Positions 1-64,000 of a DNA stretch of 64,000 bases are shown here, in pieces. Source of the DNA: Chloranthus sessilifolius (taxonomy: Eukaryota; Streptophyta; Magnoliopsida; Chloranthales; Chloranthaceae); assembly GCA_021018995.1 (NCBI GenBank), contig CM037584.1:173866317-173930316 (forward strand). Direction: 5' to 3'. The notes beneath the pieces were generated by a model. It made no database searches, was not told the DNA's origin, and was given only the letters and a program-made list of their open reading frames with translations. Within the stretch, counting starts at the first letter, position 1; every line of letters starts with the position of its first letter. The position numbers and the translations under genes are program-made.

Positions 1-690
1 GAGACGAAAATTAACATAAAGATTAAAATAAATTAAAACTTTATGAAAGATTAAAATAATTAAATCAGTATAAAAGTCTAAGGTAATACTTTTTCAAATC
101 CATAAATGAAAAGAATCAAAACATTCAATGTATTAAAAATATTTCTAATCAAGGTGAATTAATTATTCAAATGTTTATATTAAAAACAAGATTAGGGTAC
201 TCAATCATAGATTTAAGATAATGAAAAAAATATGACTAATTCTCATATCTCAGATTGATGATTAAATCTCAATAACGGTAAAAGCATAGGCCTAAAAATT
301 ATAAAGGCGTCTACTAACATTCCAACCACAGATCTATCTTCATGGGTGAATCCCTCGGATGAGATTCATCAGATCCTAAATCTCTAAGAAATTAACCAAA
401 CATTTTTATAAGAAAATATAAACAAATGAAATAACTTATTTAAATTTCATTAAAATACCAGAATTTAGCATCAAAACGAATCCAAACAACAACTTTAATC
501 AACCCGTTATGATCTTCCTCCAAAAATAACTACTATTTTATGTTCTAGAGCTAGAAAACCGATAGAAGAAAGCTAGAAAACTGGTAGAAGAAAGCTAGAA
601 AAGTAAAAATTGCTAACAAAAAGAAGTCTCTCGGCCTTAATTTTAATTATAACTTATATAGGGACTTGGTTCGAAACCCTAAAATACTAA
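1..690. other. AT-rich non-coding stretch
   Basis: No open frame, RNA gene or clear element was recognised here. The sequence is AT-rich and stop-dense in all frames. It is probably old intergenic or transposon-derived DNA. Confidence 0.4.
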
Positions 691-927
691 GCTTAATTGA
701 TCGACTCCAAAATTCAATTGATCGATTTTGAATAGAGTTTTGTCGTATTACAATTCACTTAAATTCGATGGATCAATTTCAGAATTCGATAGATCGGTTT
801 CAGAATTCTATCGATCAATTCTGAACAAAGTCAATTACAAAATTTCTTCACTTAAATTTGATCGATCAGTTTCAAAATTAGATTGATCGATTATGGGCAA
901 AGTCAGCTACGAAATTTCTTCTTTATG
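690..927. repeat. Degenerate GATCGAT-type minisatellite
   Basis: The stretch repeats variants of TTGATCGATTT and AATTCGATNGATC every 25-45 bases. The same GATCRATCGA words recur in the Athila-type element at 48-60 kb and at 7765-7915, so this may be a fragment of a related long terminal repeat. The family assignment is inference. Confidence 0.5.
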
Positions 928-1408
928 CTTTGATCGATCGATTCTAAATTTGATCGATCTCTTTTCCATGATTTTCTGTGCTTGATGCCCTCTTGATTCT
1001 ACATTATGGCGTATATTGTCTTTATTCTCCTTTGTACTCTTGAATTGATCCAAGAGTCAAAATCTCCTGCAATCATTGAAACTCCATAGAAATCATTAGT
1101 TTACTCTCATCAGACAACTAAGTGTACATTTTAGGGTGTGAAATATAATCATATTTCAACACTTATCGCTTTGATCGATCAATTCCAAATTTAATCGATA
1201 TCTCTTCAACGATTTTATGTGTTTAATGACCTCTTGGTTCTACATTCTAGTGTATATTGTCTTTATACTTCTTTGTACTCTTGAATTAATCCAAGAGTCA
1301 GAGTCTCCTGAAATCATTGAAACTCTACAGAAATCGTTAGCTTACTCTCATCGGGCGGCTAAGTGTATATTTCAGGGTGTGAAATATGATCATATTTCAA
1401 CACTTATC
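928..1408. repeat. Tandem duplication, two 240-base units
   Basis: Units 928-1167 and 1168-1408 align along their length. Both run from a GATCGATC block through the phrase CTTTGTACTCTTGAATT to CATATTTCAACACTTATC. They differ by scattered substitutions, so the duplication is not recent. The short open frame in the second unit is interrupted in the first and is not treated as a gene. Confidence 0.75.
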
Positions 1409-2165
1409 AACAAGCCTAAAAGACACCCTTCAAAATGGGAAGCTAAGAGCATCTCCAGCAACAACTTTATTTGTAGTTGTTTTAGCCACCTGAGCTAAAC
1501 GGCTATAAATAAATTCTCTTGTAAATGTCTTTTCCACTCCAACAATAACTTTACTTCCACATGTAACTAACAAGCAACTCTCTCTCGTCAATATTGAAGA
1601 GAGAGAAAGAAGCACTTTATTTTTAAAATACTTATTTTTTTTTCAAATGCTAGCCATTGAAGAAAGAAAATGAATCTCTTTATTATATTTGATTAAATAA
1701 AAAAGAATAAAAAATAAAAAGCCTAGTTGGAGTAGTGATTCAAGATGCACTCTTTACTTTTACCACTCTACCACCCAAACTCTTTATTTTTTGTGACATA
1801 AGCTTGTATAGCGCCTACTCCAATATCATCTCCTTATTTCAACAAACTTTGAAAAGGTGTCAAACACAATATAAAATTAAGGCAAAGGAGAAAATGCGCT
1901 CGGGTGTAAAGATTTTCTACGCCAATTGATATGGGTGTGACACGTAGCGCCTTTTTTGTAAAATGATGGGTGGCACGGGGCCCACTTTACTAACTAGGGT
2001 TAAACTTTTAAATATTTTAAAAGTTAAATACCCTTTCAGCCATCATTCTTGATTTTTTTAGAAGTTTTTCTAAAGTCTCTTTTTTCTCTTCTTTCTCTTT
2101 TTCTAAGAAAGTGTCAGACTAACTTTTTTAGGTATATTTTACTCAAAAAATGTAGGTGCCCGATA
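1409..2165. other. Non-coding stretch with hAT-type MITE remnant
   Basis: The phrase AGAGCATCTCCAGCAACAAC near 1447 resembles the termini of small plant hAT-type elements. No matching right end was found, so it is at most a truncated copy. Nothing else was recognised up to 2165. Confidence 0.3.
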
Positions 2166-2179
2166 GCGAAGCGCTAGTA

Positions 2180-2790
2180 CCTCATAGGGTTGTACAAAAA
2201 ATCGATCGAACCGACCAAAATGATCGAAACAGACCAAAATTTCGGTTCGGTTTCGGTTTTGGGACATATCGGTTCGGCTTCGATTTCAAAAAATAGAAAC
2301 CGATAGTTATCGATTCGGTTTCAGTTTTAACGTTAAAAAAATCGAAACTGAACCGATAAGAAACCGATAGTGGTGTATATATAGATTATAGCATGTCTAT
2401 GTTTGAGTTTGATAGTGTGTGAGGCTTATTGTAGAAAGCCAAGTGTTGTTGCTTTAGTTTGTTAATCACCAAAAGTCTTAAAATCAATTGATTCATAGGA
2501 GTTTGCAAAAATAATTTGTATAAATCGGTTCAGTTTGTATAAATTTTAAAAACTCTAAGCTGAAACCGAGAAAATCGATTTGATTCGGTTAAATGCTACA
2601 AATAAAAAAAAGTTTAAAAAATGACGTTTTGAAACCGAAAACCGACCGAACCGACCTAACTGATACCTATATGTTTGGTTTCGGTTTTGAATCTTATCGG
2701 TTCGGTTTTGGTTTCATAAAATAGAACCAATAGTTATCGATTCGGTTTCGGTTTTGCATGAAAACCGACCTAAACCGACCTGATAATACC
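2180..2790. repeat. GGTTCGGTTTCGGTTTT inverted-repeat element
   Basis: The stretch is built from GGTTCGGTTTCGG and its complement CCGAAACCGAACC in alternating orientation, interrupted by ordinary AT-rich sequence at about 2380-2520. It looks like a small non-autonomous element or a compound of several. Related sequence occurs at 4090-4170, 24000-24160 and 63470-63640. Confidence 0.55.
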
Positions 2791-2794
2791 CCTA

Positions 2795-3180
2795 GTACCT
2801 CGGCAATGAATTGCAGCACCCCAGCGCTAAGGTGTCGGTGCTTCACTAAAAAAAAAAAGGGGGGCATCAGCGCTTCTTTGTCGACACCTCGTTTAAAAAT
2901 AATAATAATAATAAATTAGTGAAGTGCCTGCACATCTATATAGAAGCGTCGGAGCTTTAATAAAAAAATAAAAAAATAAATTAGCGAAGCGCGGATGCCC
3001 CTAAAACGAGGCACCAATATCCTGGCACTAACACTCTGCCAACGCTTCGCTGCCGGGGTGCTAGCACCTCGCTATTGAGGTGACGGCGACTTATTTTTGT
3101 GGTGTTGGCGCTTCGCTGTCGTGATGCTAGCGTTTCGCTATCATCAAAATAACTAAGGAACCCTATGTTGGTGCAAGAAA
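2795..3180. repeat. GAAGCG / GAGGTG word-repeat region
   Basis: The words GCGAAGCG, GCGCTTCGCT and GAGGTG recur many times in both orientations with simple A/T tracts between them. The local GC content is far above the surroundings. No long frame is shared between the repeats. Origin unknown. Confidence 0.5.
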
Positions 3181-3694
3181 AAGAGGTGCGAAATGACACA
3201 ACTAAAAAGCCCCCGCCTAATCTAAGCGCAATCGATATTATTACAAGATATATCCCACAGTTAACTAGTTAAAAGGTAGCTCTATTTGCACCAACCCAAT
3301 CTCTAAGCGCACCGAGCTCAAAATTTATTAACTGCTCCAAATTATTGGCTGCTTTGAATGAAACGATAAAGATTGTTTTCCGTTCTAATCTTCCATGCAA
3401 TGGATTTTGATACCATTGGTGTACTATCACACAATCAAATTTGTTTCAATGTGCAACACATCCTAAAAAGTCATCCGAGAATGACTGTGTGATCAAATCT
3501 GATCTCAGATTTTTTAAAATAGGTGGGATATTTTTATATACTTCAATATAATTATTTTTATAATCCTTGAATCTTTTGTCAATTTTTTCTGACTTTTTCT
3601 AAATAAAACCGAACTGAATCGCACTTATTTCAGTTTAAATGATCATCTACGAGTGGTTACTAAATTTTCCTTTTCCTTGCTTTTTCTCTCTCTT

Positions 3695-5206
3695 AGGGCT
3701 GGTTCCGCAGTTTCTGCCCAGAAACCCATTTTCTCAGGAAAATGGCTAGCTCAGTTTCTGCCTAAAAACCCATTTTCTAAGGAAAGTCACTTTCCTAGGG
3801 TTGTAATTGACTTACTCAAAAACTCATTTTCTTAGCATTTCTGACATTTTCTTGTATTCTACATTTTCTCAAGAAAATGTCAATTACATTTTCTCAAGAA
3901 AATGTCAAAAAAGTGCATTATGTTCTTCCACACTCTACAGCCGCACGTATTTATGACCTTCATCAAAGTGATTATATTGATCGGATGATCGTCAAAATTT
4001 ATATACTTTAACTCGGGAATGTGTTTAACACTTTGGTCTGACAGATTCTCGAAATGTTGTCTTAAACGTATACACCGCTGGGGACTTACTTGAAAACCGA
4101 TTTTTATCGGTTTGGTTTCGATTTGAGAAACTAGAAACCGATAGTTATCAGTTTTGTTTCAATTTAGCATGAATAAATAAATAAATAAATAATTTGAGGG
4201 ATCATGGGATCATGGGAATCATGGGTCTTTACCATCCCAATCATGCATAAAAAGATCTTAAAATCATGGGTCCTCGCTCAATATTTTTAATTTTTTTGAA
4301 TTTGTATGATTTTTGACACTTGCTTTAAACATACTTGCTTTAAACATCCTATGTATTGTTCTTTTTTTATGATTATGGATTTGAGATGCATTTTGATTAT
4401 ATAATGCACTTATTTTCTTGCCTAAAAACACCATTTTAAACTTTAAATAGGTTATATCTTTTTATATTTTTTAATATTTATATTTATAATCGTTGGAATT
4501 TTTTTGAATTTTTTTCAAATCTTTCCCAAATTTATCCAAATTAAACCGCCTTAACGCTTGCTAAATAGTTGTTGAATCCGAACCATGGTTAGTGTGCATA
4601 GTAGAGACAAATGGGTCATTCATAGGACTACAATATGTAACACAAGGCTGGCAAAATTGGGATACATCATATTCAGTTGATCCCAAAGTTATAAATTGGA
4701 GTCAATCCACCAAATCTAATCAAAACAAAGTCAAAATAAGAAAATTCACCAACATTTGATTGACCATCGGATGAGTGTATTAAAACCGAAAACAAAAATT
4801 ATAAGTTGTCAAAATTGAAATTTTCAAATCGATTCAACCAAACTTCTCTTCATCATGTGCAGGGTGGAGATCATCTTATATACAACCATAATTGAACTTC
4901 ATGTAAGGTCCTTATTTTTGTTATAAATTACATTAAAATATATAGGTGCCAAAGGAATTAGATCCGTCCATTGCCCTTGGTGCATGGGTGGGGTACCTGA
5001 TACCAATCCTATACAAATTGTAGCTCAGCTCATAAATTGAGCTTTCCTAAGTAAATTCCTCCGAAAATCATCCGTCACTTTCGCCAGAAAATGCTCGAAA
5101 AACACGCAACCCAAAGAAACTCAAGAATAGAAGAAAAGCTCAGGAAAGTCATTTTTTGCTGAAAATGCTCAAGGAAAGTCATTTCCTTGGCTCCAGAACG
5201 AGCCCT
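3695..5206. mobile_element. Possible 1.5-kb hAT-like non-autonomous element
   Basis: The left end reads AGGGCTGGTTC, and the right end is the complement of AGGGCTCGTTC. Both are followed inward by material rich in AAAGTCATTTTC or GAAAATG words. No target duplication was resolved. The interior (about 3910-5130) has no coding content. The two ends could belong to separate small elements. Confidence 0.3.
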
Positions 5207-5339
5207 TAATCTATTAAATAAAAAGTAAACCTGACAATGAGCTTACATATATGGCAGGCTATCCAACATTCAAATGATATTTGAGCTTAAAATACATAAT
5301 AGCTTAGCAATAAGGGGCATAACATGACAAAGATAACAT

Positions 5340-5470
5340 AAACTTTTTTTTTTATAACGGGTACCACCCAGCCACTTACAGCACTTGACTAAGTCCCTAG
5401 ATACGTGCAACACCGCACATCACACATACCAATCAGTAGAGATATATCCTGTGGGTGGCCAACAAGGTCA
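5340..5470. repeat. Dispersed repeat related to 32825-32975
   Basis: After a T-tract, the words CCAGCC, CACTTGACTAAGTC and TGCACATC...ACCA...GAG follow the same order as at 32825-32975, ending in GTGGCCAAC. It lies just beyond the stop codon of the receptor kinase gene, so it may supply its 3' UTR. Class is unclear; a SINE or LINE tail is possible. Confidence 0.45.
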
Positions 5471-5480
5471 TAATAATATA

Positions 5481-8400
5481 TCACTCTGATTCAGAGATGA
5501 CAGATAATTCCTCAGGGTTAGAACTAGAGCACACATCTATTGCAGATATTTCTTGAGGTGAAGAGAAAAAAGGCTTGGGTGGCATCTGCAAATCTTTTGT
5601 TCCTCCTTCTAACATCTCTATAACCTTGCTCATCGAAGGACGATCTAATGGTCTCATTTGTATGCACCATAACCCTACTAAGCACAACTTCCTGGCTATT
5701 TCCTCTTCATGCTCTGTAATATTTTCAACCACAACTTCCAACCCTTGTTGGAGTTGATCAAAAACCCAAGATGGAAAGTAAATTTGGCTCGATTTCTCTA
5801 CCCCGACATTCACATTCCTTCTTCCTCCGGCCATTTCCAATAATAACATTCCAAAACTGTAGACATCGGACTTATAGGATATAGGCCCAAAACTTCTATA
5901 GATCAATTCAGGAGCTATGTATCCTATTGTTCCGCGCGCAGTGCTAACTGGCGCAAAATCGTAACCTTTTGGATACAACTTTGCTAGTCCAAAATCCGAA
6001 ACCTTCGGGTTGAAATTATAGTCTAAAAGAATATTATGCGGCTTGATGTCGAAATGAAGAATGCACATGTCGCACCCTCGATGTAGATATTCGATCCCTT
6101 GAGCTATGCCTAAGGCTATCTTATTAAGTTTTTCCCAATTGAATGGGTGACTCCTTCCATTTGTAGAGAAAATGTATTTGTCGAGAGACCCATTAGGCAT
6201 ATACTCGTAGACGAGCGCCCTTTTCGTTCCTTCTGAGCAGAAACCAATAAGCTGCACCACATTCACATGGCGAATCCTTCCTATTGTAGAAACTTCATTA
6301 ATGAAATCTTCCCCATTAAACTTGGAATCATTGAGCATCTTGACGGCAATTAAAAAACCACCGGGTAGTTTGCCTTTGAACACAGTCCCAAAACCTCCTT
6401 TCCCTAGTTTCTCGCTGAAGTGGCTTGTGATTCCAATGATATTAGTGTAAGAGTACCTTGAAGGGGTGAGGGTTAGTTGCTTGCGAAGAAACTTCTCTAC
6501 AGAATCAATAGTGAGGCATGTGCTCCTAAATTTATAGAGAAGAAAGACAATGATGCATATTGGTGCACAAATAAATCTTCCAACTGTAGGAGAAGAAAAT
6601 TTGTTAGAAACTATTTGGATATCATAAAAGAACTACATTTGTAAAGGGGTATGAGTTTGTAGTTGTTGATGAAGTATACCTGATAAAACTAGTATAAGAT
6701 TTAGACTTTTAGTTATGACAGCTGCACCAAAGAAATGAAGGCTTAAAAGGTAAGATGCATGCAAAAAACAAACACATATTTAGGGATAATGACTCTTGAC
6801 CAACATTTAAACACCAAATTGGTGATTAAACTATCTTAGACCATTATTCTAGCCTTTTTTATCTTATACCGTTAAAGTATAATACTTTATCATGTCAGGT
6901 GTGGCAATCCATCATTGAAACATGTCTCAGTCAATAAGACATGTCTATAAGTGGACATGAACCATCGGTTTCGTAAACTTTAATATCACCAGCTATTTAA
7001 AATAGACACAATAGCTGGTATTAGAGTGCACAGTTTGTTAGGGATTCAATCAAGCACTACCAAGGTGTCAAAGTGGTATTGGTTTGCCTGGGGCCAATAC
7101 GAATCGGCCGATACCGATACGTATAGGTCAATTTTGAAAAAAAAAAAAAAAAATTGTCTCAGGCGAAATCAAGACGTATCGGCTGATACTGAGTTGGATA
7201 CCGATACGTATCGATTTGTCTGAAAACCAATACGCATCGCCGATACATATTGGTATCGGCCGATATTTTATACCATGGGTACTACTGAATTCCCTATCAC
7301 GATGAATACGACAAAAGAAGAAGAAGCAAAAGCAATCACACACAACGCAAAAGGATTTACGTGGTTCACTCAATCTAGGGCTACATCCATGAGTATATGC
7401 ACTATTTATAAATATTTACAACGCACACACACTCTTCTTTATAGTGCACTTTCAATCAAGATATGACACGATCTTCAACAAACACGTTGTTAAACCAAGG
7501 ACATAGTCCTTCAAAGAACAGAGAAGAGATCTGCTAGAATATAGTAATGATTTCAGCACAAGAATGGCTTCAATCGAATGCTTCAATCCCAAAACCTTTC
7601 TTCAATACCTTGCCTCTCGAAATATTCACAAATTTTCACTCTGTAGAAAAAACTATCTCACTCAAGGAACCCAGGAGAAACATTTTGCTTATAGGTTCCA
7701 ACTCTCATTTGGAAACTTTAACCAAAAGAATCTTCTATAATAGCCAACCAGTCCAAACTACCCAGAATCGATCGATCGATCGATTTCAACTCGAGAGTTT
7801 ACCAAATAATTTATGCTCAGATTCGATCAATCGATTTCCCAGCTCGATCGATCGACTTCAACCAGTGAGCATATTGTTTATTTCCCCCATAAACGATCGA
7901 TCAATTGGAACTCGAGACCACTCCTTAAAGTGTCTCAAAACGTACGGTTGGGATTAAACCTAACCAACACAGTTGAGATAGTTAATATCTACCCATGAGT
8001 ACAATTTTTAGCCACGTTGCCCTCCAATATATGATCTGTCACTTTGACAATATATATTAGCTAAATCTTCAACCAGAAATCGTGTAAGATCATTTAAACA
8101 ACAATCTGGTGTTTAAATGATGGTCAGGAGAGTCAGGCCCGTAACTTTAATGAAGTTGAATAGAGGACTTACACTCTGTTATGAGGTTGAACAGTTTAAG
8201 GCCTGCAAGATGGGAAATGAAAGAAAGCATGGTCATGTAGTTCAAGGAAATAAAAGTAATTAAACAAAAGAGTTAGTATTTGGTACTCCACTCGTGCATG
8301 GCAGTGCTTAGGTTAATCTCCTTTTGCCAAAATAGCCAAGCCTCGTGAGCTGCATAGATATTTTTATGGGCATGGAAATCAGTGAAAGTATATTTTTGAC

Positions 8401-8792
8401 CTTTCACTAATTTGATGTCAAAATTATTGGATAATGTTATAAGTTTGGCCGAGGGAGATTGACCTGAGCACCACCCGGTACTAGACACAAGCTCACACTA
8501 ACTTACAGCAATACCAATTAACCAATAAGTGCTTGCATATGGATGGTTGTTTTTTTTTTTTTTTTTGATAACTTAGGATAATCCCAAGCTTACGGTTGGA
8601 CTAATCCCTAAGGATGCCCTCGACTTATGGATGGTTGTTAAAACTCATGATTATGATCAGTTAATTGGAATTATTTTATGCTAGAGGTGGCAGATTGGTT
8701 GGATGGTATCCATCATTAATTGTAATGAACTACAGATGAACTTGTTGGTGAATAAAGACAGAATGAACCATCATCTATGATAATGGTAGGAA

Positions 8793-8879
<87 letters not shown>

Positions 8880-10833
8880 ATCTTGTTTCTTCGTTTTTTC
8901 TCCCTTAAAACGTAAAAAAAATATTTCATTGATATTGAAAAGGTGAGACACGTACAAATGTGAAACCTTTGAGTAAATGGGCACCTTTGTTTGTGGCTAA
9001 AGAATTACAGAGGGTGCCTACAAGTGAAACCCATTGAGTGCTTGGAATGAGATGGAGATTTTTTTTTACCCCAATCTTCCACACAATGGATCTTGAGACC
9101 CTATACATACAATCAAGGGTTTACTTCCACGTGGCACTGATATAAAAAATGACCCTAAAAATATGTTTGAACATGACTTACGCTATTTGGTTTTTAGGGC
9201 CCTCCTTTTGGGATTTGTACTATCGTGGAATCAAAAGTTAACCATCCGATGGTACGCTCATGGTCTGAAGAACAATTGTGTGAAAAACGATGTTCACCGT
9301 CTGATTCCAAGCAGTCAATGGGTTACAGGCGTAGACACCTTTCTTAATTCTGTAGGTGCGGGCAGAGGTACTACCCTAAGCAAATTTATGCAGTTAAAAA
9401 TTGGGTCATATCCATTAATCCAAAATCTTAATCTCAAAACCTTATGACCCCCCAATGTACGTATATAAGGAGCAATGTTTCATTTTCTAGTGATTTAGTT
9501 TTAAACGGTTAAATGGTTGGATTTAGGGACACCCTGAAATTTCTTGAGCACTGCCCTTTTGTGAACACTAATTCCTTTCCTATTGCCAAACAGAGTCTTC
9601 ACTACAGACATGAAAAAAGTTGTGTGAGAAGTCTCAACTTAACACAATTTTACAACATCGTAGTCACAAAAGTCTTTGAATTTTTTATAAACAAAGAACA
9701 CTAAAAATCACTGAAATTAATGGTGTGCTGAATGGTTATGAATTTTATTATTTTTAACTTAGACGATATCATGCATATATAACTTTATAAGGTTACATGG
9801 ATTGTGTAATTAGAGATGTGAATCATGCATATAACTTTATAAGGTTAGATGGATTGTGTAGTTAGAGAAGTGCCTTAAAATTTATTATAACGTATTTTAT
9901 GTTTTTAACTAGTCCAAATTTTCAGGAACTGACTTTGTGACTTTGCTATCTATCATCTGGTTCCTTTCTTTGTAAAATTCTAGTCTGAAATCCGAATATT
10001 AGGCAATTTTCTACTTTCAAATCATGAAAGAATCAAAAGCACTTACGTTTGAAACATCCGCCGTAAGTTAGTTGTTCTGAGATAAATACACAATTGTGGT
10101 TGTCCCGCCGTAAGCGACAATCTCGACACTCGAATGACCATGAAAGAAGGAAACCGGACTCGAGGATTTTCTGTATTTCAGTGAAGGAATTGTTCTTCAG
10201 ATCCTGAGAAAGAGCAGGAACCATCTTAAGAAAGCGGCAGGAGCTTTTAAGCATGGACACACTTCGTTCCTCGTATATAACATAAACGTGCCCTTTCCTT
10301 GTACTAGAGCAGGGTGTCAATGTATATTTTGGATCATCAATGGTTCTCGAGCAGTCCACAAAACTAGACCATCTCAAATACTCTTCGTACCCGTAACTGT
10401 AGACCTTCAATTTTTTGCTTATTAGGTGGTAACCGTAGTACTTCTCCCCAAGGCGATTTCCTCCGTAGTATCGATCATCGCCGTTGATCTCACCAGGAAG
10501 CAAAGATTTGTAAGGTAGGTTGCAGCTTTTGTTGCAGACACCCATGTCTACAATGCGGATCGTCTGGTTTTCATAGGAAATTTCGTTGACGTAGTATTTC
10601 CGGGCGTGGATATATAAGATTGTTTGGTTAGCCTCGCAGGAGAGTTCATACTTGGGATCACCACAGTTTGGAGGATCGTCTTTTAAGCGAAATGGGTAGC
10701 TTATATTTCCTACAACTCCGCATGAGGAAGGAGAACAGCCGAGCACCAGGGTGCTCTTGAACAAGGGATGAGTCCAGAGGTAACAAATAAATGTTAGGAG
10801 AGCTGACATCTTGTTCCCTTTCATGCTCTCCAT
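5481..10833 (-). CDS. LRK10L: LRK10L-type receptor-like protein kinase, three exons
   Basis: Coding exons are 10833-10047, 6721-6680 and 6583-5481. Both introns are phase 1 with GT-AG borders (donors GTAAGT and GTATAC; acceptors GTGCAG and CTACAG). Together they give 644 codons including the stop. The predicted 643-residue protein has an N-terminal hydrophobic signal (about 10-32) and a GUB_WAK-type ectodomain (about 33-100, beginning [16 protein letters not shown]). Further paired cysteines run to about 262, and a membrane segment spans about 264-295. The kinase has a Gly loop LGKGGFGTV (336-344), Lys358, Glu373, catalytic HFDIKPHN (Asp455), DFG (473) and APE (500-502). All catalytic residues are present, so it is probably active. 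The family sits in the plasma membrane, and wheat Lr10 is its best-known member. The ligand is unknown. The true start is the ATG at 10833; ATGs at codons 4 and 9 are alternatives. Length is normal for the family. Confidence 0.93.
7040..7272. repeat. GATACGTATCGG-family element in receptor kinase intron
   Basis: The words CCGATACCGATACGTATAGG and ACCGATACGTATCG occur in both orientations and end at TTTTATACCATGGG. An A-tract of about 17 bases lies in the middle. Same family as at 31517, 34942, 38405, 41631, 42320 and 62680. Confidence 0.6.
8794..8878. repeat. Compound (CT)n(TA)n microsatellite
   Basis: About 22 CT units are followed directly by about 19 TA units, inside intron 1 of the receptor kinase gene. 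It is likely to vary in length between individuals. Confidence 0.95.
8979..9376. mobile_element. Fold-back MITE of the GATGGAGAT family
   Basis: Left and right arms are long imperfect reverse complements, and the ends are GGGCACCTTTG and CAGAGGTACTACCC. Arm landmarks are CACACAATGGATCTTGAGA on the left and its degenerate complement at about 9250-9300. There is no coding capacity. Same family as 17817, 21597, 22799, 31938, 43620 and 44491. Confidence 0.7.
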
Positions 10834-10887
10834 CAATGACAGAAGTAAGAGATCTAGTGAGGCCTTGATGGAGATAACTCACATAAA

Positions 10888-11028
10888 ATCTGTTCTGGCA
10901 TAGAGCAGACAGATAGCGATTTTATCACTTCAAATAGCTCCCCCGCTAGAGCAAATGGGGCGAAGAGCTGTATTACAAAAAACAGTTCTCTGCTGAAAGA
11001 GCTAACCAAAACGCAGCTTTATCCAATT
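10888..11028 (-). mobile_element. Short MITE in the receptor kinase 5' flank
   Basis: Read on the minus strand, this matches 36549-36712 along its length. Shared landmarks are GGTTAGCTCTTTCAG, CCCATTTGCTCTAGC, GTGATAAAAT and CTGCTCT. It lies only about 55 bases upstream of the receptor kinase ATG, within the likely 5' UTR or core promoter, so it may contribute regulatory sequence. Confidence 0.65.
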
Positions 11029-11251
11029 TGGAGAGTGCCAATCAAATTTAACACTAACTTCATAGTGTCTTAATTCTTAAACTCTTGGGTTTTAAAATTT
11101 AAAACTTATTTCGATATTATATTTGGAGTTGTTTTTTTAATATCTTAACTCATCCCAAATTTCTAATTCCCAGGGGCATCCAGGAAAAATAACATATCCG
11201 GCCATCCTTACTTTTCTTATATTTTATTTAAATTAATTTTATATATTTCGG

Positions 11252-12252
11252 ACTTTGCTTATTTTCACTCAAGTTTTCCCAATAAATTAGGAATTTTGAA
11301 AATTTCCCAATTTTTATTTATTTTTTACCGAAAATTTCCCAACAATTTAAAAATTACAACTTTTTACCCTCGCCAACCATATAGTTCCTCGTTTCCCAAG
11401 TTGCTGACCATGCTGGCCAGGACCACTTGTTGATAACTTGCTTCTATATTTAAGATGGAGAGAGACTTGCCTTTATCAATCACTGCAAAGCAATTGGCCT
11501 ACTTGTGACTTTTCAGCCGCTTTATCTTATCTTTTTTATTTTAGAAAGTCTTTACCCCAAATTCAAAGAAAGATTTTGATATTTTAGGGACATGTGAAAA
11601 TGTAATATGAGATGATTTCATAATCTATAAATCTTCAGCGCATAAGTGTAACGATCATGATTTTTCTAACGTTGGCTTTTTGACCGTTGATGATAATATA
11701 ATTATTTTGATCGATTTGACTTTGATCAAACTTTTGAAGTTTGTGGCGTGCTCTTTAGCTCATATATTTTAATTGAGCGAATGCACCCAAACATAGCTGT
11801 AACCTAAATTCAAAATAATAATAATAAATAAATAAACAAAAAATAATATGTTTGTGTGGTGTTAGATATGGTGTCAAAATGGATTTCTATCGGCACCCGT
11901 CCTAAACTACACTGATCACTAGTAATGCCCAACACCCAATTGTATGGTATTTAGATGGGGTAGAGCACCAAATGCTATATGAGTGCTCTACATCCTATTA
12001 CCACCCACATATTGAAAAAAATATATATTTTGAATTCAGCCCATAGAGGACACCCGAATTCAAAGTTTGAATTCTACACCCTTCTACACCCGAATTCAAA
12101 GTTTGAATTCTACACCCGAATTCAAAATATCTTAGTTGCCAATTCAAAATATCTTAGTTGCCAAGACAACTTTCCTCCTTATTAAAAGAGAAGTACATAG
12201 ACTCTTACTTCTTATTGATTGATTGACTCTGCTAATAAATTAGCAGCCTCTA

Positions 12253-12292
<40 letters not shown>

Positions 12293-12430
12293 CTCTTTTC
12301 TTTTCTATTAAATAATATAATTTTGACTCTTGCCTTTTTAAAAACTAAACCATAACTCTAACTCTCACTCTCTCTCTTCTAATACTAATAAATTCCATAC
12401 CCGACGGAACTCTTTAAGAGTCCAATTTGT

Positions 12431-12461
<31 letters not shown>

Positions 12462-15400
12462 GGCAGAACACCATTATAGCCCACGCACAACAATCTTATG
12501 TCCCTACTCTCTTTTATAATTAGGTGGCAAGGCTTTTTGGGTTCTTATTTTTATTACTCTCCTTAAACGTCTCTCTTCCTGCAAAATATATTTGCCTTTG
12601 AAACAAACGCCCAACCATCCGACTGCATGACTTCGTCCTTCCACCTCTTATTACCACACTCAACCTCATTGTGCTATCGAAGAGGAAACCCTTTTGTGCC
12701 ACAGTAAGTAGCATATATATATATATATATCTTTTCTCTATTCAGAGTGTGAAGATTTTTCACCCTAATGATATCTCGTTCACCCCTTTTCGTTTTGACT
12801 ATAAGGAGGAAGGACACTCCCACCCATTCGTTTAACTTGTAAAGACGCCACACATTGATCAGTTTACGTATAGAACGATCTAAAAATCAAGCGGGCAAAC
12901 CTAGAATCTAACACCTTAACGGCATCGCTTTCTTCGACATTCAAACTTTTGGGATTCAACAATTTGTTACCTTGCAGCATTTGGACTCGAGGTAGGAGAA
13001 TTTTAATGCACAATTACATTTTAGACTTTAAATCATAGGCTTTAATAATGTATTCGAACCATATCTATAATTATTATAATTAAATTTGAACTGTTCGAAT
13101 CGTATGGTATCTAAACATTAGAATTAGTGAAAATAACTTATATTAATTATTGACTTTTGAATATTATACTTTTTGAATTGCAACGAAATATTTGAAATCT
13201 TTTTTGAATGATATATAACTTACATTGAATTATAATCATTAAACCTTTGAACATCGAGCCCTTTGAAATTGAAGCTGGATTAAAATGAGAATTATTTTAT
13301 AAATCATTGAACCTATATACTAGAATTTTGCATGTGATTTAAAGAGATTAATTTGAACCAAATCCTGTACTTTGGTACTTTTGAGCCGTTTCGATGGCCC
13401 ATTGAACCGCACAAGCATCCCTCACAATGCAGGGGCTTGAGCACTTAGAAAATTATTCATTAAATGACGATGATTATGAGGGGATTCCCATCGATAATTG
13501 GAGACTCTAGTGCTATATTTGCGGTAGTGATACTTAAGTTATATTTTTAAGTCATCACAGATTAAGAAGACTGCATCTGAAATTTAATAATGAAACGATT
13601 TAATGGATACCCACATGAAACCTAAGAAATAATGTTATCGAATCTTATATGGAATTAGAACTCATAATATGTACTTTTGAACTCATGATATTTTCTAAAT
13701 TATGTTTTTGTATTTTAATTGCGTTTGAATTTGTCATCGAACTATGCATTGATCGGATAAGATGTAATTTGGCCTTGAACTTTTTCTACTGAGGTTAAAT
13801 AGTTAACTTACCCCGACACTATGTGTCACAAGTACAGAAGTAGTCTCGGATCCCGATTTAGAAGATCCTAACTTTATACTGAAAGACGAGAGAGATCTTC
13901 CTCCGAAGCAGTTTTATCAGTAGATTTCTTTTGGTATTTAGACTTGGTATAGTTTTTTTAAGAACTTTTGAAACTATTATTATTATTTTGGGATATTAAG
14001 TGTCACTGTTTGTGTGACAAACGGCCGTCATCGGTGATTTTGCTTTTAATTTTTACACTTTCGTCATGGTCATTAATACAAATTAATTTGGCTAGGTATA
14101 TTTCTGCATTCAATTTATTTTTGATAGTTTGCACTCTAATTGATACCAAAGAATTTTTGTAATTAGATTATGAATTATGATCTAGCGATCCGGAATTTCT
14201 ATATATTTCGGGTTGAAAATTTCGGGTCGTTACAATAAGATTGGAGCAAAATACAATATTTACCTTATGATTTATTGTAATTAATTATTTAATCAAATAA
14301 TAGTCATTGACTACATTTAATTACAGGATAAAGATTATATTTCGTGCTAATCTTTTGCACTTAGGCTTTTTTTTATATGGAAATGTAATTACATAGGTAG
14401 AAATGAAACTTAGTTTCCAATTGTTGTTGTTTGATAGCTATGTAAGGAAATGGAAATGAAACTAAGTGGGTCCCGCATAGAAATTGAATTTCCACACACC
14501 AAGTCATTTTAGGAGGAAACCATTTCAACCTTTTAAGTGGTTGAAATTAAGTTTCCCACTAACCAAATAACTTTGCTTATTTTTTTCAATTTTGCCAAAT
14601 TTTTTCTCAAGTTTTCCCGATAAATCAGGAATTTTGAAAATTTCCCAAATTTTATTTATTTTTTTACTGAAAACTTCCCAACAATTTTAAAATTACAACT
14701 TTTTACCATCGCCAACCATATAATTCCCCGTTTTCCATTGCTGACTATGCTGGCTAGGACCATTTGTTGATAACTTGCCTTTATAATTAAGACGGAGAGA
14801 GACTTGCCTTTACACTACAAAGCATTTGGTGTACTTGTGACTTTTCAGCCTCTTTATGTTATCTTGTTTATTTTAGTTAGAAAGTCTTTACCCCAAATTC
14901 AAAGAAAGACTTTGATATTTTAGGAACATGTGAAAATGTAATATGGGCTGATTTCACGTTCTATAAATCTTCAGTGCATAAGATTAGAGCAAAATATAAT
15001 ATTTACCTTCTGATCTATTGTAATTAATTGTTTAATCAAATAATAGCCATTGACTACATTTAATTACAGGATAGAGATTATATTTTGTGCTAATCTTTTG
15101 CACTTAGGCCTTTTTTGATATGGAAATATAATTACATAGGTAGAAATGAAAATTAGTTTCCAATTATTGTTGTTTGATAGCTATGTAAGGAAATGGAAAT
15201 GAAACTAAGTGGGTCCCGCATGGAAATTGAATTTCCACACACCAAGTCATTTTAGGAGGAAACCATTTCAACCTTTTAAGTCGCTGAAATTGAGTTTCCC
15301 ACTAACCAAATAACTTTACTTACTTTTTCCAATTTTGTCAAATTTTTTCTCAAGTTTTCCCAATAAATCAAGAATTCTGAAATTTTCCCAAATTTTATTT

Positions 15401-15958
15401 ATTTTTTATCAAAAACTTCCCAACAATAAATCAGGAGAGAGACTTGCCTTTATACACTAAAGCACTTGGCGTACTTGTGACTTTTCAACCTCTTTATCTT
15501 ATCTTGTTTATTTTACTTAGAAAGTCTTTTACCCCAAATTTAAAAAAAGACTTTGATATTTTAGGGAAATGTGAAAATGTAATATAGAGATGATTTTACT
15601 ATTTATAAATCTTCGGTGCATAAGATTGGAGCAAAATACAATATTTATCCTATGATCTATTGTAATTAATTGTTTAATCAAATAATAGTTATTGACTACA
15701 TTTAATTACAAGATAAAGATTATATTTCGTACTAATCTTTTACACTTAGGCCTTGTTTGATAACATGGAAATATAATTACATAGGTAGAAATGAAATTTA
15801 GTTTCCAATTGTTATTGATTGATAGCTATGTAAGAAAATGAAAATGAAACTAAGTGAGCCCCGCATGGAAATTGAATTTCCATACACCAAGTCATTTTAG
15901 GAGGAAACCATTTCAACATTTTAAGTGGCTGAAATTGAGTTCCCACTAACCAAATAAT
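11252..15958. repeat. Tandem array of a 640-740-base unit, about 2.5 copies, split by an insertion
   Basis: Landmarks recur in order. CTCAAGTTTTCCC occurs at about 11270, 14607 and 15350. ATAAGATTNGAGCAAAATA occurs at about 14235, 14979 and 15620. Each unit also contains a piece running from CTTAGGCCTTGTTTGATA to CCCACTAACCAAATAA that resembles a hAT-type MITE. The first unit is interrupted by the LTR at 11647-14234. There is no coding potential; open frames here are short and not shared between copies. Confidence 0.85.
11647..14234. mobile_element. Solo-LTR-like insertion, 2588 bases, with 5-base target duplication
   Basis: The insertion begins TGTAACGATCATGATTTTT and ends TTTCGGGTCGTTACA, so its outermost bases TGTAACGA / TCGTTACA are inverted repeats. 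It is flanked on both sides by ATAAG (11642-11646 and 14235-14239). The flanks rejoin into a sequence present uninterrupted at about 14979 and 15620, so the empty site is visible. There is no gag or pol, primer site or internal LTR pair. Size and ends suit a solo LTR of a Ty3/gypsy element. It contains CT/TA microsatellites at 12253-12293, 12434-12462 and 12714-12730. Confidence 0.85.
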
Positions 15959-15959
15959 A

Positions 15960-17060
15960 ATTTTTTGTCATTTTAAATTCTAAAGTTACTTGTAAAAAAC
16001 CTAAAAGCAAAAAACTTATCTGTTGACTTTTAAAAAGGAACTTCAATTTCTATAATCATCATACCATCATGATCACTATGACCACCACATTATCTTCATG
16101 ATACTCTTTTTAGCTAATATTTAACTTTGGTCAAAGTTTAAATTTTAATCAAACATTAACAGGATTTCTAAGTTATTTAAAGTTTTAACTTTTGATTAAA
16201 CTTTGACTACTGAAAAATGATAATAAGTTGTAAGTTAGAATAATATTGTCAAATTTTTAGGGGTTAAAGATTGACTTTAAGGTCAAACTTTGACTTTTAA
16301 TTAAAATTTTACTTTTTATTAAATTTTGACTTCTATAATTTGTTAGCGAAAAAAGGATACTGCCATCTTGATCTATAATGTGATACTAGATTTTCAATTT
16401 TATTAGTCAATAGTTTGACTTTTAAACAAAATTTATTTTTAATCAAACTCAAAATTATAGATAGAGTCTACTACTACATAAATTTATACCGTATCAGTGC
16501 AATTTTTTTTTGGTCAAAGTTTGACTTTTTGTCAAAATTTGATTTTATATAAAAAGTTACAAATTTACTGATAAAAAAAAAATGTTATAAATTTTACTTA
16601 GTAAAATATTATAATTAAAAATATATATCATTATTTTAATTTATAACTTTAGAAAGCATTGCCTCATTTTTATTGGTCAAAGTTTAACCTTTATTCGAAT
16701 TTTGACTTTAGTCCAAATTTAAGAAATGTATCTTGACAGTAGATAGTGATTTATTGATTTATTTGTATTTTGGTAATGTAAATTTTTATCAGTCAAAGTT
16801 TGATATTTGGTCAAACTTTGACTTTATAATACAATTAGATTTTTTCGAAATTTTATAGCCTAATGAGGTTATCATTTTATTAATTTATTACTTTATAGAA
16901 CATTACCAAATTTTATTTTATTTTTTTTGACATTTGGTCAAAGTTTGACTTTTAAAAAAATAAGTATGTGGTCAAATATTTTACTAGTGTAACCTAGCGA
17001 TGGATATGAATACTATTATGTTGATTTGTAGCTTGGCGGTACATTGCCAAATTTTTTGCC
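15960..17060. repeat. AT-rich region with recurrent GTCAAAGTTTGAC palindromes
   Basis: Perfect or near-perfect copies of the self-complementary word GTCAAAGTTTGAC (or its inverse GTCAAACTTTGAC) occur near 16131, 16282, 16512, 16677, 16792, 16813 and 16938. They are separated by AT-rich filler. Each copy contains TTGAC (W-box core) on both strands. No frame is open over this region. Confidence 0.6.
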
Positions 17061-17815
17061 CAAATGCTCTAAATAACATATCACTATATGAGCTTAGGGT
17101 AGAACCAGTCAAATATTACTTTTTACAATCCTTCATTACGAGCTTGCAAGAGCCTTCAAAATGGATGCATCACTAGTGGGATGGAAACGATGGAGATTTA
17201 GAGGAGACTTTTGGATACCTTTATTCTCAACCTAAGCTTCTTCCTTTTGATTACCAATATGGATGACTGAGACATTGCAGAAGCATGGGTTGTGCAGTCT
17301 ATTCCTCAGTGCCTTTGTCACAAATTTTTTTGAATTAATGGAAATTTTGAAAAAAATCTTGGAATGGCGGTCTGTTAAACTTTTAACTGATTGTTTGCTC
17401 GATTCATTAATTTCTCAAAAAATTTTGGAAATAAGGATTGTGCAATCTCATCCTTACAAGCAAGTAACGTGATCCCTATCGCGCAGAAGGAGCAAAGCCA
17501 ATATTCTCTTATAAGGGAGGCAAGAACTGTGTGATAGGGAACATGAGTTATTATTAAGTAAGCGATAATGGGGGACTCAGGATTCTCATCTAACAAGGCA
17601 AAATTTAAATTTATTTGTTTTAAATTCATATAAATATAAAATGTTAAAAACAAAATCACTTGCAACGTTGCAATTTAAATTTCATCACATACATTTGTGT
17701 TTAGAATAGTCCTTGGGCTTTAGGAAATTTTCTAAAATGTCATTATCATTAATAATATGACTAAACATATCCTTAAAGGGAAAGGAAATGGAGGTTCCAT
17801 GTTTGACCAAAATGT
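17060..17815. other. Non-coding stretch without recognised element
   Basis: Short open frames at 17263-17472 (plus) and 17375-17665 (minus) overlap each other. They show no family resemblance and no splice context. I see no RNA gene or repeat boundary here. Confidence 0.4.
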
Positions 17816-17816
17816 G

Positions 17817-18280
17817 GGGTCCCATTAATTAATGATACCGTTATTTACACCCATATGAAATTGTGACCTCACCCCATCTCCTCCAGCCTGCGTACATTGA
17901 CCACTTTGAATCTACAATAGAGATAACATTTCATTCCAATCTTTCCCACAACCGATCTTGAGAAAATGAGCGTACCATCAGATGATAATTTTTGTATTCC
18001 GCATGGCACAAAACCGAAAAAGTGACTCTAAAATTGCATGGTACACGTTACACTCAAACACAAATTTAGCATGACTTTTTTAGATGTATGCCACGTGGAA
18101 TCGAAAAGTGACTGTCTGATGGTAATACTATGATCCGAAACGCGTTCATGGTCTCAAGATCATTTGTATGGCATATTGGAACGAAAAAATCTCAATCGTC
18201 TAATTCAAAGCAGTCAATGCATGCCGATTGGAGATGATGGGGTGAGATAATAGTTCCACAAGCTGTAATAATGGTACCCT
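17817..18280. mobile_element. Fold-back MITE of the GATGGAGAT family
   Basis: The ends are GGGGTCCCATTAATTAATG and the near-complement AATAATGGTACCCT. The arms pair over more than 150 bases through CTCACCCCATCTCCTCC, TTGAATCTAC and AACATTTCATTCCAATC. The centre carries the GCCACGTGGAATC word typical of this family. Confidence 0.7.
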
Positions 18281-18810
18281 AGGTCTTTGAAAAACAAGCA
18301 CTAAAAAAAAATTAAAAGAGCAGGGGCAGCCGGCCACACTCGCACCCAACGTGGGTTTGCTACTGGTAAGTGGCATTATCAGTGCAAGGTGACTTGGTAC
18401 TTGGGTCAGTTTTGGGATGTGCACCATAAGGAATCACCATGTATACCGTCTCATAAGTGCATCATGATCAGAAAAATCTTTAATGTAAAAGATTAGGATG
18501 AAAAATAATGTCCATCAATTGATAGGAGTCAAATGCCATCTACAATTAATAATTGTCATATAAATCTAACATATCATTAAGTTTAGATGTATTAGACTAC
18601 ATCGAATCCAATGATGGAGATCGATTTTTGTGCCAATCTTTTACACAATGTTCTTGAGACCATGAGCATCAATTCACATAGAAAACATGTAGTATATCGC
18701 ATGCGACGCACTTCAAAAAGCGACCCAAGAGAGTGTTCGAAACACTCCAATCATGTACCTATGGTGGGCAAGTGTCATATAGCAAATAAGTTGAAAATAA
18801 AAATTTGAAA
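18281..18810. other. Non-coding stretch with family fragments
   Basis: No gene was recognised. A GAGATCGATTTTTGTGCCAATC phrase near 18617 and AAAGCGACCC near 18716 are degenerate arm fragments of the local fold-back family. Confidence 0.4.
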
Positions 18811-18819
18811 AAATAATTA

Positions 18820-20611
18820 GGGTTTTTTGCAAATACCCCTGAGTAATGTTAATATTACAAATAACCCCCCAATTATAGCTATTTGCTTTAAACCCCCTGA
18901 GTTAGCATTTTGGTGTTCATAAAACACCCTCTTTAACGAATGCTACTTTATATGGTTAATCAGCCGTTAAAGAATAACCTAAATACCATATTTATTCTTT
19001 TTAAAATTAAATTACTAAATTGCCACCCTCTACACATGGTAAGAGTAATTTTAAATCCACCCCTCCACTTACAAAAAAGAGTAGTTTTAAATCCACCCAC
19101 CAAATATTTGAGTTCACCCACGCTGAAAAATATTGACTTCATTGAATCAGACGATGGAGATCATTTATCGTCCCAACCTTTCACACGATGGATCTTGATA
19201 TCACAATGGCACCATTAGACGGTTGACTGCATTGAATCGGACGATGGAGATCATTTATCGTCCCAACCTTTCACACAATGTATCTTGAGATCATGGTGGC
19301 ACCATCAGACAATTGACTGCATTGAATTGGACGATGGAGGTCGTTTATCATCCCAACCATTCACACAATGGATCTTGAGACCATGGTGGTACCATCAAAC
19401 GGTTGATTGCATTGAATCAGACGATGGAGATTGTTTATCGTCCCAACCTTTCACACAATAGATCTTGAAATCATGGTGGCACCATCAGATGGTTGATTTT
19501 TTATTTCATGTGATACATACCCAAAAAAATGACCTTAAAAGTAATTTTAACCGTATATGTGATGTTAAGGTCACTTTTATGAGATGTGTGCCACGAAATA
19601 AAACATTGATCGTCTAATGGTATGCCTAAACGAACTCCGTCGCCTTATTCAATACAATCAATGTATTTTAGCGTGGGTGAACTCAAAGATTTGGTGGATG
19701 GAAGCAGACGCGGTTAGGCAATCCAATTCCTAAAAATGGGTCTTCAATCATATAGGAAATTGGAGGGACGAATATTTTGGGTGGAACATGTAGATTGAAG
19801 GTTTTCATTTCAAGAATAATTGCATCGTTTGCCACAAATCCTCCATTAGTTAAGTATTCGTCCAAACGTTGACATGCTTTAATGGGGGAATCACCCATCA
19901 GATGAGTCTTGAATATGATGGGTGAATGAAGGGTCTTTTAGAAGAGTACCTTTAAATCCACCCACTAAATCTTTAAGTTCACCCACGCTGAAACACGTTG
20001 ATTGAATTGAATTGAACGATGGAGATCATTTATCCTCCCAATCTTTCACATGATGGATCTTGAGATCATGATCATACCATCAGACGATCAGTGTTTTATT
20101 TCACGTGACACACATCTCAGAAAAGTGACCTTAACATCACGTGCATGCTTAAAATTGATATTAAGGTCACTTTTAGGAGCGTGTACCACATGAAATAAAA
20201 AATTGGCCGTCTGATGGTACACCCATGATCTAAAGATCAATCTCATGAAAGATTGGGACGATAAAAAATCTCCCTCGTTTGATTCAATAACTCAAAGATT
20301 TGCGTGATTTAAAGGTACTCCTTTTAGAATAGTGATCAATTATAATGGCATGACTTGTAAATAAAGGTGAATGAAGGGCCTTTTAGAATGGTGATAAACT
20401 TTAATGGCATGACTTGTAAATATAGATGAATGAAGGGCCTTTTAGAATGGTGGTATTTTTAAAATATTGGTTTCATTAATGGCAAAATAGGCTTTCCGTC
20501 CATAAACTCACGGCTAGTTAACGGGGGGTTATATGAAACAGAATAAATACCCATAACTTAGGGGGTTTCTTATAATATTAGTATAACACAGGGGATATAT
20601 GCAAAAAACCC
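18820..20611. mobile_element. Mutator-like non-autonomous element with perfect 9-base target duplication
   Basis: The left end is GGGTTTTTTGCAAATACCCC and the right end, read on the other strand, is GGGTTTTTTGCATATATCCC. The inverted repeats extend imperfectly for about 150 bases. AAATAATTA lies directly outside both ends (18811-18819 and 20612-20620), which is the 9-base duplication typical of Mutator-like elements. The 1792-base interior has no transposase. It holds arms of the GATGGAGAT fold-back family, including a 4 x 90-base array and a second palindromic segment (19660-20300), so it is a composite. Confidence 0.85.
19134..19500. repeat. Four tandem 90-base units inside the Mutator-like element
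   Basis: ATTGAATYRGACGATGG starts at 19141, 19231, 19321 and 19411, an exact 90-base spacing. Each unit continues through TCGTCCCAACCTTTCACAC, TGGATCTTGA and GGCACCATCAGACGGTTGA. Units differ at a few positions each. The unit corresponds to one arm of the local fold-back MITE family. Confidence 0.9.
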
Positions 20612-20620
20612 AAATAATTA

Positions 20621-21172
20621 AATAATTAAAGGGGATGAGATCTAAGGCTCTATTTGGCAAAGTTGCAACTGAAAAGCACTTTTCAGGTGAGGGAATGTAC
20701 TTTTGTGAGAGAACTTGTCTGGAATATGACACACCTCTAGCTAAAATATGCAATTGGTTATTCTCAAAATGATGTTTTGGAGAAGAGGCCAATGCTGCTT
20801 CTCAAATATGTGTTTATTTAAAGGGTGTGTTTGGGCATAAGGAAAGTGATAGAAATTGAAGGATCGGATTTATAAATTCTCCATTTTCTTCTGTTTGGGT
20901 TGCAAATATGGATAAGAAAAGATAATTCAAACTTCCTGTATTTTAAAATCCGAGGAGGACACTCCCAATGTTTTTTCCGTCCCTTCAGAAAATGGTAGAC
21001 GCTCCTTTTCTTATATTTTTGGATGTGATTATTTTCATCACGTGAAATTGTTACCTCAACTCATCTCCTCCAGGTGGCATGCATTAACTACTTTGAATCA
21101 GAGGATAGAGATAAAAACAATGTTCTTATTCATTTTATGTCATTTACAATTGTGAGAACTATTAGTAGGATG
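20621..21172. other. Non-coding stretch with MITE termini
   Basis: AAGGGTGTGTTTGGGCATAA at about 20820 resembles a hAT-type MITE end, without a clear partner. 21034-21120 is a partial arm of the GATGGAGAT family. No gene was seen. Confidence 0.4.
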
Positions 21173-21376
21173 GGCATTGGACAGGTCCAACTGGTTGAGC
21201 CTAATTTCATGTTAAACCACATCTGTAGACGTTGGATATGACAGAATGTTGACTACATGTCATCCTATAAAATTTGATACCCGTGGAAAGTCAAGATTCT
21301 CTCATATTCAATGATTGCAGATTTGGTTGAACACAAAATTAAGTTCAACCAATTAGACCTAACCATTGCTATACTA
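21173..21376. mobile_element. Fold-back element, 204 bases
   Basis: The left arm begins TAGTAGGATGGGCATTGGAC and contains CAACTGGTTGAGCCTAATTT. Reading inward from the right gives TAGTATAGCAATGGTTAGG and TAATTGGTTGAACTTAATTT. The arms pair over roughly 85 bases each. No coding capacity. Confidence 0.7.
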
Positions 21377-21596
21377 GGATGGGATATTACATGTGACGAT
21401 GTATAACGGCAAGCGGATACGAGGGTCCCTCTTCGTATGCAATTTTCCGTAACCATAAGTTAAAAAGCACGTTAATGTATTTACTCTTTGGTTTATCAAA
21501 CAACCGCTCACACTCAACTTGTCAGTTATAATGGTGAAACACGTTTCATTTGGCAATTAAACGTATCCTAAGTTGTTTCCCTAAGTAAAGCTCTTA

Positions 21597-22006
21597 GGGT
21601 ACCTCTAAACGCGAAAGTGTCCACGTTTCACGTTTGAAACCCCTTTAAAGTCATTGATTCCTTCAAATCAAATGTTGGAGATCGTTTTTCTCCTCGATCT
21701 TCCACACAATAGATCTTGAGATCATAATGCACCTATCAGACGACCAATTTTTTATTTTATGTGTCACAGATCCCCATAAAATAGCCCTCGAATCATATGG
21801 CACACATTCAAACATGATTTTAAGGCCATTTTTAGGGATATTTGACACATGTACTAAATAAATTACCGTCTGATAAGCATGTCATGATCTCAAGATTTAT
21901 TGTGTGGAATATTGGGGTGAAAACAATCTCCATCATCGAAGGAATCGATGGTTTTCAAGGGGCCTTGGCCGTGAGAGAGAACGGTTGGGCGCCTTTAGGG
22001 GTACCC
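21597..22006. mobile_element. Fold-back MITE of the GATGGAGAT family
   Basis: The ends GGGTACCTCTAAACGCG and CGCCTTTAGGGGTACCC are inverted. The arms continue through CTCGATCTTCCACACAATAG and its complement around 21900. Central words are TTTTTATTTTATGTGTCACA on the left and TGACACATGTACTAAATAAA on the right. No coding capacity. Confidence 0.75.
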
Positions 22007-22083
22007 AAGCTCTTCTTAGAAAAAGAATGTTTTATACAACATATTAATGTTTCTTTCATTGCACATATTTATATTTATATTGG

Positions 22084-22748
22084 AGTGATTTACTTAAAAA
22101 GGCCCTGTGCCATTTTTTATCACCTGATAGTCGGATGCTAATATTTATAACCCATGAGCGCCCCAGCACCTTCTGAACGGGCATGTAAGGAGTTTGTGCA
22201 AGGGTATCTTAAAGGGATAATGACATTTTTACCCTTGATATATATGTGCCCTTAAAATAGATTAAATTACAGTTATGCCCTAATAGAAGCAAAGGCCCTA
22301 ATCGGTTTTCTTCTCTTGCATTGTTCTTTAGCTGGTTTGTGTGTTTCTTCTCACAGTGCAAGTGTCGGAGAAGAAGACCCTGTGTGGAAGTTTGGAGAAG
22401 ACGAATCAGAGGGCGGCAGTTTTCGGTCGTCTAGAGGAGAAATACCTAGAAGAGGGTGTTGCTATTTCTTCTACCTCCACTTCTTCTTCTTCTTCTTCTT
22501 TTTTTTCTATCCTTCTTGATTTCTTTTGGAGAAGATGAACCAAAAGCAGAGGGCGACAACTTCGGTCATCTAAAGGAGAAAGTGTAAGAGCCCTTTTAGT
22601 GGGGGCAGTCTCAGCATAAAGGGGGGGGGGGGGGGGGATGCTAAACGGCAGTGTAAACCTGTATTGGGGCGCTCTCGCGTAATTAAAAAAAATATATCGG
22701 ATTGCGTGATAAAATACTTAGGGGGGCGTGATTAAGTACTTTTCTCTT
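22084..22748. mobile_element. Inverted-repeat element carrying GC-richer cargo
   Basis: The left end GTGATTTACTTAAAAAGGCC...CATGAGCGCCCC pairs imperfectly with the right end GGGGCGCTCTCGCG...GTGATTAAGTACTTTT. Between them, 22300-22600 is less AT-rich and open in two frames on the plus strand, with a (TTC)n run and a G17 tract at 22621-22637. This could be captured host sequence, but I recognise no protein in it. Confidence 0.45.
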
Positions 22749-22798
22749 TATATTGACCACAAGAAAAAACAATGGGACTGATCACTCTCTAAACATTA

Positions 22799-23165
22799 GG
22801 GTACCTCTGTTTGCACCCACGCATTCTTTAGAAGCGTCCACATCTCAAACCCATTTAAAATCATTGATTGCTCAGGATCAGATGATGGAGATCGTATTTC
22901 ACCTCGATCTTCCAAATAATAGATCTTAAGATCATGGCACACCTATCAGGCAGTCAATAATTTATTGCATGTGTCACAAATCCTAGAAATGATCCTTGAA
23001 TCATATGGCACACATCGCGCTCAAATGCAAATGTAGGGCCATTTTCTCGGGATTTGTGACACATGGAATCTAAAAATGTCCGTCCGTTAGATGCGCCGTG
23101 ATCTCAAGATCTATCTTGTGGAAGATCGGGTTGAAAAAAATCTCCATCATCTGATCCGAAATTAT
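22799..23165. mobile_element. Fold-back MITE of the GATGGAGAT family, right end truncated
   Basis: It starts GGGTACCTCTGTTTGCACCC and carries the usual arms, up to CTCCATCATCTGATCCGAAA. The outer part of the right arm is missing. It is replaced by an ATCATAAACG repeat (23160-23280) of unknown origin. Confidence 0.65.
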
Positions 23166-23378
23166 CATAAACGCTATAATCATAAACGTTTATGATAGGT
23201 GCGCCAATCTCTATAGCCTTTTTCTTCACCTCATGTATCGTCGATGGGGCACTATAATCATAAACGCTGCTTTGCGAACCATGATATAGCAGCTACGAGC
23301 CAAGGTTATTTTGTAATTTCCATAAAAAAACAGGGGCAGAATGTTATTTCACATAGCCAGTATTCGCGCAACAGTTTG

Positions 23379-23463
23379 AAACCCTAGCCGCTCCATTTGC
23401 TATAAAAACCCTAACACCCCTACTCTTTAAACCCCAACTCTTAAACCCTTAGGCGTTTGAGGT
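23379..23463 (+). promoter_or_regulatory. Candidate core promoter: TATA box plus teloboxes
   Basis: TATAAAA lies at 23401-23407, overlapped by a perfect telobox AAACCCTAA (23406-23414). A second variant, AAACCCTAG, lies at 23379-23387. Teloboxes near a TATA box are typical of plant ribosomal-protein, translation-factor and snoRNA genes. A pyrimidine-rich stretch follows where transcription should start (about 23430). GAG|GTAAAA at 23459-23467 could be the donor of a short non-coding first exon. The first feature downstream on this strand that fits such a promoter is the H/ACA array, then the RNA-binding-protein gene. Confidence 0.55.
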
Positions 23464-24000
23464 AAAAATAAAAATGCACCCATAAACTCTAATCCATGTG
23501 GTTTTCAGTTCGTGTTTTGATTATCCAGTAGTTACAAACAATGTGAATGATGCTTTATTAGACTCATTGACTTGCATTTTTTTTTTTTTTTTTTTTTAAA
23601 TTTATTTAGATCTGTTGTTGGTTTGTGATGAACTTGTTTTATCTGTCTAGTAACTTTTTATTTATAATTTATTTTTTTTGGCCTCTGGTCTGTATTCTGT
23701 TGCATGATGAACTTGTGTTCTCTATTTAATTATTTGATTTGGTAATATATCTTAGTGCCATTTTTATTGTCTTTTAACTGCTCTAATAAGGTGATCTATT
23801 TATATTCTGTAAATAGTATATATTTCCACAGATTGAATGAGAGCATTCCTTGTTTATAGGCTAGTATTATGAATTTAGTATTGATGGCCGACTCGTCCAT
23901 TACTGAAACCGATTCGGGCTGTCAGCCGAGTCTGGTTTGTCTCTGCCAAGTGGCTATGGTGTTTATTTCCAGAAATATTAAGTGGATGAGTGGTATAGTT
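23464..24000. other. Non-coding, possible intron or leader
   Basis: AT-rich with a T19 tract at 23578-23596. No gene was seen. If the candidate donor at 23462 is used, this would be intronic. Confidence 0.35.
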
Positions 24001-24165
24001 GTGACCAAGGTTCAAAATTTCAGCCGAAATGTTTCAGTTTTGGTCCCCCACCGAAACCAAAATGATAACTAAAATTATTGGAATTTTTTGTATTGTGTTG
24101 AAGTTTTTGGCCAAAATTCTAAATTTCGGTTCAAAATTCCACCAAAACCGAAATGAAATCCTAAA
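24000..24165. repeat. AAACCGAAAT-family repeat
   Basis: CAGCCGAAATGTTTCAGTTT and AAATTTCGGTTCAAAATTCC are part of the same GGTTTCGG-type family seen at 2180-2790. It is short and degenerate. Confidence 0.4.
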
Positions 24166-24390
24166 TTTGCATCATTGGTTGGGACTCTTATAATCTCAGT
24201 TCAGATCAAGTTGACTCACTTGTCTTTTGAACCTTGGTTAAAAGAGTAAATTTGATATGAGATTGACTCCTTTCTAGGGCTGTCAATGGGTTGGGTCGGA
24301 CTTGATAGGTCATCATTTGAGCTGTGCTCAACCCAAAAATTATGATCATATGAGTTTTTATATCATTCAATCACGGCACTTAAGATACTG

Positions 24391-24635
24391 CTTTATTGTG
24401 ATAATGAAGCTGCTGAAACTATTTCTTTAGACTTAGTACTGCACGAGAGGACCAAACATATTGAAGTAAATATTTACCTGTTTGGGAAAAGTATGATGGC
24501 TCACTAGAGCTCATTGATGTGTCATCCTCACACCAGCTTGCCAACATATTAACAAAGCAGTTGGACTCAATCCTCTTCATCATTTAATGATCAAACTGGG
24601 CATGTTAAAGTTTTCTTGCTCCAACTTGAGGGGAG
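24391..24635 (+). pseudogene. Ty1/copia RNase H 3' end, truncated
   Basis: The frame at 24391 reads through LYCDNEAAETIS and LHERTKHIEV, matching the end of the copia RNase H domain (conserved DN and HERTKHIE motifs). It meets a stop at about 24506. The remaining sequence to 24620 still resembles the usual C-terminal tail in shifted frames. A purine run, CTTGAGGGGAG, directly precedes the LTR as a polypurine tract. Everything upstream of RNase H is missing. Confidence 0.85.
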
Positions 24636-24890
24636 TGTTGGTGATTTGTAGTAGCGATGTGTTGTGTGCTAGTGCCTAGTAGTGTGCACTAGTGTACGTG
24701 GTGTATATGGAGTAACTCTGGGCTTGTGTATGTACAAATATATGCCCCTTCTCTAAGTAAGCTTTTGTCATTCTATCTCTCTGCTTTCTAATTCTCCTCT
24801 CTTCTATCTTGAACCCCTAAAACTCTAACCTAATCCTAAACCCATTCTGCAGACCCTAACACCACCGATCTTCTCACCAAATCTTTAACA
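24636..24890 (+). mobile_element. Copia 3' LTR, 255 bases
   Basis: It begins TGTTGGTGATTTG right after the polypurine tract and ends ATCTTTAACA, giving TGTT...AACA termini. Transcription-like features include a CT-rich run at 24770-24800. The matching 5' LTR is not in the window. Confidence 0.75.
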
Positions 24891-25400
24891 CATTATCTTC
24901 TATATCAAGCATCAAGGTCTGGTCAATGCTACGAGTAGCTAACCTGCCGATAAACATTAAATCATTAGTCACATATTTTCATTCCTCATTTATATTTTTT
25001 GATCAATAATGATAAAATTATCTAGAAGAAAGTGATAAAATTTTCCGATCTGCCAATTTTTTTTTGCGTCTAAAGATGCACCTTTGTTTTGATTCAACGT
25101 CGTCAACTCAAAATTTGGTGTAAAGTGATCGATGAAGTGATAAAAACAGTAAGTTACCGACAAGTTCTTCAAATGAATATCTTTACATTGTTACAATAAC
25201 TTGGTCAATGTTGTTAAAGTTAGAAGACAAGGCAAGGTGGCCTCACCTCATCTACACATGATTTTATATGGCCTAGATAATTTTTTAATTTCTATTCTAT
25301 GTGCAAAATACGTTCATACATACACGTACGGTAAGTCAAAGTTGATTGACTTTCTCCCTCCCCACGAACAAGCCTTCCTTGAGCTAATTGAGGCAAGGCT
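24891..25400. other. Non-coding stretch
   Basis: No coding region or repeat boundary was recognised. A C/D-box or tRNA-like fold was looked for and not found. Confidence 0.35.
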
Positions 25401-25560
25401 TGCCTAGGTGCAATGACAAGTGCTGTCCACCCAAACGATAGGTCGCGGGTTCGAGTCTTCGAATCAGCCTCTCCAAAATGGGGGTTCGAGGCTGCCTACT
25501 ACCTACCTTTCCCAGCCCCTGTTTTCAGCGGGAGTCTTGTGCACTGGGTACAATGCCCCT
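25400..25560 (+). mobile_element. Au-type SINE remnant
   Basis: GGTCGCGGGTTCGAGTCTTC is a pol III B-box region. It is followed in the expected order by CAGCCTCT, GGGGTTCGAGGCTGC and GCGGGAGTCTTGTGCACTGG, the diagnostic landmarks of the plant Au SINE. The A-box side (25405-25430) is degenerate, and there is no clean T tail. Probably inactive. Confidence 0.75.
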
Positions 25561-25725
25561 AACCCTTGCCTACGTGACCTAGGTGAACTTGATATATTCT
25601 ATTGGTTCCTACTCCTTTGTAAGCAAAGTGGTTCTTCACTGGATTTGTCTGGATGATGTAATTTCAATTCTAAGTGATTTTTAAAATTTCTGAAACAGTA
25701 TATTTATTAAAATGGCTATTTTCGA

Positions 25726-25866
25726 TCCACTAACATTAAAGAATCACCTTAAGAATGGTATGACTTTTAGCTGCATGTTCACTTACTCTTTACTTTATAA
25801 CAAAAGGGCTAAATGATTTGACTCTGTCGTGCAATGTATGAATCTCAATTCTAGTACATAATTCAG
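25726..25866 (+). repeat. Second repeat family of the snoRNA region
   Basis: Landmarks are TTTTAGCT, a CTTTCTTT-like tract, AAGGGCTAAAT, TGTAATGCTGTAATCTCAA and TAGTACATA. Other copies lie at 28250-28375, 28396-28545 and 29024-29175, and a fragment at 27787-27845. A TTTAGC/GCTAAA stem followed by AAATNA could be an H/ACA first hairpin and hinge. I could not draw a convincing second hairpin, so no RNA gene is called. Confidence 0.5.
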
Positions 25867-25954
25867 ATATGTATTTAACAAGATCTATGTGCTCCAATAA
25901 TGCAAACTATTTGTTATCAACCTAATAACATTAAAAATCATCTTCATTGATACA

Positions 25955-26103
25955 ACTTTTAGCTACCTGTACCAAGAGATGGTATGAATTTTTATTGCCC
26001 TTCTCTTGCATTGCCAGTGAGGTGGTAGCTAAATAAATTAGAAGAAAACTGGTTAGGTTGTTGTTAATTAGTCTACAACCTGCTTACCATTCTTCTAACA
26101 ATA
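25955..26103 (+). ncRNA. H/ACA snoRNA-like unit, copy 1
   Basis: Hairpin 1 has a perfect 10-base-pair basal stem, TTTAGCTACC with GGTAGCTAAA, and an upper stem AGAGA/TCTCT. A single-stranded hinge AAATAAATT holds an ANANNA H box. Hairpin 2 closes with AGAAG/CTTCT and has an apical AGGTTG/CAACCT stem. ACA stands at 26098-26100, three bases before the predicted 3' end. The target RNA is not known to me. Confidence 0.75.
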
Positions 26104-26260
26104 AGAAAATTGGAATTGAAAGTATTAATAGATCGAAGCTTAAACAATAGCTGACCTTCTTGCGAACATCAATGGCGCATATCTATCTACCAGTCCTTAA
26201 TGATGCACGCAACTATTTCCATTAACCTAGTGACATTAAGAAATCATCTTTATTGATACA

Positions 26261-26410
26261 ACTTTTGGCTACCTGTACCAAGAGATGGGTATGAATTTTT
26301 ATTGCCCATCTCTTGCATTGCCAATGAAGCGGTAGCTACATAAATTAGAAGGAAACTGGTTAGGTTGTTGTTTATTAGTCTACAACCTGCTTACCGTTCT
26401 TCTAACAATA
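26261..26410 (+). ncRNA. H/ACA snoRNA-like unit, copy 2
   Basis: The basal stem is TTTGGCTACC with GGTAGCT. The upper stem AAGAGATGGG/CCCATCTCTT is fully Watson-Crick. The hinge contains ATAAATT, and hairpin 2 has AGAAG/TTCT and AGGTTG/CAACCT. ACA is at 26405-26407. This is among the best-folding copies. Confidence 0.78.
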
Positions 26411-26565
26411 AGAAAACTGGAATTAAAAGTATTAATAGATCGAAGCTTAAACAATAGTTAATCTGCTTGCAAACATCAATGGCGTATATCTATCTACTAG
26501 TCCCTAATTATACACAACTATTTCTATCAACCTAGTGACATTAAGAAATCATCTTCAACGATACA

Positions 26566-26715
26566 ACTTTTGGCTACCTGTACCAAGAGATGGGTATGGA
26601 TTTTTGTTGCCCATTTCTTGCATTGCCAGTGTGGCGGTAGCTAAATAACTTACATGCAAACTGGTTAGGTTGTTTTTAATTTGTTGACAACCTGCTTACC
26701 GATCTTCTGACATTT
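26566..26715 (+). ncRNA. H/ACA snoRNA-like unit, copy 3
   Basis: It has the same fold as copy 2, except the upper stem of hairpin 1 uses a G-U pair (CCCATTTCTT). The hinge is altered to AAATAACTTACA, which still contains AAATAA. ACA is at 26710-26712. The basal closing of hairpin 2 is weakened (ATGCAA instead of AGAAGGAA). Confidence 0.7.
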
Positions 26716-26837
26716 AGAGAACTAAAATTTGAAGTATCAATATCTTGAGATTTAACCATTTAACCGATAGCCGACCTGACCTGCCTTCAGAATTCCTATC
26801 AAACTAATGGCATTAATAAATCACCTTCAATAATACA

Positions 26838-26997
26838 GCTTTTGGCTACCTGTACCAAGAGATGGGTATGGGTTTTTTGTTGCACATTTCTTGCATTGCC
26901 AGTAAGGAGGTAGCTAAATAAATAAGAAGGAAACTGGTTAGGTTGTTGTTTATTAGTTGTCAACCTGCTTACCATGCTTACCATTCTTGTAACAATT
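26838..26997 (+). ncRNA. H/ACA snoRNA-like unit, copy 4
   Basis: Hairpin 1 and the hinge are kept. The 3' strand of hairpin 2 carries a short internal duplication (GCTTACCATGCTTACCATTC) that would enlarge the loop. ACA is at 26992-26994. Function may be impaired. Confidence 0.6.
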
Positions 26998-27151
26998 TGA
27001 AAATTGAAAATATAAAGTATTAATAGATTGAAGCTTAAACGATAGCTGACCTGCTTGCAAACCTCAGTGGTTTATATCTACCAGTCACTAATGATACAGA
27101 CAACTCTATTCATCAACCTAATGGCATTAAAAAGTCACCTTCAATGATACA

Positions 27152-27300
27152 GCTTTTGGCTACCCGTGCCAAGAGATGGGTATGGATTTTTGTTGCCCAT
27201 TTCTTGCATTGCCAGTGTGGCAGTAGCTAAATAAATCAGAAGGAAACTGGTTAGGTTGCTGTTAATTTGTGACAACCTGCTTACCGATCTTCTAACAATT
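27152..27300 (+). ncRNA. H/ACA snoRNA-like unit, copy 5
   Basis: Both hairpins, the AAATAAATC hinge and ACA (27295-27297) are present. Copy-specific changes include TACCCG in the basal stem region. Its last 40 bases are repeated exactly at 27301-27340. Confidence 0.72.
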
Positions 27301-27340
27301 GTTAATTTGTGACAACCTGCTTACCGATCTTCTAACAATT
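27301..27340 (+). repeat. Exact 40-base duplication of the copy 5 3' end
   Basis: 27261-27300 and 27301-27340 are identical, so a second ACA tail (27335-27337) follows directly. Identity shows the duplication is recent compared with the array. Confidence 0.95.
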
Positions 27341-27462
27341 AGAGAACTAAAATTCGAAGTATCAATATATCGAGGTTTGACCATTTAACCAGTACTAGTA
27401 GCTGACCTGCTTGCAGAATTTCTATCAACCTAATGACATTAAAATGACCTTCAATGATACAA

Positions 27463-27612
27463 GCTTTTGGCTACCTTTACCAAGAGATAGGTATGATTTT
27501 TTGTTGCACATTTCTTGTACTGCCAGTATGGTGGTAGCTAAATAAATTAGAAGGAAACTGGTTAGGTTGCTGTTTATATGTTGTCATCCTGCTTACCGAT
27601 CTTCTAACAATT
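27463..27612 (+). ncRNA. H/ACA snoRNA-like unit, copy 6
   Basis: The basal stem is TTTGGCTACC with GGTAGCTAAA. The hinge AAATAAATT and closing AGAAG/CTTCT are intact. ACA is at 27607-27609. The apical stem of hairpin 2 is weakened by GTCATCCT in place of ACAACCT. Confidence 0.68.
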
Positions 27613-27892
27613 AGAGTGCTAAAATTGGAAGTATCAATATATCGAGGTTTAACCGTTTATCCAATAGCTGACCTGCTTGCAGACATCAATTACTTCTAAT
27701 TTAAATCCTCTCATCACTTCAAATATCTCTTCAATAGGGTCCATGTCCACAAGTCTCTAAATATTCAAATGACTATTTGCTATCTATCTAATGACAGTAA
27801 AGAATCGCCTTAAGACCGATATGACTTGTAGCTACATATTTATGTGTCGATACAAACAATTACTTGTTGTCCTAAGTATTAATAAATAATAA

Positions 27893-28043
27893 TATTGACG
27901 CTATCTGTACCAAGAGACGAGTATGGATCTTTGTTGCCCATTTCTTGCATTGCCAGTGTGGCAATAGCTAAATAAATTAGAAGGAGACTGGTTAGGTTGT
28001 TGTTAATTTGTTGACATCCTGCTTACCAATTTTCTACTATTAG
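27893..28043 (+). pseudogene. Decayed H/ACA unit, copy 7
   Basis: It aligns with the other copies through CTGTACCAAGAGA, TGCCAGTGTGGC, TAGCTAAATAAATTAGAAGG and TGCTTACC. The terminal ACA is replaced by ACT in CTACTATT, and the upper stem of hairpin 1 is disrupted. Likely non-functional. Confidence 0.7.
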
Positions 28044-28617
28044 AAAACTAAAATCAAAAGTCTTAATAGATAAACGTTTAGCGTTTCATCTCAAACGTTG
28101 AGATTTGGCCAATGCTCTATACGTGACTGATCTGCTTGCAAGCCCCACTAACACAATTTAAAATTTTAATTGAAGACCATTTACAGGAGGAAGTTTTAAA
28201 AACAAATACAATTTCGACATGTCCTCCAAAAACGTATCATTACAATAACTTGATATATATTTACCATTAGTGAGATCGTACTTATCTACTTCTTTTATAA
28301 GCAAAGTGACTAAATTACTTGCCCTTTCTAAAGTTTTGTAATGCTGTAATCTCAATTATAAGACAATTCAAATTCTCTTCAGTCAAGTCCACCTGTCTCA
28401 TGAATCACCTTAAGAGTAATAGGGCTTTTAAGTACATGTTCATCTGCTTCTTTCTTTTCAAGCAAAGGGCTAAATCATTTCCCCCCTCTTATGATCTGTA
28501 CTTTGTAATGCTGTAATCTCAACTATAGTACATATCCTCAAAATTCTCTTCAATAGGATTTACAATTCCCTAATGGTACGAATGGATACATGAATCTGCC
28601 TAATGAGAGGTCATCTT

Positions 28618-28740
28618 TAACAATAATGACATGTACCATGAGCCGGGTATTGCTTATTAAATCCCATTTCTGTATTGCCAGTGCGGCGGAAGCTAAATTG
28701 TTTAGAAGGAAACTGGTTAGGTTGTGACTTGTGAACTTTG
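28618..28740 (+). pseudogene. Decayed H/ACA unit, copy 8, truncated
   Basis: TTGCCAGTGCGGCGGAAGCT and GAAGGAAACTGGTTAGGTTG are retained. The 5' arm is scrambled, and the 3' arm with the ACA tail is missing. Confidence 0.65.
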
Positions 28741-30433
28741 AATGTATCGGTTGTCCTTCAACTGATTCATAATTTTCAGTTTGGTACATTTCAGCTTGTA
28801 GTTGTATGCGTTGCTTTTTTCTTTGTAACTTTTGCCTCAACCAACATCCCGTTGGCCCAAACAAAGCCCGTCTCATTTTGGAATTCTTCATTGTTTCTTT
28901 TGATTATCTTAATGGAATTCTTCAAATAGTGGTAGAAAAAATCTTAATTCTAAGAGAATTCTAATGTCTCTTCAATAAGATTGATGAGCCTCTAATTATA
29001 CAATTTGGTATTGTTCTCAATCACATTAAGGAATCATCTTGAAAGAGAGTAATAGCTCTTTTAGCTTCTTGTACACCTATTTCTATCTTTGTAAGAAAAG
29101 GGTTAAAACATGTGTCTGTTATGTTGTGTATTGTTTAATGATATAATCTCATTTCCAACCCGTAATCCAGATGTCTATTCACTAGGTCCACTAGATTCTT
29201 CCATCACTAATTTGTAGAAATTTCTAAGGGGCTTAACCACACTACAGAATCTCTCAGAATGTTACCCAACTTCCCTTGCCTACCCCAGAACGGTACCAAT
29301 CTCTGCATCCTTCATTTCTCACCCACTATTCATTCAATAACTCAAATCCGAACAAATACTCCTTAAATGCCACTCTAATTACTTTTCATCCCGGAACCAT
29401 ACTTAACCCAACTACCAACCTTGACCCTTCAAACCTAGTTAACTAATTTTTGAACTCCGTGTAATCTGTACTTAAACCAAGGTTTTAATAGCCAGACCGG
29501 CAACCGAGCCAGCGAGAGCAGTCTGGTTGGACTGGGTTAAACTCAGTTGGACTGAATTGTTTCAATGAACGCAGCACATATATTATATCAAAAAATGAAA
29601 AATCAAAACTGTACCAATGAACAATAATGAGAAAAAAACCCTCTAAGTTGCTTGGACATTGAAACAAATGACGGAAAGGAATAGATCATTAGATCTACTT
29701 TAGTAGTATTTTTCTAGCATAGTAAAATTCTAAAATACCCTTGATGGATTTACTGTTTTCATGTCTTGAAGCATTTCAGTTGTAACCATGGCATGTTTGC
29801 ATGAACAGTTAAATGATAATTGAGGGTTCATAAATTATAACTGGGAAAGTGCTTTTCTATGTTTATGTATATTTGTATTTTTTTTTTTTTTGCTTCTTTC
29901 ACAAAATCTGAAATAATATCAGAAACCGTAGGAAATAAATGCACACAAAGATAACAGCAACCTAGAAGCACTACTAAAAAGCAAAACATTTTCTATTGTC
30001 AAGTTCACTTGAACCTCTATATTGCCGTATCTGCTACATAAAAACGTGGAGATACATGTAAGTGAAGCCAAATATAAGAGCAAGATCTTTGCGAAGGTCT
30101 TTCTTTGAGATTTAAGAGGAATGGAACTTCAGATTGAAAAATGAGAGGTGCTTAAATGCAGCTTTCTTTAGGAGATACAAATTTCTCATCAAATGAAAGT
30201 TTTTGTGTTCATATGATAGATGATTAATCTAAAGTGCATATGTTTTTCTTATGTTTCTGTGCAATCAATTAGCATGTTTTCCAGTTTTGTGTGCATGTTA
30301 GATAAGCAGGCTTACAATGTTTGCTACTTTAGGCTTATGAACTGGAAAATGTTTCTGGTTAGCAGCTGCTGAGTTAGGAGAGTTGATTTTTACTGTCTAT
30401 TTAGATCTCAGTAGATCATTTTTCCTTGCGTAG
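28741..30433. other. Non-coding stretch upstream of the RNA-binding-protein gene
   Basis: It contains one more copy of the second repeat family (29024-29175), a GACTGGGTTAAACTCAGTTGG repeat at about 29530 and a T-tract at 29879. No coding region was seen. It may be the end of a long 5'-UTR intron or an independent promoter region. TTTTTCCTTGCGTAG at 30419-30433 is a good acceptor 27 bases before the ATG. Confidence 0.45.
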
Positions 30434-30460
30434 GGCTTAAATATTCAGAAGGTTATCGGG

Positions 30461-31765
30461 ATGGCATTTTGTGGTAGAATTGGGAGCCTTATCAGACAGA
30501 GTTTATTAAACAATGGCGTTTCAAATGGACCGGTTTCTTTGATATCCATGGCGAATCATGTTCGCTGCATGTCAGCATCTACAAAGCTTTTCGTTGGAGG
30601 TATACTTCCTTTTGTCCTGCTACTCGGAGTGTTTTGTTTCTTGATTTCAGAACCGATGTTACCTGATTCGCTGGTTCGCTCAGTTTGAATTCGGGTTCAT
30701 AATCTGCAATTCGCCAATTGCGAGTGAACCTGGGTCGCTAGGTGTAGGATGAGTTCTATTTTTAGATATTATGCAGGCACGTAATTACTAGTTATATTTA
30801 ACGTTTGCACATTCTATCATATATCCACTTGAGCATCGTTGGTTTGAGCATGGATATCTTCTAGGGAGGTTGAAGGATCAAATCTCCTTCCCTTTATTTT
30901 CTTTGAAATTGCTGTTTAAAAAAAGTCCAATTCACTCATATCCAGCGAACCGAACCGAACCGAACCGCGAACCAGTTTACGGGCCGGCACCAGCTATGGC
31001 TGAAAGCGAAACCTCTATTTTGATCCTTGCGGTGCAGAACCATTCCATATGCCTCATTGATATTTATTTAAATTGTTTGTCTTGTAGGTCTATCATTTGG
31101 GACTGATGACCAGTCACTTAGAGATGCATTTGCCAGCTTTGGTGACGTGACTGAAGGTGAGTTGGTCTACTTGGTGTCTTGTGGGGTGGTAATATGTAAG
31201 ATGAAGCCAAAATTACTCTTTGCCCTCATCATTTCTCGGAAATGACCATTATGTTCCTGAACCAAAATTATTTTTTTATCCTTGCTTTCTCCGAAGCTGT
31301 GTTAGCTATATGCGATCGCTTAATCACTTATTCACAGCTGCCACTTTTGGTCATAAGATTGCATATGCTGTGATGGCGTATACCCTATTATAGTGCTAGA
31401 CTTTAAGCGATGGGATAAGCGATAAATATGTGTTGTTGAATATTTAGTATGGGACGACAGACTGATGTCCAATTTATGCCATGGCATACAAAAGTATGCA
31501 ACATCATAAGCGGCAAGCATGGATCAAAATATCATCCGATACCGATACATATCGGTTTTGGACTTGGACGATACGGTAAATAGGGTTTTTCTTGGGCCCC
31601 TTAAAAAACTGTCAAATTATCGTCCGTATCGTCCAATGTATCGTTCGTATCGGTCCTCCATGGACTGATACCGAGTTTGACGCCTTGGTCCTACCAATAG
31701 CAAAAGTTATTTTATCAGTAAAATTTGGTGTTATTACACTAGATTTATAAAAGAGGCCTTGGGAA

Positions 31766-31842
<77 letters not shown>

Positions 31843-34800
31843 GAAGAACTTGTGTTTGGTCTGAACATCGAGTGACCATATTTGGTTCTCCATACATGGT
31901 TAGAATAGATGTCACTTAATCTACTGGATACCAAAAAGGGTACTTCTATTAGCGCCCACACAATGTCTGAAAGTGTCCACATCGGAAACCCCTTCAAACC
32001 CTTGATTGCTTCGGATCAGATGATGGAGATCGTGTTTCACCCCAATCTTGTAGACAATGGATCTTGAGATCATGTTGCACTTATCAAATGACCAGTTTTT
32101 TATTCCACATCTCACAGTTCCCCCAGAAATGGCCCTAAAATCAATCGTGTTTGAGCGTGATGGGCATTTTTTGGGATCTGTGGCATGTGGAATAAAAAAC
32201 TGACCGTCTGATAGGTGCGACATGATCTCAAGATCCATTGTGTGGAAAGATCGGGGTGAAACACGATCTCCATCATCTGATCCGAAGAAATCAATGGTTT
32301 CGAAGGGGTTGGACACGGGGGCGCTTTCAGAGATTGCATGGGCGCTAATAGAGGTACCCTACCGAAAATGTCCCCTGTTTTATTTGAATTACCAAAAAAT
32401 GCGTTTTATCTTTTGTGAGTACAAAAATTTCTCTGATTATTGATCGCTTAGTTGTATCCACAAATGAGGACAGAATAGTAGTTGCTATGGTTGGTCCAAA
32501 CATGGGCTCCGACCTCTATATTCTTCTTTTTTAGACACGCGATGAATATCTAGTGATCCGTTTAGTGATTTTATTTTTTTGCTTGAACTATTTGTTGGTC
32601 TGATTGTTAATCCTTTTACTAATTCACTTGCACTCCCAGAAATCTTTGATCATAATTGAATGAAACAATTGCCTTATCGTATCTATTTGGAGCCAGCTCC
32701 TATAATTCAATAATTGCATTAAAAAATTATCCTACCTTAAATACTTTAGTATAACATTTTAAAAATTGCTTATTTTAATGAAAATTAAATCTTCTCTAGA
32801 CCATTTTTTTTAATATATTGTATTTTTGGATAATGGGATATCCAGCCTCTTAGAGCACTGGACTAAGTCGCCGGGTGCATGTGACACCTGCACATCTCAC
32901 GCACCAGTGATTGAGGGTAAATCAATACGAGTGGCTAACAAGGGGTGGGATTCGAACTCAGAACCTCCCCCATTGTTTAATTTTGTTTTAGTTTTATATA
33001 GTACTTGACAATTATAAAGAGATATCGGAGTAATAATTGTTTTCTTATTATAAAATTTTTGGCTTTGCATAGAATGAATATTAAAATGTTGTTTTCGACC
33101 CTATGATATAACCTCCTGTTATGGAGGGACTCGTGATGTGCAAAAAACTGCAAAAATCTGATTGATATTTTGGGGAATTCTTCTCTTTAAGTCAGATTTC
33201 TTCCTCCTTCCCTCTATTTGTTTTTTTTAGTTTTTTATTTTCCAATTATTTATTTATTAAATTTATGTTCGAGTTTGATGGATCTGTGGAAGATGATGAT
33301 GAATCTATAGGTCCGTGTTTCGAACTCAGAACCTCCCCCGTTGGATGTTTTAGTTTGATATGGTACCTGACAATTATAAAGAGATATTAGAGTAGTAATT
33401 ATTTTCTTATAATAAAATTTTTGGTTTTGCATAGGATGAATATTAAAATGCTGTTTTCGACCTTATGATATAACTTCCTGTTATGGACTCTGGTGTGCAA
33501 AAAAGTGCAAAATAATGATTGATATATTCGGGATTTCTTGTATTTAAGTCAGATTTCTTCCTCCCCTCTAGTTGTTTTTTTTAGTTTTTTATTTTCCAAT
33601 TATTTATTTATTAAATTTATGTTTGAGTTTGAGGGATCTGTGGAAGATGATGATGAATCTATTGGTCCGTGTTTCTGAATGAGTCATGATTGATACACTA
33701 TTACTTATCTCTGATTCCACCGCTCCCCATATCTATACCATAAGTATTTATATTATTTATATTTGTTTTTCATGAACTAAATTATAATTACACAATACAA
33801 TTTTAAACTAAGATTCAAAATATTATCCTTGTAAAAATCACTGGTGCTGATTTTGTCCCAGTATATCTCTTTCGAGTCTGTTAGTCCGCGTGCTTGAGTT
33901 TTTTGTAATGGTTCAAATTCCAGACTGGAACTCAGACCACGGATACAAACCTGGTTGATCCCCTATCAGATTATCATAAAGATAATTACAAATAAAAAAC
34001 GAAGATCGAAAATACTAAAACAAGGAAAGTGTGCTGTAATACCTATACGGAAGACCAATTAAATCAATTAAAAAATTCCTATGGATTCATATCTTGAGCA
34101 TTCCGTCTAGTTGCTTATTATTCATTGAAGATTTCACCGTTCACAAAAAATTATTTCATCCTATCATGACAGCACCATAAGTTCATAACCATATCATTGA
34201 CCACGATATTAACCATAATCCACCAATCATCGGTCGATTATGTTCATGAGTTAAATCATACAGCAGTAGATATGAACCATCAACCAATAACCACTTGACT
34301 GTATGGACACCTCAATTATATCTTCAAGAACGGTACAATTTTGATTTGAAAAGTTTTAAATAGGCTCATAGTTTCCTCATCGAGTAATCACCTTGCCCAC
34401 CAAAATTGCTTACACATGCATCTTGGGTAGTGCCATAATATTGACTAGACATGGTATCTGGATGCTGCGTTCCTCATCGGTTTCACTCTGTCTCTCTCTC
34501 TCTTCTTTTTTATGCATTCCTAGCCCCTCAAAAAGAAGAAGGGCATGAGCTTGTAGCACATTGAAGGGTTGACAATATTGCAATCTCAAAGTTGCAAGTA
34601 CGAGCTTGGCCTACCCATCAAAAGAAAAAGAACAGTTGGAAGCGTCCTGTTGAGCTTGCCGAGAGAAAGAGAGGTTTTGAGCAGCTTGTTTCTAACTCAG
34701 ACTTCAGGTTGGATTTAGTGTGCTGCTATACAACAGATTGGTTGGTGTTATTAAGTTTAAAGTGGGAGGAATTTTTTGTTTATTTAAAAAGTGTGATAGT

Positions 34801-35798
34801 AAGCCTACCCTCAAACTGAGAGGGAGGGGGGGCAGTTGGAGGCATCTTGGTGTTAGTATGTTTAAATTGAGGGAGAATTTTTTTTGTTTTATTTTATTTT
34901 ATGTTATTATTATTATTACTTTTCAAAGGTGTGATAGTAACCATGGATCAAAATCTCGGAAAATTGATACGTATCTCCAGCCCCAAAACTGATATGTACC
35001 GGACGATACGTATCGTCCAGCCCCAAAAATGATATGTACCGGACTGTACGTATCAGTTCCGGATGATACTTAATGGTATTTTTCCAAAAAAAAAAAACAA
35101 ACAAAATGATAATTTGAAATTATTGGATGATACAGACGATAATTTGACTGCTTTTTAAGGGGTTCGAGAAAAACCCTATTTATCGTATCGTCCAAGTCCA
35201 AAACTGATACGTATCGGTATCGGACGATATTTTGATCCATGATAGTAACACTAATCTAAAACTAAGCCAGAAGAATTACAATGCATTACAACATTTTACA
35301 GTTTTGAGGCTCCTTTTAAGTCCATGTTTTCTTCTCTCTCTCTTCCTTGTTCTTTGGATAGTACATACGAAAGTGATCATACCTTGTAGTTTTGAATAAA
35401 GATTTCAATATGCATGCGGTAGTTACCTTTTTTTATGATGCAGCAAGGGTTATCATGGACAGAGAGACTGGGAGATCAAGGGGATTTGGATTTGTGAATT
35501 TTGCTTCTGGCGAATGCGCCAGCGCAGCTTTAACTGGAATGGATGGCCAGGTTTGCAAGCTTCACCTTGCTATAATATTATTGCTATAGCTAGCGAAAGA
35601 AGATATTTTTATGCTACATAAATAAGGTAGTAAAAAATTGTCTGATGTCTACAGGATCTTCAAGGACGAAATGTTCGTGTAAACTATGCTACGGAAAGAC
35701 CCAGCGGTGGTGGAGGTTACGGTGGTGGATATGAAGGTAGAGGTGGTGGAGGTTATGGTGGTGGTTTTGGCGGGGACTCGGGAAGGGGAGGATTTTGA
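30461..35798 (+). CDS. GR-RBP: Mitochondrial-type glycine-rich RNA-binding protein, four exons
   Basis: Coding exons are 30461-30599, 31088-31156, 35444-35550 and 35655-35798, with introns of phase 1, 1 and 0 and GT-AG borders throughout. Their sum is 459 bases, or 152 residues. Residues 1-40 are basic and Ser-rich without acidic residues, as in a mitochondrial presequence. One RRM spans about 41-117, with RNP2 LFVGGL (43-48) and RNP1 RGFGFVNF (82-89) and their aromatic RNA-contacting residues intact. Residues 122-152 are a Gly/Tyr-rich tail. Length and exon layout suit plant GR-RBP2-like proteins, which bind organellar transcripts as chaperones or editing helpers. The exact orthologue is not decided. 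Intron 2 (4.3 kb) is packed with transposon remnants yet keeps good splice sites. Upstream context suggests possible co-transcription with the H/ACA array. Confidence 0.95.
31517..31692. repeat. GATACGTATCGG-family element in intron 2
   Basis: It starts CATGGATCAAAATATCATCC and contains CCGATACATATCGGTTTTGG, GTAAATAGGGTTTTTC and a stretch of GTATCGTCC words. The left end matches the complement of the right end of 34942-35242. Confidence 0.6.
31772..31838. repeat. (TA)n microsatellite, about 33 units
   Basis: Uninterrupted TA dinucleotides in intron 2 of the RNA-binding-protein gene. Confidence 0.97.
31938..32361. mobile_element. Fold-back MITE of the GATGGAGAT family, best-preserved copy
   Basis: The left arm runs GGGTACTTCTATTAGCGCCC...GGATCAGATGATGGAGATCG...GATCTTGAGATCATG. 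The right arm is its near-perfect reverse complement, ending GGGCGCTAATAGAGGTACCC. The arms are about 190 bases with a small spacer. A transcript across it would form a long hairpin. It sits in intron 2 of the RNA-binding-protein gene. Confidence 0.85.
32825..32975. repeat. Dispersed repeat with tRNA-like B-box complement
   Basis: It shares ordered words with 5340-5470 (ATCCAGCC, CACTGGACTAAGTC, TGCACATCTCACGCACCA). GGATTCGAACTCAGAACC is the complement of a pol III B box, which suggests a SINE-like origin on the minus strand. Confidence 0.45.
32953..33675. repeat. Tandem duplication, about 368-base period, in intron 2
   Basis: CGAACTCAGAACCTCCCCC starts at 32953 and 33321. Both units then read through CTGACAATTATAAAGAGATA, AATATTAAAATG and AGATGATGATGAATCTAT to GGTCCGTGTTTC. 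Unit 2 has short deletions. Confidence 0.85.
34942..35242. mobile_element. Fold-back GATACGTATC element in intron 2
   Basis: It begins CCATGGATCAAAATCTCGG and ends GGACGATATTTTGATCCATG, which are inverted. Internal words are GGACGATACGTATCGTCC and AAAACTGATACGTATCGG. An AAAACAAACAAAATG stretch lies near the middle. Confidence 0.65.
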
Positions 35799-36548
35799 TT
35801 GTTTACTTCCAGTTCCTAAAGAAATCCATTTTTGGGTACACTCTTTTTAATTCCTCTCTGAATATGATGATTGGGTAATCGAGTTTTGAGTAGTGACAGG
35901 CATTTATTGGAGGCCTTGATTAATATGATATCAGAGTTTTGCTAATGTGTTTGTATTCGTTGCCCGACGCACCCACCTCTTGTCACATAATGTGGGACGT
36001 GACCTTGACACTGAATGATGAGTTGTGGGCATGCCTCTACCCTGGTGGACCGGTCGGGCACCTAATTCTAATTCTTTATAAATTTGTTTGTTTGTTTGGG
36101 GTTTCTCAGCCATAGTCATCTGTAGGCCATAACTTCTCAACTGTTTAGCGGGTTGGTGGTGGTTGGTGGGGGGGGGGGGGAGGGGATTGTCTTTGTGCTG
36201 GGCTGGGATCGGCTTAGGCCATAGAATCCTCTCATAAATGGGGTGGGTTTGAGCTGGGTTTAGTCCAAGCCCAGATCATTGACACCGGTGGTTGCAGTTT
36301 TGTTGGATAAGTAGGCTGTGTCCTACCCTCCCAGAGCAGGCTTTACTCCTTGCTAAATCCCTGCTACCTGCTTTATCTGAACCCCTTCTCCTTGCTAACT
36401 ACATGCGGAGCATGAGTTACCTGCCCCAGTATTTTGCCCCTGCTCCCTCCTTGCCATCACATATTTTATTTCTTTTGCAGGGAGGTTTAGTAGGTAAATC
36501 CTGCTCTGCTATTGCAGGGAGTTAGCAAGTAGAATGGGAGCCTACTAA
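35799..36548. other. 3' flank of the RNA-binding-protein gene
   Basis: 3' UTR sequence probably runs to about 35930. A TGTGGGACGTGACC word (35990) and a G17 tract (about 36165-36181) follow. 36303-36540 is an imperfect inverted repeat around CCAGAGCAGG and CCTGCTCTGC, perhaps another small element. No gene was seen. Confidence 0.45.
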
Positions 36549-36712
36549 GGCTGCGATTGGGTTAGCTCTTTCAGGGTAAAGAGCAGCTCTTTTGTTCTTT
36601 GGCTTAGATAAAAAATCGCTTTCTTATTTGGTAACACAGATCCTTGCCCATTTGCTCTAGCAGGGAGCTGTTTTAAGTGATAAAATAGATCTATGCCTGC
36701 TCTGACATAATA
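36549..36712 (+). mobile_element. Short MITE, second copy
   Basis: It matches the complement of 10888-11028 (GGTTAGCTCTTTCAG, CCCATTTGCTCTAGCAGG, GTGATAAAAT). No coding capacity. Confidence 0.65.
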
Positions 36713-38404
36713 AAGAGCTATGCCACATTCTGACATAATAACTTTAGTTTTATAAATAACCGAATGCTAGTGGTTTATTTAGGCAAAAGCTTCAGGACTC
36801 AGGAACCCAACAAAGGCACAAACGTTCTGGGCAGTGCTCGGGTCAAGCTCTGCCAAATATATCAGTTCATTTTCTAAGGTTAATGGTATTAGATGAGTCT
36901 TAATGAGTTGTTAGGTACTCGTGTCAGAGGTCATCTCCATTAACGGTATGTTGGACGTACTGGTAGCGATTAGTTTAGAAAGCGTTTAACTCGGATGGAG
37001 ACCATTTTTTATCTCAGAGATCTCTAAATCATCGGCATTTTGCACATGGAGATCGATTTTTGTCATCATATTTTGCACCAAAGATTTCTAAATCACATCG
37101 ACATCTAAGCACCTTATAAGAGTTGTCAATGCATTAATCACACTTCGGATTATGTGGACATCTATTCAAACGTTTAGATATGAGACATTATGATGATGGA
37201 GATTCCAAATTATAATTTCCAATTTTACTAATATGTTATGATAATATTGACCTTGGGCATGTTGACTTGACACTTTATCTTCAAGTTTATTGCTACGTAC
37301 CTTTAAACAGATTAGCCCATTATCGATTCATAGGCCACGTGGCACACTTATTTTATCAATCAAGTAAGTTAACTAGCTGCCCCTTACTAAGGATGTCTAA
37401 ACCAAAAAATCGTGCTTATTGGAAGACTCTAATTTGATTGGTGCACTTTAATTTGAACAGTTATAAAATTATGAACAACCATTTTTTTAAGAACACCTAG
37501 AATGGATGGATCAGATCTTACGATGATTGATTTTCAGGCCCACCATAATTCAATTATGAACTACTGTCTTGATGACTCGGGTTCTCAAAGTCATCAGCTA
37601 CGTGGCCCCATCAGTGGCATGAATAATGGCTCTCGACCGACAGTCAAATGGGGTTTAAATAATGTTACACTATTAAAATTAGACTTTTCATCTTACACCA
37701 TTGAAGTATAATTTATCATTATGTCATTTAGAACACATCTATGATCAATCTAAATTGCCTAGATCAGATGGTTTAATTCTCTCTAAAACACCTTTTTGGT
37801 TTTGTTGCACTTCAACCTATGATCTGTCACTTTAAGGGTTCAGGTCATCCACTTCCTAAACCATTTAAACACCAAAATTAATGGTCAAGAGAGTCAGTCC
37901 CTTACTATTATTATAGGCATGTACACATTTAAGAAGATCTTTGAACTCTTAAAAACAAAGGATAAAGGAGTGAAACCCTCAAAGGTAGCTTTCTATGCTA
38001 TCTTTAAGGGTTACAATATGTGATATGTTATCGAGAGTTACAACACATCCTCTAAGGATTCAAACTCGGTTTTTTAGATATTCTTGTGAACTTTTTAACC
38101 CTTTAAATTAGAGGACAAATGTCTTGATTTGCTGCCAAAACATGATGCATTAAAATTTTGAACTTTGATCCAAATTTCAACAGGGATATCATCAATTTTT
38201 AAATTTTTATTAGATAATCGTTGGTTGACCTCAGACAAGTTAATATGACACATGATCCTCATATTGGGTGCCACATGCCATATAACTTACTTCAAAGGTA
38301 GTGAGAAACACTACCTTCCACAAGAGTGTCTTGGGCCTCATAAACAAAATTGGTTGGGTGAAAATATGACTACATTGCAACTCATCAATTGATCTAGGAC
38401 CACT
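36713..38404. other. Long stretch without a recognised gene
   Basis: No coding region, RNA gene or clear repeat boundary was seen. 37790-37910 resembles part of intron 1 of the receptor kinase gene (about 8010-8150, word CTATGATCTGTCACTTT). Short open frames here lack family resemblance. Confidence 0.4.
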
Positions 38405-38530
38405 CACCAAGGGTCAAAAAATGGGTAAACCGATACGTATCATCCTGACCTCCAGGACGATACGTATCGGGTGTCGGCCGATACATTCAATGTATCGGGG
38501 ATACATTGAATATATCGGTTTGACACGGCT
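38405..38530. repeat. GATACGTATCG-family fragment
   Basis: It starts GGGTCAAAAAATGGGTAAAC and holds CCGATACGTATCATCC, GGACGATACGTATCGGG and ATACATTCAATGTATCGG palindromes. It lies just downstream of the dead hAT gene. Confidence 0.6.
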
Positions 38531-38745
38531 AAAAGCTTTAAATTTTTCCTTTCTTTTTTATTGTTTAATAAATAAAAATGTTATTGACAGACAACAAAAA
38601 TATATTATGATATAAGTTCACAACAAAGGTAAGATCACTCTTAACATAGTTGATTCATTATACATGACTAATGATTAAATTTTTATTGTACATGACTAAT
38701 TATCAAAATTAAAAGGTATATTAAAAATAAAAAAATTTAATTACT

Positions 38746-41110
38746 TTAGAACCGCATTGAATTTCGTGGTGGTTCTTGGCCCTCGTTATCATCATCGGTG
38801 CACGAACGTTTCCTATAATGTTGGTCATATTGATACCCATGATCATGTGTGCCCCCTTGAAACTGAGGCATTAGTGACGAATATGACTCAGTGTAATAGG
38901 TGAAGGTTAGTCCTCTAAAAATTTGACCAACAAAGTCATATGGCCCAGGATAGGTTGGTTGAGGCCGATAGTATGAGTTACTTGCTGTCGAATCTTCGGT
39001 GTTTTGTAAACTAAATTTCCCGAAGCTAGAAGTCATATAACCCACATTATCTTGTGCACCTTGTGGTGGTGGTAGAGGTGGTGTTTGGTAAGATTATGGC
39101 GCTCCTCTTCCTTCAATCCCTCCACCTCTAAATGTAGGAGTATCATACATTGTTACTGGGTCATTATCCCATGCGACAATACCTCCATAAGTATAGGGAT
39201 CAATATCATCCGCTCCATCACTAGTGTCAGCGTGAGTTTTATCGCCTCCATCATCACCCCACCATCACCCCCATCATCACCCCACCATCACCCCCATCAT
39301 CATTATTATCACTACCGGACAACATTTCGTTATCAGATCTAACCACAGAATGACGATTCAGTCTTCTTTTTCGCCTTGGTGGTTGGGAGTCTGCTCATCT
39401 GCTGCTCTTTCAGCATTATCCAGCCATGCGATGCTCTCAGTATCCAACATTGGCTCTTCTCTCTCTTCGTTCCACTGATTTAAAAGGGTCATCCTCCATG
39501 AATATATAATCCAACTGGATAGGATCAAAATATTCACTATTTGTAAAGTAGAATATGATAGATGAATTAGTGCATGCCTGATGCCTCATCAATTAGATCA
39601 AATAAAAATTATATGAACAAAGACTTCATATAATATCTTATTGCAGTTGGTCCTCTGCATATTTCTGACCCTTAATCTCATGTTGTAGTGGCAATAGACT
39701 AACTTTTCTAATCGTTTCATAATTAGCCTATTCCTTGTCTTCGTATGAATGAGAAAGAAGGTGCTCAAATTTCACTCACAGTTGGACGAGGAACAAGTTT
39801 ACGATAAAACTCTCATGGCAACCCGCCTTAATATCGGACCATCACCTCCATAATGCATCCACCAATCAGCGGGTTTATCATACTTGATTTGGGATTGCGC
39901 CAATGACCCATGTCTCTTGCGGAATATATCAATCTACATATCAATAACTCACATATCAATAAACACATCATATGACACATGCATTATTACTTATAAGGTA
40001 TTATTACTCACATCTCTTATGGCTTGACCTTGCTCTGCCAACTCAGGGAAGATTCGTTGGATCATATTGAGCAAACTACTGTACACTTCATCGACCTCAG
40101 TCAATTCAAAGCATCGCATATACTGGAAGGCCGGATTTAAGTAGTATGCTATACATCAAATATAAATAATCTCATCAATATATGGAAACAATGAATAATA
40201 TGAAAAATAATAAATAAATGAAAATCACTACATAAGTAGTTTAGCATGTTATACATGCGACATGTAAGTACTGGTAGAATTATACATCCCACCTCTTATC
40301 GATGATTGCCCAATATCGTTTATATTTTGTCGGACATTTAATTTTAATAGCCAATTTTGCTTTAGCCATCGACTCGTAAACGTACCCCATCATTAGTTTC
40401 TCATCACCATCTACCAACCTCAACACTTGTACCAACGGGATAATGACTGCGATCTAGTGGTCAATATCTGCCAAAAACTGGGGACTGTAGATCAGGTCGA
40501 CAACTTCATTGCAAGCAGATCTCTTTACTCGTGGGAGTTCTAACTCATTTTTTTTTCATTCTTCAGAAGAGACCATACTTTTTCTTCAGAAGAACCCATA
40601 CTTTTCAGCTCACGCCTATATCTAGCCAAATTCTGTAGGGCTAAAAATTGTGTCGCAAATTGTATAATCGCAGGCCGAAATAGCTTGTTCTTGGTGAAGT
40701 CACTCATCAAATTCACCAACTTATTACTATTGTATAGGTAGGAAGTAATCGTTCTTCCCTTCTGAATAGTTGTCTGCGTCTTGCTTTTCTTTTCCAAATC
40801 CTCAAGAATGAAGTCCACGTAATAAGCGGCATGCGGAGTCCAATACAAGTGACGTCTTTTCAATATTAACTGACGACATGCAGCTTTATAATTGGCGACA
40901 TTGTCTGTTACCACCTGCACAACCCGGTGCTCTCCAACATCTTCAACTACCTTATCCATTAGTTGAAAGAGGTAATCAGCTGTCTTCGCGTGTTTTGAAG
41001 CATAAATTGATTTTAGAAATATTGTCCCGAAGGGTAAATAGCCAAATGCTCCTTCAACCTTATGATACCTCCTCCCAATAATTTTTTTCTACAAAGTTTA
41101 CATTCTATTA
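38746..41110 (-). pseudogene. hAT-superfamily transposase with BED finger, decayed
   Basis: Reading on the minus strand, a BED-type finger (CKLC, then RLKEH at about 41050-41095) is followed by a DUF659 domain (about 41025-40540) with VVQVVTDNVANYKAA and LYWTPHAAYY. A central part (40530-40250) contains VQVLRLVDGDEKLMMGYVYE. The hAT C-terminal dimerisation region (about 39930-39640) contains DKPADWWMHYGGDGP, a stop and then the TCSSS motif. A 99-residue tail (39045-38746) ends at a natural stop. Frameshifts, stops and a missing segment between finger and DUF659 show it is inactive. No terminal repeats were found. Confidence 0.88.
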
Positions 41111-41289
41111 GGAGTCTGGCACCATCTATTACTGTGTCGTATTGCCATGCTGAATCTGATTATCGTACCATATTTATTTATTTTACCTGCATTAATGACC
41201 AAACGATTGGACTAAATTAAAACATTTAGATAACAATTAAAAATAAAATTTATTTGATATTATTCTAATTTAAAAAAATTTTATATTGT

Positions 41290-41636
41290 GTCACATACCC
41301 CATGTCATGCATGGGGTATGTGTGACATATGTAATTAATGTGTCACATGTGTCACATGCCCCATGTCACATCCGACACATGTAACACATGTGTAATTGAT
41401 GTGTCATGGGATATGTGTTATATAATTATATATGTGATACATGTGATACATCAATTACATGTGTCACGACACCTGTGTCACATACCCTATGCCACATGCG
41501 ACACATGTGCAATTAATGTGTCATGAGGTATGTATCACATGTGTGACACATGTGACATATCAATTACATGTGCCGCGACACCTGTGTCACATGTGTCGCG
41601 ATACATCACACGTGACATGTGCCACATGCATGGGTC
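41290..41636. repeat. ACACATGTG / GTGTCAC word array
   Basis: Dense repetition of ACACATGTG, GTGTCACATG and CATGTGTCACGACAC in both orientations, with ATCAATTACATGTG every 60-110 bases. A second block lies at 42040-42210. Open frames here are by-products of the repeat. Confidence 0.75.
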
Positions 41637-42039
41637 AAAAAATCGTCTGATTCCGATACGTATCGTCCGATATGTATCGATTTTGGACATCGGTGGTACG
41701 ATATATAGGCATTGTATGATTGTATCGTACCCCTAAAAAAGTTTACTAATTTTTTTTATTACTAATTTTTCTTTAAACTTTAATGTTACTAATTTCAGTG
41801 TTACTTTTTTAAATTAATTTTTTTTTATTACTAATTTTAGGTTTAAAATTATTTTTAATTTTGTGTTACTAATTTTTTTTAAAACTAAACTCGTTTTTTT
41901 TACTAATTTTATTTTAAAACTTTTTTTTTTTTTTTTTGTGTTACTAATTTTTTGTTACCAATTAGTAATTTTTGTTTTACTATTTTAAAAAAAAAACTAA
42001 CTTTGTATTACAAAATTAGTAACAAAAAATTAGTATAAT

Positions 42040-42210
42040 TAATGTATCATGGGGTATGTGTCACATGTGTCACGCATGTGACACATCAATTACATGTGCC
42101 GTGACACATGTGTCACTGTATCACATGTGTCACGACACATCACATGTGACATGTGTCAATGCGTCGCGACACATCACACTTGGCATGTGTCACATGCATG
42201 AGTCAAAAAA
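42040..42210. repeat. Second ACACATGTG / GTGTCAC block
   Basis: TGTCACATGTGTCACGCATG and TCACGACACATCACATGTGA repeat the words of 41290-41636, about 700 bases away. TTAGTAACA words flank it. Confidence 0.7.
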
Positions 42211-42710
42211 TTAGTAACACAAAATAAAAAAATTTAATTTTAAAATAAAATTAGTAAAAAAAAATTTAGTTTTAAAAAATATTAGTAACACAAAATTAAA
42301 AATAAATTTAACCCAGGTCCAAAACCGATACATATCGGACGATACGTATCGGTATCGGACGATTTTTTAGCCCATGCCCTCCACCAAAGTCCACTCAATT
42401 TTATGTGGCCGAGCTTGAAAGTGCTTCATAAGATGAATGAGCAAATCAAAAGAGATTTGATTCACCTCACCAGTATCATCCAAGCAGAAGCAGTATGGTA
42501 GATCTAATGATAAAATTGGTAATAAATAAAAAATATATATTTTTTTAAAAATAGTAATAAATATGATAGATCTAATAAAAAAATAATTAAAAATGTAAGT
42601 TATATGATGAAAAATTATACATTCTCTTATATATCCGGCGAAAATATAAGTGTGACAATCCGGTGTCTACGATTTTGGTCTCCGATGACTAAAAAATAAG
42701 AAATATAGTG

Positions 42711-42875
42711 GTTTGCAAGTGAAGAAAGAAAAAGTATAATGGTGTAGAAGAAGGGATCCTCAGGTGGTTTGCAAGTAAAGAAGAAGAAGAGATCCTTGGG
42801 TAATTTGCAAGTGAAGAAAAAAAATATATCCTCGGGTGGTTTGCAAGTGAAGAAGAAGAGGGATCCTCGGGTGAG
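42711..42875. repeat. Minisatellite, about 38-base unit, four copies
   Basis: GGTTTGCAAGTGAAGAAGAA followed by GAGATCCTCGGGT repeats at about 42711, 42764, 42801 and 42836. Copies differ in the length of their GAA/AAA tracts. The plus-strand frame gives LQVKKK repeats, but there is no start context or homologue, so I do not call a gene. Confidence 0.8.
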
Positions 42876-43619
42876 TTTTATAGCTGGTTGCAACTATCTG
42901 TTCCCGCTATATAAAAAAAAAATCATAAAAACAAAAGCAACGGATATAAAAATATATCCGTTGCCGCTATTTGTTGCAAAAAGCAATATTTAATAAAAAA
43001 TAAAATAAACTAACAAAAGCAAAAAGACAAAACAAAATAAAAAATACAAATTAGTGGGCCCGTCCGATAATTTGAAATTATCGGACGTATCGGATGATAC
43101 GGGCGATAATTTGTTAATATCGTCCGATAATTTTTTTAATTTTTTAATTTTTTAATTTTTTTTTTAAAATAAAAATTATAGGATGATACGTTAAAATTAT
43201 CGTCCGATAATTTCAATGCATCACCCGTATCGTCCGATACGGGTGATACATTACCCGTATCGGACGATAATTACACTGATTTTTAGGGGATACGATACAT
43301 AGGCATTGTATCATACCGCCCAGGTTCAAAACTAATACTTATCAGACAATTTTTTGACCCATGCCACTCACTAAAGATATTTTGGGTCACTTCATGTAAT
43401 GGGACCAACCCACTTTAACATAACATCCTCCTTCAAAGTCTCCATTAGAACTAAGTTGTGATGCGCTTGCATGGATTACTTAAAAAGAATTAGTTACTAT
43501 TAAGTAGAATTAGTAATGAATACCATTTGATGGGTGAATCAAGAGTTATTAATAAAAATAAGAACTTATTTTTCTCTTTTTAGAACATTAATGTCCTTCA
43601 AGTCTTCTTAATCACTAAG

Positions 43620-43980
43620 GGGGATCAATAGAGATCTTGGTACACTCCAACCTTTAACACAATGGATTTTTAAACCGTCGGCACTTATCAAATAGGTTAG
43701 TTTTTTATTCCACATGTCACATATTTACAAAATATGACTCTAAAATAATGTTTGAGCATGATATGTGCTATTGCATACAAAGTGTAATTATTGGGAACCT
43801 GTGACATGTGGAATAAAAAATTGACTGACTTATAGATGCAACATGGTCTCAAGATTTATTGTGTGAAAGATCAGGGTGAAACACAGTCTCCATCATCTGA
43901 TATGAGCCAATCAACAATTTTTAAGGGGTGGCACATATGGACGCTTTGCGAGAACGCTTGATGGGAGTAGAGCCACCCTT
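43620..43980. mobile_element. Fold-back MITE of the GATGGAGAT family
   Basis: AACACAATGGATTTTTAAACC...TTTTATTCCACATGTCAC is answered by GTGACATGTGGAATAAAAAA...ATTGTGTGAAAGATC. Outer ends are degenerate. Confidence 0.65.
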
Positions 43981-44490
43981 GATGATATGAACCCTAATGA
44001 GAAATGAAATTCTTAAAGAATAACAATATAATTTTATTTTGTGAAGGGAGCAACTATTTGCATCAAATAATTTCACCGTTGCACCTAATTTAAATGAAAG
44101 ACTTGATATTTGTGGGCCCTGTGCTATGTTGATGTGGAAATTCCATTTAAGTCGTCTGATGTAAAACCTCTAAGGTGCCAAAGATTGGCAAGAAATATGG
44201 TCTCTATGGAATGATTTGGCATTGTCAAAGCCCATCATCTGATTCAACGGTTGACAGTGCTGAATCAAATGATAGGGTTCATATTTTGTGCCAATCTTGG
44301 ACATTAAAGATCTTTACATCAGGGCATTCAAATCAGACAGCTTAGATGGTGTTTAGCATATGACAAAGGTCCAAAAAATACCAAGTGTTTTATTTTATGA
44401 AAAATTAGTGCAACAACATAATTTTCCGGTGCAAATATTTTTAGAAAATTGTGGCAAGGTTGGCTTGTATCCTATGGCCATTACAGGTTC
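43981..44490. other. Non-coding stretch
   Basis: Only a degenerate family fragment (about 44190-44310, with CATCATCTGATTCAACGG) was seen. No gene. Confidence 0.4.
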
Positions 44491-44910
44491 AGGTACCTCT
44501 ACTCGGGCCAATATGATTTCTGAAAGCGCCAATATGTACAACCCCTTGTAATCCATTGATTGTTTGAAATCAAACAATGAACATCGTTTTTCACTCCGAT
44601 CTTTCACACAAAGAATCTGGAGACCGTGATCTTACCATAAAACGGTAAGTTTTTTATTCTACATGTCACAGATCCCAAAACAACGGACCTAAAATCTCGT
44701 TGGAGCCTGATGCATGCCATACAATTTTAGGGTCCATTTCTTGGGTATTCGTGTCACATGAAATCGAAAGTTGACCATTTGATGGTATGCTTACGATCAC
44801 AAGATCCATTGTGTGAAAGATCAGAGCGAAAAATGATCTCCATCTTCTGATTCAAAGTAGTCCGATGTTCGGGCTTTCAAAAATCCTATTGGCACGAATA
44901 GACTTACCCT
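44491..44910. mobile_element. Fold-back MITE of the GATGGAGAT family
   Basis: The ends are AGGTACCTCTACTCGGGCC and ATTGGCACGAATAGACTTACCCT. The arms contain TCGTTTTTCACTCCGATC and GATCAGAGCGAAAAATGATC, which are mutual inverses. No coding capacity. Confidence 0.7.
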
Positions 44911-46129
44911 CACAGGGTCAAGCCGCCGCGCTCAGACTAAGGTCAAACCCCTTGTGTCTATCTCACCATTGATTTTATTAAGCCACCAAAACTTTGACCA
45001 TTATCATATATATATATATATATATGCATTTTACACGAGATCCGAACTCTTACCATCCATACAAACAATATCGGTTGTACAAGTGTAACGCCAGATTGCA
45101 GCCCAATAAATGATTTAGGGCCACTCAATTAAGGGTGTTTTGTGCCACTCGCTTGATGAAATAAGTGGAACCAACCCACTTAACATGTCCTACACTAACA
45201 CTTTCAAAGTCCCCATCACTAAGTAGGCATTTTGGCAAAAGTCTATGGAGCACATGGTTGGTCGGATGGTTATGTGGACCACTTCACTAACTGAAGTTCC
45301 CAATATCTTCCCAACTTAACAAAATCCAATTTATCTTACTTAAGAGTAACTAATTGCATAGCTAATGCTCCTTTTCTATTAGTCATAATAACTATGTAAA
45401 TAGGATAGATGAAGGCCACCTATGGCTATGGGAAGGAAGAAGACTTTCAAGGAAATAGCTATTTAATTTTTTATCACAAAAAAAATATATATTATAAAGT
45501 TTATTTATTTATTTCATCTCAAGATTTGGTGTATTTTAATGCCTATATGTGACACAAAAAAAGGATAAATTTTCCAATTGTATATCCTACGAACAATTGG
45601 AATTTTTTCAAAATTTTTCGTTTGCCAAAATATGATGGTATTGCCTTGTCCTATTCATTTGAGGTCATCTTTGGGAGTCTTATTTATTTATTTATTTATT
45701 TATTATTATTATTATTATTTTCTTTTGATGCCATTTGCATCTCAACAATATTTATTCTATATTTTTGTCGTCCCTAGAATTTTATAGTCTTCTGAAAAAC
45801 ATCATGATTCTTTAACCTCAGTCTTTTATAACATGACAAAGGTAGGCTATATCTATTGCCCTTTTTGTGCCTTAGATTGTTAGTTCACTGCCCATTCTCT
45901 TGACTATTTTTTCGTTGTTTCACACCTTCTAACTTACAAGTGTATTCCGCTCTTATTTTCAGCAGTAAGAAAATCTGCCTTAATGTCAGGAAAGTCAAAG
46001 TCAACGATATTGACACCAAAAATATTTCTTTAATAGGAAAAAAAAGAAAAGAAAAGGATACTGATATTTACAACCATATAGTCATTACCTACAACCATAA
46101 TTTTGGCATATGAGAGACATTGGCTGGCT
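44911..46129. other. Long stretch without a recognised gene
   Basis: A (TA)10 microsatellite lies at 45005-45025. 45110-45230 resembles 43365-43460 (ACTCACT / ACCAACCCACTT...TTCAAAGTC), pointing to an old local duplication. TTTA and TTA tracts lie at 45681-45719. No coding region was seen. Confidence 0.45.
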
Positions 46130-46415
46130 TCAATTAGACAAGGAGATATCATTTTTACATACCAATCTTTCACACAGTTTATCTTGAGATCATGAGCGCA
46201 CCTATCAAACTGTCAGATTCTGATTCCATTTGTTACACTCCCAAATGTGACAGGAGAACCCCTTATAATGGTACGCCTCTAACCATGATCACTTTTGAGG
46301 ATTTCACGTGGAATCAACAGCTGATTGTCTGATAGGTGGGCTATGATCTCAAGATTTATTGTGTGGTAGATTAGTATGAAAAATGATTTTTGTCGTCTAA
46401 TTCCAGGCACGTATA
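46130..46415. mobile_element. Fold-back MITE fragment of the GATGGAGAT family
   Basis: CCAATCTTTCACACAGTTTATC...GCGCACCTATCA is answered by TGATAGGTGGGC...AAGATTTATTGTGTGG. The outer ends are lost. Confidence 0.6.
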
Positions 46416-46524
46416 GACTCTCACAAGCAAAAATCCTAGTTGCAGATATCGAATCTTTGGTCGCAAATATTGTATAACAAAAAATGGAGAAGAAAAAGAG
46501 AGGATACATAAAATGGCATATATT

Positions 46525-47141
46525 AGGGATTTTTGCATTTAGCCCCCTAAAATATGTCATATTTCGACTCTATCCCTGTGTTTCACTTATTTACGCGGTT
46601 GTCTCTGCTTTTTTATTTCCTTTGCTTTTTACCCTCTACGGTGATGAATCAACCATTGACTATTCTAAAATAGACTTGACTTCTTCGAATAAGATGATAG
46701 AGATCATTTTGCAACGCAACTTTCTACCTAATGAATCTTGAGATCATGAGTGTTCTATTAGACGGTCAGAATTTGATTTACATGACACACATATTGAAAA
46801 GTGAACCAAGAACCATGCTTGATTTACACTCACGTTCATGATCACTTTTTGTACTATCTGCCAAATGAAATCAAAATTTGACAGCTTGATGGTAGCCTCC
46901 GGATCTCGAGATTCAATTAGTAGACTATTATGGTGAAAAATGATCTCCATCATCTTATTCAAAGCAAGGACCGCTGTGTAAATAGGTGAAAAATGATCTC
47001 CATCACTTTTAATAGTCAATGATTGATTCTTTATTATAAAGTAAAGGAAATATAAAAGCAAGGACCACAGTGTAAATAGGTAAAACACAAGAGTAGAGTA
47101 TAAATACGACATATCTTAAGAGAATTAATGCAAAATTCCCA
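46525..47141. mobile_element. Second Mutator-like composite element
   Basis: The left end AGGGATTTTTGCATTTAGCC and the right end GCAAAATTCCCA are inverted. Inner arms pair from ATATGTCATATTTCGACTC to TATAAATACGACATAT and from GTGTTTCACTTATTTACGCG to its partner near 47075. The 9 bases outside each end (GCATATATT and ACTTATATT) agree at 7 positions, as expected for an old target duplication. As in the larger element at 18820, the interior holds arms of the GATGGAGAT family. Confidence 0.6.
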
Positions 47142-47256
47142 ACTTATATTTTAATAGAGTTGGTATAAGCTGTACCAAGGTGTAGGGGCTATGAGTCCAA
47201 ATTAATGAAAGTATAGTTTTGACATTTTGGTCAGCTGAGAGTGAGATTGCAACACT

Positions 47257-48045
47257 TAGGCCAAGGATAGTCACCAAGTCAAGGTTCCGCTAAAATTCGA
47301 TGATGTTAAATTTAAAAAAAAATCGACAAGTTCAGAAAAATGGAGGAAAAAAATAAGATTTAAAAATATTAAAAATCATAATTTTTGAAAATTTTGAAAA
47401 TTATTCATGAATTCTTTAAAACACTTGAATTTTAAAAAAATTCGAAAATAATTCTGAATTAATTCGCAGAACCTAAAATTCGTGAATGTTTTCAACTAAG
47501 ATTTCTAGGGCGCCAATCGTTGCCTTCCGTGTGAACGATCTAGATTGATGTACACCCGTGCAGTATTGACGTCCCGAAGGGCTGATATGAACACATGTTT
47601 AAATTATGGTTTGACATACCACCCGGCACATGTGCGCGGTCTCGTATTTTATATAGTGAAATATGGTAGACGTTGCTCGATCCGATCAAAGTAACCCTAC
47701 AGAAAAAATGACATTGTACAGGCCGGTCCGCGAAGCAGTCATATTAATTTCCATTCGAAATTAGGGTTTAAAACACATGATCCTTCCCTATAACCATAGT
47801 CACAAACACCGCAAATTACTCTCAAAATTTTCAAAAATTCTCATGTTATTAAAAATTCACGAATAATTACCAAAATTTTCAAAACTTGTGATTTTTAATA
47901 TTTTTAAATTTTTTGATACTTTTAATTTATTTTTCTCTCTCTCATTTTTTCTTGGAATATGTCTCCAAACTCCTCGGATTTCCCTAAATTTTAACATCGC
48001 CGAATTACTGCCGAACTCCCACTTGGTGATTATGCCTATAACTAT
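47257..48045. mobile_element. Fold-back element, about 790 bases
   Basis: ATAGTCACCAAGTCAAGG on the left pairs with CCCACTTGGTGATTATGCC on the right. The arms go on through TTCGATGATGTTAAATTTAA and AAAAATATTAAAAATCAT for about 200 bases each. The central 300 bases are less AT-rich (GTGAACGATCTAGATTGATG, GGCCGGTCCGCGAAGCAG) and have no open frame. Confidence 0.65.
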
Positions 48046-48249
48046 AACTTTATCGCATTAGTTATGCATCTTAGAATGTCATAAAAAGATTGTTGGTGGT
48101 TCAATCGACTATAATCATACGATTTATTCCTAAACTACTGCTCGGTTGATTGCCAATAGGGGCTATATTTGACAATAGTTGCCATTACAGAAGTGGCCTG
48201 AGCAGCAAATGACTTGCTTCAGGGTCCTTTCTTCTGACACGTGGCATAT

Positions 48250-49618
48250 GAAAATATTGTGTATGCAGATTTGAAGGAAGTGTTCTAAAGATCTATGGCA
48301 TTCAAAATATTGAGATGTGATGAAAGTTATTTGATGAGATTTGTGAAGTTTTAGGTGTTTCAGACAAATTTGGTCATTTGATATACTAAGAAACATAAAA
48401 GAACACAAAGTCAACTACAACCGAAATACTGAAGCAAAAGAGATGCAAAGCTAAACTATTCTCGATAGTCGATCAATCGACCTCTTAGGTTGATGCATCG
48501 ACATAACAAAAAAAGCTGAAAGCACCTCTCAGTCACATGTAAAGTCAATCAAATATTGAGACGCGGAAGATTCAAATTCAAATATGCCGATTGATTGTCC
48601 ACTTAAGTCGATCAATCGACCAATTTCAAATTTCAAAACTCCAAACCAAAGAGCTATTTAAGCAAAAATTCGATGAATTAGTGGGGATCTTCTCTCGTTG
48701 CATTTTCTTTCTACTTTAGTTTTCCAGGGCATTTTCCCCTGCTCTTCTAGCTTTTGGTTATTCATTTTTTCTAGCTTAAGGCCCTAGATTAGTTTAATTT
48801 AATTTATTTTTCAATCATATTGTTCATTTCCATCATGTGTGGCTAGTTTAATTAAGGATGAAAATCTAAAAAACCTCATCCGAGGTAATCATTCATAATA
48901 ATACAAATGTGTGGTGAAGATATTAGATTCTTTTATGGGTTCTGATGCTATTATTTCTATGGATATAATCTGATTGCCATCTGAGATATGGGAGCTAATC
49001 ATGCCCTGTGATCTCAAATCTGCAATGATGATTCTATTCTAATCACTGTCATCTCAAGGTAAATTCTACCACTATCTAAGGTGTGAGTGTTAATCATACA
49101 TTCATGATATGTTAATCACACATCTCTGTGATCTCATATTGGAAGTGTAGAATTTACCCAGAGATAAGATTTTGAATGGTATCTGAGGTGTGAGTGTTAA
49201 TCATACACTCACGGGATGTTAATCATACATCTCCGTGATCTCAGATCTGTAATTTAGAACTCATGTGTGTTCGGGTTCCGTGCTTACACAGACATCTTTT
49301 GTAAATCTCATATCTTAATCTACAGATTTGTATTGCATGAATGATAAACCTACAATGGGAAGATTTAGTACCTCAATCCTTATATTTCATTATCTGTTTA
49401 AATTCTCATTTATTGTTAGTGTTTATCTCATCCATCAAGTTCTCAGACTCTTTAAACTAGTAAATACTGTGATAAATCTGTGGTAATTCTTTTGATTAGT
49501 TGTTATTTCTCTTTTTAATTTTCTGACCAATCCTAGTGGGAACGATCTCGTACTCCGCGCCTACTATCTGCAAATCGATTTGTGCGCTTGAAAGTAAAAC
49601 ACATTTAAAACCACAATA
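48250..49618 (+). repeat. 5' LTR of the Athila-type element
   Basis: It aligns with 59243-60688 from about 48340 (TGTGAAGTTTTAGGTGTTT) to the end AAACCACAATA. The first 80-90 bases are too diverged to place the start exactly. By eye, a 225-base stretch (48465-48690) differs from its partner at about 13 positions. It lacks an insert of about 87 bases present in the 3' LTR. Confidence 0.8.
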
Positions 49619-49624
49619 AGTTTT

Positions 49625-49642
49625 TGGCGCCGTTGCCGGAGA
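49625..49642 (+). other. Primer binding site complementary to tRNA-Asp
   Basis: TGGCGCCGTTGCCGGAGA matches the complement of the plant tRNA-Asp 3' end at all but one position. It starts six bases after the 5' LTR, where minus-strand DNA synthesis is primed. Confidence 0.85.
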
Positions 49643-50252
49643 TTGGGCATAGAAAATCATAAATTTTTAGGAAATAGAAAATTAATTTTTAAAATTTCTG
49701 TAAGTTCGAATCTGCATTTTTGTTAATTTCAAAAAAAAAAAATTTGAAAAATTGAAAAGTATTGAGTTCGATCAATCGAGCCAACCACTCGATTAATCGA
49801 CTCCAAAAAAAAAAAAAATTGCATTCCTCCTTCCTCCTGTATAATTCGAATCTTTGGAATTTCAAAATTCAAAGTTTCGAATTTCAAAATTCGAATTCAA
49901 AAATTAGAAGTTTAAAACTCAAAATTTTGAAATTAAAAATTCAAATTCAAATTAAAATTTTGAATCCAGAAATTCGAAATTCATGATCTAAAATTTTTGA
50001 AATTTGAAATTTGAATTCAAAAAAAAAAAAAAAAGAAGAAGAAGAAAAAATAATAATAATAATTTCAAATTTTTCGATTGATCGACCTAACCACTCGATC
50101 CATCGAAGACTGTTCTGATTAATCGAGCAAAACCCTCGATCAATCGAACACAAAAAAAAAAAACTCAAACAAATCGAAAAATCAGTTTAGCTTGTGTGGT
50201 GTACTTGTTGAGGTATATCAAATCGTTGAGACTGTGAACTCTATGTCTTTAT

Positions 50253-51900
50253 ATGCACACGAGGTCCTTTAAAGGGAAATCTTTAGAACCTTTGAACTCT
50301 GAGATCGAGCGAACTTGTCATTCAAATCGAAAGGAGATCAGATCAATACAAGAAGTCGGAGTTGAAACATTAATTCAATTCGAGATGGCTGCAAATGGTC
50401 GTGAAGAATACCAACATGAGAATGAGGAAGAACCAACTCAGAGAGAGTTGTTTGCTCCAATAATCATAAACACCCCTTCTTGCATCACATACCCCGCCAC
50501 ACCTGGCGACAGATTTGAGATCCGTGCAAATGTGATTCAAATCCTTCCAATTTTTCATAATATGGATAGAGAAGACTCATACCAACACATCAAATACTTC
50601 ATTGAAGTCTGTTCTTCAGTGTATCAGAACTTCAGTGAAGAATCTGTGAGATTGCGTTTGTTTTCTTTTTCTATAAAGGATAAGGCCAAAGCATGATTAA
50701 ATTCATTACCAGCTGGATCTATAACCACCTGGGATCAGATGGTTAAGAAATTTTTAGTAAATTTTTTTTCCCATAGCCAAGACTAATGCCCTAAGACGCG
50801 AAATCACTGATTTTACGTAAGAAGATGACGAGAGATTTTATGAAGCTTGGGATAGTTTCATAGATCTCTTACTGAAGTGTCCACATCATGAATTTTCAAA
50901 ATGGAGATTAGTCCAATATTTTTACAATATATTGGATCAGGCTAATCGACATCTGGTCGAATCGATGAACGTCGGAGGATTTCTTGGACTTAAGGAAAAT
51001 AAATCCTATAATTTCTTGGAAAAGTTGGTTAAAGATTCACAGCAATAGGACTTCACGAAGACTCATGATCAACCAATCAAAAATCGATACCAAACAGAAA
51101 GCTCAACGAAGAAAGGAGGATTATATGTGGTAAAAGAAACCCATGATCTCATAGCAAAGATAGATTTCCTCACTCAATAAGTTGAGGAATTGAAGCTAAA
51201 GAAAAATGTGAGTGTTGTGATTATACAATCAAACCCATGTTCATATTGTGCAAGTTCAATGCACACAACTGACAGTTTCCCTTTAATGCAGAATTATTCA
51301 GAAGACACTTGCGAACAATTGAACGCATTGAACAACTACGGTTGAAATTGGATAAATGTCTTTAATGAAAACAACCCGAATAGTTGAAAATATCATCAAA
51401 ATTTCTCATATAAGCAAGGAAATCAGAAACCTCAAACTAGAGGATAAGGGATGAATTTTTATTCAAATTAAAATTTCAACAAGGGACCACAACAATAGTT
51501 TAGTCAAGGGCAATTTCAATAGCAGAACTATAGAGGTGGAAACCAATTCCACCAAAATCAAAGTCAAAATGGGCAACCCAGGCAATCCAACCAGAATTTT
51601 CAATTCCCACAACCAATAATGGGATATTAGAACCAACCCACACAACAACTCATGCGCCAACCTGGTTTTGCATAAAATTTCCCACCGTCTGGATTCAACA
51701 ATCAACAAGAAAACGCTGCGCAACTTCATCCTCAGAACCAATATCCTTAGAATGAGGATATGTAAAAGTTCATCCAATCAAATACTTCTTCGATATCAAA
51801 GATAGAAACTCAAATTGGTCAATTGGCAACACTCTTATTTGAAAGAGAAAATGGATCATTTCCTAGTCAGCTAATTCCAAATTCGAGAGGACAAATAGTT
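50253..51900 (+). pseudogene. gag of the Athila-type element, broken
   Basis: An ATG frame of 147 codons (50253-50696) contains the conserved gag core region. It then meets TGA, and recognisable gag sequence goes on past several further stops and frame changes to about 51060. A CX2C-like cluster near 51237-51290 is the remains of a zinc-knuckle-like region. A Gln/Asn/Pro-rich linker follows to about 51900. Confidence 0.8.
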
Positions 51901-51963
51901 GTCGGGCAGGCCTCGACCTCGTCACGGAAACAAAATCAACAATAAATCAAAGTAATTACAACG

Positions 51964-52971
51964 TTGAGATCTGGAAAACATAACAAAGTGGAATTGCCAG
52001 AAGAAGATAAGAAGTCTGAACTTGAGGATAAACTTGAGACGAATGAGGAAGTTGAAGAAGAGGTGGAACAAAAGAAAAAGATTGAAGAAAAGAATGAGAG
52101 AGAAAAGAATTTCGTGCTCAAAGCCCCATATCCTCAAAGGCTAATGGGACCAAAGAAAAATCGTGATCAGGAAGGGATCATTGAAATGTTTAAACAGTTA
52201 AAGATCAATATCCCCTTCCTAGATGTCATTCAGCAAGTACCGGCATACCTAAAAATTTTAACGGACTTGGTGACAATCAAAAGGAAGACTAACGTCCCGA
52301 AAAAAGCTTTCTTTGTAGAGAAGGTAAGTTCAGTATTGCAAGCGAGACTTTCAATTAAATACAAGGACCCTGGTTATCCTACAATCTCAATTATCATAGG
52401 AGAGAACCGCATCGATCAAACACTTTTAGACCTTGGAGCAAGTATTAATCTGTTGTCGTACTCTATTTACAAGGAACTTTAGCTGAGCGAACTGAAGCCC
52501 ACAACAATAACCCTTCAGTTCACTAATAGGTCAATCAAAATTCCTCGGAGAATTGTAGAGAATGTCCTTATTAAGGTGGACACTTTCTACTTTCCAATTT
52601 ATTTTGTTGTCTTGGACACCGAACCCAATCCCAATCTGAAGACTAATATTCTGGTAATCCTAGGAAGACCTTTCCTAGCAATATCGAATGCATTAATTAA
52701 TTGTCGAAATAGGATAATAAATTTATCATTCAGGAATATGACCGTGAAACTGAATATCTTCCACATTGCAAAGCAACCTGTTGAAGATGAGAAACATGCA
52801 CAAGTATGCATGATTGATAGTATTGTGGGAAATATATTCTTTGCTTCAGAATATGAGAACCCTATAGAAGCCTGTCTAGCCCACTTCGGTAAAGACTTCG
52901 ATGTGGATCGCGTGATCCACGAAGTTAATGAAATGTTAGATTCTACACCACTCTTGGGAGACAATGAATGA
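51964..52971 (+). pseudogene. Protease region of the Athila-type element, broken
   Basis: The open frame 51964-52482 begins with a Lys/Glu-rich charged linker. It then reaches the aspartic protease motif DLGAS (about 52429-52443), where the usual Ser-Gly variant is replaced by Leu-Gly as in many gypsy elements. A stop at 52480-52482 cuts the domain. Its second half continues in the open frame 52576-52971, which includes an ILGRPF word. Confidence 0.82.
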
Positions 52972-53279
52972 CAACTGAAAGATGAGGCCAAGGAGGAAGA
53001 AAGGAAAGAAGCATCAAGAGAAGAGGAGAAATCAAAGCTGGAACTAAAATCTCCCCCGATCTGAAATATGCATACTTGGGAAACAATGAAACTAATCTGG
53101 TGATTATTTCAGCAAAATTGAATGAAGACCAAGAGGAACAACTCATTGAAGTACTCCAAGACCAGAAAAGTACAATCAGATAGTCTATTAAGGACATTAA
53201 AGGTATCAGCCCGACGGTGGGTATACACCGGATTCATTTGGAAGAAAGTGCTAAACCCTCCAGAGAACAATAACGTAGA

Positions 53280-53900
53280 TTGAATCTAATAATGCAAGAC
53301 GTGAGAAATGAAGTTATTAATTTGCTAGATGTCGAGATTATATATCCTATTTCTGACAGCAAATGGGTTAGCCCGACACAAGTGGTTCCCAAAAAGTCTG
53401 GAGTAACTGTGGTGAAGAATGAAGAGAATGAGCTGATACCAACAAAAGTTCAGACTGACTAGAGAGTGTGCATCAACTATAGAAAGTTGAATTCAATGAC
53501 AAGGAATGATCACTTCCCTCTCTCATTTATTGATCAAATGCTTGAGAGACTGGCAGGACATCAATACTATTATTTCATTGATGGCTATTCTGGATACAAT
53601 CAGATAGTCATAACATCAGAAGATCAGGAAAAAACAACATTCATATATCCATTTGAAATGTTCTCCTACCGGCGAATGTCATTTGAGCTTTGCAACGCTC
53701 CTGCTATATTTCAAAGATGCATGTTAAGTATATTTTCAGACATGGCAGAGAGATTTCTGGAAGTCTTCATGGATGACTTCTCAATTTATGGAGATAGTTT
53801 TAATAATTGCCAGCAAAATCTATCTCTAGTTCTTGCGAGATGTCAAGAGAAGAATCTTATTTTAAATTAAGAGAAATGTCATTTCATGGTACAAAACAGC
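53280..53900 (+). pseudogene. Reverse transcriptase of the Athila-type element, broken
   Basis: The frame 53280-53462 and the frame 53466-53870 are the same reading frame interrupted by one TAG at 53460. Finger and palm motifs are recognisable, and the catalytic FMDDF is intact at about 53766-53780. A TAA at 53868 ends the frame just before the connection to RNase H. Confidence 0.9.
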
Positions 53901-54669
53901 ATAGTTCTTGGACACATCATCTCATCCAAAGGCATTGAAGTAAACAAATCAAAAATAGAGTTGATTGCAAGTCTTCCACTGCCAAGAACTGTGAAAGAAA
54001 TAAGATCTTTTATGGGACATGCTGGTTTTTACCTACGATTCATCAAGGATTTCAGTAAGATTGCAAAACCTCTATGCAACCTACTCGTCAAAGACGTCAC
54101 ATTCCTCTTTGATGAGAAATGCATGAAAGCTTTTGAAGTAATCAAAGTTGAACTTGTTCAAGCTCCAATAATTCAATCTTCGGATTGGAATTTACCGTTT
54201 GAGATCATGTGTGACGCATCTGATTATGCAGTGGGAGCAATATTAGAACAAAGGGTGGAGAAAATTTTGCACGTCATTTACTATGCAAATCGCACTTTGA
54301 ATGATGCACAATTGAATTATTCCATCACAGAGAAGGAATTGCTGACAGTTGTCTTCGCACTCGATAAATTTCGATCATACCTCTTGGGATCATGCAGCAC
54401 TTCGCTACTTATTTGTGAAGAAAGACGCTAAGGCAAGATTAATTCTATGCATATTGCTTTTACAAGAGTTTGATTTAGAAGTCAAAGATAAAAAGGGATC
54501 GGAGAATGTGGTAGCTAACCACCTTTCTAGAATCATTGTTAAAAAATCTGATGATTTGGTTCAGATCTTAGAAAATTTCCCAGATGAACAGTTGTTTGCC
54601 ATTGAGTGTACACCCTGGTACGCAGATTTGGTTAACTATTTAGTGACAGATCAAGTGCCACAATACTGA
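53886..54669 (+). pseudogene. RNase H region of the Athila-type element, broken
   Basis: The open frame 53886-54431 carries the RT connection and the start of RNase H, with acidic residues in CDASDYAVGA (about 54211-54240) and EKEL. A frame change near 54390 moves the rest of RNase H into 54349-54669, where [15 protein letters not shown] is visible. Confidence 0.85.
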
Positions 54670-54779
54670 ACCAAGAATGAGAAATCTATTTTTTTAGCAC
54701 GGGCAAAGCACTATTTTTTAAGGACCCGTATCTGTTAAAGAACTGTCCTGATCAGATAATCGGAAGATGTATCCCAGAG

Positions 54780-56024
54780 TCCGAGCAAATAAATATAATC
54801 TGATTCTGTCACGAGTTGTCCTGTGACGGACACTTCAGCTCACGAAAAATAGCTACAAAGATTCTCCAGTGTGATTTCTATTGGCCAACAATTTTTAAAG
54901 ACTGCCACCAACATTGCATTTTATGTAGCAACTGTCAAATGTTGGGCAGAATCTCCAAGCGAAATATGATGCCTTTAAACCCAATTCTCGAAGTTGAAGT
55001 GTTTGATGTATGGGGGATCGATTTCATGGGTCCATTTTCAAACTCCTTAGGGAATTTACATATTCTCGTTGATGTAGACTATGTTTCAAAGTGGGTAGAA
55101 GCCATAGCTTGCAAGACAAATGCTCACAAGGTGGTCATCAAATTTCTGAAAGAGCAAGTTTTCTCACAATTTGGAGTTCCAAGAGTTATATTAGCGATGG
55201 TGGAAAACACTTTTGCAATAAAGTGTTTGCTCACCTAATAAAGAAGTATGGTGTCACACACAAGGTCACCACACCATACCATCCTCAAACAAGTGGACAA
55301 GTTGAAGTTTCAAATCGGGAGCTTAAACGAATTTTGGAAAAAATGATTAAGCCAAATTGAAAAGATTGGTCGTTAAAATTAGACGACGCTTTATGGGCTT
55401 ATTGAACGGCGTACAAACCTCCCATCGGAATGTCTCCCTATAGGATGGTTTTTGGCAAAGCTTGCCACTTACCCGTTGAGCTTGAACACCGGACATATTG
55501 GGGTGCCATCAAAGCATTGAACGGCATACAAAGCTCCCATCGGAATGTCTCCCTACAGGATGGTTTTTGGCAAAGCTTGCCACTTACTCGTTGAGCTTGA
55601 ACGCCGGGCATACTGGGGCGCCATCAAAGCATCGAACTTTGATTTAGAAAAAGTGAGACACTAGAGAAGTGTGGAAATTGCTAAACTAGAAAAGATCAAA
55701 GCTGATGCTTATGATTGTGTCAAATCATACAAGGACCGCATGAAGTGTGTCCATGATCAGTCAATCCTGAGGAAATCGTTTACTATTGGCCAAAAGGTAC
55801 TGCTTTATAAGTCAAAGCTCCATTTATTCCCGAAAAAACTTAAAACCCAATGGAACGGTCCATTCCAGTTCAATCACATATTTCCAAATTGGGCAATTGA
55901 AATCAGTAACCCTCGGAATGACAGTAAATTTCAAGTCAATGGGCAACGGTTGAAACCGTTTCTTAAAAATACCATTGTGAATTTGGATGAAAGTGTGTTG
56001 AATGATCCTGAGCAATCGGGATGA
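54780..56024 (+). pseudogene. Integrase of the Athila-type element, broken
   Basis: The zinc-binding HHCC region (about 54820-54945) and the catalytic core lie in 54816-55238. The first core Asp (in WGIDFMGPF) is kept. The segment around the second Asp is altered. After a frameshift the core resumes in 55091-55360. A 115-base tandem duplication (55401-55630) breaks the frame again. The C-terminal part is 55671-56024. Confidence 0.85.
55401..55630 (+). repeat. 115-base tandem duplication inside integrase
   Basis: ATTGAACGGC starts at 55401 and 55516. Both copies run through TCTCCCTAYAGGATGGTTTT and CTTGCCACTTAC to GGCGCCATCAAAGC or a near variant. The 115-base length is not a multiple of three, so it shifts the frame. 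Copies differ at several positions. Confidence 0.95.
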
Positions 56025-56595
56025 GATAAAAATTTTGAAAGGTCGAGATAGCGACACTAAAATTAGTGCTTCTTGGGAGGCAACTCAAGTTAAAAAAAAT
56101 AAAAATAAATAAATAAAGGTTAATTAAGTTGAAGAATGAAAAAGTTCAATTTCGTGTTTAATTCAGCGCTTCACTCTTCCAGTCGATTAATCGACCCTCA
56201 TTCTCGATTAATCGAACTTCTGTAACACATAAAATCTTCTCTGTTCGGAATTAGTCACACTCGATCAATTGACTTGCACTGTCGATTAATCGAGTGTATA
56301 TATAATAAATTCAGGTAACTAATTCCAAGGCACACGCTCTCGATCAATCGACTATTTCTGTTGATCAATCGATTATTTCTGTCGATCAATCGACTCTTCA
56401 GTTTGTCGAACCCAATGTTATGATTTTAGAGATTGAGTGCGACTAGGATTCTTCTATTTTCGGAAGAACTCTTTTTGCCAACTTAGGACTCTTTGATTTC
56501 TGTTTAAATGAAAAACCAAAAAGCTTTAACCTTCTTCAAAAGTCTATCAAACATCTTAAAGCTCTAATTCCCTTCTCAACTCTCATCAAGCAACA

Positions 56596-57141
56596 ATGGC
56601 TGGAAAGTATTATCGCACTCGTGCAACCATACAGAGGATGGAAGAGACCGCCAGAAAGAGGGTGCTAGGTAACAAATCACTGTTACCGTTGGATTTCAAC
56701 AATGTAGAGACGGTGGACCTAGATCTAGTGTCTACTCCGCTATGTGAAGAGCCAGCGCAAAAAAAGACTAATCGTTCAAACCATTGCAAGCAAATCATAC
56801 CGGATGATGTTGAGATGATTGATCTAGATCCACCTTCCCCACTAGCCAAATCACCTTCGTGCACCCCTTCATCATCATTCACAACACCACCACCACCACC
56901 ACTCACACCGCCTCCTTCTCACTCACCAACTCCATGCCGCAATCCATTAGCGGCATTCATTCCAAGATCAATCCCTCAAGTGATCATCAACATGATTTCT
57001 ATTAAAACTTGGGCAAAGTTGTACCCGGCTCCTAAAATTCAAGATCTGCCCACAAGTAGCGTAGTCGACTCATCCACTCTGCCTCTCCCTGATGTCACTC
57101 CGGATTCCTCCAATCCTAGTCGTATCATCGAGGCAATGTAG
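56596..57141 (+). CDS. Extra open frame downstream of pol in the Athila-type element
   Basis: A 181-codon ATG frame is intact although the rest of the element is decayed. The N-terminal 40 residues are basic (TRATIQRMEETARKR). Residues about 70-115 are acidic, then Pro/Ser/Thr-rich with a PPPPPLTPPPS run. No signal peptide or membrane segment is visible. In Athila elements this position can hold an envelope-like or gag-like accessory frame, but I see no envelope feature here. The function is unknown. Confidence 0.5.
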   Translation: MAGKYYRTRATIQRMEETARKRVLGNKSLLPLDFNNVETVDLDLVSTPLCEEPAQKKTNRSNHCKQIIPDDVEMIDLDPPSPLAKSPSCTPSSSFTTPPPPPLTPPPSHSPTPCRNPLAAFIPRSIPQVIINMISIKTWAKLYPAPKIQDLPTSSVVDSSTLPLPDVTPDSSNPSRIIEAM

Positions 57142-59230
57142 AATTTTTCTCTTCCAAAACCAAAGCCAAGGCCGAGAAATGATGACGATGTTTAAAGAAG
57201 TTGAAAAATATTTAGGTTGTTTCAGGATTTCTTTTATTTTATTTCATGATTTATGTTGTTCTTTGGATAATTTCTGTGTTTAGATAGATTTAAGACTTCA
57301 TAATTTTTGTTTTTCAATAAGTGTAATTAACACCATTTAATTAATAAATTTCTTTTTGTTCAAATGATGTTTTTCATCTCCTCTTTGCCTCTTGGTCTAT
57401 GAGTATTTTGATGTACGTTTAGGGGTATCCCTCAATTTTCGTACAATAAAGACATTGCACTGATTAGGTTTGGGGGTGGTAATTGCGTTATTCTTATTTT
57501 TCAAAAGGAAAAAAAAAATAGAGAAATTCGGATTAAGTCGATCAATCGAGTTATATGCCTCGATCAATCGACTGAGCACTTTGAGTTCATTTCGAAATTT
57601 TCACAGAATTTTCTGATTGATTTTCGAAATTTTTAAATTGTCAAATCATGGAATCTCATGTTAAGAATATTAAATGTCATATTTGATCATTGCTATTATG
57701 AGAGAAATATTCAATGTGAGGATTAGCATATAAATTTGAATCCATTTTTAGAAATCAGTATGCTTAGTTCATGTCAGAGATCTATAAATCAAGAAATTTA
57801 TCTAAAACTGTGAACTGAAGGATCTTAGTGAAGACTAAACTCGGTGAGCTTTAAAGTCAATTTTTCGTCCTTGATGAGTGCTTATATAAACTCGTAGTTT
57901 TCTTTGAATACGAGTAATTTTCGCATAATCTCATACATTTTGCGTTGACTTGTGAATTTGCATGACATCAAAATTTATATCATTATGATAGAACGTATCG
58001 TATGTTTGCTCGAGACAAATAGGCAAGCTTACTATTTTTTGAGGACATGACTGAAGGCCATCTTTGACTCATTTGTGCTTAAAATGCCTCACTTCATACG
58101 AAATTTATCCTTCTAATACCCCTTTTAGCTTATTGAAAAATTTACGTTTATACATTCTTTGATAAGCCATGTTAACATTTACTCATTCACCAGAAAATTT
58201 AGCTCTGCCCTCAGTGTTTTTAAGGAATTAGGAATGAAGGATGAGAATGAAAGAAAAAGAGAGTAAGTGAAAGATATCGAATGGTGCTATTTGATAAGAG
58301 TGTATGGCAGTTAAAAAAAAGGAGAAGAAAAAGAAAATAGAAATGTGAAAAAGAAAGCTATGAGGTGCTTTAAGAAAATGAAAGTCAAAAGAAGAAAAAA
58401 GCGTGAGAAAAGAAAGTTGAGAAAAATAGCAAGATGGCAGGAAAAAAAAGAGTTAGTTCCTTTTTCTCAGAAATTTTAAATCTCAATTTCCCTTTCTTTC
58501 TTACTCTTACTTAAGCCCCATTACAACCCCACAAAAGACCTTCATGATCGAATCTTGTATTGATAACTGTCTTGTGGCGAGTAAATACACAATACCTATG
58601 GCACTTGATATGACATGCATAGAAAATACAATTATCTTTCTATGAGATTTCATTTTATTCATTGATTATATCGTGCTTCTTCTGTCATGTGAGATCTTTT
58701 ATTTGCTTTGTATTGATATTTCACATGTGTGCGAAAATATATCCATCATCAGAGCATTTCTATTTTGAGAATACACCTATTGTAAGGTTTGAGTCAAAAT
58801 ATAAATCCATACGGTTCACAAATAAGATAAGTTTTACGATGAATAGAATTTGACCTGATAAACACACTTGACACGTCTAAGGATAGGTGATAAATTTATC
58901 TGTAAATCGAAGCATTGGACCGACTTAACTGATTATCAATGAGAATGGCATGACATGCGTATTTAATAATGAGAAATTGCATGATAAAGACAATTAACAA
59001 ATCCCTCGAAAATCAATTATAGAAAATGTCTTGAAGTTGTTGGTAACTTCATTGAAAATCCTTAGGAAACAAAACTCCTCCACTAGGGATCACCTAGTAG
59101 TTTAAAGGCTTGTTGCATACGCTAAATGCAATCGTGCTCCCTACGAAAGTGACATTTATTGATTATTTTAGGATAATAGTTTATTTATCAATTTACTTAT
59201 TTTCTCCTTTGTTCGAGGACTAATAAAGTG
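57142..59230. other. Non-coding 3' internal region of the Athila-type element
   Basis: No long frame was found. It includes GTCGATCAATCGA words at 57538-57572. A purine-rich block at 58230-58460 consists almost only of A and G on the plus strand. AT-rich filler makes up the rest. Confidence 0.6.
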
Positions 59231-59242
59231 TAGGTTTGGGAG
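59230..59242 (+). other. Polypurine tract
   Basis: TGTAGGTTTGGGAG lies immediately before the TGATGAG start of the 3' LTR, where plus-strand DNA synthesis is primed. The tract is short and interrupted by T. Confidence 0.55.
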
Positions 59243-60688
59243 TGATGAGTAATAAAATATGATGATATTTTACCCCTAAAGACCTATATTTAGCCATCCA
59301 ATGAAAATGATCTGATGAGATCTGTGAAGTTTTAGGTGTTTTAGACAAATTTGGTCATTTGATGCAATAAAGGGTATAAAAGAACATAAAGTCAACTAAC
59401 ACCAGAACACTGAAGCAAAGGAGATGCGGAGCTAAACTATTCTGGATAGTCGATCAATCGACCTCTTAAGTCGATGCATTGACATAACAAAAGAAGCTGA
59501 AAGCACCTCTCGGTCACATGTAAAGTCAATCAAATATTGAGACGCGGAAGATTCAAATTCAAATATGTCGATTGATCGACCACTTAAGTCAATCAATCGA
59601 CCAATTTCAAATTTCAAAACTCCGAACCAAAGAGCTATTTAAGCAAAAATCTGAGGAATTAGTGGGGATCTTCTCTCGTTGCATTTTCTTTCTACTTTAG
59701 TTTTCTAGGGCATTTTTCCCTGCTCTTCCAGTTTTTGGTTATTCATTTTTTCTAGCGTAAGGCCCTAGATTAGTTTAATTTTTGCATTTTGAAGACAGAT
59801 TGTACCAGATTGGATTAAAGCTTTTGATGATTTTGTTAAAACTCTGTACAATATTTTAATGTTTATTTCAATTTATTTTTCAATCATGTTGTTCATTTTC
59901 ATCATGTATGATTAGTTTCATTAAGGATGGGGATCTAATGAACCCCATCTGAGGTAATTATTCGTAATAATACAAATGTGTGGTGAAGATGTTAGATTCT
60001 TTTATGGGCTCTGATGTTATTATTTCTATAGATATAATCTGATTACCATCTGAGATATGGGAGCTAATCATGTCCTGTGATATCAGATCTGCAATGGTGA
60101 TTTTATTCTAACCATTATCATCTCAGGGTAAATTCTACCACTATCTAAGGTGTAAGTGTTAATCATACATTCATGATATGTTTATCATACATCTCTGTGA
60201 TATCAGATTGGTAGTGTAAAATTTTCCCAGAGATCAGATTCTGAATGGTATCTGAGGTGTGAGTGTTAATCATACACTCATGGGATGTTAATCATACATC
60301 TCTGTGATCCCAGATCTATAATTAAAACTCATGTGTGTTCGGGTCTCGTACTTACACATAGGCATCTTTTGTGAATCTCATATTTTAATCCACAGATTTG
60401 TATTGAATGAATGATAAACCTACGATGAGAGGATTTAGTATCTCAATCCTTATCTTTCATTATCTGTTTAAATTCTAATTTATTGTTATTATTTATCTCA
60501 TCCATCAAACTCTCAGACTCTTTAAACTAGTAAATATTGTGATAAATCTGTGGTAATTCTTTTAGTTAGTTGCTATTTTCCTTTCTAGCTTTCTAACTAA
60601 TCCTTGTAGGAATGATCTCGTACTCCACACCTACTATCTGCAAACCGATTCGTACGCTTGCGAGTAAAACACATTTAAAATCACAACA
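59243..60688 (+). repeat. 3' LTR of the Athila-type element
   Basis: It begins TGATGAGTAATAAAATATG and ends AAATCACAACA, giving TG...CA termini. It contains SNP-like differences and an additional segment of about 87 bases (59787-59873) relative to the 5' LTR. GTCGATCAATCGAC words recur at 59449-59600. Confidence 0.85.
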
Positions 60689-60699
60689 TTGCCCTTGTG

Positions 60700-60960
60700 T
60701 GATTTAAAGCAGTCAACGTTTTTTAAAATTAAATGTAGTGTTGGGTTAGACCGTGGAAATGTTTTCCACCTAATCTTCAGCACCATAGATCTTTAGATCT
60801 CAGTCTTCAAAGTATATGAGAGACATGATCAAACCACATTGCACGTGTCTATAGGCACATTGTGATTTAAAGATTTTTGGAGCAAGACATAGGGATAAAA
60901 AATAATTTTCATCATCTGAGTCAAAATAGTCAAATGTCATCTAAAATTACAATATAGGTT
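60700..60960. repeat. Degenerate fold-back family fragment
   Basis: GATTTAAAGCAGTCAACG and ATAGATCTTTAGATCTCAG resemble arm words of the GATGGAGAT family. Only a partial copy. Confidence 0.35.
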
Positions 60961-60964
60961 AATA

Positions 60965-61046
60965 TACCATTAGGGATTGAACCTTTGCTCTAGTGGTGTT
61001 GTCTTCAAGCATGTAGCGTTTAGGTCAACGGTTCAAATCTCATGCT

Positions 61047-61060
<14 letters not shown>
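60965..61060 (+). mobile_element. tRNA-like SINE head fragment
   Basis: GCTCTAGTGGTGTTG looks like an A box, and ACGGTTCAAATCTCATGC like a B box about 35 bases later. It is followed by a TA microsatellite (61044-61064) instead of a SINE body. It is too degenerate for a tRNA gene, with no clover-leaf. Confidence 0.45.
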
Positions 61061-61079
<19 letters not shown>

Positions 61080-61247
61080 GTCTTTGTTCGCTTTAAATCC
61101 AACGATAGAGATTCCTCATTCAATCGTATCTTTTGTACCATACTCTTAATATCATGGGTGTCAAATTACACAAAAAAATGGGACATATATTCCAAAATGT
61201 GACCCGAGTATGAAAAGCATCGGTGCTCAAGTTATATATATATAAAT

Positions 61248-61385
61248 GGGTAATGATCATGATCACTTGACTTGAGTCACCAAGTGACTCGAGCAAATGA
61301 CCATGAGATCATGGTCAAATGTTAATCGCAACGTGATATGAAGATCACTCGCTCAAGTCATGCGTGACTGGAGTCAGGTGATCAT

Positions 61386-61390
<5 letters not shown>
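61248..61390. mobile_element. MITE, 143 bases, inserted in TA repeat
   Basis: GGGTAATGATCATGATCACT at the left pairs with AGTCAGGTGATCATTACCC at the right. The inverted repeats extend about 40 bases each through GAGTCAC and GTGACTGGAGTC. TA-rich sequence flanks both sides. No coding capacity. Confidence 0.85.

Positions 61391-61452
<62 letters not shown>
61391..61452. repeat. (TA)n microsatellite, about 31 units
   Basis: Uninterrupted TA dinucleotides that begin exactly at the end of the MITE at 61248-61390. Confidence 0.97.
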
Positions 61453-61453
<1 letters not shown>

Positions 61454-61691
61454 CATATGTATATATGTGAAGATGCATTTAAAAATTTGATCACACGCCA
61501 TCGGTATATTTTTATTTTTTATTTTATTTTATTTATTTTTGCTAAGCAAGCGAATAAAATTATAAATGAAAATACCATACAAAGAAAAAGGCATACCCCA
61601 ATAGCTACAGGACCCTATTTTAGAGCTTCAACCATGCCATTACCCTAAGAATAGGATCAGGGAAATAAAGTTTGAAAGGCGAAGAAAGTAC

Positions 61692-61694
<3 letters not shown>

Positions 61695-61748
<54 letters not shown>
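61695..61748. repeat. (TA)n microsatellite, about 27 units
   Basis: Uninterrupted TA dinucleotides ending exactly at the left end of the next MITE. Confidence 0.97.
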
Positions 61749-61754
<6 letters not shown>

Positions 61755-62133
61755 CCGGTTAGGTCCTCTAGTGGAGGACGGTGACCGTCCTCCAAAATAC
61801 ACATGGAGCTCCACGTGGCACCCAAAGCACTGTTTGGGTGTCACGTGAAGCACATGTAGACGGTTTAGATTAATATTAAAAAAAGGTATTTCAAAAGAAA
61901 AAAAAATTAACCCACAAGTCAAAGTTTGACGAGTTTCATTGGTCCACATTTCACGGTTCAAAAAACACACGGTGGAAATGAGTTTTCAATTTTATTATTT
62001 TTTTAAAGATGATCTAAGCAATGCACTCGAACTCCAAGTGGCATCAAAACAATATTTTGGATATCACGTGGAGCTCCACATAGAAGCTTGGAGGACGATG
62101 ACCGTCCTCCCATGGAGGACGAACACCTTTTCA
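61749..62133. mobile_element. Inverted-repeat MITE, 385 bases, between TA microsatellites
   Basis: The left arm TGAGAGCCGGTTAGGTCCTC...GGAGGACGGTGACCGTCCTCC...GGAGCTCCACGTGGCACCC is matched by the complement of the right arm ending GTCCTCCCATGGAGGACG...CACCTTTTCA. The arms are about 100 bases. Each arm also contains its own small palindrome, GGAGGACGGTNACCGTCCTCC. Flanking TA repeats obscure the target duplication. Confidence 0.82.
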
Positions 62134-62773
62134 TATATATATATATATATATACACACACCCTTTGGAATGCACATCTATTTGGGCATCTTCCAGCTCTT
62201 ACTTCTCAATTCATTTCTATTTAACAATGACCTCATTCAAGGGATAAAGAATATGATGATCAGTTCCCTATTAAAGTAAAATAAGTTATTTAAAAATAAT
62301 TTTATACTCTAATAGTTAAGTCATCATATATTTAATATTTTAATAATTAAATTATCTTATTATCTCTAAAAACTAGTGGACCCATCACTATATTTAACCA
62401 ATTTGATGGACTGATATATCATTATACCTTTTCTTCTACCCTGCAAGTGGTGCTCCAATCTAGAAGACACGAAATGCTTACTAAAAGCACTGTTATTACA
62501 AATATTTATAATTTGAAATTAAATTTAGGGTATCTTTGCTTGCACCCAGTCAAGAATGTCGGTTTCTCCACAGTCACAAGGAAGCAGATCTAGTCCTATT
62601 TTTGTTTTTTTGTTGTTGTTTTTGAAAAATTGGTGTCTCAACGTGGGCTGTTAAGTTGGTGGGGTATTCTAAGAATTGGTATTGGGCATGGTATAAAATC
62701 TCAATTGATACTGATACGTATAAGTTTGCCTAGAATCGATACTACTCTAATATATCTATCATGGTGCGCAAGG
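62134..62773. other. Non-coding stretch
   Basis: A TA microsatellite lies at 62134-62151 and a degenerate GATACGTAT fragment at 62680-62765. No gene was seen. Confidence 0.4.
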
Positions 62774-63058
62774 GCGTAGTCAGAAATGTTTGTTGGTGGG
62801 GGCTACAAATGATACATATAATATTAGTAGTTATTTTACCATCGATTTAGAGGCTTATATACAAACAAAGGTTGTATAAGAGTCATATTTAATAGAAACT
62901 CTAGAGTTAAATGAGGGATTGAACTGATTTGGAGGCTTCCGCTACATCATAAATTTAGAGGCTTATATACAAACAAAGGTTGTATAAGAGTCATACTTAA
63001 TAGAAATTCTAGAGTTAAATGGGGGCTTGAGCCCCCGTACCCTTCTATGTGGCTACGC
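62774..63058. mobile_element. MITE with GCGTAGYCA ends and internal tandem duplication
   Basis: GCGTAGTCAGAAATGTTTG...GGGGGCT on the left is matched by AGCCCCCG...TGTGGCTACGC on the right. Inside, ATTTAGAGGCTTATATACAA to TAGAGTTAAATG occurs twice in near-identical form (about 62849-62920 and 62953-63020). Confidence 0.7.
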
Positions 63059-63059
63059 T

Positions 63060-63150
63060 AGTGATGGTATGTATTGAAATCGGGCTGATACGGGTCAATA
63101 TCAACGATATTATTTCCGTATCAGAGGATACTAACCGATATAGTTATTTT
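63060..63150. repeat. GATAC-family fragment
   Basis: GCTGATACGGGTCAATATC and GAGGATACTAACCGATA are degenerate relatives of the GATACGTATCGG family. Confidence 0.35.
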
Positions 63151-63469
63151 TTAATTTTTCAAATTAAAAATATGATTTGGCTCAGTCCCGCTAACATATG
63201 TTAGGGCATGATGAAGTTTAGTCCCACATTGAGTAAAATTAACCCTTCTCTCTCCCCTTATGATATCCTGTATCCCTCCACTCAGAGCTAGGCTGTAACT
63301 CCTCAATTTATAAAGAGATGTTCATTTCCCGATGTCTCAGATCTTGTTTAGTGTATAGTAGTGTCGGTCAAAAACACTATACAATTTTTTACTAATCCTC
63401 TCAATATTCTAACGTCCATACCGGATTTGGATGAAACCATCTCACGACAGCCAAACCGACTCGAGCTGG

Positions 63470-63640
63470 ACACCGATTTCAAACAAACAATAAAAAGAAC
63501 CGAACCAATTCTAAGTCGATTCGGTTTCGATTTTGGGTGACAGATATCGAAAACCGAAAAATGAATATAATTTTTTTTCAAAGAAAACAAAATCAAACCG
63601 ATTTCTTTCGGTTTTGAATTTGGAGTCTGAAACCAAAAAA
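63470..63640. repeat. AACCGA / GGTTTCGG-family repeat
   Basis: AAAGAACCGAACCAATTC, CGGTTTCGATTTTGG and CCGATTTCTTTCGGTTTTG are inverted and direct relatives of the family at 2180-2790. Overlapping short frames on both strands are by-products. Confidence 0.5.
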
Positions 63641-64000
63641 AAAACATGGTTCAGACTGAATGATGGTCTCCGAGTTGGATCATTTGAATGGATTAAATAT
63701 TTGAGCCACGTGGCACAAATCTGTACAGTCATGCCCGTATCTCGGAATTTTCGGTCAGTAGAGTCGATCTCAAATGATAAATATTCCAAAGATTCAAAAG
63801 AAGCAGCTTCTCTCAAAAAATTTAAACCACATGATTCCCATATCAATGTACTTGTCTCATTTATGGTTACTTATTGTACCCCACACCTTCACTTTAAGTG
63901 TGAATAGGTCAATCTCCTTACGTCAAAATGATGGAACTTTTGCTTTCCCTGAATTTCATGCTCATAAATAATTATACTTCCCAACATTAACCACTTTAGA
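63641..64000. other. Non-coding end of window
   Basis: No gene was recognised. 63905-63975 shares words (AGGTCAATCTCC, ATTTCATGCTCATAAA) with the complement of 8360-8470, so both are pieces of a dispersed repeat. Confidence 0.4.

Follow-up and report, generated by a model that had tools for sequence, protein, structure and literature searches.

A gene of the plant snoR109 family appears to have been multiplied locally in tandem, giving an array of H/ACA snoRNA units on the + strand of the window, the whole 64-kb stretch of Chloranthus sessilifolius DNA analyzed here. It is nearly certain that the units are H/ACA sequences of the snoR109 family. We also consider it quite probable that they represent a tandem expansion of a working gene, whose units are processed from a transcript, bound by proteins, and used as pseudouridine guides through their 3' hairpins. 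This fuller statement is held below very high confidence, since it includes expression and guiding, both of which are denied if the units are pseudogenes. The locus is a cluster of non-coding genes, which programs that predict protein genes would overlook. It reveals no new kind of RNA; it is a real new member of a catalogued family.

Units of the array and their family

Eight related units lie in tandem on the + strand. Seven of them (c1-c7) are full-length (149-160 nt) and occupy 25955-28042, and a decayed eighth (c8) is located at 28622-28767. The start-to-start distances from c1 to c8 are 307, 305, 273, 313, 311, 430, and 725 nt. Six of the seven full-length units reach at least the curated cut-off of 34 bits for the Rfam family RF01206 (snoR109, a box H/ACA snoRNA), with scores of 49.0, 48.7, 43.5, 41.7, 35.8, and 35.5, and c4 stays just under it at 31.9. 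The matches extend across all 92 positions of the model, covering the hinge, the 3' hairpin, the pocket strands, and the ACA end. The original prediction recognized the H/ACA character of the units but regarded the family as one that could not be named; by these matches, it can be named as snoR109.

Units c1, c2, and c5 are apparently intact. Unit c1 (25955-26103, + strand; 48.7 bits at 26020-26103) has an H box and ACA, with 14 nt between TTACC in the pocket and ACA; its box H reads AAATAA (26031-26036, + strand). The boxes are also present in c2 (26261-26410, + strand; 49.0 bits at 26327-26410) and c5 (27152-27300, + strand; 43.5 bits at 27218-27300). The final 40 bp of c5 are exactly duplicated at 27301-27340 on the + strand (tandem repeat 27260-27340, period 40, 100% matches), which leaves two possible ACA ends. 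Unit c3 (26566-26715, + strand; 35.5 bits at 26632-26715) carries its boxes, and its 3' hairpin, in which the left strand is CTTACATGC, is without a basal stem in the fold. Alignment of c4 (26838-26997, + strand; its match lies at 26905-26997) reveals a 9-nt duplication within the 3' pocket strand. In c6 (27463-27612, + strand; 41.7 bits at 27529-27612), the boxes are intact and the fold is weaker. Unit c7 (27893-28042, + strand; 35.8 bits at 27959-28042) has lost its ACA, which reads ACT, and its outer 5' stem is weakened. The likeness of c7 to c1-c6 begins at 27900, where the unit start is aligned, and stops between 28036 and 28080. The remnant c8 (28622-28767, + strand) has no Rfam match at E values up to 10 and is detected by R1, a covariance model made from the other seven units, with 27.8 bits and an E value of 1e-4. 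This layout fits the predicted six units and two decaying ones, the latter being c7 and c8.

The 5' end of the Rfam model should be noted. The first 21 positions of RF01206 are unpaired, and in the array they correspond to the 3' strand of the basal stem in the 5' hairpin and the hinge. Ahead of the hinge, a 5' hairpin of some 80 nt is seen in the units; it is absent from RF01206 (the hinge and the 3' hairpin, 92 nt). The array and the model have the hinge, the 3' hairpin, the pocket strands, and the ACA end in common, whereas the model begins inside the 5' hairpin, within its 3' strand, and the array provides the complete two-hairpin RNA of about 150 nt in seven tandem copies. We infer from this locus that the full RNA of the family is the two-hairpin form, suggesting that the public model of snoR109 lacks the 5' portion of the RNA.

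No description of such a snoR109 array was found in the open-licence literature on snoR109, RF01206, and clustered or tandem snoRNAs. In the available parts of the respective texts, a potato study counts snoR109 among its non-coding RNA families, and an alga study applies the name to its MRP RNA. Local multiplication of snoRNAs is itself a known process, reviewed for C/D families in the accessible text of PMC11028025. As described there, the mammalian SNORD115/116 arrays resemble the present array in that one family is amplified locally with gains, losses, and homogenization. However, they consist of C/D snoRNAs in up to hundreds of copies at imprinted loci, whereas the present array consists of seven H/ACA copies and a relic.

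Boxes, folds, and conservation

The ANANNA hinge, as claimed originally, is found at the equivalent place in all seven full-length units, and ACA is located three bases ahead of the inferred 3' end in all except c7. The spacing from TTACC to ACA is 14 nt in six of the seven. In the exception, c4, the first TTACC is 23 nt from ACA and a duplicated second TTACC is placed at 14 nt in the alignment. The pocket of an H/ACA RNA is expected 14-16 nt ahead of ACA. The RNAalifold consensus of the seven units consists of a hairpin, a hinge, a second hairpin, and a tail, and the perfect 10-bp basal stem claimed for c1 is confirmed. When the units are folded singly, both hairpins are complete in c1, c2, c5, and c6 and partial in c3, while part of c4 and of c7 adopts another fold.

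Four of the seven units fold clearly better than their dinucleotide shuffles, with z values of -4.34 (c1), -5.60 (c2), -4.7 (c3), and -3.33 (c5). Units c4 (trimmed to 150 of its 160 nt for this comparison), c6, and c7 fold no better than the shuffles (z of -1.1, -0.88, and -0.9, respectively), and c8 and one spacer give z values of +1.3 and +0.8, respectively. The + strand is more stable than the minus strand in all five units folded both ways (-46.4 and -43.6 kcal/mol in c1, -49.9 and -44 in c2, -47.3 and -34.1 in c3, -48.1 and -36.1 in c5, and -34.5 and -25.8 in c6, + strand first). This preference is consistent with + strand RNA whose stems contain G-U pairs. Together with the RF01206 scores, the boxes, and the pocket-to-ACA spacing, it supports the prediction that H/ACA snoRNA genes are arrayed here in tandem.

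Stem-preserving variation had also been claimed for the units. Both examples given for it are right, but the changes are one-sided (G-U versus A-U or G-C). Across the seven units, 1 of 44 stem pairs is changed on both sides, and the covariation score is reached by 205 of 500 shuffles, hence not above chance. The variation is thus not covariation in the strict sense, and covariation was dropped as a proof of RNA. A lack of significant covariation had been named in advance as a sign against the array, and this sign did appear, in a comparison whose power is low because the seven units are close paralogues.

CTGGTTAGGTTG and CCTGCTTACC of the 3' hairpin are invariant in all seven units, as are its pocket strands CTGG and TTACC. 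The 5' hairpin is without an ordinary two-sided pocket, and its strand just ahead of the basal stem varies (TGAGGT, TGAAGC, TGTGGC in three copies, TAAGGA, and TATGGT). These observations suggest that the 3' hairpin is likely to be the guide hairpin and that the 5' hairpin probably plays a structural role.

In each of the 15 pairs among c1-c6, identity is higher in the RNA part than in the spacer, with gaps either counted or excluded, over the columns where c2 has a base. Some spacers nearly match the RNA in identity (0.88 for u1-u2 and 0.86 for u3-u5), indicating that the conservation comes partly from recent duplication. Other spacers fall to 0.57-0.60 against 0.84-0.89 for the RNA (u1, u2, or u4 against u6). 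However, the sequence behind c6 that serves as the u6 spacer may lie partly beyond the repeated unit. Units c7 and c8 have little in common with the other units outside the RNA itself.

The damage in c3, c4, c7, and c8, which stand beside four copies with all boxes, must be weighed here, since it would be expected if the units were tandem pseudogenes, that is, snoR109 relics multiplied by unequal crossing-over while the functional gene lies elsewhere. The lack of a promoter motif near the array, described below, points in the same direction. However, c1, c2, c5, and c6 retain all boxes and the 14-nt spacing, and both the invariance within the 3' hairpin and the excess of RNA over spacer identity in every pair argue against relics, so that we regard this explanation as unlikely. 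The likeliest reading of the array is a cluster, either polycistronic or intronic, whose guides are redundant and evolve by birth and death. In such a cluster, the units would be cut out of a longer transcript, either a polycistronic one or that of the RRM-protein gene downstream, from an intron of which they would be released, and the excised units would be bound by H/ACA proteins. The 3' hairpin, with its pocket strands CTGG and TTACC, would then direct pseudouridine formation at a uridine. As natural variants, the seven units also make it possible to ask at which pocket positions an orphan guide is conserved.

Transcription context and candidate target

According to the accessible text of PMC4660826, most plant snoRNA clusters are transcribed from promoters with a Telo-box and Site II, and some are intronic. 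The array resembles the polycistronic clusters outlined there in having several snoRNA genes on one strand with short spacers, but differs from them in that the units found are all members of a single family and a Telo-box/Site II pair was not found nearby. The Telo-box, Site II, USE, and TATA were searched as exact words, of which those for the Telo-box and Site II agree with the same text. The Telo-box is absent from 24000-30500, and neither it nor Site II is found as an exact word on either strand of 24955-25955, the 1 kb upstream of the array. In 24000-30500, Site II occurs only at 24719 (+ strand), more than 1.2 kb upstream, and at 28859 (minus strand), behind the array, and the four words together give no convincing unit promoter in this region. 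With the Telo-box absent and Site II misplaced, no promoter of the type usual for plant snoRNA genes was found. A bacterial promoter scan was set aside, as the host is a plant.

Downstream of the array on the same strand, an acceptor-like sequence ends at 30433, and a putative first coding exon begins with the ATG at 30461. Neither this exon nor the next one has a Pfam match; RRM_1, the sole Pfam match among the putative exons in 30461-35586, lies in a later frame (35377-35586, + strand). The gene, which we take from its likeness to encode a glycine-rich mitochondrial RNA-binding protein, has no identified upstream exon. The array may lie within a 5' leader intron of this RRM-protein gene, or may be an independent unit.

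In the available text of a 2016 survey (PMC5122169), snoR109 counts among the orphan snoRNAs, whose target RNA was not found. A first target scan compared six registers of the c2 pocket with eight rRNA pieces. The main scan compared 16 registers for each of the seven copies and the Rfam consensus with an SSU rRNA, a nearly complete LSU rRNA split into two pieces, and a 5.8S rRNA. These are eukaryotic sequences from prokaryote assemblies and not plant ones. Ten records of the prokaryote collection (L001-L010) contain eukaryotic rDNA, probably as contamination; nine of them match the Rfam eukaryotic SSU model and L009 matches the microsporidian one, and L004 also has three group I introns.

The site of interest within the guide reading is the uridine after GCGGUAA in the 530 loop of 18S rRNA, at which the 3' hairpin might direct pseudouridylation. 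The right guide TTACCG pairs with CGGUAA and the left guide CUGG pairs with CCAG, 14 nt from ACA. This uridine scores best for c2 (10.3), for c3, c5, and c6 (10), and for the Rfam consensus (10), the right arm giving 6-6.3 points and the left arm 4. However, when c2 guides are shuffled, a score of 10.3 is attained in 65% of 300 trials over 16 registers, whose median of 10.6 exceeds the best score observed. In a single register, this happens in 7% of 600 trials. For c1, c4, and c7, a different 18S site, GGUAA-U-U-CUAG (index 157), outscores the 530-loop uridine, being tied in c7 with an LSU site, and the 530-loop site had been put forward ahead of the scan. The search for pocket matches to rRNA, proposed with the original prediction, thus yields a site that ranks first for four of the seven copies and the consensus and that is not significant against shuffled guides. 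Since shuffled guides score equally well too often, the site is only a lead, and we consider this finer assignment doubtful. That the array both reveals the complete snoR109 RNA and gives the orphan its target in the 530 loop, with some copies leaning to a second 18S site sharing GGUAAUUC, seems less probable still. If the assignment is true, the target uridine sits beside the decoding center.

The available text of PMC8351944 reports one pseudouridine site in helix 18 of Arabidopsis 18S rRNA and does not state its position. In tobacco 18S rRNA, G579 and G580 are located in the 530 loop, as given in the accessible part of PMC10281867, and this placement would number the candidate uridine U584. 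The available portions of papers on the wheat and tomato ribosomes (PMC10743738, PMC9483110) contain no list of pseudouridine positions, and we found no paper in the open-licence literature, including that on Arabidopsis, that settles pseudouridylation at the 530-loop uridine.

Flanking repeats and the rest of the window

A degenerate repeat, similar in its first part to the beginning of the snoRNA unit, flanks the units at 25741-25819, 28290-28381, 28402-28521, and 29046-29151. These four stretches and 25582-25690 were considered as a second snoRNA-like family, having words such as GGGCTAAATNATTT and TAGTACATA in common. None of the five folds better than its shuffles (z of -0.5 to +0.7), and their Rfam matches are weak and far under the cut-off; the family was rejected as an RNA gene and left as a degenerate repeat.

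Conserved flanks of tandem units of about 305 bp, together with the likeness of the flank repeat to the unit start, would suit a repeat of ordinary kind, either a dispersed transposable element or a satellite, that folds by chance, but this is highly improbable given seven snoRNA covariance-model matches with the boxes in place and no convincing further copy in the 64-kb window outside the array, either by BLAST at an E value of 1e-6 or by a covariance search, which gives noise-level matches only (the best at 63549-63640, minus strand, E value of 0.47). A BLAST comparison of one unit with plasmids gives no match and is uninformative.

The surroundings of the array are plant-like: elsewhere in the window, one frame has a protein kinase domain and another has GUB_WAK_bind of wall-associated receptor kinases. 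Pieces of retroelements (RT_RNaseH domains, and integrase matches just under the cut-off) and a DUF659 piece are also found. The plant C/D snoRNA snoR71 (RF00097, 55.3 bits) is located at 50788-50894 on the minus strand, near retroelement reading frames on the + strand.
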